From Bacteroidota bacterium (GTDB lineage Bacteria > Bacteroidota > Ignavibacteria > UBA10030 > UBA8401), in the NCBI GenBank assembly GCA_013361065.1, contig JABWAK010000017.1:1-36613 (forward strand): 36,613 nucleotides of DNA, read 5' to 3'. Both the position numbers and the translations under genes were made by a program. Shown in pieces: positions 1 through 36,613 of the stretch. Positions within the stretch are counted from its first letter, which is position 1; every line of letters starts with the position of its first letter. The notes under the pieces are model-generated. The model did no database searches, was not told the origin of the DNA, and was given only the letters and a program-made list of their open reading frames with translations.

Positions 1-2316
1 ATCTTTGAAGCCCGGCTTGGAGTTTGAGATCGCCGCCAGCTGGATGGCACCGGAGGCGGCCGTTAATGCAATGAGCGGGACATTGAACGGCGGAGGAACT
101 GTTGCCAGGATCCTGGCTATACCTTCGGCAATGTTGATCGTCGCTGTCAAATAGCTGAGCTTCTTCTGCGCTTCGAAAGCCTCCAATTTGATCTGTTTTG
201 CCTCAGCCTCTTTTGCTCGTTCCGATTGAGCTGCAGCTGCTGCATACTGCTTCTCAATCGCCTTCCGCTGCTCAGCATAGTTCTTATTGATCTGTGTCTT
301 TTGAGCACTCGTAGTCGCCTGAGCAACGACGGACTCTTGCTCCATCTGAAGCTGGTTCAGTGCTGCTTCCTGGTCCGTTCGGATTCGCTCATCGCGGATC
401 CGGTATGATTCATCCAGCTGCTGAAGTTTCGCATCGGCATCCTGCTGAATATTCTGGCTGATCAGCTGAGCGACCTGGCTATACAGATCCTTCAACCCGG
501 AATACACATCGCGCCTGAATTGCTCCTCTGAATAGGACATCTGAAGCAGAGCAGCTTTATGGTCTTCAATTCTCTGCCGAATAGCCTCGCGCTGCTGGTC
601 CGTCGTGGCCTTACTCAAATTTTGCTGCTCTTCGGCCAGCTTGCGTTCAATGCCTGCGATCGTATCAATACCGGCTAGGGCTCCAGAGTCAATGTTGAAT
701 CCGACGGTGATCTCTGTCTTCTTCTGTTGCAGCTCGCGAAGCACTTTCTGAACAGCATCATCATTGGCATCTAATGCGACCACTAATGAATCACGGTCTT
801 TGGATCCCACTGGAGCATTGGCCATCTTTGCTATGATGGCCTGCCGCTCAATCTCAAGGATCGCCATCTGTGCATTCGCTTCGGCCTCAACCCGTTTGAT
901 GGCGAACTCCTTCGTGATGCGAAGACGTTCTTCTTCCGTGGTTGCTTTCGACAATGCAATGCGTTCATCCAAATTGATCTTTGACTGAAGCTCTGAGGCA
1001 TCCATTGCCGTCATACGGCGAAGTGCATCCGATCGCAGATCGATCGTCCTGGAGGAACGCTCCGCTTCAATCTTCGCGAGCTCATTGTTCCTCTTGGTCT
1101 CTTCGGCCTTCAATAATTCTGTGTACTGATACTGAGAGATCTGTTTGTCTCGCAGCTCCTCCTGGAGCCCTGCTTTGGCCTCTTCGAAAGCAGCATTGGC
1201 GGCCGCCTTCTGTTTCTCATAACCATCGACCATCGCATCGACCTGCGAGCGCTGCAGCCGGATCGTTTCCTCGGCCTGTTCGTTCAACAGTTCATTATCG
1301 GATTTCAACAGCTGAGTCCGCTCCCGCTCCTTCGCTTCGATCTGCGCAAGGTTCTCGCGGAGGTCCACTCCCTTCTTGTTTTGCGCTTCCTTCAGTGCGG
1401 TGATCTCATCCTCAAGGATCTTCACACGGCTCCGATTCGCGAGCTCTTCTTCAGCGGCCTTTTTGCTCTTCTCCAGGAGGGCCGCCTGTTCACCCTCGCC
1501 GCCGGTGAGATCAAAGTTGAACCCATACCGTGCATTGAGGAATGATTTGAGCGCACCGGTCCAGGATTCAATATTCTTGATGGACCGCTCGGAGGACATC
1601 TTGATCTTATTCTCCAGCGTGATGATCACATCAAGTATCTCGCCTTCACCCATACCCTCCAGCTCCTGGGAGACTTTTCGAATCGCCTCTGCATTCTCAG
1701 ACAATGCATCAGCGTTTTCAAGGGTCTTGAGGGAAAAATCCTCCATCTTTTGCTCGTTTTCTTCGAGCAATCCTGGCAATATCTGCAACAACACCATAAC
1801 TGAACTCAGCGCGATCATCACTCCACCGGGACCGCTGAGTGCGCCGACCAAGGTTTTCGTCATCGACTGGCCGGTCGCTGCACTCTCTTCCTTCACCCGG
1901 CCGAGAGCTGAGAACATCTGTTCGAGGTTGTTTGAAACGGCCATCATGCCATAGCGGAATCCATTCTGGAACTGCGTGGAGTCCGAGAGGGTCTGAGAGA
2001 AGGATGTCACGGCCATCCGCGCATTGCCGGTGGTACCGGTGGTCTTCTGCATCATTGCTTCAGCTGCATCCAGCTCCTTCCGCGCCTGTGCCGTCATCAT
2101 GGAGAGTTCTTCGAACTCCTTCGATCCGAGCGGCTGGGACTCCATCAGTGCAACAAGAGTCTGGTACCGCTGCCGGATCAGATCGACACTATTCGCTCCT
2201 TTTTGTCCCAGCTGCTGCAGATGGTCCGCCATCTTCTGGACGTTATCATCCGTCAGCTGCAGCGTGGCGATCGCTTCCTTACCATTGATGACAAGTTTAA
2301 TCTCAACAGTGTTCAT
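1..2316 (-). CDS. Tail tape measure protein (3' end outside window)
   Basis: An open frame of 772 codons starts at the ATG at 2316 and reaches the window edge without a stop. The translation is rich in Glu, Lys, Gln and Ala with long predicted coiled coils (about residues 180-700). A hydrophobic stretch at residues 157-184 is typical of tape measure proteins, which set tail length and help DNA cross the host envelope. The start overlaps the stop of the tail chaperone extension as ATGA. Its place directly after a G/GT-type chaperone pair is the classical position for a tape measure gene. No peptidase or lytic domain is visible in the part present. Confidence 0.88.
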   Translation of the reverse strand, partial: MNTVEIKLVINGKEAIATLQLTDDNVQKMADHLQQLGQKGANSVDLIRQRYQTLVALMESQPLGSKEFEELSMMTAQARKELDAAEAMMQKTTGTTGNARMAVTSFSQTLSDSTQFQNGFRYGMMAVSNNLEQMFSALGRVKEESAATGQSMTKTLVGALSGPGGVMIALSSVMVLLQILPGLLEENEQKMEDFSLKTLENADALSENAEAIRKVSQELEGMGEGEILDVIITLENKIKMSSERSIKNIESWTGALKSFLNARYGFNFDLTGGEGEQAALLEKSKKAAEEELANRSRVKILEDEITALKEAQNKKGVDLRENLAQIEAKERERTQLLKSDNELLNEQAEETIRLQRSQVDAMVDGYEKQKAAANAAFEEAKAGLQEELRDKQISQYQYTELLKAEETKRNNELAKIEAERSSRTIDLRSDALRRMTAMDASELQSKINLDERIALSKATTEEERLRITKEFAIKRVEAEANAQMAILEIERQAIIAKMANAPVGSKDRDSLVVALDANDDAVQKVLRELQQKKTEITVGFNIDSGALAGIDTIAGIERKLAEEQQNLSKATTDQQREAIRQRIEDHKAALLQMSYSEEQFRRDVYSGLKDLYSQVAQLISQNIQQDADAKLQQLDESYRIRDERIRTDQEAALNQLQMEQESVVAQATTSAQKTQINKNYAEQRKAIEKQYAAAAAQSERAKEAEAKQIKLEAFEAQKKLSYLTATINIAEGIARILATVPPPFNVPLIALTAASGAIQLAAISNSKPGFKD

Positions 2317-2639
2317 AGTCTCTGCAGAATTTTAATGAGGAGGTGTGTGTTCAATTGTTCGGCGAATTCAATATCCAGATTGCTGATCGTATCAATATCC
2401 TCTTCCCAGCGATCCAGTTTCACCAGGAGCAGTTCGATCACATCGCTATACCGCCACCGGGTCCAGAGATCGTGCCAATCCCCCGGCTTGCTGCCGGACA
2501 CAAATAGAACGAGGCTGCGAAGATGTCGGGGATAGTCTTCGTCAGCCTCGCTGAATGATTCTGTGGGATCCTCTCCGGAGGTGGATCCATGCCGTTTCGC
2601 TACTTCGGCTGCCTGAAGTATTTCACGATCAAGAGCAAA
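2313..2639 (-). CDS. Tail chaperone frameshift extension (GT-like C-terminal part)
   Basis: This 108-codon open frame lies in the -1 frame relative to the gene upstream. It has no convincing start of its own: the apparent N-terminus upstream of 2639 is an out-of-frame reading of the short chaperone. Joined by a -1 slip at the nine-T run, it gives a fusion of about 209 residues. The extension contains the sequence DREILQAAEVAKRHG and ends with HLLIKILQRL. Its stop overlaps the tape measure start as ATGA. The arrangement matches the G/GT expression strategy of many long-tailed phages. Free translation from an internal start is the less likely alternative. Confidence 0.75.
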   Translation of the reverse strand, partial: FALDREILQAAEVAKRHGSTSGEDPTESFSEADEDYPRHLRSLVLFVSGSKPGDWHDLWTRWRYSDVIELLLVKLDRWEEDIDTISNLDIEFAEQLNTHLLIKILQRL

Positions 2640-2941
2640 AAAAAATCGGTGGCGATCCTTCCGATGATCTCGCTGTCCACCTCGGCGGCTTCCTCCAGGG
2701 AGATCTCTGCATCCGTGCAGGTGCAAAGGATCCTGTGAGCCAGATCCGCATCACCCATTGCATCTAGGAGCATCCGGTTCATCCCGGAAGCCGTATCATT
2801 GATCTTGTCCGCTCCGGGGATGATGAGCTCCGAGAGCTTCTTCTTACCGAAGATCGTGCAGAATTCACTGATCCGTTTCGGAGTGACAATCGATGCCAGG
2901 TGAATGGTCCGGCCGGCAATGGAATATTCATAGTTGCTCAT
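2600..2941 (-). CDS. Tail assembly chaperone, short form (G-like)
   Basis: This 113-residue protein has no motif that I recognise. Its size, its position between tail tube and tape measure genes, and a slippery poly-T run near its 3' end match the lambda G type of tail assembly chaperone. Such proteins bind the tape measure protein and recruit tube subunits, and they do not stay in the virion. The start overlaps the upstream stop as ATGA (2941-2938). If ribosomes do not slip at 2639-2645, translation ends shortly afterwards at 2600. The fold is inferred from context only. Confidence 0.75.
   Translation of the reverse strand: MSNYEYSIAGRTIHLASIVTPKRISEFCTIFGKKKLSELIIPGADKINDTASGMNRMLLDAMGDADLAHRILCTCTDAEISLEEAAEVDSEIIGRIATDFFLLLIVKYFRQPK
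2637..2645 (-). promoter_or_regulatory. Programmed -1 ribosomal frameshift site, T_TTT_TTT
   Basis: On the minus strand the reading is GAT TTT TTT TTG, a run of nine T. It holds the canonical X_XXY_YYZ heptamer T_TTT_TTT in the correct phase (2645, then 2644-2642 and 2641-2639). A one-base backward slip joins the 113-residue frame exactly to the downstream frame. The run sits 36 bases before the zero-frame stop region. I did not fold a downstream stimulatory structure. Confidence 0.78.
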
Positions 2942-3180
2942 TCAACACCTTCAGATTCAGGGGTCCAGATTCCGATCATATCAGGATCATTCAGATAGGC
3001 GATCGCTTCTGCATGGTCCAGGACGAACACCCCCTCTGCCTGAAGTTTCTGATCGATCTCAGGTGTCACGACCGCCTCAATCACACCTTCAGATCCATCC
3101 AAGCTCACTCGTGCATGGCTCCAGTCATGAGAGGGGAACAGCTGCTTCAGCAGCTCCAATGGTCCTATCAGATACATCAT
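2938..3180 (-). CDS. Small tail-region protein, unknown function
   Basis: This 80-residue acidic protein lies between the LamG-containing tail protein and the tail chaperone. It is coupled to both by ATGA overlaps (3180-3177 and 2941-2938), so it is clearly part of the tail operon. The sequence begins MMYLIGPLELL and has no transmembrane segment or recognised motif. In many long-tailed phages a small protein of this size sits beside the tube and chaperone genes. Assignment to a named family would be a guess. Tail assembly is inferred from position alone. Confidence 0.72.
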   Translation of the reverse strand: MMYLIGPLELLKQLFPSHDWSHARVSLDGSEGVIEAVVTPEIDQKLQAEGVFVLDHAEAIAYLNDPDMIGIWTPESEGVE

Positions 3181-4376
3181 AATCCGAAGATCGCTTTCTC
3201 GGCGTTGTAGTGATCCGCAATGATCGTGGCAATATTGGAGGGAAGTCCACCGGCTCCAAAATTATAGACGCGGAATGCTCCCAGGTCCACGTTGCCATAG
3301 TTGCTGCTGGATCTCCCCAAATACATGGAGACGGAGTTAGCGATGGATCCGATGGCGGAGATCGTGGTCGAGGTTTCTGTGAGAACACCGTTCTTGTAGG
3401 TCTTCATCGAACCATCCCGGTCGAGGGTGCACACTGCATGCACCCACACATTCTGAAGAGCAGGGATAGCGCCGCACTCTTTTGAGTTTGTTCCATCCGC
3501 CATGCGGAACGTGAAGTTGTTCACACCGTTCCGGTAGAGACCGATACCCGCAGTGGTGTCACCGAAAACAGATTTCTTCGAATAGGGATAGATGAACGCA
3601 CCGTCCGCGGCCTTGGGACTGATCCAGAACTCCAGCATATAGTCCGGCAATCCTACATCAGAGAAGATCGACAGATTACCGAAGTCCGCATAGTCATTAA
3701 CACCATCAAACGTGAGTTTCGAATTGATGGCATCCGGAGCTGCTCCCCAGGCAGGACCATTGATCAAAGAACCGGTCACCCGGTTATCGCTTGCATCATA
3801 GAGCTTCGTAGTTTGACCGAAGCTGCCAAGGTACGGCAGGACACAGAACACCAGGTCTTGCTGCCTGATCTGCCGAATGATCTCCTTGTATTTATATGCC
3901 GAATCAGTGGAGAATGCTGTCGCGGAGGAGCCCAGGGTGCCCAGCGTTTCATCCGGAGAGACCTTCTTTTCCGTGGTGAACTGGATGACGCTTTTCCCGT
4001 TCTTCTTCAATTCGTTCGGCGTCTCAACATTCATCAGGAACTTGGTGAGTTTGTGGGACTGCTGCGAACCGAATCCATAGATATTGCACTGTGCGTTCTT
4101 GAACAGCTTCGCTGCCGTGATGCCGCTTGCCGCACCTGAGATGGAATTGATGTTCACGCTCGCGATCTCACCGAGTTGCAGGAGATTCCCACCGTGCTCT
4201 TTTTGTGTGAGCTTCTTCGATTCGCTCTGAATGGCGTTCTCATCCAGGAACCCGCACGAGAGCAGGGGGAAGGTGTCGCCGACCTGTGACGGCGATACGG
4301 CACCGGCGTCGTCCACAGCGGCGAGAATGCAGTCGTTAACTCCCTTCAGGAGCTTGTTTACGTCTTTGGTCGGCAT
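3177..4376 (-). CDS. Tail tube-like protein fused to a LamG/concanavalin-like domain
   Basis: The 399-residue protein has two parts. Residues 1 to about 165 resemble the neighbouring 154-residue tube protein: both start MP-K-V-K-LLK, and both carry an IESKK or SESKK segment and a strand ending LNVEP or MNVET. Residues about 205-399 read like a laminin-G/concanavalin jelly roll, with LTFDGVNDYADFGN, an LEFWISPK strand, a turn around DRDGSMKTYKNGVL and a closing LGAFRVYN. Such domains usually bind glycans or surface proteins. I infer a tube-related subunit that displays a binding domain on the virion. The start is fixed by alignment with the paralogue, although its ribosome site is poor. Confidence 0.77.
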   Translation of the reverse strand: MPTKDVNKLLKGVNDCILAAVDDAGAVSPSQVGDTFPLLSCGFLDENAIQSESKKLTQKEHGGNLLQLGEIASVNINSISGAASGITAAKLFKNAQCNIYGFGSQQSHKLTKFLMNVETPNELKKNGKSVIQFTTEKKVSPDETLGTLGSSATAFSTDSAYKYKEIIRQIRQQDLVFCVLPYLGSFGQTTKLYDASDNRVTGSLINGPAWGAAPDAINSKLTFDGVNDYADFGNLSIFSDVGLPDYMLEFWISPKAADGAFIYPYSKKSVFGDTTAGIGLYRNGVNNFTFRMADGTNSKECGAIPALQNVWVHAVCTLDRDGSMKTYKNGVLTETSTTISAIGSIANSVSMYLGRSSSNYGNVDLGAFRVYNFGAGGLPSNIATIIADHYNAEKAIFGL

Positions 4377-4388
4377 AGGAGGAATTGA

Positions 4389-4414
4389 TCCTCCCCAGGG
4401 ATTCCCGGGGAGGA
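4389..4414 (-). other. Strong hairpin in the leader of the LamG tail gene
   Basis: The arms TCCTCCCC (4389-4396) and GGGGAGGA (4407-4414) are perfectly complementary, and the inner GGGA-T-TCCC can extend the stem. On the minus-strand transcript, the GGGGAGGA-like Shine-Dalgarno sequence for the gene starting at 4376 lies inside this stem. It can also pair with the TCCTCC just before the ATG. There is no T-run, so attenuation of translation or mRNA stabilisation is likelier than termination. Confidence 0.6.
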
Positions 4415-4435
4415 GTAAGGTTCATTGATCAGTGA

Positions 4436-4900
4436 TTAGGAGACGGTGGTGGAACTCGAAGCGAATGCATAGACGTTCGCCTCATCGTACTCGGACTTCT
4501 CGGCCGAGAGCACCAGAACGCTCTTATTGTTCTTCGATGCATCGATCTTCGGCTCCACGTTCAGGAGGATGTTCTTCACCTTGATCTCCTGGTTCGTGGC
4601 CGAGACCGTCCCGCTGGGTTTCACCATGATCCAGACGTTCTTGTTCTTCAGCGCCAGGATCGTGGACTGATCCAGGACCTGGAGAGCATTCATCTTCACG
4701 CTGAAGTCCGAGTTCACCTGGATCGAAGCTCCGCCGCCTTCGGTCTGCACGGCCTTCTTCGATTCGATGACCAGCGAGGTCTCATCGGTATATCCGATCT
4801 CATCGGCCGCGGCCCAGGACGGCTCGGCGCCGGTGGTGGATTCTTTGATGTAGATCTTGTCGGTGGTCTGCTTCAAGATCTTGGATACGTTCTTCGGCAT
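4436..4900 (-). CDS. Major tail tube protein
   Basis: This 154-residue protein has alternating short beta-strand-like segments and few charged clusters. It starts MPKNVSKILKQTTDKIYIKE and is homologous to the N-terminal part of the 399-residue protein encoded next. Size, position before the chaperone and tape measure, and a good ribosome site (GAAGGAG about ten bases before the ATG) fit a highly expressed tail tube subunit, which polymerises into the tube that conducts DNA. No sheath gene lies beside it. A similarly sized head-tail or minor tail protein is the alternative. Confidence 0.7.
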   Translation of the reverse strand: MPKNVSKILKQTTDKIYIKESTTGAEPSWAAADEIGYTDETSLVIESKKAVQTEGGGASIQVNSDFSVKMNALQVLDQSTILALKNKNVWIMVKPSGTVSATNQEIKVKNILLNVEPKIDASKNNKSVLVLSAEKSEYDEANVYAFASSSTTVS

Positions 4901-4971
4901 TGCTGATCTCCTTCAGATAGTGTGTGTGAGTAGTGATGAGTGGCCCGGTAAAGGACCGCTCACCGGTGGAT

Positions 4972-5349
4972 CTATTTCAGTGCGACCGGCTGCTTGGTCA
5001 CGATCCGGAGGATCACGTTGATCACTGTCAGGATACCCAGCATCGTTTCCGGATCCAGCGTCGGAATGCCGATGACGGGACCGATGAAGGTCCAGAGCAG
5101 CGTGATGATGTTCGTCCAGAAGGTCTTCGATGCGTACCAGAGTTTGGAATCCATGGTGTCTCCTTTGAAGAAGTTGAGAATATCGTTCGACATGTTCGTC
5201 CTGATCCAGGTCAGGACCAGCGTGGGCCAGCCGACATTGGCCACGATCTGCGGTGCCGGAGTTTCCGGTACCGGTGTTGCTGAGATGTTCGGCTTCCGGA
5301 TGGGTGATTGCTTCAGGCCGTCCGGCTCAATAGGATGGATCGTCTGCAT
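4972..5349 (-). CDS. Holin-like membrane protein with a possible dual start
   Basis: The C-terminal 60 residues hold hydrophobic segments (FWTNIITLLWTFIGPVIGIP and MLGILTVINVILRIV) around a short polar turn, like small phage holins that permeabilise the inner membrane for the endolysin. The frame starts at 5349, overlapping the endolysin stop as TAATG, and gives 125 residues with a Pro-rich N-terminus. An internal in-frame ATG at 5154 has the best ribosome site of the region (AAAGGAG) and would give a 60-residue product. Either start, or both, may be used. Two products differing at the N-terminus would recall holin/antiholin pairs. The function is inferred from topology and neighbours. Confidence 0.66.
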   Translation of the reverse strand: MQTIHPIEPDGLKQSPIRKPNISATPVPETPAPQIVANVGWPTLVLTWIRTNMSNDILNFFKGDTMDSKLWYASKTFWTNIITLLWTFIGPVIGIPTLDPETMLGILTVINVILRIVTKQPVALK

Positions 5350-5681
5350 TATTTCTTCCGCGCATTGAATTCGATGTGATAGTGTTCATTGTCCGTTCCC
5401 CTCTTCTCAAGGAGCACATCATAGTTTCGGCCAGCGAGTCGCTTCTTCAGCTCGGCGAGGATCTGATCCTTCTGCTGCTCGCTGAGGTTCTTGCTGCGGA
5501 GATCCAGTGCATAGTCCGAATAGTGATAACTGTTCGCGCCATGCGAGGAATCATTCGCGCTCGTGATCACCGGGACAGTCTCCACCGCGAACTTGTTCCA
5601 CACATCCACGATGATCGGCAGAATGAAGATGATCTCCGGTGTGAACCGTTTGAAACGGACGGTATCTTTCAGGGCGATCAT
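5349..5681 (-). CDS. Endolysin, M15-type D,D/L,D-peptidase
   Basis: The 110-residue protein carries the zinc motif of the M15 (VanY/Ply500-like) peptidases. H53 and D60 lie in HYSDYALDLR, and E99 and H102 lie in NEHYHIEF, so H53, D60 and H102 are the likely zinc ligands and E99 the catalytic acid. These enzymes cut peptide cross-links of peptidoglycan. The gene sits between a holin-like gene and a one-helix membrane protein, which completes a lysis cassette. A hydrophobic stretch near residues 17-26 (IIFILPIIVD) is probably the packed helix of the fold rather than a signal. Starts and stops overlap on both sides. Confidence 0.85.
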   Translation of the reverse strand: MIALKDTVRFKRFTPEIIFILPIIVDVWNKFAVETVPVITSANDSSHGANSYHYSDYALDLRSKNLSEQQKDQILAELKKRLAGRNYDVLLEKRGTDNEHYHIEFNARKK

Positions 5682-5881
5682 TTCGTTTTCCTCACAGGCA
5701 TCTGGTCGATGCGTTCACGGATGTATTTCACGTCATCGGCGATTGGCTGCACCGTCCGGTCAATTGTCGATTGGATCTCTTCTCTCTTCGGCCTATCGCT
5801 GACGAACTTCAGCACGGCGATCAGTGCTACTATAAGGAAGATTCCCGATATGGATGTTGCAAGAGGGTCCAAGGTGATCAT
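5678..5881 (-). CDS. Small membrane-anchored protein of the lysis cassette
   Basis: The 67-residue protein has one N-terminal membrane helix (about residues 10-25, ISGIFLIVALIAVLKFV) followed by a charged, probably coiled tail (KREEIQSTIDRTVQPIADDV). It overlaps the endolysin start as ATGA. This topology fits an Rz-like inner-membrane spanin or an accessory holin, both found beside endolysins. No partner lipoprotein gene is visible nested in it, so the spanin role is unproven. Confidence 0.68.
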   Translation of the reverse strand: MITLDPLATSISGIFLIVALIAVLKFVSDRPKREEIQSTIDRTVQPIADDVKYIRERIDQMPVRKTK

Positions 5882-5920
5882 CAGTCTTCAGATATTGTGA
5901 TTGGCTGATTCTTGATTAGA

Positions 5921-5951
5921 GCCCTGCAGAAGTTTCTCACCGCTGCAGGGC
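5921..5951 (-). other. Intercistronic hairpin
   Basis: GCCCTGCAG (5921-5929) and CTGCAGGGC (5943-5951) are perfect 9-bp arms between the exported-protein gene and the lysis cassette. No T-run follows on the minus strand, so it is more likely an mRNA processing or stabilising element than a terminator. Confidence 0.55.
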
Positions 5952-5960
5952 GATGGAACG

Positions 5961-6476
5961 TTACTCCGGATCTTTACGCGGCACATAGAGCGTCACCTCG
6001 CTCACAGTGTCCGAACGGTTCTTGTTCCCGTTGCCGCTGGTCCCTCCGGCCGAGGAGAGCCGATACGAATAGCACTTCCGTCCATTGAAGTCGATGGTCC
6101 CGATCTGAGAGGTTTCCGTCGAATCGCGCACGATCAATGTATCGATGTTCACCCAAGTCGAATCCCCATAGTTGCCCTGGATGATGTGGGTGACATACGG
6201 AGTCCCTGCAGCTGAGACGTTTCGGTACCGGTAATGGACCGGATAGGTCGTGAAGCTCTCTCCCTGGTATCCGGAGAGCTGGAAGGACGAACTCGTGTAG
6301 GTTGTGAGCGTGCTGTCGATCGTTCCCTGGAATCGGATGGCTTTACCCGCGTTCTCATCCGAATAGATGTCATCGGCATTGTAGGTGGTCCATCCCTGGC
6401 CGAAGGCAGGAGTGAGCGCTGCCATGATGATCACCATGAAGATGATCAGCGGCGAAGTGTTGAAAAGGTGTCTCAT
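5961..6476 (-). CDS. Exported beta-rich protein of unknown function
   Basis: I chose the ATG at 6476 because GAGGG lies just upstream. The frame stays open further upstream, but that translation runs into the hairpin and antisense of the capsid end. The 171-residue product starts with a signal peptide (MRHLFNTSPLIIFMVIIMAA) and a probable signal peptidase I site after TPAFG. The mature part is rich in Ser, Thr, Tyr and Gly and looks beta-stranded. It lies between the major capsid gene and the lysis genes, an odd place for a secreted protein. A role in the envelope during late infection, such as receptor masking, is possible. I recognise no family. Confidence 0.7.
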   Translation of the reverse strand: MRHLFNTSPLIIFMVIIMAALTPAFGQGWTTYNADDIYSDENAGKAIRFQGTIDSTLTTYTSSSFQLSGYQGESFTTYPVHYRYRNVSAAGTPYVTHIIQGNYGDSTWVNIDTLIVRDSTETSQIGTIDFNGRKCYSYRLSSAGGTSGNGNKNRSDTVSEVTLYVPRKDPE

Positions 6477-6518
6477 TGGTCCCTCATGGTTGAATGATGT
6501 GATCATGAATTCGTTGCA

Positions 6519-6551
6519 CTCCTCACCGGCCTTCGAAGGACCGGCGAGGAG
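6519..6551 (-). other. Strong hairpin downstream of the capsid gene
   Basis: The arms CTCCTC-CCGG (6519-6529) and CCGG-GAGGAG (6541-6551) pair with one mismatch around an inner CCTTCGAAGG. It follows the capsid stop on the minus-strand transcript. There is no U-tract. It may protect the capsid mRNA or lower read-through into downstream genes. Confidence 0.58.
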
Positions 6552-6570
6552 GTGAAGCAGTTGCAGCGCA

Positions 6571-7542
6571 TTACAGCCGGATGCGCGACATGCGGCGGAC
6601 CGCATTACGGCGGAGCACTGCCAGGTTCGCGAAGATCTCCAGCCGTGCCACTCCGGAGGGGAGCTGGCTGGTCTCGGCGAAGTCCTGGAAGAGGAACCCG
6701 CTGTTCGAGGTGAACGCGGCGCCGGTATGCTCCGCGAAGCGCACCACATAGAGCGAGGTGCAATCGCTGTTCGAACCGTCGCTCTCGGTCTGCGGGATCG
6801 CCGTGGTCGGTAATTCGATGAGCGGCGTACCGTCGAAGGTCTTCACTTTCGTGCCGAACGTGGTCGTGCTCTCACCGGCCGCGCCGAGGCGTTTGCCGAT
6901 CGTCGTGAGACGCGCCGACAGGTTCGAGTTCACCATGATCGCGTTCGCACCCGGCACCTGGGCTTTGAGCTTCATGAGCGCCTCGACGAAAGCGTTCTGG
7001 TTCGCTTCGGTGTCCAGCTTCAGAGCGAGCTGGGAGTTCATCGCTGCGATGTCGGAGGCGGAGAATCCGAACCGGCTGGTCTGTCCGGCCGCGTTTGCAT
7101 CCTTCACGAACTCGCTGAAGCCGAGCATGCGGTACTTCCCGCCGCCGTTGGTCGTGTCGGTCCCGACGAAGGATTCGTCCTGAAACTCCTCGGCGATACC
7201 CAGGGCTTCCACCTTGAGCTGCGCATCATAGAAGTTCTTGAGTCCCTGCGGAGCGGTGACGCCGCGCTTCACATCCTGGATACGCACGTTGTCCACGGAC
7301 ACTTCGCGGGAGAACAGGCGGAGCTTGCGGGGCGAGACATCCGGTGCAGCTGCCGTACGATTGGCGGTATCGCCTTCGTTACGGATACCGGAGCCGGATT
7401 TGGTCTCACGGCCGGTGGCCAGCAGATGGTCGGAGGCCTCCTCCTGGAACTCCGCGATCTGCAGGATCGGTGCGGTTTCGATCATGGCGGACAACAGTCC
7501 GGCCGCACGATCGTTGAGCGAGGAAATCTGGGCAATGTTCAT
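6571..7542 (-). CDS. Major capsid protein (HK97-type, Mu gpT-like position)
   Basis: This 323-residue protein follows the scaffold gene and has the look of an HK97-fold capsid subunit. It has an N-terminal region around residues 45-60, a segment with DVKRGVTAPQGLKNFY, a helix-rich P-domain-like stretch near 180-215, and a C-terminal strand ending LEIFANLAVLRRNAVRRMSRIRL. It would form the icosahedral shell. A good AAAGGAG ribosome site precedes the ATG, overlapping the end of the scaffold gene. No separate decoration gene is apparent. The assignment rests on size, context and general composition, not on a unique motif. Confidence 0.82.
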   Translation of the reverse strand: MNIAQISSLNDRAAGLLSAMIETAPILQIAEFQEEASDHLLATGRETKSGSGIRNEGDTANRTAAAPDVSPRKLRLFSREVSVDNVRIQDVKRGVTAPQGLKNFYDAQLKVEALGIAEEFQDESFVGTDTTNGGGKYRMLGFSEFVKDANAAGQTSRFGFSASDIAAMNSQLALKLDTEANQNAFVEALMKLKAQVPGANAIMVNSNLSARLTTIGKRLGAAGESTTTFGTKVKTFDGTPLIELPTTAIPQTESDGSNSDCTSLYVVRFAEHTGAAFTSNSGFLFQDFAETSQLPSGVARLEIFANLAVLRRNAVRRMSRIRL

Positions 7543-7558
7543 GGTATCTGGTTCTCCT

Positions 7559-8128
7559 TTAATTATTGGATGATTGTGCTAACACGTTCTTGAGAATACC
7601 CTGGTTCACTGATCCCAGGGGACCCTTCACTTTCTCTCCGCCTTCACCTTCCCCGCCTTCGGTCTTCCCGCCCTTGTTCGGTTCCGGCTTGAAGTTCTTG
7701 TCCACCGGCGCGTCCTTCACCCACTCCTCTGCAGCGGTGACATCGGCCTCAGCATACTTCTTCAGCCACTCCTCTTTCGCCTTCACGATCTTCCCTTCCT
7801 TGAGCGCCTTCGCCACCAGGTCCGCGACCTTCTGATCCTTATCCTTCTTCGCCTGGTCCTGCTGCAGCTTCACTGCTTTCTCACGTTCGGTCCGCTCGGC
7901 GGTCAATGTGTCCAGCAGAGTCTTGTTCTGCTGACCCAAGACCGTCACCTGGCTATTCAGCGCTTCGACGATCTGCTTCAGCGCGGGATCGGTGATCTTC
8001 GACGGATCGATGGGAGCCGGTGCCGGTTTGTCCAGTTCGAGCTTGTCCAGCTCTTTGCTCACCGATTCGAGTTTATCATCCGGAATGAGTCCGAGTGATT
8101 TCAGCAGTGCAAGAAGTTTGTCTTTCAT
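7559..8128 (-). CDS. Capsid scaffolding protein
   Basis: The 189-residue product is highly charged and mostly helical, with a coiled-coil centre (about residues 55-130, rich in Lys, Glu and Gln) and a Gly/Glu-rich flexible stretch near 150-168. This is typical of scaffolding proteins and of the C-terminal scaffold part of the Mu gpI/gpZ protease-scaffold gene. The protease domain expected before it is missing, because the gene begins directly with the charged region. It is the first gene of the leftward late operon, with AAGGAG nine bases before the ATG, and precedes the capsid gene. Confidence 0.78.
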   Translation of the reverse strand: MKDKLLALLKSLGLIPDDKLESVSKELDKLELDKPAPAPIDPSKITDPALKQIVEALNSQVTVLGQQNKTLLDTLTAERTEREKAVKLQQDQAKKDKDQKVADLVAKALKEGKIVKAKEEWLKKYAEADVTAAEEWVKDAPVDKNFKPEPNKGGKTEGGEGEGGEKVKGPLGSVNQGILKNVLAQSSNN

Positions 8129-8267
8129 GGTGCTCCTTAAGTGAGTTGTTCATCAATGACGGGAGCAAGTTACATCACACGATTTCCAGAAAAATGTCAC
8201 CGGTACCGGTACCCATTTTTTTTGACATCGATAATTTACCTTTGCACCAGACTTTAGGAGGAGCACA
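8129..8267. promoter_or_regulatory. Divergent late-gene control region with ACCGGT repeat
   Basis: These 139 bp separate the leftward scaffold-capsid-tail operon from the rightward gp36-terminase operon, so both late promoters should lie here. At 8199-8213 there are two and a half tandem copies of ACCGGT, which form a 12-bp perfect palindrome. An A/T run and a TTGACA (8222-8227) follow, but no matching -10 sits at 16-18 bases, as would fit an activator-dependent promoter. A strong AGGAGGA ribosome site precedes the rightward ATG at 8268. Confidence 0.6.
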
Positions 8268-8663
8268 ATGCCATTCATCAATACAGAAATATTGAAAGCG
8301 TTCGTTTCGGATGAGGGTTTCCTTGTCAAGGATACGGTCGATGGATTGGGAGAAGCGATCGCGCAGGCCGATGAGATCATCTATCAAAAGACCGGGATCT
8401 CCGCGCCGACCGATCCGGCTACCTCAAATGCGTTTCTGAGGAACATTGCCTGCGCTCTTGTGGTGTGGTTCACATCCGGGATGCAGGGGAAACTGGATGA
8501 ACAAGAGATCAATCGGCGGAAGAAAATGTATGACGATGCGATCGATGCGCTGGACGCGATCCAGTCCGGCCGCACTCCTCTTCGCGACAACTCCGGGACC
8601 GTTGTCTCCTCCGGACCGGAGAAATATTTCGCCACTACTCAACGATTGACGAGCCCACTATGA
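8268..8663 (+). CDS. Mu gp36-like head protein (DUF1320)
   Basis: This 131-residue protein matches the size, helical character and gene order of the Mu gp36/DUF1320 family, head-completion proteins at the portal vertex. It contains a long N-terminal helix pair (EAIAQADEIIYQKTGI) and a helix with MYDDAIDALDAIQSG, a pattern usual in this family. It is the first gene of the rightward late operon and overlaps the next gene as ATGA. In Mu this gene follows the capsid gene, whereas here it lies on the opposite strand from the capsid. The family call comes from sequence impression and synteny. Confidence 0.74.
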   Translation: MPFINTEILKAFVSDEGFLVKDTVDGLGEAIAQADEIIYQKTGISAPTDPATSNAFLRNIACALVVWFTSGMQGKLDEQEINRRKKMYDDAIDALDAIQSGRTPLRDNSGTVVSSGPEKYFATTQRLTSPL

Positions 8664-9097
8664 TCACACCTGATATTGCAGCTGCAGCTGTCCGGGAAGT
8701 TCTCCACACCAACAGAGCATCGATCGGCATCAAAGACGCGGAGGTACTCTCGGAGGATACGGATTCTAAACCGCTGCGTCCGCCGTACGCCGGCGTCATC
8801 GCCGACTTCGAGGATGAGAGCCTGCAAGCGACCGATGACACTGTGCAGATCGATGTCCCGGTAGAGATCAAGATCCTCTGCAGCTCCGGGGAGCACAAGA
8901 ATGCATCGCTCGCCTTTCAGGAGGCGTTCGGTATCGCGATTAAGGTCATCACGCATGCGAAGACCACTCTCACGACAGACGATGGTGAATTCACACTGAT
9001 GTTGCGGAAGCGGCCGTTCACCATCATCCGGAATGCTGCGGACCAATGCGTCATCCAGGCGAACCTATACTATTACATCGGCGCGATCGGAGAATAA
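8660..9097 (+). CDS. Mu gp37-like protein (DUF1834)
   Basis: The 145-residue protein follows the gp36-like gene with an ATGA overlap, as gp37 follows gp36 in Mu. The centre shows alternating strands (TVQIDVPVEIKILCSS) with a helix before VITHAKTTL. The C-terminus YYYIGAIGE resembles the usual end of tail-terminator-like DUF1834 proteins. Such proteins cap the tail tube or join it to the head. The assignment depends on order and fold impression, with moderate certainty. Confidence 0.68.
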   Translation: MITPDIAAAAVREVLHTNRASIGIKDAEVLSEDTDSKPLRPPYAGVIADFEDESLQATDDTVQIDVPVEIKILCSSGEHKNASLAFQEAFGIAIKVITHAKTTLTTDDGEFTLMLRKRPFTIIRNAADQCVIQANLYYYIGAIGE

Positions 9098-9099
9098 CC

Positions 9100-9597
9100 A
9101 TGCCAAAGACCTCAATACCGGAACGAAAGAAGATCCTTCGATTATTCAAGGATGGATTCAGCATCCAGGAGATCATGGATGAGATGAACCTATCCTACTT
9201 CAAGGTCTATAATGTTGTCCAGGGAAGAGTGAAGACCAGGTATTCACACCGGTCCGACAAAGGGATCTCGCGAAAGGTGAAGGACGATGAGAAACTGGCG
9301 GAGCAGGTGGACCTGGAGGGGTTCAACGATGTCCATGATTTCATGGAGCACCAGATCGTTCTGATTGCCCGGTCAATGAATAAGACCAAACTCGGCGCCG
9401 AGGAACGCCTGAAGATGGTGAAGGATCTCTCTGCCATGCAAAAGAACCTGCAGGCACTGAAGCTGGAGAAACACCTACAGAACATCGATGCGGTCCTCCT
9501 GGCACGGATCGTTCGTCGCTTCGATCCGAAACTAACCGATGATGACATCATCCGCATCGTAAAAGAAGAGCAGACCAAGATCGCGAAGGAATCATGA
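9100..9597 (+). CDS. Small terminase subunit-like DNA-binding protein (Mu gp27 position)
   Basis: I take the ATG at 9100, two bases after the gp37 stop, although an open frame extends further upstream inside gp37. The 165-residue product begins with a helix-turn-helix (about residues 7-35, ILRLFKDGFSIQEIMDEMNL). It continues with a charged helical region (GAEERLKMVKDLSAMQKNLQALKL) like oligomerisation domains of small terminases. Small terminases recognise phage DNA and feed it to the motor. It overlaps the large terminase start as ATGA, which strongly supports the role. Confidence 0.78.
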   Translation: MPKTSIPERKKILRLFKDGFSIQEIMDEMNLSYFKVYNVVQGRVKTRYSHRSDKGISRKVKDDEKLAEQVDLEGFNDVHDFMEHQIVLIARSMNKTKLGAEERLKMVKDLSAMQKNLQALKLEKHLQNIDAVLLARIVRRFDPKLTDDDIIRIVKEEQTKIAKES

Positions 9598-11249
9598 AGA
9601 AAGCATTCACCACATCGGATATACTCCTGCAGCAGCTGGAGGACCAGCGCCGCGCCAATCTCGAAGCGATCGGCAGGAAGCAGCAGGAGGAGCTGCGCCG
9701 CGACATCGAAAAGCAGATGCAGATCATTGTCCCATTCTCAGAGAAGGAGCGGACCGCGCACGCTGTCACCGAACGACTGAAGCGATCGGCGGCCGACTTC
9801 TTCTTCTGGGATGCGACCTACTTCCCTCCGGAGATGTATGATGAGTATTTCCCTCCTGGATGGTTCCACCGGGAGATCGTCCGCATCATGGACCTCGCCG
9901 ACAAGAAGGCGCACGTTCTCCATGGTCCTCGCGACAGTGCAAAGACCGGTACGGCGAAGAAGAAGTTCCTCTACAACTTCCTACACGGCTTGAGACACTA
10001 TCAGCTCATCGGTTCCGAGACACTCGCACCGGCGCAGACCTCCATCGTGGACATGCTGCAGCTGCTGGAGAGCAACGAACGATTGAAGCACGACTACAAG
10101 CTGCAGTGGAACGAAGCGTCATCTGAGAACCTCTTCGCAAAGTCCGTCTCGAATCCGGCCGGGACCTACATCGGCGCACTCTCTGAAGAACGATCATCTC
10201 GCGGAAAACAGCGAGCCTTCTTCCTACGTCCGGATCTGATCTATCTCACGGACTTCGAGAACAACACCTCATCAATGACAAAGGAGGCGGTAGAGAAACG
10301 GATCACTCGCGTGAACGAGATGCGCACCTCGCTCTCCGCCAAAGGCACACTCCTTTGGGAAGGGAATAACTTCTCCGTCGATTGCGCGATGAACCGTCTC
10401 TTCCAGGAAGAGGAGCGGTCCATCCTTTCTAGCGAGTTCGTGATGCACCGGTTCCGCGCCTGGGATGCAAGGAGACGGAAAGAGATGAGATCGATCTGGG
10501 TCGAACGCTTCCCGGCGAAGAGTGAAGCGGAGATGCGGTCGATGGTCAAGCCGATGGATGATCATGATTGGAATGGGAACTTCCAGGGTTATCCGACCGA
10601 GAAGAGCGGGGACATTTTTCCGGACGTTCATTATCAGGAGTGGCACTCATTGCCCAATGATCTTCGCGCAGTGATCTTCACCGATCCGAACTGTGCGCTG
10701 AAAGAGAAGGGAGACACCACGGCGATCACCTGCCTGGCTTGGTCATCGATGATGCAGAAGTACTACATCACTTCGGCGAGGTGCAAGAGCTATTCCTCCT
10801 CCGACACATTGATCACCGACTTCCTCACCCTCCGGAGCGCGGAGAATATCCGCGAGGTCGCGGTGATCGCTCAGGCATTCGACGGCAACGTCTCCCAGGA
10901 GTCCACCTGGACGAACTCGCTCTTGAACTATTCCAAGCTGCACGACATGCCGCTTCCATTCATCGCGTTCAAGAAATACAAAGTGGATGATCTCGCTACG
11001 ATCGCGGAGCAGGAATGGAAGGCCGGGAAGTTCCTCTTCCCTCCTGGATTCCGGAAGACGGTCGAAGGGAAAGAGTACACCGACCAGGTGTTCAAGTTCA
11101 AGCTGAAGAAGGCGGCGAAGAAGGATGATGCGCCGGACTCACTGATCAGCGCTCTCGAACTGATGCAGGAATTCCACATCAATGTGATCGGCGGCCGGAA
11201 ACCGATTTTCACCAGCGTATCCAAGAAGACATTCACACGAGCACTTTAA
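9594..11249 (+). CDS. Large terminase subunit (Mu gp28-like)
   Basis: The 551-residue protein has the ATPase and nuclease halves of a packaging motor. A P-loop-like HGPRDSAKT spans residues 110-118. A Walker B-like DLIYLTDFE (214-222) ends in the D/E pair. In the C-terminal RNase H-like nuclease, the acidic residues D364 (FTDPN), D430 (QAFDG) and D515 (DDAPDSL) are the probable metal ligands. The enzyme pumps DNA into the prohead and cuts it. In Mu relatives it packages the prophage with flanking host DNA by the headful mechanism. It is followed after 12 bases by the portal gene. Confidence 0.93.
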   Translation: MKKAFTTSDILLQQLEDQRRANLEAIGRKQQEELRRDIEKQMQIIVPFSEKERTAHAVTERLKRSAADFFFWDATYFPPEMYDEYFPPGWFHREIVRIMDLADKKAHVLHGPRDSAKTGTAKKKFLYNFLHGLRHYQLIGSETLAPAQTSIVDMLQLLESNERLKHDYKLQWNEASSENLFAKSVSNPAGTYIGALSEERSSRGKQRAFFLRPDLIYLTDFENNTSSMTKEAVEKRITRVNEMRTSLSAKGTLLWEGNNFSVDCAMNRLFQEEERSILSSEFVMHRFRAWDARRRKEMRSIWVERFPAKSEAEMRSMVKPMDDHDWNGNFQGYPTEKSGDIFPDVHYQEWHSLPNDLRAVIFTDPNCALKEKGDTTAITCLAWSSMMQKYYITSARCKSYSSSDTLITDFLTLRSAENIREVAVIAQAFDGNVSQESTWTNSLLNYSKLHDMPLPFIAFKKYKVDDLATIAEQEWKAGKFLFPPGFRKTVEGKEYTDQVFKFKLKKAAKKDDAPDSLISALELMQEFHINVIGGRKPIFTSVSKKTFTRAL

Positions 11250-11261
11250 TAAGAGGACATC

Positions 11262-12467
11262 ATGGCATACAAGAACGGAGATCTCACCAACTCACTGCTC
11301 CCGACGCTGGATCAGATGCGGAAGTACATCCGGAGCGCGAACAACATCGACCGTCGATACCGGGATCCTCGCGGACTGATGAGTACGCTGCAGCGGATGC
11401 TGCAGGTCGATCTGAACCTGCTCGGCCTGGTGCAGACCAGGAAGCTCGCCGTGCTCGGGTACGATTACACGATCGCGATGCCAGAGGGAATCACTCCGAC
11501 GCCGGAGGAAGAGAAGCGGCTCCAGGAGATGAAGCTCCGGTTCGTGAAGTCCCGCATGAGCTCTCTGTTCAATGCCATCATGAACGGCCGCTTGTTCGGG
11601 ATGAGCGCCACCAGGCTGATCTGGAAGAACACTCCGCTCGGCACCATGGTCACGAAAAAGGAACGGTACTCCCTCACCGATCTTGATTTCGATCTGCTGA
11701 CCGATGACGGACTTGATCACCTGAACACCGATACCAACACGCAGATCTATTCGCGCAAGCCGCTTGATCCGGAGACGCACATTCTGATCCGCTTCAATCC
11801 GCTCGACGGCATCGAAGAGAATTTCGTCGGCTCGTTCATGCGGACCAACCTGATCTATTCCTGGATCAAGTACTATGACTATTTCAATTGGGCCAAAGGG
11901 AATGAGAAGTTCGCCGATCCGATGGTCTGGGCTCAGTACCGCCAGGGAGCGCAGAAGGAAGAGGTCGCCGCGGTCGTGGACGGACTGGAGAAGCTCGGAA
12001 CGGATTCCCGCGCCGCGTTCTCCGATGATGTGAAACTGCAGCTGCTCGAATCGGTGCGCTCCGGATCCGTCTCCGCGCACAAAGAGCTCGTGGACACGAT
12101 CAAGACCGAACAGGCGATCAGTATCCTGGGACAGACACTCACCTCAGAGGTCAGCGACAAAGGATCGTTCGCAGCTGCGAAGGTGCACAACTTCGTCCGC
12201 GCCGACATCATGTGGGGAGATCTCCTTGCACTGCAGGAAGCGCTCTCGGAACAGTACATCGTCCAGGACTATCTGAAGAACTACGGTGAACCGGCCTCCG
12301 CGTTTCCCGTCTTCCGGTTCAACACCGATGAGACCGAAGACACCGAAGCCAATGCGCGTGTGCTCGCTGAAGTGAAGAGCATGGACCCGAAGTTCCCGCT
12401 GCTGAAGAAGGAAGTGTATCGCCGGATCGGGTACACTGTTCCGCAGGAAGGGGAAGACACCGTATGA
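11262..12467 (+). CDS. Portal protein (Mu gp29-like, DUF935)
   Basis: The 401-residue protein has the features of the DUF935 portal family. An N-terminal segment RDPRGLMSTLQRMLQVDLNL is followed by QTRKLAVLGYDYTI, a helical wing and a crown. Examples are SWIKYYDYFNWAKGNEKFADP (one residue omitted at each end) and the later ADIMWGDLLALQEALSEQYI. Portals form the dodecameric ring through which the terminase packs DNA. It follows the large terminase with a short gap holding GAGGA, and overlaps the next gene as ATGA. At 401 residues it is somewhat shorter than the Mu protein. Confidence 0.9.
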   Translation: MAYKNGDLTNSLLPTLDQMRKYIRSANNIDRRYRDPRGLMSTLQRMLQVDLNLLGLVQTRKLAVLGYDYTIAMPEGITPTPEEEKRLQEMKLRFVKSRMSSLFNAIMNGRLFGMSATRLIWKNTPLGTMVTKKERYSLTDLDFDLLTDDGLDHLNTDTNTQIYSRKPLDPETHILIRFNPLDGIEENFVGSFMRTNLIYSWIKYYDYFNWAKGNEKFADPMVWAQYRQGAQKEEVAAVVDGLEKLGTDSRAAFSDDVKLQLLESVRSGSVSAHKELVDTIKTEQAISILGQTLTSEVSDKGSFAAAKVHNFVRADIMWGDLLALQEALSEQYIVQDYLKNYGEPASAFPVFRFNTDETEDTEANARVLAEVKSMDPKFPLLKKEVYRRIGYTVPQEGEDTV

Positions 12468-12781
12468 AAGTGAAAGAAGTATTTAACGATGATGGGACTC
12501 ATTACGGATGGGCAGTGAAGTGTCCGGGGTGCGGTGATTATCATCTGTTTGATAATCGCTGGTCTTTCAATGGGGATATGGAGAAACCAACTTTTCGCAA
12601 TTCAATGCTCGCCACTATTGACTGGCCGAAGTATCATCCGGAACTGGACAAACCAAAAGAGATCTGCCACTCATATGTTACTGATGGTCGTATTGAGTTT
12701 TTGAGCGACTGCACTCATACTCATGCCAGACAAACAATGGATCTCCCGGATATAGATCCGCTTTGGAATGAACCTCGATGA
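12464..12781 (+). CDS. DUF6527-like zinc-site phage protein
   Basis: The 105-residue protein has the pattern of small phage proteins of the DUF6527 type: CPGCGDYH (about residues 20-27), WSFNGDMEKPTF (about 33-44), then ICHSYVTDGRIEFLSDCTH (about 68-86). The paired Cys and His residues suggest a bound zinc. The role of this family is not known to me. It is placed between portal and gpG with ATGA overlaps on both sides, and its codons are more AT-rich than those of its neighbours. That fits a recently acquired accessory gene riding in the late operon. Confidence 0.75.
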   Translation: MKVKEVFNDDGTHYGWAVKCPGCGDYHLFDNRWSFNGDMEKPTFRNSMLATIDWPKYHPELDKPKEICHSYVTDGRIEFLSDCTHTHARQTMDLPDIDPLWNEPR

Positions 12782-13353
12782 GCACACTTCAAGAATTACA
12801 GATTGAACTTCAGAACCTAAAGGATGTCATCGTTGATCGCGTGATCGTGATGAAGCTCGCGAACGCTGGTCTCGCGATCATCCGGCAGCGCACTCTCTCC
12901 GGGAAGTTCCTCCCTGGTTCTTCACCTGGTGCGGATGAGTATTCCACAAAGCCGTTCGCACGGCCGCTCGGCGGATTGACGAAGAAGCTCCAGCGGGATC
13001 TCCTGGCGAATGGTGCTCAGGTCTTCACGAAGGACGGGAAGGCAACGTGGGTGGTGATCAAGGGTGGATACAAACAGATGCGTGAGATCGCCGGGAAGGA
13101 TACCTCGCATGTGTCGCTCACCTGGACCGGACGAATGATGAGGAACCTTGGGATCCTTAATTCAGATGACAACAGCGCAGTACTCGGACCGAAAGATGCC
13201 GACACGAAGCAGCTGTCATTGTATCACAACGTGATGGGTGCAGGGAAGAGCAAGAAGAAGAGAGTATTTATGGGATTCAGTGATTCAGAGAAGCGGAGAC
13301 TGGCGAATCTGGTCGGTGATGAAATGGTAAAAAAGTTGAGCTACATAAAATAA
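12778..13353 (+). CDS. Virion morphogenesis protein (Mu gpG-like)
   Basis: This 191-residue basic protein has the pattern of Mu gpG and phage virion morphogenesis (tail completion) proteins. It has an N-terminal helix, a KPFARPLGGLTKKLQRDL region, the segment LTWTGRMMRNLGIL (about residues 119-132) where this family reads TGxL, and a C-terminal helix. It probably joins head and tail or ends the tail. In Mu, gpG follows gpF, but here the F homologue lies 2 kb away on the opposite strand. It is the last gene of the rightward operon. Confidence 0.8.
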   Translation: MSTLQELQIELQNLKDVIVDRVIVMKLANAGLAIIRQRTLSGKFLPGSSPGADEYSTKPFARPLGGLTKKLQRDLLANGAQVFTKDGKATWVVIKGGYKQMREIAGKDTSHVSLTWTGRMMRNLGILNSDDNSAVLGPKDADTKQLSLYHNVMGAGKSKKKRVFMGFSDSEKRRLANLVGDEMVKKLSYIK

Positions 13354-13389
13354 ATGCGCGAAGCAACTCGCGCACCACCACAAAATGGA

Positions 13390-13560
13390 TCATTGATTTA
13401 CCGGAGTATTCCGATTCGTATCCATAACGAGAATAATTGCACTCAGACAATCCTGACGATTAATGTAGGATTCTCCCGAATCTGCAATAATTCTATGATT
13501 GGCAGATCTCAAACGCCATCGCCAATTCAACTGAACATCTTGGAATAATTGAAAATACAT
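13390..13560 (-). CDS. DUF1508/YegP-like small protein
   Basis: This 56-residue frame starts at the ATG at 13560, seven bases after a near-perfect ribosome site AAAGGAGGT. The sequence FQDVQLNWRWRLRSANHRII, followed by ADSGESYINRQDCLSAI, matches the YegP/DUF1508 repeat, in which W-R-L-x-A-x-N-x-x-I-x-S and a later S-x-x-x-C are the usual positions. The family is widespread, forms small beta-alpha folds and has no firmly known role. One repeat is present where YegP has two. It is convergent with gpG and likely cotranscribed with the 48-residue gene upstream. Confidence 0.78.
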   Translation of the reverse strand: MYFQLFQDVQLNWRWRLRSANHRIIADSGESYINRQDCLSAIILVMDTNRNTPVNQ

Positions 13561-13643
13561 TGTTCGCACCTCCTTTCGTTGTCAGATGATAAGGTGACAG
13601 ATTCACCGAAGTTGCTTTCGGTGAATCCGCCGCATCCAGCGAA

Positions 13644-13790
13644 TTAAACCTTCACTGGAATTCGCCAGGCTTTGAGACCAAAGTCCTTGGCGACTTGTTT
13701 TTTGCCGTTTACCATTCGCGATGCGCGAAAGATATAACGACAGCCGGGCTTATCGCCCTGCGGATCAGGTTTATGCCGTTCTGCGGACAT
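13644..13790 (-). CDS. Very small basic protein, unknown
   Basis: A 48-residue frame starts at the ATG at 13790, after the ribosome site AAGGAGGT. The frame is open further upstream, but a promoter-like element (13846-13873) and the ribosome site favour this start. The product (MSAERHKPDPQGDKPGCRYI, then FRASRMVNGKKQVAKDFG and a short end) is basic and has one Cys. The phrase CRYIFRASRMVNGKKQVAKDFGLK (shortened here in meaning to a basic strand-turn-strand) suggests a small nucleic-acid or protein binding fold. I recognise no family. It precedes the DUF1508-like gene on the same strand. Confidence 0.62.
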   Translation of the reverse strand: MSAERHKPDPQGDKPGCRYIFRASRMVNGKKQVAKDFGLKAWRIPVKV

Positions 13791-13845
13791 AAATACCTCC
13801 TTCTTTTGAAGGTGATATTGATCCTTGCATCTGACAGCGAAAGTG

Positions 13846-13873
13846 TATATAATTGCATCCCGATATACATCAA
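13846..13873 (-). promoter_or_regulatory. Candidate promoter for the two small minus-strand genes
   Basis: On the minus strand TTGATG (13873-13868) is followed after 16 bases by TATATA (13851-13846), about 55 bases before the ATG at 13790. It fits a sigma70-type promoter with a slightly short spacer. Confidence 0.45.
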
Positions 13874-13925
13874 CACCGTCCCCCTGTGCAAGCGTTATTT
13901 GCTTTCCAGATGGGTCTGAAAACAG

Positions 13926-13967
13926 AAAAGCCAAGAATTCGTCTCATCACGATTCTTGGCTTTTTTT
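13926..13967. terminator. Bidirectional intrinsic terminator
   Basis: A perfect 13-bp stem (AAAAGCCAAGAAT with ATTCTTGGCTTTT) is followed by a T-run on the plus strand and an equivalent run on the minus strand. It could end rightward late transcription that passes gpG. Confidence 0.8.
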
Positions 13968-14010
13968 ATGGTGTTGATCGTACTGTAAGAATTAACAGGA
14001 AAGAAATTCC

Positions 14011-14039
14011 TTGACTGTACAGCCGACTGTCCCTATATT
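14011..14039 (+). promoter_or_regulatory. Sigma70-like promoter of the small RNA candidate
   Basis: TTGACT (14011-14016), a spacer of exactly 17 bases, then TATATT (14034-14039). This is the best consensus promoter I see in the window. No protein-coding frame of useful length starts behind it, and a strong terminator lies about 110 bases downstream. Confidence 0.65.
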
Positions 14040-14045
14040 AAAAAA

Positions 14046-14158
14046 GGCCGAGTTGATGAAACTGGGCTAAAACAACCAATATCCAACTACTTCCACGTTT
14101 TTGGTATATTTTGGGATTTTCAACAGGCACCTACGCCAATAGGTGCCTGTTGTGTTTT
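14046..14158 (+). ncRNA. Candidate small RNA of about 113 nt
   Basis: The interval between a well-spaced promoter and a 13-bp intrinsic terminator holds no frame beyond a few codons (ATG AAA CTG GGC then stop). Near the 5' end GGCCGAGTT and AAACTGGGCT can form an imperfect hairpin, which leaves a single-stranded middle before the terminator stem. This is the build of a regulatory small RNA. I cannot name a family or a target. It lies between the structural operon and the MuF operon and is transcribed towards the latter's 3' end. Confidence 0.5.
14121..14158 (+). terminator. Intrinsic terminator of the small RNA candidate
   Basis: CAACAGGCACCTA (14121-14133) and TAGGTGCCTGTTG (14140-14152) form a perfect 13-bp stem with loop CGCCAA, followed by TGTTTT. 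Confidence 0.85.
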
Positions 14159-14438
14159 AAACCCTGAATTCGATGACTATTTGAAAGAACAATTTTGGCA
14201 CTCTACCATTTAGAGTGCTATGTCAATATATATGGTTACACCACTCAAGTCAAGTTTATACATACGTATAAATATTTAACCTAATTCTTAACTTTACACG
14301 ATCACTGAAAACGGACCCCCTAATTATTGTTGTCATAAATTGAGAAAATTTTTCTAGAGAATCAGTTCCTCTATAAACCTACAATATTGAAACGACAATT
14401 CCAAAAAAAACCTTTCCAGAATAATTAAAAACATAAAG
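14159..14438. other. AT-rich stretch without a gene
   Basis: I see no supported coding frame on either strand. The only clear structure is a perfect 8-bp hairpin, GCACTCTA (14198-14205) with TAGAGTGC (14211-14218), without a T-run. ATACGTAT near 14270 is a short palindrome. The low GC contrasts with the flanking phage genes. Confidence 0.5.
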
Positions 14439-14470
14439 AAAAAAGGCAGGTTGAAATACCTGCCTTTTTT
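14439..14470. terminator. Bidirectional terminator ending the MuF operon
   Basis: AAAAAAGGCAGGT (14439-14451) and ACCTGCCTTTTTT (14458-14470) pair perfectly around TGAAAT. It has a T-run in both directions and stands about 80 bases after the stop of the HTH gene on the minus strand. Confidence 0.85.
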
Positions 14471-14548
14471 GGGCTTTTTTGAGACCCGGGAAGCCTCTAA
14501 GATTCATCGTAATGCTGTTCGGTTTCGTTCACAATCGTTCGGAGAGGG

Positions 14549-14851
14549 TTACCCCGATACATTCCCTCCCCCTCGGATTTCGGAGGCTATAATCGCGATT
14601 TCGTCTTGGTCGAATCCCCGCGCCAGGAACATGGTCCGGTGCTTAGCTCCGACCACCCTGGGATTGAAGGATAGAGGTTCAATGACCCTCATGATCTCCT
14701 TCAACTGAAGCTGGCTCATTTCATATTGTCCTTTCATGAAGCCTGAGAATGTCGAAGGAGCGACGCTGCACTTCCTCGCCAATTCGTTCTGGCTCATTTC
14801 ACCCTTTTCAATGAACCGTCGTGCCTTGCTGCGAACTGTTTCTGCTTTCAT
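14549..14851 (-). CDS. HTH (XRE/Cro-like) regulator downstream of MuF
   Basis: I use the ATG at 14851 because AAAGGAG lies at a normal distance before it. A start 21 bases upstream would place that ribosome site inside the gene. The 100-residue product has an N-terminal helix-turn-helix (about residues 18-60, with MSQNELARKCSVAPSTFSGF and a GQYEMS turn). Its C-terminal half contains FLARGFDQDEIAIIASEIRGG. It probably binds DNA and may control its own operon (MuF, the small acidic gene and itself). It could act like an antitoxin or regulator, but this is inferred from position. Confidence 0.75.
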   Translation of the reverse strand: MKAETVRSKARRFIEKGEMSQNELARKCSVAPSTFSGFMKGQYEMSQLQLKEIMRVIEPLSFNPRVVGAKHRTMFLARGFDQDEIAIIASEIRGGGNVSG

Positions 14852-14864
14852 TGGTGTCTCTCCT

Positions 14865-15119
14865 TTAATCAATTAATCCGTCTTCAGTTTTTCCGAGTGT
14901 TATCTCTCCACGCATAATCGCTGTCCACCTCTCGGCGGCGGTTCGTTCACACCGTTTCAAGAACATCCACAGAACGATCTCTTCATCTCGCGAAATTGAA
15001 CCCGCGTTCTTTTTGTCTGAGAGTGCCGACATCTCTTCCACTACCGATTCGACATTAACCCCCTCCTCGCCAGTGGTGTTAAGTTTGATGATTGCTTCTT
15101 CCAATTGTGCAAGTGTCAT
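14865..15119 (-). CDS. Small acidic protein coupled to MuF; possible immunity protein
   Basis: The 84-residue product starts at the ATG at 15119, which overlaps the MuF stop as ATGA. An ATG three codons earlier is possible but has a worse ribosome site. It is acidic (about residues 1-40 rich in Glu, with a VESVVEEMSAL helix) and ends in a helical region with WMFLKRCERTAAERW. I recognise no family. Small acidic proteins translated right after a toxin-bearing protein are often immunity proteins, which is my hypothesis here because MuF carries an extra metallopeptidase-like domain. It could equally be an ordinary small morphogenesis protein. Confidence 0.65.
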   Translation of the reverse strand: MTLAQLEEAIIKLNTTGEEGVNVESVVEEMSALSDKKNAGSISRDEEIVLWMFLKRCERTAAERWTAIMRGEITLGKTEDGLID

Positions 15120-16534
15120 TGTATCCATCCTAACTTAGTGAACAATTTGTCGATCTCTGTTTCGATAACTGCGAACTCTTCATCACTCCACTGGCTGTCC
15201 CCCTCTATCGGATCGCTCCGCATTTGTTCTAACTGATTACGCAGAGTCGGATCCTTGGTCTTGACCGCGATGTACTGTGCATACGACCTCGCCCACAATT
15301 CTTCTTCACTCAGCAGGTAACTAAAATGGCTCCGGACCTCTGGGCTGTATATCTTCTCTTTGATCCCCAATCTCTCCACCTCGATGTATCCTCTGTCATA
15401 AACTGATTTCAGTTTTTGATATGCTTTGCTTCCTTTAACCACATTTCTCCATTCATCCATCATCGGGTCAGACATGGAAGACATCGCTTTTCTTATTCCG
15501 ATTCCCGAGTGATCAAGATAGTGTCCGACTTCATGGATGGTCGTCATTTCGACATGCGCTCCGTCCTCACGTATTTCAATATCGACGGCTTCACGCGAAG
15601 AAGAGTACCACCGAAACCTTCCATACTCTTTTCCGCGACTCATTCTAACGACTGGCAGTAATTTTAATTGGCCATCACCATGAGTACGGTCGATGAATGC
15701 CATAGCTCGGTTGATTTTATTTTTAAGCTCTCCTCTTGCCTGCACACTCAATGCTTCACTGACCGGCGTTCCCGCTGCAGTGTTGCTTACAACTTTCTTT
15801 TTGGTTCGCGCTCCCTTCTTCGGCAGCTCACTCACCAGCGGAGTCCAGAAATGTGTGCAGTTGTATCCGCCGCAGCTGGTCTCCACCGGGATCCCTTGAC
15901 CGTTGTCCATCTTTCGGATCTGTGCGAGCGTGAATTGCTTTCCCAGGTGTTCTCGGCAGAACGGCCGCGTGTTGGTGTGCAGCACTCCATCGTAAAGGAA
16001 CTTCTCCACGCCGCCCTGCTGAGCATACTCGAACATCATGCCGTTGTCGAACTGAGCGAGCGCGGTGATGGCGAGCGTGCGGGACTGCGCTTCGCCGAGT
16101 GAACGGTGGAGAAGACGGGAGCGGAGCTCTTCGTAGCCTTTCCCCTGGCGGATGGAGCGGCGGATCTCCTCAGTGATGATCTCACCGGCGCCGTTGCGGA
16201 TCTTTCTGAAGTCCACTTTGTAGAGCGACTGCATCTTCTCGAAGAGGTTCGGATCGGCTGCGTCGAACAGATCAGTGCTCTCCTGGAAGAACTGGTCCCA
16301 GAGTTCCGCGATCTGAGCCTGGGACTTTTTGAAGACCTCAAATGTCAATGCTTTTTCTGTGGCCGGGATGTCGAAGTATATTTCGACAGCGCTCAAAAAA
16401 GCCTGTAAATCACCGCGTCCGTGCTTCCGGTAAAGATAGTCCAATTCCCGGATGATTGCACGGCGGTACCGGGGAGAGTTCATCTCAAGTTTGGCTTGAA
16501 AGTCTCTTTTGATTTGCTCAATTTGAGTTCGCAT
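15116..16534 (-). CDS. MuF-like minor head protein with C-terminal HExxH zincin-like domain
   Basis: Residues 1 to about 235 form a Mu gpF/SPP1 gp7-like head morphogenesis domain. It ends with the usual cysteine/histidine cluster: C193 in PFCREHLGK, then C221, C226 and H228 in CGGYNCTHFW. After a Lys-rich linker (240-248), residues about 265-472 hold HEVGHYLDH, with H334, E335 and H338 as a zinc-peptidase HExxH motif. E410-E412 in SEEELWARSYAQY is a plausible third ligand. MuF proteins sit near the portal and can enter the cell with DNA, and some carry toxin domains. The start is weak: no ribosome site precedes 16534, only 21 bp from a divergent gene, so the N-terminus may be trimmed. Confidence 0.83.
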   Translation of the reverse strand: MRTQIEQIKRDFQAKLEMNSPRYRRAIIRELDYLYRKHGRGDLQAFLSAVEIYFDIPATEKALTFEVFKKSQAQIAELWDQFFQESTDLFDAADPNLFEKMQSLYKVDFRKIRNGAGEIITEEIRRSIRQGKGYEELRSRLLHRSLGEAQSRTLAITALAQFDNGMMFEYAQQGGVEKFLYDGVLHTNTRPFCREHLGKQFTLAQIRKMDNGQGIPVETSCGGYNCTHFWTPLVSELPKKGARTKKKVVSNTAAGTPVSEALSVQARGELKNKINRAMAFIDRTHGDGQLKLLPVVRMSRGKEYGRFRWYSSSREAVDIEIREDGAHVEMTTIHEVGHYLDHSGIGIRKAMSSMSDPMMDEWRNVVKGSKAYQKLKSVYDRGYIEVERLGIKEKIYSPEVRSHFSYLLSEEELWARSYAQYIAVKTKDPTLRNQLEQMRSDPIEGDSQWSDEEFAVIETEIDKLFTKLGWIQ

Positions 16535-16555
16535 AATAATATTTGCGGAGAAACT

Positions 16556-17269
16556 ATGGTTATTTCAGATATTCAAAAAATCATTTGTAATGATATTCTA
16601 AATAGTACTTTCTACTCAGTTGACATAATGCTTACTGATTTGGTAAAGTTTGAAACGATCGATAACCCAACACATAAAAGGTTCGAAAAGTATTGGGCAC
16701 TTTTCAAAGGTAAAGAACACGGATTAGTGCCTCAAGACCGTGTTCTTGTTCGTCAGTATGTGCTGGAATACATTGCTCTGGTTAATCTTTTAGTGGATGC
16801 CGGGCTTGTGGTTAGAACTAATCCAATAACTTCTGAATATATTTATCCTATTTACATTCAAGACTCAGATGGTAAATTCTTTCCCGACCAACTTATTTTA
16901 AGTTTGATTCGTGAAATAGTGGATGATGAGATTTATCCTTTGGAGCCCTTCAAGCACTTCATTAAAAATAATTTCGTAACAATAGCTGAATCTGTTGAAA
17001 TCGAGGAACGGCATAAGCGACAACACGAATCTGATACAATAAAGGAACAGTATTTAGAAGAAAAAAAGGCACGACGAATTTCTCAACGGATTTCTATTGG
17101 CTTAGCAATCATTTCTTTGGCTGTATCACTATATTCGGCTTACACTTATTCCATAACCAGAGAAGTATTTATCAAGAATCCATCGGCATTTCGTGACACA
17201 ACAAAAGTAATTCTTCTTCAAACACAAAATGATCTTCACTTTGATACACTAAAATCAAAATTGCGTTAA
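16556..17269 (+). CDS. Single-pass membrane protein of the AT-rich cassette
   Basis: I chose the ATG at 16556 (GCGGAG upstream), not the longer frame reading back through MuF. The 237-residue protein has a long, mostly helical cytoplasmic-looking N-terminal part with no motif I know and a charged helix around residues 150-178 (EERHKRQHESDTIKEQYLEE). One membrane segment follows near 186-206 (ISIGLAIISLAVSLYSAYTY) and a short tail. It is AT-rich compared with the phage genes on either side and runs against them. It may be a lysogenic conversion or exclusion gene, but nothing in the sequence proves it. Confidence 0.7.
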   Translation: MVISDIQKIICNDILNSTFYSVDIMLTDLVKFETIDNPTHKRFEKYWALFKGKEHGLVPQDRVLVRQYVLEYIALVNLLVDAGLVVRTNPITSEYIYPIYIQDSDGKFFPDQLILSLIREIVDDEIYPLEPFKHFIKNNFVTIAESVEIEERHKRQHESDTIKEQYLEEKKARRISQRISIGLAIISLAVSLYSAYTYSITREVFIKNPSAFRDTTKVILLQTQNDLHFDTLKSKLR

Positions 17270-17551
17270 ATGTATATCCTTTACACTCCCGAAACTAAAC
17301 ACATCCTCCAATGTGTGATCCCTCTGGACACCGGACCGTGGTTCGAGTGGAGCAGGGAGATCCACGATACATCAATCATTCCTACTATAGAAGATGCCGT
17401 CCTTCTTGCCCTTGAGGTCCAAAAGGTCCGAATGTCTGAAGATCTATTTCATTATTCAGTACAAGTGGTTCCACTTTCGCCACTCAAAGTGCCATTATTT
17501 GAGAAACCCGCATTTGAAATTCCATCCCAACGAAGACTAATTTTAAACTGA
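17270..17551 (+). CDS. Small hypothetical protein, middle gene of the cassette
   Basis: The ATG at 17270 directly follows the stop of the preceding gene (TAAATG), so translation is coupled. The 93-residue product has no membrane segment and no recognised motif. Its centre TIEDAVLLALEVQKVR looks like an amphipathic helix between strands (ILYTPETKHILQCVIPL and FHYSVQVVPLSPL). It may be a soluble partner of the two membrane proteins around it. The sequence is close in style to small housekeeping-like hypothetical proteins, and its function is unknown. Confidence 0.6.
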   Translation: MYILYTPETKHILQCVIPLDTGPWFEWSREIHDTSIIPTIEDAVLLALEVQKVRMSEDLFHYSVQVVPLSPLKVPLFEKPAFEIPSQRRLILN

Positions 17552-17575
17552 TTCTCCCACAAGTCACAATATCGT

Positions 17576-18124
17576 ATGAAAAATTTTAGAACTCTTTTAT
17601 TATGGTTCACTAACTATGATAAGCATAACAAGGATGTTGTTGATTCGATCAACGGTTACATCCAACCTCTAAAGCAACAATATTATTCAAAACGAGCTGC
17701 GGACATTGAGACCGCTCTTATTCCTCCCAAAAACGGATTTTGGGCGAATCCTGAGGCGAGAAAAGAAAGCGTAAATACTTTAATTGTCGAACAGTTTTGT
17801 AGCGAACTGTTTGCTATCATTCGTGATAATATTCTTCCAAAAATGAGATTCATCAACCCTGCAGATACCCAAATTATTGAAAGAACTATCAGGCCAATTG
17901 TTGCTTCTTTTGGTGAGTCCATAATCAAAAACAATCAAAAAGTGAGAATGGCAATTCACAATTTGTTCGAAAAAATTCAAGCCGAAATACAGCAGAAAAC
18001 TCTGAGTGAGCAGAAGGAGCGCTTGGATTTTAAATTGGAAACAACTCGTGAAAAAGTATTTTCTTTTATTTTTTTGGTAATCGGAACCATTCTCGGGTAC
18101 TTCTTGGATTATTTTGGCAAGTAG
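17576..18124 (+). CDS. C-tail-anchored membrane protein of the cassette
   Basis: This 182-residue protein begins MKNFRTLLLWFTNYDKHNK. It is predicted to be helical throughout and ends in a membrane helix (about residues 162-178, VFSFIFLVIGTILGYFLDYF) right at the C-terminus. A coiled segment (KIQAEIQQKTLSEQKERLDF) precedes the helix. The layout, a soluble body with one terminal membrane anchor, is shared with the first gene of the cassette. Its last 16 bases overlap the end of the convergent gene on the other strand. It is AT-rich like its two companions. I recognise no family. Confidence 0.68.
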   Translation: MKNFRTLLLWFTNYDKHNKDVVDSINGYIQPLKQQYYSKRAADIETALIPPKNGFWANPEARKESVNTLIVEQFCSELFAIIRDNILPKMRFINPADTQIIERTIRPIVASFGESIIKNNQKVRMAIHNLFEKIQAEIQQKTLSEQKERLDFKLETTREKVFSFIFLVIGTILGYFLDYFGK

Positions 18125-18648
18125 TCAGATACTCCGATGATTCCATTGATAACATCGTTCACATTGAATGATGATCCACACTTCGAACACCTCCCCGTTT
18201 TATTTTTATGCGGTAGCCACTTGGAACGGGGATGCTGCATCACATGCGAACACTTCCTGCAGGTGTAGCTCAGCACTGGATCTGATGCTTCCCTCTTCAC
18301 CGGCCGGAACTTCCGGAAGGATCCATACATCTTGAGCAGATAGCTGAAGTGGTATCCCCTCTGCTCCGCCGCGAACGAATCCATCCAGAACGCATCGACC
18401 TCCTCTTTCCATTCATCCAGTGAAGGGATCTCCGGTTCGCCGGTCTCTTCATCCACCCACATCTTCTGCGCGTGCTGTGTGAGCATTTTCTTGAGAGCTC
18501 CGAACTTCAGCTTACTCTCCCGGCCGGTCCGCTCCTTGTGTGAATAGAAGAAGTATCCGGCGAACTGCTGCTGCCAGGATGGTGCCTTCTTCTCTTCTAC
18601 CTGGACCGGCGCCGGGTCACCCTGGATGAGATTCAGCTGATCGTTCAC
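18109..18648 (-). CDS. Zinc-ribbon protein, GTG start
   Basis: I take the GTG at 18648, which overlaps the upstream stop as GTGA and has GGAGG nine bases before it. A start further upstream would translate the neighbouring gene in the wrong frame. The 179-residue product has a charged helical middle (FGALKKMLTQHAQKMW and DEWKEEVDAFWMDSF) and a C-terminal zinc ribbon with CRKC and CSKCG about 28 residues apart. It could bind nucleic acid or proteins in early phage development. The stop codon lies inside the 3' end of the AT-rich cassette, which suggests that the cassette boundary reshaped its C-terminus. Confidence 0.7.
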   Translation of the reverse strand: MNDQLNLIQGDPAPVQVEEKKAPSWQQQFAGYFFYSHKERTGRESKLKFGALKKMLTQHAQKMWVDEETGEPEIPSLDEWKEEVDAFWMDSFAAEQRGYHFSYLLKMYGSFRKFRPVKREASDPVLSYTCRKCSHVMQHPRSKWLPHKNKTGRCSKCGSSFNVNDVINGIIGVSDYLPK

Positions 18649-18893
18649 CTGGTCCTCCGGGATCCCTGGCGGGATCTCCCTTTTCGGGAATTGATCACTT
18701 CCGAGGATGACCGTTTGTAGAACGGATCGCCGGTCGGCTTTTCGATGAACTCCGCGATGAAGCCGCAGTTCGTGCACCGGCGTCCCAGGCGGCGGAAGGT
18801 CTTATAGAAATGATCATCCACCCGGACCACTCCGCCAGGGAGCTCTCCGTCTTCCACATCCTTATAATCGAATTTGCATTTGGGACAGATCAT
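18645..18893 (-). CDS. Small zinc-ribbon protein
   Basis: The 82-residue product starts MICPKCKFDYKDVEDGELPG and has CPKC (residues 3-6) and CTNC (residues 40-43), the two halves of a zinc ribbon. A basic, Ser- and Arg-rich tail follows. It is the distal partner of the GTG-start zinc-ribbon gene in the early operon and is joined to it by a GTGA overlap. The two together would be a split pair of zinc-binding proteins. A single protein made by frameshifting is less likely because no proper slippery heptamer is present at the join. Confidence 0.66.
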   Translation of the reverse strand: MICPKCKFDYKDVEDGELPGGVVRVDDHFYKTFRRLGRRCTNCGFIAEFIEKPTGDPFYKRSSSEVINSRKGRSRQGSRRTR

Positions 18894-19109
18894 ATTCTCT
18901 CTTCAATAGGGATGCCGATGGACCGCTTTCGCGGTACCGCGCCGTGAAGTCCCTCCGGTCAGTGTACAGTTCGCAACGCTGCTTTTATTCGTCCGAGGGC
19001 TTCCTCGTTTCCACACCTTCCTTCTCTTCTTCACTTCGCTGCATCGGCAGTTGCTCCCGGAGCCAGCTTTAGACCGGCGCCGGGATATAAATCATTACTG
19101 ATGATTGAA

Positions 19110-19355
19110 TCATTTCCCCGGAGGTCGTTTGTCCAGTCCCTTCTCTGCCAGCATCGCCTGGACGTCATCGACATGCAGGCAGTCGACCATACAGGCGGTC
19201 GCAACCGGGTGCTGGATCGGTGCGATGAAACCGTTGCAGTAGTCATTTCCCGGAGTAGCGCTGTGCAAAACACCGCACGCAACGACCTGTCCTTCGAAGT
19301 CCAGCTGTATGATCTTGTCTCCGTTCTTTGCTTCCCTTCCATTACGATAATGCAT
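19110..19355 (-). CDS. Small conserved-looking phage protein
   Basis: This 81-residue protein starts MHYRNGREAKNGDKIIQLDF after a good ribosome site (TAGGAG). It reads like a compact beta-barrel of the KOW/SH3-type shape: YRNGREAKNGDKI, then VVACGVLHSATPGNDYCNG, then VDCLHVDDVQAML. I have seen the same general pattern in other phage early genes but know no function. The 216 bases between this gene and the next one downstream hold only frames of under 20 codons, which I do not call. Confidence 0.68.
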   Translation of the reverse strand: MHYRNGREAKNGDKIIQLDFEGQVVACGVLHSATPGNDYCNGFIAPIQHPVATACMVDCLHVDDVQAMLAEKGLDKRPPGK

Positions 19356-19414
19356 GTTAGCTCCTATTTTGTTAGTGGGTGTGGTTGCTCTGGTTGATTA
19401 AAACCATTGATAAA

Positions 19415-19804
19415 TCAATTTCCCTCTTCGATCACTTCCTTCCGGAACTTGTTCGTGTACCGGAAGGACTCGCCATCGGTGAGATCCTTGTTCAATTCGG
19501 CGATGACCGCTTCGAGAGCTGCATCCTCGGATTCGTTGAACGCCGACTTTTCCAGGATGCGCTTCTGGACTCCGTGGTGATAGATCTCGAACTCGAATGT
19601 GAACTTCGTTCCGGTCTTTTCCTTCTCACCCTTCGGCGCTGCCGGGACCAGCTCCACCCGTTCACCAGGAGCGACCTGCTTCACAGCCTCCTCTTCGGCG
19701 CGACGCTGCCAGTTCTGTCCGCCTTCCACCATCACCGTGATGATGCGGAGTTCTTCGTTCTTCTCATTGAAGACCTTGTAGGATACTTCCTTCTGCTTTG
19801 CCAT
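19415..19804 (-). CDS. Early phage protein, unknown (charged, single domain)
   Basis: The ATG at 19804 is preceded by GAAGGAG at a usual distance. A TTG two codons earlier overlaps the previous stop but is a poorer choice. The 129-residue product is acidic and helical at both ends, with a strand-rich centre (TKFTFEFEIYHHGVQKRILE) and a C-terminal helix with SESFRYTNKFRKEVIE-like charge. It sits in the early operon after the winged-helix gene. I do not recognise the family. Confidence 0.64.
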   Translation of the reverse strand: MAKQKEVSYKVFNEKNEELRIITVMVEGGQNWQRRAEEEAVKQVAPGERVELVPAAPKGEKEKTGTKFTFEFEIYHHGVQKRILEKSAFNESEDAALEAVIAELNKDLTDGESFRYTNKFRKEVIEEGN

Positions 19805-19806
19805 GA

Positions 19807-20127
19807 TCAATTCTCCTTCTGCTGTTGTGTGATGAAATAGTTGAGTTGCAGTGTGTTCACCTGCCAGATGGACCGCGGATACCCATACGGTCCCTTCTCA
19901 GTTCCGACCTGTTCGATCAGGGAGAGATCCTGCAGCTCGTGACGACGGCCGGTGACCCGGTTGATCGTCCAGTGCAGCTTCTCCGCGATCTGTTCATCGG
20001 TCGCCTCGCCGAGCTCCATGATGGCGATCAGGACCTGGGCGCGTTTCTCACTCAGGAACGGTTCGATGGCGTGATATACTTCGTTCCGGTTCTGAGCGGC
20101 ATCAAAGAGCGTCGGCTGCGATTCCAT
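19807..20127 (-). CDS. Winged-helix protein
   Basis: The 106-residue product has a clear winged helix-turn-helix (about residues 28-75). It comprises RAQVLIAIMELGEATDEQIA as helices one and two, KLHWTINRVTGRRHELQDL as the recognition helix, and a wing with VGTEKGPYGYPRSIWQV. It most likely binds DNA. Mu uses Mor and C as middle and late activators, and I do not see a typical Mor/C gene here, so this protein or one of the other HTH proteins could fill that place. It lies directly after the Gam-like gene. Confidence 0.72.
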   Translation of the reverse strand: MESQPTLFDAAQNRNEVYHAIEPFLSEKRAQVLIAIMELGEATDEQIAEKLHWTINRVTGRRHELQDLSLIEQVGTEKGPYGYPRSIWQVNTLQLNYFITQQQKEN

Positions 20128-20130
20128 AGG

Positions 20131-20694
20131 TTACTTCGATTCCGGGATCTCTTCCCATTTGATCTTGCTGAAGAACTCCTCGCTCTGGTCCACCTTCAAG
20201 CCGACACTCGCGAGTTTCTGATCATCGATCTCCTTCGCGGCGTACGATGCGAGCAGCTGCTCCTTCGAGAGCTCTTCCTTGGTGCGGATGTAGTCTTTGC
20301 CCCAACGGACGCGGCCGAGCAGTTCGAGCACGGTGTCCATCTTATACTTCCGGTTCAGCAGTGCGACCTTCGGCGGCGTGCTGCGGAATCCGATCGTGCC
20401 GTGCACGAGCTCCCGGGAGCGCGTCTTCTCGAAGTCCGATTTGTTCATTATGGAGAACTTCTCCAGCTCCTTCTCGTGAGCGGCCTTCATCGCACGGACC
20501 ACATGCGTATTGAGCTCATAGTCATCGCGGATCTTCTGGATCTGTTCGTTCATCTCCGCCTCAGCTCGCTGCAGCTGCGTTTCGCAGTCAGCGATCTTGA
20601 GCAGTGTCTGATCTGCGTCCTCATAGGAGCGGATCGGGACCGGCTGCGGAACATCCGGCAGCACTCTGATGTCTTTCTTTGCTACTTCAGGCAT
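20131..20694 (-). CDS. gam: Gam-like host-nuclease inhibitor
   Basis: The ATG at 20694 follows AGAGGT at the right distance; the open frame upstream is out of register with the neighbouring gene. The 187-residue product has the Mu Gam layout. It has a long amphipathic helix (DQTLLKIADCETQLQRAEAE) continuing through NEQIQKIRDDYELNTHVVRA. Next comes a strand region with HGTIGFRSTPPKVALLNRKY, and a C-terminal segment ends VGLKVDQSEEFFSKIKWEEI. Mu Gam is a Ku-like ring-former that coats linear DNA ends and shields them from RecBCD-type nucleases. It is part of the early operon beside the MuB/MuA genes. Confidence 0.85.
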   Translation of the reverse strand: MPEVAKKDIRVLPDVPQPVPIRSYEDADQTLLKIADCETQLQRAEAEMNEQIQKIRDDYELNTHVVRAMKAAHEKELEKFSIMNKSDFEKTRSRELVHGTIGFRSTPPKVALLNRKYKMDTVLELLGRVRWGKDYIRTKEELSKEQLLASYAAKEIDDQKLASVGLKVDQSEEFFSKIKWEEIPESK

Positions 20695-20992
20695 TGGGTA
20701 CCTCTGTGTGGTGTTGGTGATTGGTTTCAGTTGATTCGGTTTCTTTCGGTGCGGCGAAGAGCGGGAACCGCTCATCGATGATCGTGGTCCCCTTGAACCA
20801 GTCCGCCACGATCCTTGCTTCACGCTGTTTGGCGGCGAGCTCCTTCCGGTGGATCTTCCGCGCCTTCAGGATCTCGTTGTACTCGGTGACAGCCGGTTTC
20901 AGCGCAGCGAGCTTCTTGTCCTGGGCAGCGATCGCTTTCGTGAGCGCATCGATCTCTTCCTGGCGTTTGGCGAATATCTCCGTGGTTTCCAT
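20687..20992 (-). CDS. Coiled-coil early protein, unknown
   Basis: The ATG at 20992 has GGAGG eight bases upstream. The 101-residue product is a long charged helix (FAKRQEEIDALTKAIAAQDK, then KLAALKPAVTEYNEIL) with a C-terminal part that includes DWFKGTTIIDERFPLF. It overlaps the Gam start by eight bases. Small coiled-coil proteins are common in this position in Mu relatives, and their roles are mostly unknown. No motif is recognised. Confidence 0.65.
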   Translation of the reverse strand: METTEIFAKRQEEIDALTKAIAAQDKKLAALKPAVTEYNEILKARKIHRKELAAKQREARIVADWFKGTTIIDERFPLFAAPKETESTETNHQHHTEVPNA

Positions 20993-20994
20993 GA

Positions 20995-21345
20995 TCACAT
21001 CCTCCTTTCCATCATTCCAGGAAGGACCGGCGTCGCTTCGATCCCGATCTGCCGGTCGATCGCCGCCATCTTCTGTTGTTCTTCCATGATCATGGCATAC
21101 TCTTCGCAGAGCTCGGAGATGTCACCATGATTATTGGTCGTTAGTATGATCGCTGCATATTTGTCACGACGGAGGAACTCCAGCTGCGCGGTGTACTGCG
21201 CGGTGGGATATTTTTCCGTCATCTCCACCATCAAATTGTTCCACCGGCGATTATTGTCCGTCTTACCGCCGAGCCTGGCGGCCATGAAAACCACAACCGT
21301 GATGATGATCCCAGGGACCATCAGATACAAGATCCATCCTTCCAT
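20995..21345 (-). CDS. Small membrane-anchored early protein
   Basis: The 116-residue product has an N-terminal membrane helix (residues 5-24, ILYLMVPGIIITVVVFMAAR) followed by a soluble charged domain with LEFLRRDKYAAIILTTN and a Glu-rich helix. A good ribosome site (CGGAGG) overlaps the end of the gene before it. Mu-like phages often carry a small membrane protein between early genes, sometimes for superinfection exclusion, but this is not shown here. Confidence 0.65.
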   Translation of the reverse strand: MEGWILYLMVPGIIITVVVFMAARLGGKTDNNRRWNNLMVEMTEKYPTAQYTAQLEFLRRDKYAAIILTTNNHGDISELCEEYAMIMEEQQKMAAIDRQIGIEATPVLPGMMERRM

Positions 21346-21347
21346 AC

Positions 21348-21719
21348 CTACCTCCGAGGTTTGTGCTGCTGCGTGGACTGCCTGAAACGTGAGTTATGAC
21401 TTGGTGACTTTGCACTCTGCAGACGGAGATCCGTTGTAGAGTGGTTTTCCGGCTGCCGTGCGGCCGGCCGAGAGTTGAAGAGCGTCTTGATCTGCTTCCC
21501 GAACACCACGAAGTCGCAGTTGAATTCGAGATTCCGGAAGAGGATTCCCTGGGAATCGTCGCTCACATAGCTGGCGGTCTCCCAGATCGACACGATGGTC
21601 CGCTCAGCTGCAGCACGGACCGCCGATTCGTTCTCCTGATCCTTCCCGGCGAAGTGGAACCGTTCGATGAATCGGTCCACGGCGTGCTCGGAGATGGTGA
21701 TGATGCGGTTGTGCTTCAT
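21348..21719 (-). CDS. Early protein with ISEHAVDRFIERF motif
   Basis: The 123-residue product opens with a strand, then ISEHAVDRFIERFHFAGKDQ, a His/Arg helix pattern found in many small phage proteins and in some RelE-like or DUF4258-like folds. It continues with AERTIVSIWETASYVSDDSQ and a strand pair (LEFNCDFVVFGKQIKTLFN). The C-terminus (residues 85-123) is rich in Arg, Ser and Gln and probably disordered. The fold could be that of a small nuclease or toxin, but no catalytic set can be assigned, so I leave it as unknown. Confidence 0.64.
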   Translation of the reverse strand: MKHNRIITISEHAVDRFIERFHFAGKDQENESAVRAAAERTIVSIWETASYVSDDSQGILFRNLEFNCDFVVFGKQIKTLFNSRPAARQPENHSTTDLRLQSAKSPSHNSRFRQSTQQHKPRR

Positions 21720-21865
21720 GCGTTGGCCTCACATTCGGTATTGTGATCAAAGAGACAGTCGGGACATAATCCATCCTCACCGCACTTTTCACACTTTAGA
21801 ATGTCATTTTCATCTGTATCTTGGAGGCATTGGCTGCATGTGACCATATTGTTTTCACGACTCAT
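21716..21865 (-). CDS. Very small zinc-finger protein
   Basis: I take the ATG at 21865, overlapping the upstream stop as ATGA, with GAAGG before it. The 49-residue product packs seven cysteines and a histidine: CSQC, CEKCG, CPDC, then HNTEC. That is enough for two zinc sites, as in a RING- or PHD-like mini-fold. Such small proteins often mediate protein or nucleic-acid contacts. The function is unknown. It lies between the GemA-like gene and the ISEHAVDRF gene. Confidence 0.66.
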   Translation of the reverse strand: MSRENNMVTCSQCLQDTDENDILKCEKCGEDGLCPDCLFDHNTECEANA

Positions 21866-22284
21866 TGCATCACCTTCTCTTTCTTCTGTTTTGTGTGCCA
21901 TCGTTTCTCCAGATATGCTACCAGGCGGACCGCTTTCCATTTGGGCATCGCTTCGAGGGAGGTTTCATTGTAGCGGTCATTGATCATCTTCCAGAGATAG
22001 TGGTCCGACCAGCCCAGGAGTTTCTGGAAGGTCCGCGCCTGGGAGATCTGAGCTTCGCTGATCGGAGATCCTTCGGCGCCGTTCAGCGCTTGATAGATCC
22101 CATTCCGGAGGCGCTCCTTCACTTCGCGCAGGTGGAACATCAGAGTCCTGCACTGCGATGAAGAGAGATCCCGGTACTGCACGCCGAACTTTTCCATTGC
22201 AGCATTCTTTAAGAACTCGTGCGCCTCACCGGGAGCAATGCCCCCGGCGATCGCATGCAGCTTCCTATTGATGACTTGATCCAT
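21862..22284 (-). CDS. GemA-like regulatory protein (Mu gp16, DUF1018)
   Basis: The 140-residue product has the pattern of DUF1018/GemA proteins: an N-terminal helix (RKLHAIAGGIAPGEAHEFLK), then YRDLSSSQCRTLMFHLREVK, and a C-terminal part with LLGWSDHYLWKMINDRY and KWKAVRLVAYLEKRW. In Mu, GemA changes host gene expression and DNA topology during early infection. It starts 20 bases inside the MuB-like gene, as expected in a packed early operon. It is also where Mu-like phages usually carry it, downstream of B. Confidence 0.82.
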   Translation of the reverse strand: MDQVINRKLHAIAGGIAPGEAHEFLKNAAMEKFGVQYRDLSSSQCRTLMFHLREVKERLRNGIYQALNGAEGSPISEAQISQARTFQKLLGWSDHYLWKMINDRYNETSLEAMPKWKAVRLVAYLEKRWHTKQKKEKVMQ

Positions 22285-23230
22285 CGTTCCCGTCCGTATT
22301 GATGTCCATGAGCATGATGACTCGTTCTACAGCGTCGAGGATGTTACCGGCGCCGACCTTCGTCCAGGTGAGCTCCCCTTCCGAGATGTCACCGGCGATG
22401 AACCGCATCGCCTTGGCGAGCGTATCGATGTCTCCCCAGCTGCCGATCTTCTTCGCGATCTGTTTCGCTTCACCGGCATCCACCTGGATCCCATAGGCCG
22501 AGAGGAAGAGCTTCACATCGGCCGGAGTAGCATGCGGAAGTTCATACCGGTCATCGAAGCGGCGGAGCATCTGGCCGAACACTTCATCGGTGATCTTCTT
22601 GGCGGAGAGTTTGTCCTGGAACGCCGTCGAACCGATGATCACCAGGGAAACCTTCGTTTCATCATAGAGATCCCGCAGCATCTCGAATGAGTTGTCCCGG
22701 AGCTTCTGCGCTTCATCCACGATGATCACAGCGTTCTCATTGTCGAATCGCTCGCGGAGCTTGTGGAAGTACGGATTGCCGTGCATGGACCGGAATCCCT
22801 TGAGCGTTTCGATGGAGTTGAAGCCGAACCCGCGATAGATCTGCTGCAGCAGAGCGAGCTTGTTCCCTTTGTTATACTCATTCACCCGGATGTAGGACAT
22901 CTTCGTCTCTTCGATCGATGCGATCGTTGCATTGATCGCAAAGGTCTTCCCGACGCCGGTCGGACCGAACAGTGCATACATGCGCTTGTCCCAGGCAGCG
23001 GCGCGGAGGATCTTCTCAATGAACTTCTTCGAGCTGATGTCCACGGCGCGAATCGCTCCGCCGCGGCCGGTCATGGAGAGGACTGCATTCATCACCCTGG
23101 GGTCCTTCGCTTCGATGAGCTTGTCCACTTCGTTCGGAGAGACCGCGGCTCGCAGCGCGACCATCGGCCGCCAGCTCTGCAGCTTTCTCACCTTCCGGAG
23201 TTCCGATTCGAACATGGTTTCGGTCTTCAT
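22265..23230 (-). CDS. MuB-like target-selection AAA+ ATPase
   Basis: The 321-residue product carries a Walker A motif GPTGVGKT (residues 89-96) and a Walker B motif AVIIVDEAQ with D172 and E173. A sensor region follows (SLVIIGST), then a C-terminal helical domain, as in MuB, TnsC and related DNA-transposition ATPases. It would bind target DNA, activate the transposase and give target immunity. I prefer the ATG at 23230, eight bases after AGGAGGG; an ATG two codons earlier is too close to the ribosome site. Some Mu-like elements have longer N-termini with an HTH. Here a CII-like HTH protein is encoded separately just upstream. Confidence 0.92.
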   Translation of the reverse strand: MKTETMFESELRKVRKLQSWRPMVALRAAVSPNEVDKLIEAKDPRVMNAVLSMTGRGGAIRAVDISSKKFIEKILRAAAWDKRMYALFGPTGVGKTFAINATIASIEETKMSYIRVNEYNKGNKLALLQQIYRGFGFNSIETLKGFRSMHGNPYFHKLRERFDNENAVIIVDEAQKLRDNSFEMLRDLYDETKVSLVIIGSTAFQDKLSAKKITDEVFGQMLRRFDDRYELPHATPADVKLFLSAYGIQVDAGEAKQIAKKIGSWGDIDTLAKAMRFIAGDISEGELTWTKVGAGNILDAVERVIMLMDINTDGNDGSSHQ

Positions 23231-23232
23231 GA

Positions 23233-23703
23233 TCATCCCTCCTTGGCTGCGGAGACGGTATCCAGGAGATCCGCGAGTTCTTTGCTCACGAATGAGATCC
23301 GCTGGATGATCTCAATGCGTTCGGTCTCGGACACAGCGTTATCGGACATCGCTTTCTTGATGGCGCCGCAGAGTTCGCCGACCGCCTCCACCGTCTCCAG
23401 GGCTTCCTGGGATGGATTGTTCGAATGCGCGTGCTTATTCTTGCGGAATGACCAGGTGATATTGGATCCGGCGAAGACGGTATCCAGGAAGATCTTGTCG
23501 CCGGTGATCTCCGTGATGCGCTTCAGGAGAGTGGTAGGGATCGTGCGGCGACCGGAGACGTATGCGTAGAGATCCGAGTACTCCATCCCCAGCTGCTGGG
23601 AGAGCTTCAGGATGTCATACCGCTTCTGGGTGATGAAGACGTAGATCAGAGTGCCGATGAGTTCATCGTCGTGACGGAAACCGGGAGTGCTGTTGTTCTT
23701 CAT
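23233..23703 (-). CDS. CII-like (CP76-type) regulatory protein
   Basis: The 156-residue product has an N-terminal HTH-like domain (about residues 12-62, LIGTLIYVFITQKRYDILKL and LGMEYSDLYAYVSGRRTIP). It ends in a helical domain with VEAVGELCGAIKKAMSDNAV and a repeated Glu-rich pattern (ETERIEIIQRIS). This resembles the phage CII/CP76 regulatory family found beside MuB-like genes in some transposable phages. It may separate the DNA-binding N-terminus that MuB itself carries in Mu. Its stop overlaps the MuB region as ATGA, and AAGGAG precedes the ATG. Confidence 0.75.
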   Translation of the reverse strand: MKNNSTPGFRHDDELIGTLIYVFITQKRYDILKLSQQLGMEYSDLYAYVSGRRTIPTTLLKRITEITGDKIFLDTVFAGSNITWSFRKNKHAHSNNPSQEALETVEAVGELCGAIKKAMSDNAVSETERIEIIQRISFVSKELADLLDTVSAAKEG

Positions 23704-23775
23704 AGGTGCTCCTTGAGTAATAATGACTGCTGTTGAGTGGACTGTTGTTAAATTGACTGATGACTAGGACAAAAA

Positions 23776-24027
23776 TTAAGGCTGCTTCGGGACGTTCAAT
23801 TCTTTGAACCAGACCTTTCCGTCGAGCGCGTACTTGAGCATGTTGATCTGCTTCGCGATCGATGCAGTCTGTTCATGGATGAGAGTGAGTGCGAGCATGT
23901 CGAACTCATCCAGCTCATCTTCCCTGGCTTTTGCATCCGTGACCATTGCGTCGAGCTCTTTCGCGAAGGAGTTGAACAGGATCCCCATGTCGCTGAACTC
24001 TCTGGCAAGTTTTTCGTGTCGTTCCAT
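23776..24027 (-). CDS. Small helical early protein, unknown
   Basis: The 83-residue product is helical and acidic (KLAREFSDMGILFNSFAKEL, then DELDEFDMLALTLIHEQTAS) and has no recognised motif. Its ribosome site AAAGGAG overlaps the end of the transposase gene, so it is translated in the MuA transcript. Genes of this size between A and B in Mu relatives are of unknown role. A factor that modulates the transposase is a guess without support. Confidence 0.64.
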   Translation of the reverse strand: MERHEKLAREFSDMGILFNSFAKELDAMVTDAKAREDELDEFDMLALTLIHEQTASIAKQINMLKYALDGKVWFKELNVPKQP

Positions 24028-24038
24028 GTGCTGCTCCT

Positions 24039-25949
24039 TTAAATGAATTTGTGCCGATACTTATTGTCTTCGCGCCTGGCTTTCTCCTCCGCATCCGGAT
24101 CCGGTAGAGCCTTCTTCGCTTCTTCGGTGAGTGTCTTCACATCCACCACCGGGAGAGCTCCTTGACCGTTGGTGATGTTCTTCACCGATTCCCTCACCTG
24201 CCTCTGGAAGTCTCCCTGCTTCTTCATCCGCTCTGGGAGGTTCGGTTCTGCGATCGGATGTGTCCGCTCGCTGTAGAGCGCTTCATCGATGTACCGGCCG
24301 GCCTCATCGAAGACCAGGAGAGAATTCGGAAGGAACTCGTGCTGCAGGCCATCCGGCCGGTTGAACCAAAAGCCATCGATAGGATTGTATTTGATGAAGA
24401 CATTCTGCAGCCGGTAGAGCGGCATCCGGGGTGACTCATAGAACATGTGCCGCTTGAATTCGATCTTGCCGTCCCTCCGGACCATCTTCGTTGCACCTTC
24501 CAGGAAGTGGAATGCGATCGTTGACGCTGCCACGCGGCGGACCGGATGATCGGCCGTGAGGATCTCCCATACCTGATTCGGTGAGCGTTCATCCATACCG
24601 TGTCCGGTGGAGATCCGGTTATTATGCCGGTCGATATACTCACGGATCGATGCTGCCAGATCGAAGTAGTCTGCGAACTGGAAGAACTCGCCGGTGTTCC
24701 GGTTGGTGAACTCCACATTGATCAGGTTCCGGACCTTCTTCTCGCTCCGGTACCGGTTCACGTTCATCTTCAACCACTCCGGCTGCATCCAGTACTTGGC
24801 GCCGGTCCAGTCCTGGAACTCCTTCGCCCAATCGGTGAACCCTCCGCGGCCGAATGCGCGTTCGATGATCTTGGCGCGGGGATTCTTGAAGATGGCATTG
24901 ATGTCCTTGATGCCGAGGCCGGTGATGATCCCTTTATACTCCATCTGCTTCACCAGGTCATCGACTTCATCCAGGCGGAGGACGGTGTTCACTTCCTCCA
25001 GCTGGGATCCGGAGACGCGCATTGCACGGAACTCCTTACCATTGTCCATGTATGCGTATTGAGGGATGCCGTACTGCGTGAAGCATGTATAGAGTGCGGT
25101 CTTCACTCCGAGGGAGTTCGGTGTCTTTGCCAGGGCAGCACCGACGATCTTGTATGTTCTCCAGTCCACCCACACGCACAGATGAGGCATCACCAGCTCG
25201 CCATCGATCCACTTCACGATGCGGTCCACACGCCAGTAATCACCCACGATCACTTCGAGCGGCTTCAGGTGTGTCCGGTCCCGGAGGATGGCCGGTGTCT
25301 GCTGCCGGAGCGCGATCGGTCCCTTGGTCACGAACTCAGATTCGAAGTGCAGCACCTTCTTCAACTCTGCATGGATCCGGTGCCAGGTGCGGGGTGAGAG
25401 CTCCGGCAGGAACAGATCGTCGAGGCATGCCTGGACGAAGTGCTTCGGAGTGTGCTTCTTGATCAGGTATCCCTGGACGATCTGCTGCTGCTCCACCGTG
25501 AACTTCATGAAGGCAGACTCCTTGTTCACCCTCCGGTCCGTGCTATGGTCCCGGTAGAGCCAGGCGCGGGAGACGCCGAGCAGCTGCGCGAGCATCATCA
25601 CCAGATCCGTCCGCTTCATCAGCCTCCATTCCGGCACCGCCTCCAGGAGACCGGATTCGGCCGGTGAGAGATTGTCGAAGTTCTTCCGGACGATCGAAGA
25701 TGCCAGGAGCCGGTTCCCTTCGTTCGGTTCGAGGGACCGTCTCACGGAGAGACTCTTCGCCTGGACCGGGGTGATCCACTTCTGTTCGAGGAGACTGTCC
25801 ACAGAGATCTGGAGCTGGCGGCCGGTCGGAATAACTTCATATCGTGTATCGATGGATCTATTTCGTTTTACCTGCATTCGGAGCGCATCATAGTCCTTCC
25901 CCATTGTTTCGGAGAGCGCTCTCAGTGGAATCCATTGATTCGTGGTCAT
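24039..25949 (-). CDS. MuA-type DDE transposase
   Basis: From the ATG at 25949 the protein has 636 residues. An N-terminal HTH/Mu-type DNA-binding domain (about 1-75) has the IPLRALSETMGKDYDALRMQ pattern. Next comes a second binding region, then the RNase H-like catalytic core with D237 (VIVGDYWRVD), D302 (YAYMDNGKEF) and E363 (KIIERAFGRGG). The spacings of 65 and 61 residues are close to those of MuA. A beta-barrel domain and a charged C-terminal tail (about 575-636), where MuA binds MuB, follow. It cuts and joins phage ends into target DNA during integration and replicative transposition. A start 18 codons upstream is open but has no ribosome site. Confidence 0.95.
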   Translation of the reverse strand: MTTNQWIPLRALSETMGKDYDALRMQVKRNRSIDTRYEVIPTGRQLQISVDSLLEQKWITPVQAKSLSVRRSLEPNEGNRLLASSIVRKNFDNLSPAESGLLEAVPEWRLMKRTDLVMMLAQLLGVSRAWLYRDHSTDRRVNKESAFMKFTVEQQQIVQGYLIKKHTPKHFVQACLDDLFLPELSPRTWHRIHAELKKVLHFESEFVTKGPIALRQQTPAILRDRTHLKPLEVIVGDYWRVDRIVKWIDGELVMPHLCVWVDWRTYKIVGAALAKTPNSLGVKTALYTCFTQYGIPQYAYMDNGKEFRAMRVSGSQLEEVNTVLRLDEVDDLVKQMEYKGIITGLGIKDINAIFKNPRAKIIERAFGRGGFTDWAKEFQDWTGAKYWMQPEWLKMNVNRYRSEKKVRNLINVEFTNRNTGEFFQFADYFDLAASIREYIDRHNNRISTGHGMDERSPNQVWEILTADHPVRRVAASTIAFHFLEGATKMVRRDGKIEFKRHMFYESPRMPLYRLQNVFIKYNPIDGFWFNRPDGLQHEFLPNSLLVFDEAGRYIDEALYSERTHPIAEPNLPERMKKQGDFQRQVRESVKNITNGQGALPVVDVKTLTEEAKKALPDPDAEEKARREDNKYRHKFI

Positions 25950-26060
25950 GTGTTTACTTCGGTTCCGATTATTTGACAGGTGAAGAGTTGTGAAAATCAG
26001 CACGGTGCACTACTTTGTCACATTACTTCTGTTCATTGTTGATGAGCAGTTCAATAATAA

Positions 26061-26246
26061 TCACGCAGCTTTCCCTCGTTTAAAGTTTCGGAGTTCACCA
26101 TGGATGAGCGCTTCGATGTCGCGGATCCGCTCGGCGTTGTGCCGCTTCCCATTGAGCAATTGACCTACATACTGGCGGGTAATTCCCAATCGACGGGCGA
26201 TTTCCGCATTGTTCACGATCGGTTTGATTTTGTTCTTCGATTTCAT
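26061..26246 (-). CDS. Ner/Cro-like small DNA-binding protein
   Basis: The 61-residue basic protein is little more than a helix-turn-helix (about residues 11-45, NAEIARRLGITRQYVGQLLN followed by GKRHNAERIRDIEALIHG). In Mu, the ner gene lies in exactly this place, as the first gene of the early transcript between the repressor and A, and it shuts down early and repressor promoters. The ATG at 26246 follows AT-rich sequence with a weak ribosome site. The role rests on position and size. Confidence 0.78.
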   Translation of the reverse strand: MKSKNKIKPIVNNAEIARRLGITRQYVGQLLNGKRHNAERIRDIEALIHGELRNFKRGKAA

Positions 26247-26277
26247 GATATTTTCCCATGTTTACCGTTGGAAGCAA

Positions 26278-26309
26278 GGTATAAAAAATTTATACCCTTG
26301 TCAAGGGTA
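26278..26309. promoter_or_regulatory. Overlapping operator palindromes and early promoter
   Basis: Two palindromes overlap: GGTATAAA-AAA-TTTATACC (26278-26296) and TACCCTT-GTC-AAGGGTA (26293-26309), both with 3-base spacers. On the minus strand TTGACA (26304-26299) lies inside the second palindrome and can serve as the -35 of the early promoter, with TACCTT 17 bases on. A related AT-rich half (AGTATAAAAAAATTATA) follows just before the repressor ATG. This is the expected lysis-lysogeny switch between ner and the repressor. Confidence 0.75.
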
Positions 26310-26328
26310 AAGTATAAAAAAATTATAT

Positions 26329-26712
26329 ATGCCGTTTTCAGAGAATTTAAGCGCGAAGAGGATAGCCAGGGGGTTCAGTCAGCAAGAACTTGCTGAACGA
26401 GTGGGCAGCAAAAAGCAGAATATCGCTGCTTACGAGCAGGGACGCGCTCAACCATCAAATGAACTTCTATTAAAAATTGCTGCTGAGTTAAATACCACAC
26501 CAGGTGAACTTTTAGGGACCGAAAAATCGAAGAATGAAACAGCTGAGAAGTTCACTTATTGGGAATCGCGCACCGGTCACTTCACAGAACAAGAGAAGAA
26601 GGATCTTGATAAATTCATTCAAGAGCTGCTAACAGAGGATAGGGGAAACAGGAAAACTGCGATGGATGTTGCGAGAGTGGTATTAAAACAGGGAAAGAAA
26701 AAGAAGGAATAG
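26329..26712 (+). CDS. XRE-family repressor
   Basis: The 127-residue protein has a typical N-terminal Cro/C1 HTH (residues about 6-58) with RGFSQQELAERVGSKKQNIA, the YEQGRAQPSNELLLKIA turn-helix and TPGELLG at the end. A charged C-terminal part probably serves dimerisation. It stands divergent from the Ner-like gene with operator palindromes between, so it is the probable lysogeny repressor. No ribosome site is seen before the ATG at 26329; the mRNA may be leaderless. An ImmA-type protease gene follows after a few bases, suggesting control by cleavage rather than by RecA. Confidence 0.85.
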   Translation: MPFSENLSAKRIARGFSQQELAERVGSKKQNIAAYEQGRAQPSNELLLKIAAELNTTPGELLGTEKSKNETAEKFTYWESRTGHFTEQEKKDLDKFIQELLTEDRGNRKTAMDVARVVLKQGKKKKE

Positions 26713-26714
26713 CT

Positions 26715-27137
26715 GTGAGATCTGTTACTGATTATTATCAAGAGCTCTTGACAAAATATAGTGGAACAATTAATTTCAAAAGGATCTGTGCAGACGAAGA
26801 AATATTAGCCGTTAAAGGCATCCTCCCGGATGGTCTTAACGGCTTTTTTATTTCTGATGGTGATCGAAAAGTTATTGTTCTTAACGAGAAAATAAGCTAC
26901 GAAGAACGCAGGGATTGGGCTTTTCATGAGCTCTGGCATGCACTGAAGAGTCCGCAAAGCAGCACATATCACGGCTCTATTAAGGAAGAATATAAAGCAA
27001 ATCTATTTGCAGCATTGTGCCGTGCACCGGTGGTCCGCGAAGGAGACACCATTGAATCCGTTAGAGAGAAGTATAATTGTTCAATTTGGCTGGCTAAATT
27101 TCGACTCGATTATGCCGTAAAACAACTCCAAAGGTGA
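26715..27137 (+). CDS. ImmA/IrrE-type metallopeptidase
   Basis: The 140-residue product starts at a GTG three bases after the repressor stop, with AAGGA before it. It has the zinc motif HELWH (H71, E72, H75) and a downstream KEEYKANLFAA helix with E91/E92 as probable third ligand, the signature of ImmA/IrrE peptidases. Such enzymes cleave the partner XRE repressor and so induce mobile elements, as in ICEBs1. The adjoining repressor gene makes this pairing likely. It implies that the prophage responds to a signal other than the SOS response. Confidence 0.87.
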   Translation: MRSVTDYYQELLTKYSGTINFKRICADEEILAVKGILPDGLNGFFISDGDRKVIVLNEKISYEERRDWAFHELWHALKSPQSSTYHGSIKEEYKANLFAALCRAPVVREGDTIESVREKYNCSIWLAKFRLDYAVKQLQR

Positions 27138-27141
27138 GTGT

Positions 27142-27732
27142 ATGAAGAAAATTGTGATCTTGATATTCGTTCTGAGTTGCGTGGGATTGGCCGATGAAGT
27201 CTATCTAAAGACAGGATATGTAATCAAGAATGTTACTGTGAAAGACACAGTGAACAATTTTGTGGTATTATCATCCAGGGATGGAGATAAGAGAATCGTT
27301 CTATCTCAAATTCTTAAGATCGTTCTCTCTAATGTTGATATTAATTCAGGCCCATCAATGGAAGTCTTTGAAGAGAAAATGGTACAGCGTAGTTTCGCGC
27401 AGACAAATGAGAAAAATGAACCGATTCTAGTAACTTACGAGCGACCCAGAATAGGAATGGCATCCATTTCAATTATTGCTGCATTATTGGCTTACGACAA
27501 TTTTGATCAGTCATCTAATCTGCAGACGGAGATAGATAGGATGAATTCACTAAATACGGGATCGGGAATCTCTGTATCCTTCGACACTTCGCACTATGAA
27601 TCAGAAAAATCAAAAAGGATCGCATTGGGTGTAGCATATAGCATTGTCGCTATCGTTAACCTGGTCTATTCACTCGAAAAGGTTGAAGTGAAGGCATCAA
27701 GTAACAGTATCGGCATGGCCTATCATTTTTAG
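27142..27732 (+). CDS. Exported or lipoprotein-like protein near the prophage end
   Basis: The 196-residue product starts with a signal peptide (MKKIVILIFVLSCVGLADEV). VLSC could be a lipobox, or cleavage may follow GLA. The body has a strand-rich part (YLKTGYVIKNVTVKDTVNNF and an SSRDGDKRIVLSQI stretch) and a hydrophobic helix near 111-124 (MASISIIAALLAYD). A second hydrophobic stretch lies near 166-180. The first half resembles small secreted proteins with a beta fold, but I recognise no family. It follows the repressor-ImmA pair after four bases, so it is likely made in the lysogen and may change the host surface. Confidence 0.7.
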   Translation: MKKIVILIFVLSCVGLADEVYLKTGYVIKNVTVKDTVNNFVVLSSRDGDKRIVLSQILKIVLSNVDINSGPSMEVFEEKMVQRSFAQTNEKNEPILVTYERPRIGMASISIIAALLAYDNFDQSSNLQTEIDRMNSLNTGSGISVSFDTSHYESEKSKRIALGVAYSIVAIVNLVYSLEKVEVKASSNSIGMAYHF

Positions 27733-27827
27733 TGTTCGAAAGGTTGATTTTGTTCGAAAGCTCTGTTCGAAAGGTTCATTTTTTGATGTAATTTACGCTG
27801 TTTTTGGTCCTGAGTTGTTCGAAAGGT
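27733..27827. repeat. Four TGTTCGAAAG sites, probable transposase end-binding sites
   Basis: TGTTCGAAAGGTT occurs at 27733-27745 and 27764-27776, TGTTCGAAAGCT at 27751-27762 and TGTTCGAAAGGT at 27816-27827, all in the same orientation. The first and third also share ATTTT two bases on. They begin right after the last phage stop codon and before host DNA. Mu ends carry several MuA-binding sites with a CGAAA core, so these are good candidates for the repressor-side end sites. Confidence 0.68.
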
Positions 27828-28143
27828 CTATTGCTATAAATGACATCTCCATTTTTTTGCTGAAATCCGGACAATTAATCTCAAATTGATGGCATAACCC
27901 CTCCTCTCCGTTCACCGTTGTCTCAAGTATCTGACATAGCCATACCCACCGTTCACCGAATCTTCTTTGCAAATATCCGCGTAAACCTGCAAATTTGAAC
28001 CACTTATCACGCTAGATCAGGCCGCTTTCCGTTGCAGCCATTTTTCACATTCTGTCTCAAGTCTGTGGCACGTTTCACGAGCTCCTGAGGGTCCGTTAAA
28101 AATTCTTCAGAATCGTGAAAAACAGATGAAACAATCGTATATT
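27828..28143. other. Gene-free junction between prophage and host
   Basis: No coding frame is supported here. Two short direct repeats occur: CCGTTCACCG at 27908-27917 and 27949-27958, and TGTCTCAAGT at 27919-27928 and 28053-28062. The prophage terminus (expected to end in CA on this strand) and any target duplication lie somewhere in this stretch or just before it. I cannot place it without the other end. Confidence 0.5.
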
Positions 28144-28171
28144 GGAAACCGTAGAAACTAAATCAGTTTCC
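28144..28171. promoter_or_regulatory. TetR-type operator, copy 1 (28 bp)
   Basis: The site begins GGAAACCG and ends CAGTTTCC, making a 28-bp inverted repeat of the same length and outer sequence as a second site at 28236-28263. It lies upstream of the TetR gene and probably overlaps the operon promoter. Confidence 0.7.
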
Positions 28172-28202
28172 TACAATAAATAATACGATGGTTCGTCAAC
28201 AT

Positions 28203-28224
28203 ATGCAGAAATCCTGCATTTTTT
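28203..28224 (+). terminator. Hairpin with T-run in the TetR leader
   Basis: ATGCAG (28203-28208) and CTGCAT (28214-28219) form a 6-bp stem followed by six T. It lies between the two operators. It may be a weak terminator that insulates the host operon from prophage transcription, or a leader attenuator. The short stem makes this uncertain. Confidence 0.4.
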
Positions 28225-28235
28225 AATGGAACAAT

Positions 28236-28263
28236 GGAAACCGAAAATACGTTATCGGTTTCC
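28236..28263. promoter_or_regulatory. TetR-type operator, copy 2 (28 bp)
   Basis: GGAAACCGA and TCGGTTTCC are perfect 9-bp arms around a 10-base centre. Length and outer bases equal those of copy 1. It ends 25 bases before the GTG start of the TetR gene, which supports autoregulation and argues against the earlier in-frame ATG at 28226. Confidence 0.75.
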
Positions 28264-28288
28264 CGACCACATCAATCAGGAGACAACG

Positions 28289-28927
28289 GTGTCCGATTTA
28301 GAGATCAAGAACAGGATCCTTGAAGCAGCGCGGGAGAACTTCTTCGCGAATGGATTCAGCAAAGTGACCATGGAAGAGTTCGCCCAGAGCATGGGGATGA
28401 GCAAGAAGACCATCTATAAGTTCTTCGAAAGCAAGGATGAGATCGTCAAAGCGATCACCCGCGAGAAGCTGAACAAGGTCCACGAGACCTGCGAATGCAT
28501 CCGCGTCGACAATACCAAGGAATTCATCGACCGGATCAAAGCGACCACCACCTACATCACCGGTGAGATGCAGCAGATGAAACCGCAGTTCTATCTGGAT
28601 GTGCAGCGGACCATGCCGGACCTCTGGAAGGAAGTGGAGAGCTTCCGCCACGAGAAGGTGATGAGCGACTTCGGGATGATGGTGAAGCAGGGTGTGGAGC
28701 TCGGCATCTTCCGTTCCGATGTGAATGCCGATGTCTTCGTGCTGATGTACGCCACCGCCATGCAGAGCGTCATCAATCCGGAGGTGCTCTCTCACCTCCC
28801 CATCAATATCAGTCAGGCCTACACCGCCGCGGTGAACGTCTTCTTCGAAGGGATGCTGACCACCGAAGGCCGCGAAAAGTACAAGAACACACTCCAAGAA
28901 CCAGAGCACAATAAAGGTATCCTATGA
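28289..28927 (+). CDS. TetR-family repressor of an efflux operon
   Basis: I choose the GTG at 28289, seven bases after AGGAG. The ATG at 28226 would put the second operator inside the gene. The 212-residue protein begins with a TetR HTH (about residues 5-52, NRILEAARENFFANGFSKVT, then MEEFAQSMGMSKKTIYKFFE) and continues with a helical ligand-binding domain. Its stop overlaps the TolC-like start as ATGA. It likely represses the tetR-tolC-mfp-rnd operon until an inducer binds. The two 28-bp palindromes upstream are the probable sites. Confidence 0.9.
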   Translation: MSDLEIKNRILEAARENFFANGFSKVTMEEFAQSMGMSKKTIYKFFESKDEIVKAITREKLNKVHETCECIRVDNTKEFIDRIKATTTYITGEMQQMKPQFYLDVQRTMPDLWKEVESFRHEKVMSDFGMMVKQGVELGIFRSDVNADVFVLMYATAMQSVINPEVLSHLPINISQAYTAAVNVFFEGMLTTEGREKYKNTLQEPEHNKGIL

Positions 28928-30267
28928 AAACGATGATCATCACCCTGCTGCTGTCCGCATCGCTGCTGGCACAGCAGAAACTCACGCTCACCGTGGAACA
29001 GGCGGTCCAGACAGGACTCGAGAACAGCAAATCGCTCAAGGCATCCCAGTACAAAGTGGTGGCCGCAGAAGCGAAGAGCAGCGAGACCGATGCGCTCGGA
29101 CTTCCTTCCGTGAAACTGAACGCTGCATACACCAAACTGAGCACCGTCGACCCGTTCACTCTCAATTTCCCGGCGTTCGGTACGGTGCAGGCGGACAATA
29201 AGACCGTCCTGTTCAACACCGTGGCGGCACAGCTCGGCGACAACATCACCAACAACTATACACTCCGCGCCACCGTGCAGCAGCCGCTCTTCACCGGCAG
29301 CAAGATCTCCAGCGCCGGTGAGATCGCCGAATACTCGTACGAAGCGACCAAGCAGGATTTCAGCAAGGACCGTGCTGACCTGATCTATAATATCAAGAGC
29401 GCCTATTGGAACGTGCTCCGTGCGATGGAATTCCGGAACGTGGTGGATGAGAATGTCGCACAGATCAAGGCACACGCAGAGGATGCGGCGAACATGCTCA
29501 AGCAGGGACTCGTCACGACCAACGACGTGCTGAAGGTCCAGGTGCAGCTCTCCGATGCCCTCGTGCGCCAGATCGACGCCAGGAACAACGTGCTGCTGGC
29601 AACCTACGCGCTGAACAACACGCTCGGACTGCCGCTCTCCACCGAGATCGTCATCGCCTCCACCTTCCAGCCCGCTTCGCTCGCTCCGCAGGAGATCGAC
29701 GCCCTGGTGAAGAAAGCCGTGGAGAACCGTCCGGAGATCCTCGGCATGAATGCCCGCCTGAAAGCGAGCGAATCGAACCTCTCAATGGCGCGTTCCGGCT
29801 GGTATCCGCAGATCTATCTGGTGGGGAACTACAATTACCTGCGCCCCAACCAGCGTATCTTCCCGACCAAGGACGAGTTCAAAGGGACGTGGGATGTGAG
29901 CATCTCCATGACCTACGACCTGTGGAACTGGAACACCACCGGAAGCCAATCCACCCAGGCCGAAGCACAGTTGTCGCAGGCTGAACAGGGACTCTCCCAG
30001 TTGAAGGACGGCATCACCTTAGAAGTGACGCAGAGCTATCTGGCGGTGAATCAGGCTAAGGAACGGACCGCCGTTGCGAAACAAGGGGTGGAACAGGCGG
30101 AAGAGAACTACCGTGTGACCAATGAACGCTACAAGAAAGGGCTGAATGTCAACTCCGATCTGCTCGATTCCGAAGTGGCGCTGCTGACCGCCAAATTGAA
30201 CTATACCCAGTCCCTGGTGGACTATGAACTTGCCGTCGCGCGGCTCTCCAAAGCGATCGGTGAATAG
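28924..30267 (+). CDS. TolC-family outer membrane efflux protein
   Basis: The 447-residue protein has a signal peptide (MKTMIITLLLSASLLAQQ) and the twofold repeated helical-barrel layout of TolC-like proteins. The first repeat starts at LTLTVEQAVQTGLENSKSLK, with NYTLRATVQQPLFTGSKISS and a helix around residues 155-230. The second starts at KKAVENRPEILGMNARLKAS, with the NYRVTNERYKKGLNVNSDLL end helix. It forms the outer-membrane duct of a tripartite pump. It overlaps the TetR stop and lies before MFP and RND genes, so the three parts of one exporter are together. Confidence 0.93.
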   Translation: MKTMIITLLLSASLLAQQKLTLTVEQAVQTGLENSKSLKASQYKVVAAEAKSSETDALGLPSVKLNAAYTKLSTVDPFTLNFPAFGTVQADNKTVLFNTVAAQLGDNITNNYTLRATVQQPLFTGSKISSAGEIAEYSYEATKQDFSKDRADLIYNIKSAYWNVLRAMEFRNVVDENVAQIKAHAEDAANMLKQGLVTTNDVLKVQVQLSDALVRQIDARNNVLLATYALNNTLGLPLSTEIVIASTFQPASLAPQEIDALVKKAVENRPEILGMNARLKASESNLSMARSGWYPQIYLVGNYNYLRPNQRIFPTKDEFKGTWDVSISMTYDLWNWNTTGSQSTQAEAQLSQAEQGLSQLKDGITLEVTQSYLAVNQAKERTAVAKQGVEQAEENYRVTNERYKKGLNVNSDLLDSEVALLTAKLNYTQSLVDYELAVARLSKAIGE

Positions 30268-30304
30268 GACGAATTTCGACCAATAACCTGAAGGACCATC
30301 GACC

Positions 30305-31381
30305 ATGACCAAATACAGACTCATCTCCATCTCCATCATCATCCTGGGCGTCTCGCTCGGGCTTGTCATGAACAACACCGGCACCGACGGCGATGCGGCA
30401 CAATCCGCTGCCAAGAATGCCGGCATCGCCACCACCTATTCCGTCTCGGTGGTCACCGCCAGCAAGCAGTCCGTGGCGAGCGATTTCACCCTGACCGGCA
30501 CCATCGCCGCCAATAACGACGTCACCATCATCTCCGAGACCCAGGGCCGGGTAGTGAAAGTGCTGGCGCAGGTCGGCGAGTTCAAGCAAGCCGGTTCCGT
30601 GCTGGTGGAAGTGGATGCCGAACTGAAGGAAGTGAACTACAAGACCGCCTCCATGACCTATGAGAAGGCGAAGAAGGACCTCGTGCGGTTCGAGTCGCTC
30701 TTCAAGGAGAACTCCATCTCCGAATCACAGATCGAGCAGGCCCGCTGGAGCTTCCAGAACGCCGAGGCGCAGTATATCATCGCGAAGCGCCAGCTGAAGG
30801 ATACCAGGATCACCACCCCCATCTCCGGCATCATTACCGCACGGTACGTGGATGTCGGCTCCATGGTGATGGGCGCCCCCCAGTCCACCGTGATCGCGAA
30901 CGTGGTCGACATCTCCAAGCTGAAGGTGAAGATCAATGTCGCCGAGAAGGATGTCTTCAAGATGAAGGTGGGCGACAATGTGAAGGTCACCACGGACATC
31001 TATCCGGATGCGGTGTTCACCGGCAAGATCGCCACCATCTCCGTGAAAGGGGACGAGGCGCACACCTACCCGGTGGAAGTGCGGATCGAGAACAGCCAGA
31101 AGTACCCGCTCAAAGCCGGGATGTTCGGCCGCGTGCAGTTCACGCTCAAGAGCGGTACGGACCATATCATCGTCCCCCGCGAAGCGGTCGTCGGCAGCCT
31201 GAAGAACGCCAAGGTCTATGTGGTGAAGAACGGCACGGCGATGCTGCGCAGCATCAAGACCGGACGGGAGATCGGCACGAACGTGGAGATCGTCTCCGGC
31301 GTGAACGAAGGGGAATCCGTCATCGTGAACGGACAGAACAATCTGAAGGACAACGCCGCCGTCATCGTGCGGAACAAATAA
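30305..31381 (+). CDS. Periplasmic adaptor (membrane fusion protein) of RND pump
   Basis: The 358-residue protein starts with a membrane-anchor or signal segment (LISISIIILGVSLGLVMNN). It then has the MFP order: a barrel-lipoyl part with GRVVKVLAQVGEFKQAGSVL, a helical hairpin (NYKTASMTYEKAKKDLVRFE to ITTPISGIITARY), a beta-barrel with KINVAEKDVFKMKVGDNVKV, and a membrane-proximal domain ending in GESVIVNGQNNLKDNAAVIV. It connects the RND pump to the TolC-like duct. The gap of 37 bases to the TolC-like gene holds GAAGGA before the ATG. Confidence 0.93.
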   Translation: MTKYRLISISIIILGVSLGLVMNNTGTDGDAAQSAAKNAGIATTYSVSVVTASKQSVASDFTLTGTIAANNDVTIISETQGRVVKVLAQVGEFKQAGSVLVEVDAELKEVNYKTASMTYEKAKKDLVRFESLFKENSISESQIEQARWSFQNAEAQYIIAKRQLKDTRITTPISGIITARYVDVGSMVMGAPQSTVIANVVDISKLKVKINVAEKDVFKMKVGDNVKVTTDIYPDAVFTGKIATISVKGDEAHTYPVEVRIENSQKYPLKAGMFGRVQFTLKSGTDHIIVPREAVVGSLKNAKVYVVKNGTAMLRSIKTGREIGTNVEIVSGVNEGESVIVNGQNNLKDNAAVIVRNK

Positions 31382-31405
31382 CCGAGTGCAGTCAGGATAA
31401 CGACA

Positions 31406-34400
31406 ATGACCATTACCGAACTTTCCATCAAACGTCCCTCCCTCATCGTGGTGATCTTCTCGGTGCTGGGAGTGCTGGGAGCGTTCAGCTATTCGCTGCT
31501 GAACTATGAACTGCTCCCGAAATTCTCCCCGCCGGTGATCACCATCAGCACCATGTACCCCGGTGCTTCGCCGTACGAGGTGGAGAACAACGTCACCAAA
31601 CAGATCGAGGATGCCATCTCCGGCATCGACAAGATCGATGCCATCCGCTCCACCTCGTTCGAAGGATTCTCCCTGATCATCGTGGAGTTCAAACAGTCCG
31701 CCAAGACGGACCTGGTGCTCCAGGACGCTTCCCGCAAAGTGGGTGAGATCGTGGCGAAACTGCCGAGCGGCGCCAAGCAGCCGACCCTCTCCAAGATCGC
31801 TCTGGATGAGGTGCCGGTGCTCCGCATCGGCGTGACCAGCCAGATGGACTCCCGCGAGTTCTACCAGTTCATGAAGGACCGCATCCAGCCCCGCATCTCC
31901 AAAGTGGCGGGAGTGGCGCAGGTGGTGCTCAGCGGCGGCGAGGAACGCGAGATCCGGGTGAACCTGGATGCCGAACGGCTCCGTTCCTACGGTCTCTCCA
32001 TCATGCAGGTGACGCAGGGGATCAAGAATGCGAACCTGGACTTCCCGACCGGCAAGATCAAGGATGCGGACGGTCAGTTCATCATCCGTGTGGCCGGCAA
32101 ATTCTCCTCCATCGAGGACCTGCGCGACCTCGTCGTGGCCCGTTCCCGTCAGGGGGGCGACGTACGCCTCGGCGATGTGGCTGAAGTGCAGGACGGTGCG
32201 AAGGAATTCACCCAGATGAACCGGGTGAACGGCGTCACCTCGATCGGTATCAACCTGCTGAAACAGTCGGATGCCAATGCCGTGAATGTGAGTGCATTGG
32301 TCCGTGAAGAACTGAAGAAACTGCAGGAGGAGTTCAAGGAGCAGGGGATCGTGTTCGACATCGCTCAGGACAGCTCGCTCTTCACCATCGATGCGGCCAA
32401 CGCCGTGAAATTCGACCTCGTGCTGGCCATTGTGATGGTGGCGATCGTGATGCTGCTGTTCCTGCACAGCATCCGGAACTCGTTCATCGTACTCATCGCC
32501 ATCCCGACCTCCATCATCTCCACGTTCGTCTTTATGTATGCGATGGGATTCACGCTGAACCTGATGACGCTGCTCGGGCTCTCGCTCGTCATCGGTATCC
32601 TGGTGGACGACTCCATCGTGGTGTTGGAGAACATCTACCATCATCTGGAGAAGGGCGAGGAACAGCGCGCCGCAGCACTCCGCGGACGCAATGAGATCGG
32701 ATTCGCGGCGCTCTCCATCACGCTGGTGGACGTCGTCGTGTTCCTTCCGCTCTCGCTCGTGGGCGGTATCGTCGGCAACATCATGCGTGAGTTCGCTTTG
32801 GTCATCGTCGGCTCCACGCTGATGAGCCTCTTCGTCTCGTTCACCATCACACCGCTCCTCGCCTCCCGCTTCGCGAAGGTGGAACGGCTCACGGACAAGA
32901 CGCTGCTCGGAAAGTTCGCGCTCGGCTTCGAGAAGCAGTACCACCGCTTCCAGGAGCATTATCTGCGCCTGCTCCGCTGGTCCCTCGGCCATAAACGCTG
33001 GGTCGGCGTCATCGCCGTCACCCTCTTCTTCGGTTCGTTCGCCCTGCCGGCGCTCGGACTGATCGGCGTGGAGTTCTTCGCACAGACGGACCGCGGCGAG
33101 TTCAGCGTCACCGTCGAACTCCCCCCGGGAGCGAACGTGGAGCAGACCAACCAGACCTCGCTCACCATCGAGCGGATCCTCTCCACGATGCCGGAGATCA
33201 AGAAAGTGTTCACCACCGTCGGCGTCTCCGCGGACGGGTTCATCGGCACCAGCAGCAACAACGTGGTGCAGTTCAACGTGGCCCTGGTACCGAAGAATGA
33301 ACGTTCCATCTCCACCACACAGGTGGGGCTGAACATCAAGGAGAAGATCAAGGAGATCCCCGGCCTGAAGGTCTATGTCAGTCCGATCGGTATCTTCGGT
33401 GCTGCGGACCAGGCGCCGATCCAGATCGCCGTCACCGGTACCGACATGGCCAATGTGCTGGCCGGTGCGGATACGGTGAAGATGCTGCTGGAGCGGGTGA
33501 AGGGAACGGCCGACGTCCGTCTCTCCGCTGAAGCCGGAAAACCGGAGATGCAGGTGGATATCGACCGTGCGAAGATGGCGCAGTTCGGCCTCTCTGTCGC
33601 CGAGGTCGGAGCCACACTCCGTATCGCGCTGGCCGGTGATGATGATTCCAAGTACCGGGACGGGAACAACGAATACAGCATCCGTATCCATCTCGACGAG
33701 TTCGACCGCTCCTCCACGGAGGACCTGGGCAGCATCGCGTTCATCAACAACCGCGGCCAGCAGGTGGAGCTGAAGCAGTTCGCCACCATCTACCAGTCCG
33801 CCGGTCCCAGCCGTCTGCAGCGCCAGGACCGTATCAGCGTCGTCTATGTGAATTCGCAGGCGGTGGAGCGGCCGGCCGGTACCATCGTGCAGGATTTCCG
33901 GAAGGAACTCGCGAAGACGAGCCTCCCCTCCGGCACGAGCATCGTCTATCTCGGCAACGAGAAGAACCAGTCCGAGGGTTTCGGCAGCATGGGTCTGGCG
34001 ATGATCGCCGGCATCCTGTTCGTCTACCTGATCATGGTGGCGCTGTACGATTCGTACGTCTATCCCTTCGTGGTGCTCTTCTCGATCCCGATGGCGCTCA
34101 TCGGTGCGTTCGCCGCTCTCGCCATCACCGGCAAGGCACTCAGCATCTTCGCCATGCTCGGGTTCATCATGCTCATCGGTCTGGTGGCGAAGAACGCCAT
34201 CTTGCTGGTGGACCGGACGAACCAGACGCGGCTGGAGAACGGACTCTCCACCTATGAGGCGCTGCTGGAAGCCGGTCAGTCCCGTCTGCGTCCCATCCTG
34301 ATGACGACACTGACCATGATCATGGGTATGCTGCCGATCGCGCTCTCCAAGAGCGCCGGCGGTGAATGGAAGACCGGTCTTGCCTGGGTGCTGGTGGGCG

Positions 34401-34585
34401 GTCTGACAAGCTCCATGTTCCTCACCCTGCTGCTCGTACCGGTCGTTTATATGAAGGTGGATGAATGGAAGAACCGCATCCCGGCCTTCTTCAAGCGTCC
34501 TTCCGGCCTGCTGGCCCGCTTCCGCAGGAACGGCCATGCCGCCGTGAATGCCAACGGTCAGTTGGAAGAGATCGGTATCAAGTAG
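31406..34585 (+). CDS. RND-family efflux transporter (AcrB/MexB-like, HAE1 type)
   Basis: The 1059-residue protein has the RND build. TM1 is near residues 11-32, a large periplasmic part follows, then TM2-6 with the proton-relay pair D401-D402 in GILVDDSIVVLEN. A second periplasmic part comes next and then TM8-12 with SAGGEWKTGLAWVLVGGLTS near the end. The segment MYPGASPYEVENNVTKQIED at the start of the first pore domain is typical of the drug-exporting HAE1 branch. The K940-like and other relay residues were not checked. It exports hydrophobic or amphiphilic compounds with the MFP and TolC proteins upstream. A terminator follows the gene. Confidence 0.95.
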   Translation: MTITELSIKRPSLIVVIFSVLGVLGAFSYSLLNYELLPKFSPPVITISTMYPGASPYEVENNVTKQIEDAISGIDKIDAIRSTSFEGFSLIIVEFKQSAKTDLVLQDASRKVGEIVAKLPSGAKQPTLSKIALDEVPVLRIGVTSQMDSREFYQFMKDRIQPRISKVAGVAQVVLSGGEEREIRVNLDAERLRSYGLSIMQVTQGIKNANLDFPTGKIKDADGQFIIRVAGKFSSIEDLRDLVVARSRQGGDVRLGDVAEVQDGAKEFTQMNRVNGVTSIGINLLKQSDANAVNVSALVREELKKLQEEFKEQGIVFDIAQDSSLFTIDAANAVKFDLVLAIVMVAIVMLLFLHSIRNSFIVLIAIPTSIISTFVFMYAMGFTLNLMTLLGLSLVIGILVDDSIVVLENIYHHLEKGEEQRAAALRGRNEIGFAALSITLVDVVVFLPLSLVGGIVGNIMREFALVIVGSTLMSLFVSFTITPLLASRFAKVERLTDKTLLGKFALGFEKQYHRFQEHYLRLLRWSLGHKRWVGVIAVTLFFGSFALPALGLIGVEFFAQTDRGEFSVTVELPPGANVEQTNQTSLTIERILSTMPEIKKVFTTVGVSADGFIGTSSNNVVQFNVALVPKNERSISTTQVGLNIKEKIKEIPGLKVYVSPIGIFGAADQAPIQIAVTGTDMANVLAGADTVKMLLERVKGTADVRLSAEAGKPEMQVDIDRAKMAQFGLSVAEVGATLRIALAGDDDSKYRDGNNEYSIRIHLDEFDRSSTEDLGSIAFINNRGQQVELKQFATIYQSAGPSRLQRQDRISVVYVNSQAVERPAGTIVQDFRKELAKTSLPSGTSIVYLGNEKNQSEGFGSMGLAMIAGILFVYLIMVALYDSYVYPFVVLFSIPMALIGAFAALAITGKALSIFAMLGFIMLIGLVAKNAILLVDRTNQTRLENGLSTYEALLEAGQSRLRPILMTTLTMIMGMLPIALSKSAGGEWKTGLAWVLVGGLTSSMFLTLLLVPVVYMKVDEWKNRIPAFFKRPSGLLARFRRNGHAAVNANGQLEEIGIK

Positions 34586-34614
34586 CATCAGGCGCATCAG
34601 ACCAAGTACAAACA

Positions 34615-34643
34615 AAAACCCCCGGAAGTTCCGGGGGTTTTTG
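34615..34643. terminator. Bidirectional terminator between efflux operon and Spy-like gene
   Basis: AAAAACCCCCGGAA and TTCCGGGGGTTTTT form a long GC stem with a T-run in each direction. It ends the efflux operon and the convergent 145-residue gene. Confidence 0.9.
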
Positions 34644-34668
34644 TGTTTTGGGACTGAACGAAGGTTTG

Positions 34669-35106
34669 TTAATGGTTGTTCCTGAACTGTGCCATCCGTT
34701 CGCGGAGGGTGTTCCGTTGTTCCGGTGTGAGGGAGTTGTGGAACGCGATGTACTGCGTGACCGCATACGTGCGGAGCTCCTTCAACTGTGCTTCCCGCGC
34801 TTCGAACATACTGTTCACTTCCTCTTCGGTGAGCGTTCCTTTCTCCGTCAGGGAGAAGAGATCGTCCATCACGCCGCTCTGCAGCAATTTCATCTCCTTC
34901 CGCTTCGACAGCAGATTCCCTTTCACCTCCTGCAGTGTTGTTTGCTGTTCTGCCGACAGCTTCAGTTCCTTCGTCACTTTTTCGGCCATCCATTCCGCCC
35001 GGCGTTCGGCATGTTTCATCCGTTCCTCTTCGGAATCCGGCCGGCAGCCGTACATTGCGGCGCCGGTGACCAGCAGCACCGCCCCCATGGCGATGAATCG
35101 TTTCAT
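34669..35106 (-). CDS. Spy/CpxP-like periplasmic protein (probable lipoprotein)
   Basis: I use the ATG at 35106, with CAGGAGG before it; the open frame upstream is not needed. The 145-residue product has a signal segment (MKRFIAMGAVLLVTGAAMYG) followed by Cys21, a possible lipobox, and then a fully helical, charged protein. LKLSAEQQTTLQEVK and LTPEQRNTLRERMAQFR have the LTxxQ pattern of the Spy/CpxP family, periplasmic chaperones or envelope-stress sensors. A link with the efflux operon is plausible but not shown. It is convergent with that operon. Confidence 0.82.
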   Translation of the reverse strand: MKRFIAMGAVLLVTGAAMYGCRPDSEEERMKHAERRAEWMAEKVTKELKLSAEQQTTLQEVKGNLLSKRKEMKLLQSGVMDDLFSLTEKGTLTEEEVNSMFEAREAQLKELRTYAVTQYIAFHNSLTPEQRNTLRERMAQFRNNH

Positions 35107-35287
35107 AGAACCTCCTGAATATGATTGATGTGTGTTCTGATGGGGTACCAGATGGACGGTCCAGCGGCAGGAATATTGTGTGCGGAAGAAACCGGAGCGG
35201 ATGGTCCGCTGTGCCGATTTCTTCGATTGTTCTTGGTGGGAATAAGAGGTAAATTTTTCGCGTATCAACCACCGACGAGAGACCATT

Positions 35288-36613
35288 ATGCAATCCCCCC
35301 TGAAGATCCATCCCGTTCCGACCATCACATCGCTCCAGGAACTGCTCATCCGCTCCTCCAACGTGTATCCCGACAAACTCGCCATGGAGGATCTGAACGA
35401 CACACCGGTCCCGCGTCTCACCTACAGCTCCCTGTTGATGCATGTGATGAAGTTCGGCATGGCGCTCCGTGCGCTGGGGCTCAAGGAACGGACCCACATC
35501 GCGATCATCGGTGAGAACCGTACGCAGTGGGCGATCAGTTATCTGACGCTTGCGGCCTTCAATTATGTCGCCGTGCCGGTCGACCGGAACCTGCATGAGA
35601 ACGAAGTGCTCAACGTGATCCACGAATCGGATGCGGAAGCGGTGATCTTCAGTCAGCAGTACGCTTCCATCTTCTCCGAATCGCATTCCTCCCTGCGCAA
35701 TGTGAAGCAGTACATCTGTATGGACCCGTACACTGCCGAAGGACCGTTCCACGCCATGACGGACCTTCTGCGGACCAGTCCCGGCTGTTCGGTGGAGGAT
35801 CTGCCGAAGATCGATCCGAAGGCGATGAGCGTCATCCTCTTCACCTCCGGCACGCTCGGCCGCTCCAAAGGGGTGATGCTCTCCCAGCACAACCTCGCCA
35901 CCAATCTGATGGCGATGCTGAGTGTCTTCATGATGTATCCGGAGGACCGCTTCCTCTCCGTCCTCCCCATCCATCACACCTATGAATGCACCTGCGGACT
36001 GCTGCTGCCGCTCTATGCCGGGTCCTCCGTCCACTTCGCCCGGTCGCTCAAGACCGTCACGGACGATCTGCAGCGGGTGAAGGCGACCATCCTGCTTGGC
36101 GTTCCGCTGCTGTACGACAAGATGTTCAAGCGGATCCATAAGGGCATCCAGGAGAAGAAGGCTGTGGCGCGGATGCTGCCGCACCTGGTCACCGCCACCA
36201 ATCTGATGCAGTCAGTCGGTTGGAAGAGCGCGAAGAAAGCGATCTTCAAGGAATTGCACCATAAATTCGGCGGTTCCATCCGATATTTTCTGGCGGGCGG
36301 CGCCGCTCCGGACCCGATGGTGGCCAAGGGACTCCGCGACCTGGGGTTCAACTTCGTCCAGGGATACGGTCTTACCGAGACCTCCCCCATCCTCGCGCTG
36401 AATTCCCCTACCAAGTTCAAGGATGATGCGGCAGGACTGACCCTGCCGGGGGTGGAACTCCGCATCGCCGACGAGCAGGGCCGCACGGTGGCCGACGGCG
36501 AGACCGGCGAACTGCTGGCCCGCGGCCCCAATATCATGGCCGGCTACCTGAACGACGAAGCAGGCACCGCCGAGGCGCTGGCCGGAGGCTGGCTGCACAC
36601 CGGCGACATCGGC
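35288..36613 (+). CDS. AMP-forming acyl-CoA synthetase (long chain), 3' end outside window
   Basis: The frame starts at the ATG at 35288 and is still open at the window edge (442 codons). It has the adenylate-forming motifs in order: the P-loop ILFTSGTLGRSKGVMLSQ (about residues 183-200), a FLAGGAAP stretch, YGLTETSP (about 360-367) and LHTGDIG at the visible end. These enzymes activate fatty acids to acyl-CoA through an acyl-AMP. The helical insert with KMFKRIHKGIQEKKAVARML (about 279-298) is usual for long-chain synthetases. The C-terminal lid is missing from the window. It is divergent from the Spy-like gene. Confidence 0.93.
   Translation, partial: MQSPLKIHPVPTITSLQELLIRSSNVYPDKLAMEDLNDTPVPRLTYSSLLMHVMKFGMALRALGLKERTHIAIIGENRTQWAISYLTLAAFNYVAVPVDRNLHENEVLNVIHESDAEAVIFSQQYASIFSESHSSLRNVKQYICMDPYTAEGPFHAMTDLLRTSPGCSVEDLPKIDPKAMSVILFTSGTLGRSKGVMLSQHNLATNLMAMLSVFMMYPEDRFLSVLPIHHTYECTCGLLLPLYAGSSVHFARSLKTVTDDLQRVKATILLGVPLLYDKMFKRIHKGIQEKKAVARMLPHLVTATNLMQSVGWKSAKKAIFKELHHKFGGSIRYFLAGGAAPDPMVAKGLRDLGFNFVQGYGLTETSPILALNSPTKFKDDAAGLTLPGVELRIADEQGRTVADGETGELLARGPNIMAGYLNDEAGTAEALAGGWLHTGDIG

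Follow-up and report, generated by a model that had tools for sequence, protein, structure and literature searches.

What do three AT-rich genes wedged between the genes of a prophage do for the bacterium that carries them? The genes lie in a stretch of DNA of 36,613 nucleotides (the window), which is an entire contig of the 3.8-Mb draft genome of a Bacteroidota bacterium of the class Ignavibacteria. The element carrying the three-gene cassette is a Mu-type transposable prophage, most of which is held by the window (Table 1). Its MuA-type transposase is 42 to 44% identical to the counterparts in prophages of two other genomes of the family, G301 and G244. Between 26.2 and 18.1 kb, the minus strand encodes, besides the transposase, a MuB-like ATPase, a Gam-like protein, and small genes. 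The terminase and portal genes are on the plus strand, and the left part of the window has capsid and tail genes in minus orientation; the labels MuB, Gam, capsid, and tail were given from sequence resemblance and position. Host TetR/TolC/RND-type efflux genes start at 28226, beyond the repeats that probably form the transposase-binding end of the prophage. No RNA families were found in the window.

Table 1. Coordinates of the cassette, its neighbors, and the genes and repeats that define the prophage.
Feature	Position	Strand	Remarks
MuF (Phage_Mu_F)	15116..16534	-	C-terminal HExxH/LPD1-like extension; start without Shine-Dalgarno site
Promoter-like site upstream of gene 1, inside MuF 5' end	16509..16537	+	TTGATT-17-CATAAT; weak, 9/12 consensus match only
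Gene 1	16556..17269	+	237 aa; GGAG five bases before ATG
Gene 2	17270..17551	+	93 aa; TAA of gene 1 abuts its ATG; no TM segment
Gene 3	17576..18124	+	182 aa; predicted all-helical; C-terminal tail anchor at residues 161-179
Zinc-ribbon gene	18109..18777	-	Right neighbor of the slot; no homologue in G301 or G244 prophages
MuA-type transposase	24039..26003	-	phrog_310, E 2e-47; defines the element
cI-like repressor and ImmA/IrrE-like peptidase	26329..27137	+	Lysogeny genes, on the cassette strand
Four TGTTCGAAAG repeats	27733..27834		Probable transposase-binding end of the prophage

The original prediction described three AT-rich plus-strand genes packed tightly between minus-strand neighbors, and this layout holds at both edges: only 21 bp (16535 to 16555) separate gene 1 from the MuF start, and gene 3 shares 16 bases with the 3' end of the zinc-ribbon gene. 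The GC content is 34% in gene 1, 44% in gene 2, and 36% in gene 3, compared to 51 to 57% in the MuF, zinc-ribbon, terminase, portal, and transposase genes; the GC3 is 28 to 41% in the cassette genes versus 60 to 77% in the same five phage genes. By maximum likelihood, the AT-rich segment extends from 16479 to 18209. Neither a terminator for the cassette nor flanking repeats marking it as a transposon or an integron cassette were found. The MuF start had also been said to lack a ribosome site, and indeed no Shine-Dalgarno sequence is seen in the upstream GTTTCTCCGCAAATATTATT; other phage genes in the window carry strong Shine-Dalgarno sites, e.g., AAAGGAGCACC. The MuF N termini of the window and G301 align, so the window MuF is not truncated.

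Three prophages, including that of the window, were compared at this junction, the two relatives having been found by a MuF search in the family. In G301, a zinc protein, an unnamed 132-aa ORF, a C5-methyltransferase, and MuF follow on one strand, with the stop of the methyltransferase overlapping the MuF start. In G244 the junction is almost empty, MuF coming nearly directly after a Gam-linked gene. The zinc-ribbon/MuF junction is thus a variable cargo slot, which holds differing cargo or almost none in related prophages. The wrong strand, the foreign composition, and a slot otherwise filled in the two relatives all bear out the passenger nature proposed for the cassette, and we consider it very probably a horizontally acquired prophage passenger. 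In the manner of moron-type cargo, it consists of extra genes of foreign composition that are absent from the same junction of related prophages. In the simplest history, MuF once closed the early operon, to which it was translationally coupled, and the cassette was inserted before it; entry just before MuF on the other strand would explain the absent ribosome site.

Does gene 1 belong to a protein family? A single-sequence search of 391 genomes of the class yielded weak matches, and iterated profiles yielded ten relatives in total. The family of 11 members occupies 11 of 381 sampled genomes of the class (~3%), with 18 to 32% identity to the reference member, and no convincing relative was found in the other sampled genomes of the genus of gene 1. 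Leave-one-out profiles recover each member at E values of 1e-9 to 1e-36 (database of 200,000). The proteins are 183 to 264 aa long. A motif resembling M.LS.FQK.IV opens most of them, and each has a single transmembrane (TM) helix near or at the C terminus, mostly after a basic stretch. A C-terminal tail of ~35 to 60 aa is present in 9 of the 11, most of which show the motif R.V.I...DT..V or a variant; the members in G438 and G476 end at the membrane. A seven-member divergent alignment was too variable for pattern scans, and a scan with a pattern from a closer four-member alignment returned two contigs, the same loci as those of G399 and G490. Gene 1 is almost certainly part of a real, scattered, and unnamed membrane protein family, which as judged from sequence is newly recognized, divergent, and founded by the window member.

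The profile matches L009 to L011, L016, L026, and L035 to L037 were kept out of this family. Those inspected were unrelated ORFs or broken frames, L035 being of RodZ type and L010 an ABC-transporter-type permease; L026, L036, and L037 were excluded on weak scores and frame lengths alone.

The topology of gene 1 emerged from its relatives. Its highest hydropathy peak, at residues 68 to 86 (KD 1.82), falls in the soluble domain, and the TM segment at ~181 to 199 (KD 1.69) was placed by the family alignment, the hydropathy maximum being near the C terminus in 10 of 10 relatives. The protein is predicted to comprise a cytoplasmic N-terminal domain, a basic juxtamembrane helix, the TM helix, and a tail of ~38 aa with a REVFIKNPSAFRDTTKV motif; the usual position of the helix after a basic stretch predicts that the N-terminal domain is inside. 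Hydropathy places a TM segment at residues 161 to 179 of gene 3, followed by a 3-residue tail, so the one-pass topology proposed for genes 1 and 3 was right. So was the statement that none of the three proteins belongs to a known family, as far as Pfam, PHROGs, NCBIfam, and PADLOC models reach. The gene 1 relatives that were scanned likewise had no match in PHROGs, PADLOC, or (three members) Pfam; in PADLOC-DB 2.0.0, the best E values were 0.007 (Csn2) and 0.034 (AbiEi) for the window proteins and 0.028 for the gene 1 family, short of any assignment to a defense system. Weak CAF1, AbiEi, Csn2, and RbfA matches are far under any cutoff and do not recur across the gene 1 family. Phage, plasmid, and IMG/VR collections queried with single proteins gave no match, a PDB sequence search with genes 1 and 3 gave nothing meaningful, and neither an enzyme motif nor a confident fold was found in gene 1.

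A search for the three genes elsewhere had been suggested, especially in defense islands and other prophages; it returned gene 1 relatives in phage-like DNA and beside defense genes, and never the three genes together. Three of the 11 family members (window, G409, and G399) lie in phage-like DNA. In G409, a short phage-type contig, the relative is a plus-strand gene between two minus-strand genes, the strand layout of the window, and the small ORF after it overlaps the next gene, again as in the window. In G399, it is 0.5 kb behind a PD-T4-6/mad6-like kinase gene in a phage-like AT-rich region, whose phage signs are a weak Rz-like spanin and a phage metallophosphoesterase. In G476, the tail-anchored relative is followed 0.2 kb downstream by a DRT8 reverse transcriptase gene (E 2e-161) in the same direction (L042:2569-4897, G476:C42), and the relative of G438 adjoins PD-T4-6/mad6-like kinase and PP2C genes with a type I restriction-modification system ~4 kb off. 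In G532 the relative comes after genes for an NTase and an ORF6N protein, and in G317 it is between a PIN DUF4411 gene and one for an AlbA-type protein. The remaining four (G459, G463, G490 on a 4-kb contig, and G212) have no recognized defense, toxin-antitoxin, or phage neighbor. For reverse transcriptase, kinase, and HsdS genes within 5 kb, a rough estimate gives 0.17 expected by chance versus three loci observed, but these families were picked after viewing the neighborhoods, and allowing for 10 to 15 times more eligible families brings P to 0.03 to 0.11. The G438 region deserves separate mention as a probable defense island, with a WD40-repeat protein, the kinase, the PP2C phosphatase, the gene 1 relative, an HTH/ImmA pair, and the type I restriction-modification system in 12 kb (L041:281-11963, G438:C599).

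Context and topology together make defense or exclusion an even prospect as the function of gene 1. The original prediction had likewise proposed superinfection exclusion or phage defense, which is plausible; exclusion often operates through a membrane protein at DNA entry, and membrane anchors are predicted for genes 1 and 3. We give similar weight, roughly one way as much as the other, to a fuller reading of the locus, a lysogen-expressed passenger operon in the cargo slot whose gene 1 encodes an inner-membrane defense or exclusion protein. The horizontally acquired operon would have entered the slot that separates the early operon from MuF; in the lysogen, a promoter within the 5' part of MuF would drive its transcription on the repressor strand. 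Upon induction, lytic transcription that continues from the early operon into MuF would traverse the cassette antisense and shut it off, which fits lysogen-only expression. The gene 1 product would sit in the inner membrane, its domain facing the cytoplasm, and may act on incoming phages, either by blocking DNA entry or by detecting infection and then perturbing the membrane. Gene 2 and gene 3, the latter encoding another helical protein with a tail anchor, would be accessory or independent passengers. A precedent for such an arrangement is Pseudomonas phage Fc02, where an exclusion gene (olg1/gene 10) that lies on the repressor strand, opposite the lytic operon, is documented to be transcribed by the lysogen (PMC9936078). 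The Fc02 gene and P22 SieA (PMC10883804), which give superinfection exclusion, are likewise small prophage genes. No sequence relation to either system was detected, the Fc02 genes adjoin the repressor, and Olg1 is soluble, whereas genes 1 and 3 of the cassette are predicted to be membrane anchored.

Could gene 1 instead be a regulator? It might be a membrane-tethered winged-helix DNA-binding protein, a one-component regulator like ToxR or CadC, that alters host surface or prophage genes in lysogeny. Winged-helix proteins (PadR, LmrR, MarR, RTP, and TFIIE) dominate the Foldseek list obtained with the gene 1 model, the topology is N-in, and a RodZ-type protein, in which an HTH domain, a TM helix, and a periplasmic part follow each other, was a weak profile match. 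A cytoplasmic domain, one TM helix, a periplasmic tail, and this faint winged-helix resemblance are what gene 1 shares with ToxR/CadC and RodZ. None of the Foldseek matches is significant, though, the best PDB E value being 0.37 for a low-confidence AlphaFold2 (AF2) model (pLDDT 61.6), and the alignment shows no conserved recognition helix. The tail is only ~40 aa and is absent in G438 and G476, indicating that a periplasmic sensor domain is not general and that the tail is dispensable. A regulator is therefore rather unlikely. The same model retrieved from BFVD one uncharacterized 182-aa phage protein (E 0.0096, probability 0.98).

The two membrane proteins might also form an abortive-infection or toxin-antitoxin module, in which genes 1 and 3 oligomerize and depolarize the membrane when triggered, with gene 2 restraining them or sensing the trigger. 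Two single-pass proteins do flank a small coupled soluble protein, and gene 1 relatives adjoin toxin-antitoxin-type genes and defense enzymes that are possible sensors, but no pore-type motif is present and neither gene 2 nor gene 3 is found with gene 1 elsewhere. Across 381 genomes of the class and the collections covered, neither gene has a reliable relative, and gene 3 has none in 297 genomes of the phylum; their weak matches are located in long unrelated proteins, and six short weak gp41/COX matches of gene 2 in the PDB were judged chance. Single-sequence AF2 gave one model of gene 3 with a pLDDT of 81.5, consisting of helices only, and four others at 40 to 47. The original prediction had taken the three genes as a set and named a lack of co-occurrence in other genomes as what would speak against it; that lack is what was found, and genes 2 and 3 are best regarded as passengers that are separate or were assembled locally. 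An effector encoded by gene 1 would need to work alone or with changing partners, since genes 2 and 3 are missing beside its relatives, and we regard the three-gene module as decidedly unlikely. A generalization of the defense reading, in which the gene 1 class consists of single-pass membrane effectors that serve both as lone prophage exclusion cargo and as an exchangeable antiphage part captured beside DRT8, kinases, and PIN/NTase sensors, is a quite doubtful proposition at present.

Another possibility is that the cassette is decaying or neutral DNA with no present function, given that two of its three genes lack relatives and that genes 2 and 3 lack Shine-Dalgarno sites. All three ORFs are intact with coding-like composition by codon position, however, and gene 1 shows conservation of both sequence and architecture among distant relatives. 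In 1,000 dinucleotide shuffles of 16535 to 18124, no plus-strand ORF of at least 182 aa arose, so neither the 182-aa nor the 237-aa frame is expected by chance. A length of 93 aa was reached in 13% of the shuffles, and the case for gene 2 therefore rests on its position, its codon-position GC (0.55/0.34/0.41, coding-like), and its local composition (2 of 1,000 shuffles). Idle DNA is thus very improbable. The weakest alternative, that the cassette confers immunity or poly-immunity to the MuF polymorphic toxin next to it, with its metallopeptidase-like C terminus, draws on the HExxH/LPD1 extension of the window MuF and on the immunity genes, sometimes several, adjacent to MuF toxins of Bacteroides prophages (PMC11699363; PMC5576092), but it is extremely unlikely, with immunity ORFs sitting downstream of MuF, where an 87-aa ORF at 14865 to 15128 is the natural candidate, the cassette lying upstream, divergent, and different in composition, and no MuF seen among the listed neighbors of the gene 1 family members in, e.g., G476, G399, and G317.

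What is new at this locus is the gene 1 family; prophage cargo is of a known kind already. The slot resembles known variable cargo slots in that a fixed junction holds unrelated cargo, the methyltransferase in G301, the cassette in the window, and nearly nothing in G244, but the window cargo is not a recognized defense system and the comparison covers three related prophages. Similarly, the gene 1 relative stands directly upstream of DRT8, a defense reverse transcriptase of PADLOC, in G476, whereas the cassette has no reverse transcriptase and DRT8 relatives on plasmids have no gene 1-type partner, meaning that the pairing with DRT8 is not fixed. The relatives beside DRT8 and kinase genes are concrete and testable pairings. 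If the family protects cells, it would be an unrecognized membrane protein family in the temperate-phage cargo of a little-studied class, missed by four profile libraries, and the slot comparison points to where further cargo of this prophage lineage may be sought.

A second variable slot lies beyond the repressor and ImmA genes. The window has a 196-aa protein with a signal-like start there (27142 to 27732, plus strand), G301 has a 114-aa membrane protein (L023:3963-4307), and G244 has proteins of 152 and 310 aa (L052:467-1854). About 0.9 kb of AT-rich DNA (13549 to 14450; 35 to 45% GC) between convergent units has no long ORF and no Rfam match.

In most phages, MuF comes directly after the portal gene; that of the window closes the early operon, on the strand opposite to the portal. 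Its extension carries an HExxH motif (IHEVGHYLDH) and has an LPD1-like end; the MuF of G301 lacks this extension, and in that of G244 it is different. The 87-aa ORF, on the minus strand, shares 13 bases with MuF across the MuF stop, and from their sequences the two look like a MuF polymorphic toxin with its immunity gene. The G301 MuF (L004:1492-2214) is short, 240 aa, with a TGA just past the MuF domain and no toxin-like extension. The spot between the portal and the virion-morphogenesis gene, the usual place of MuF, is taken in the window by a DUF6527-like gene (12464 to 12781, plus strand) that is 53% conserved in G301.
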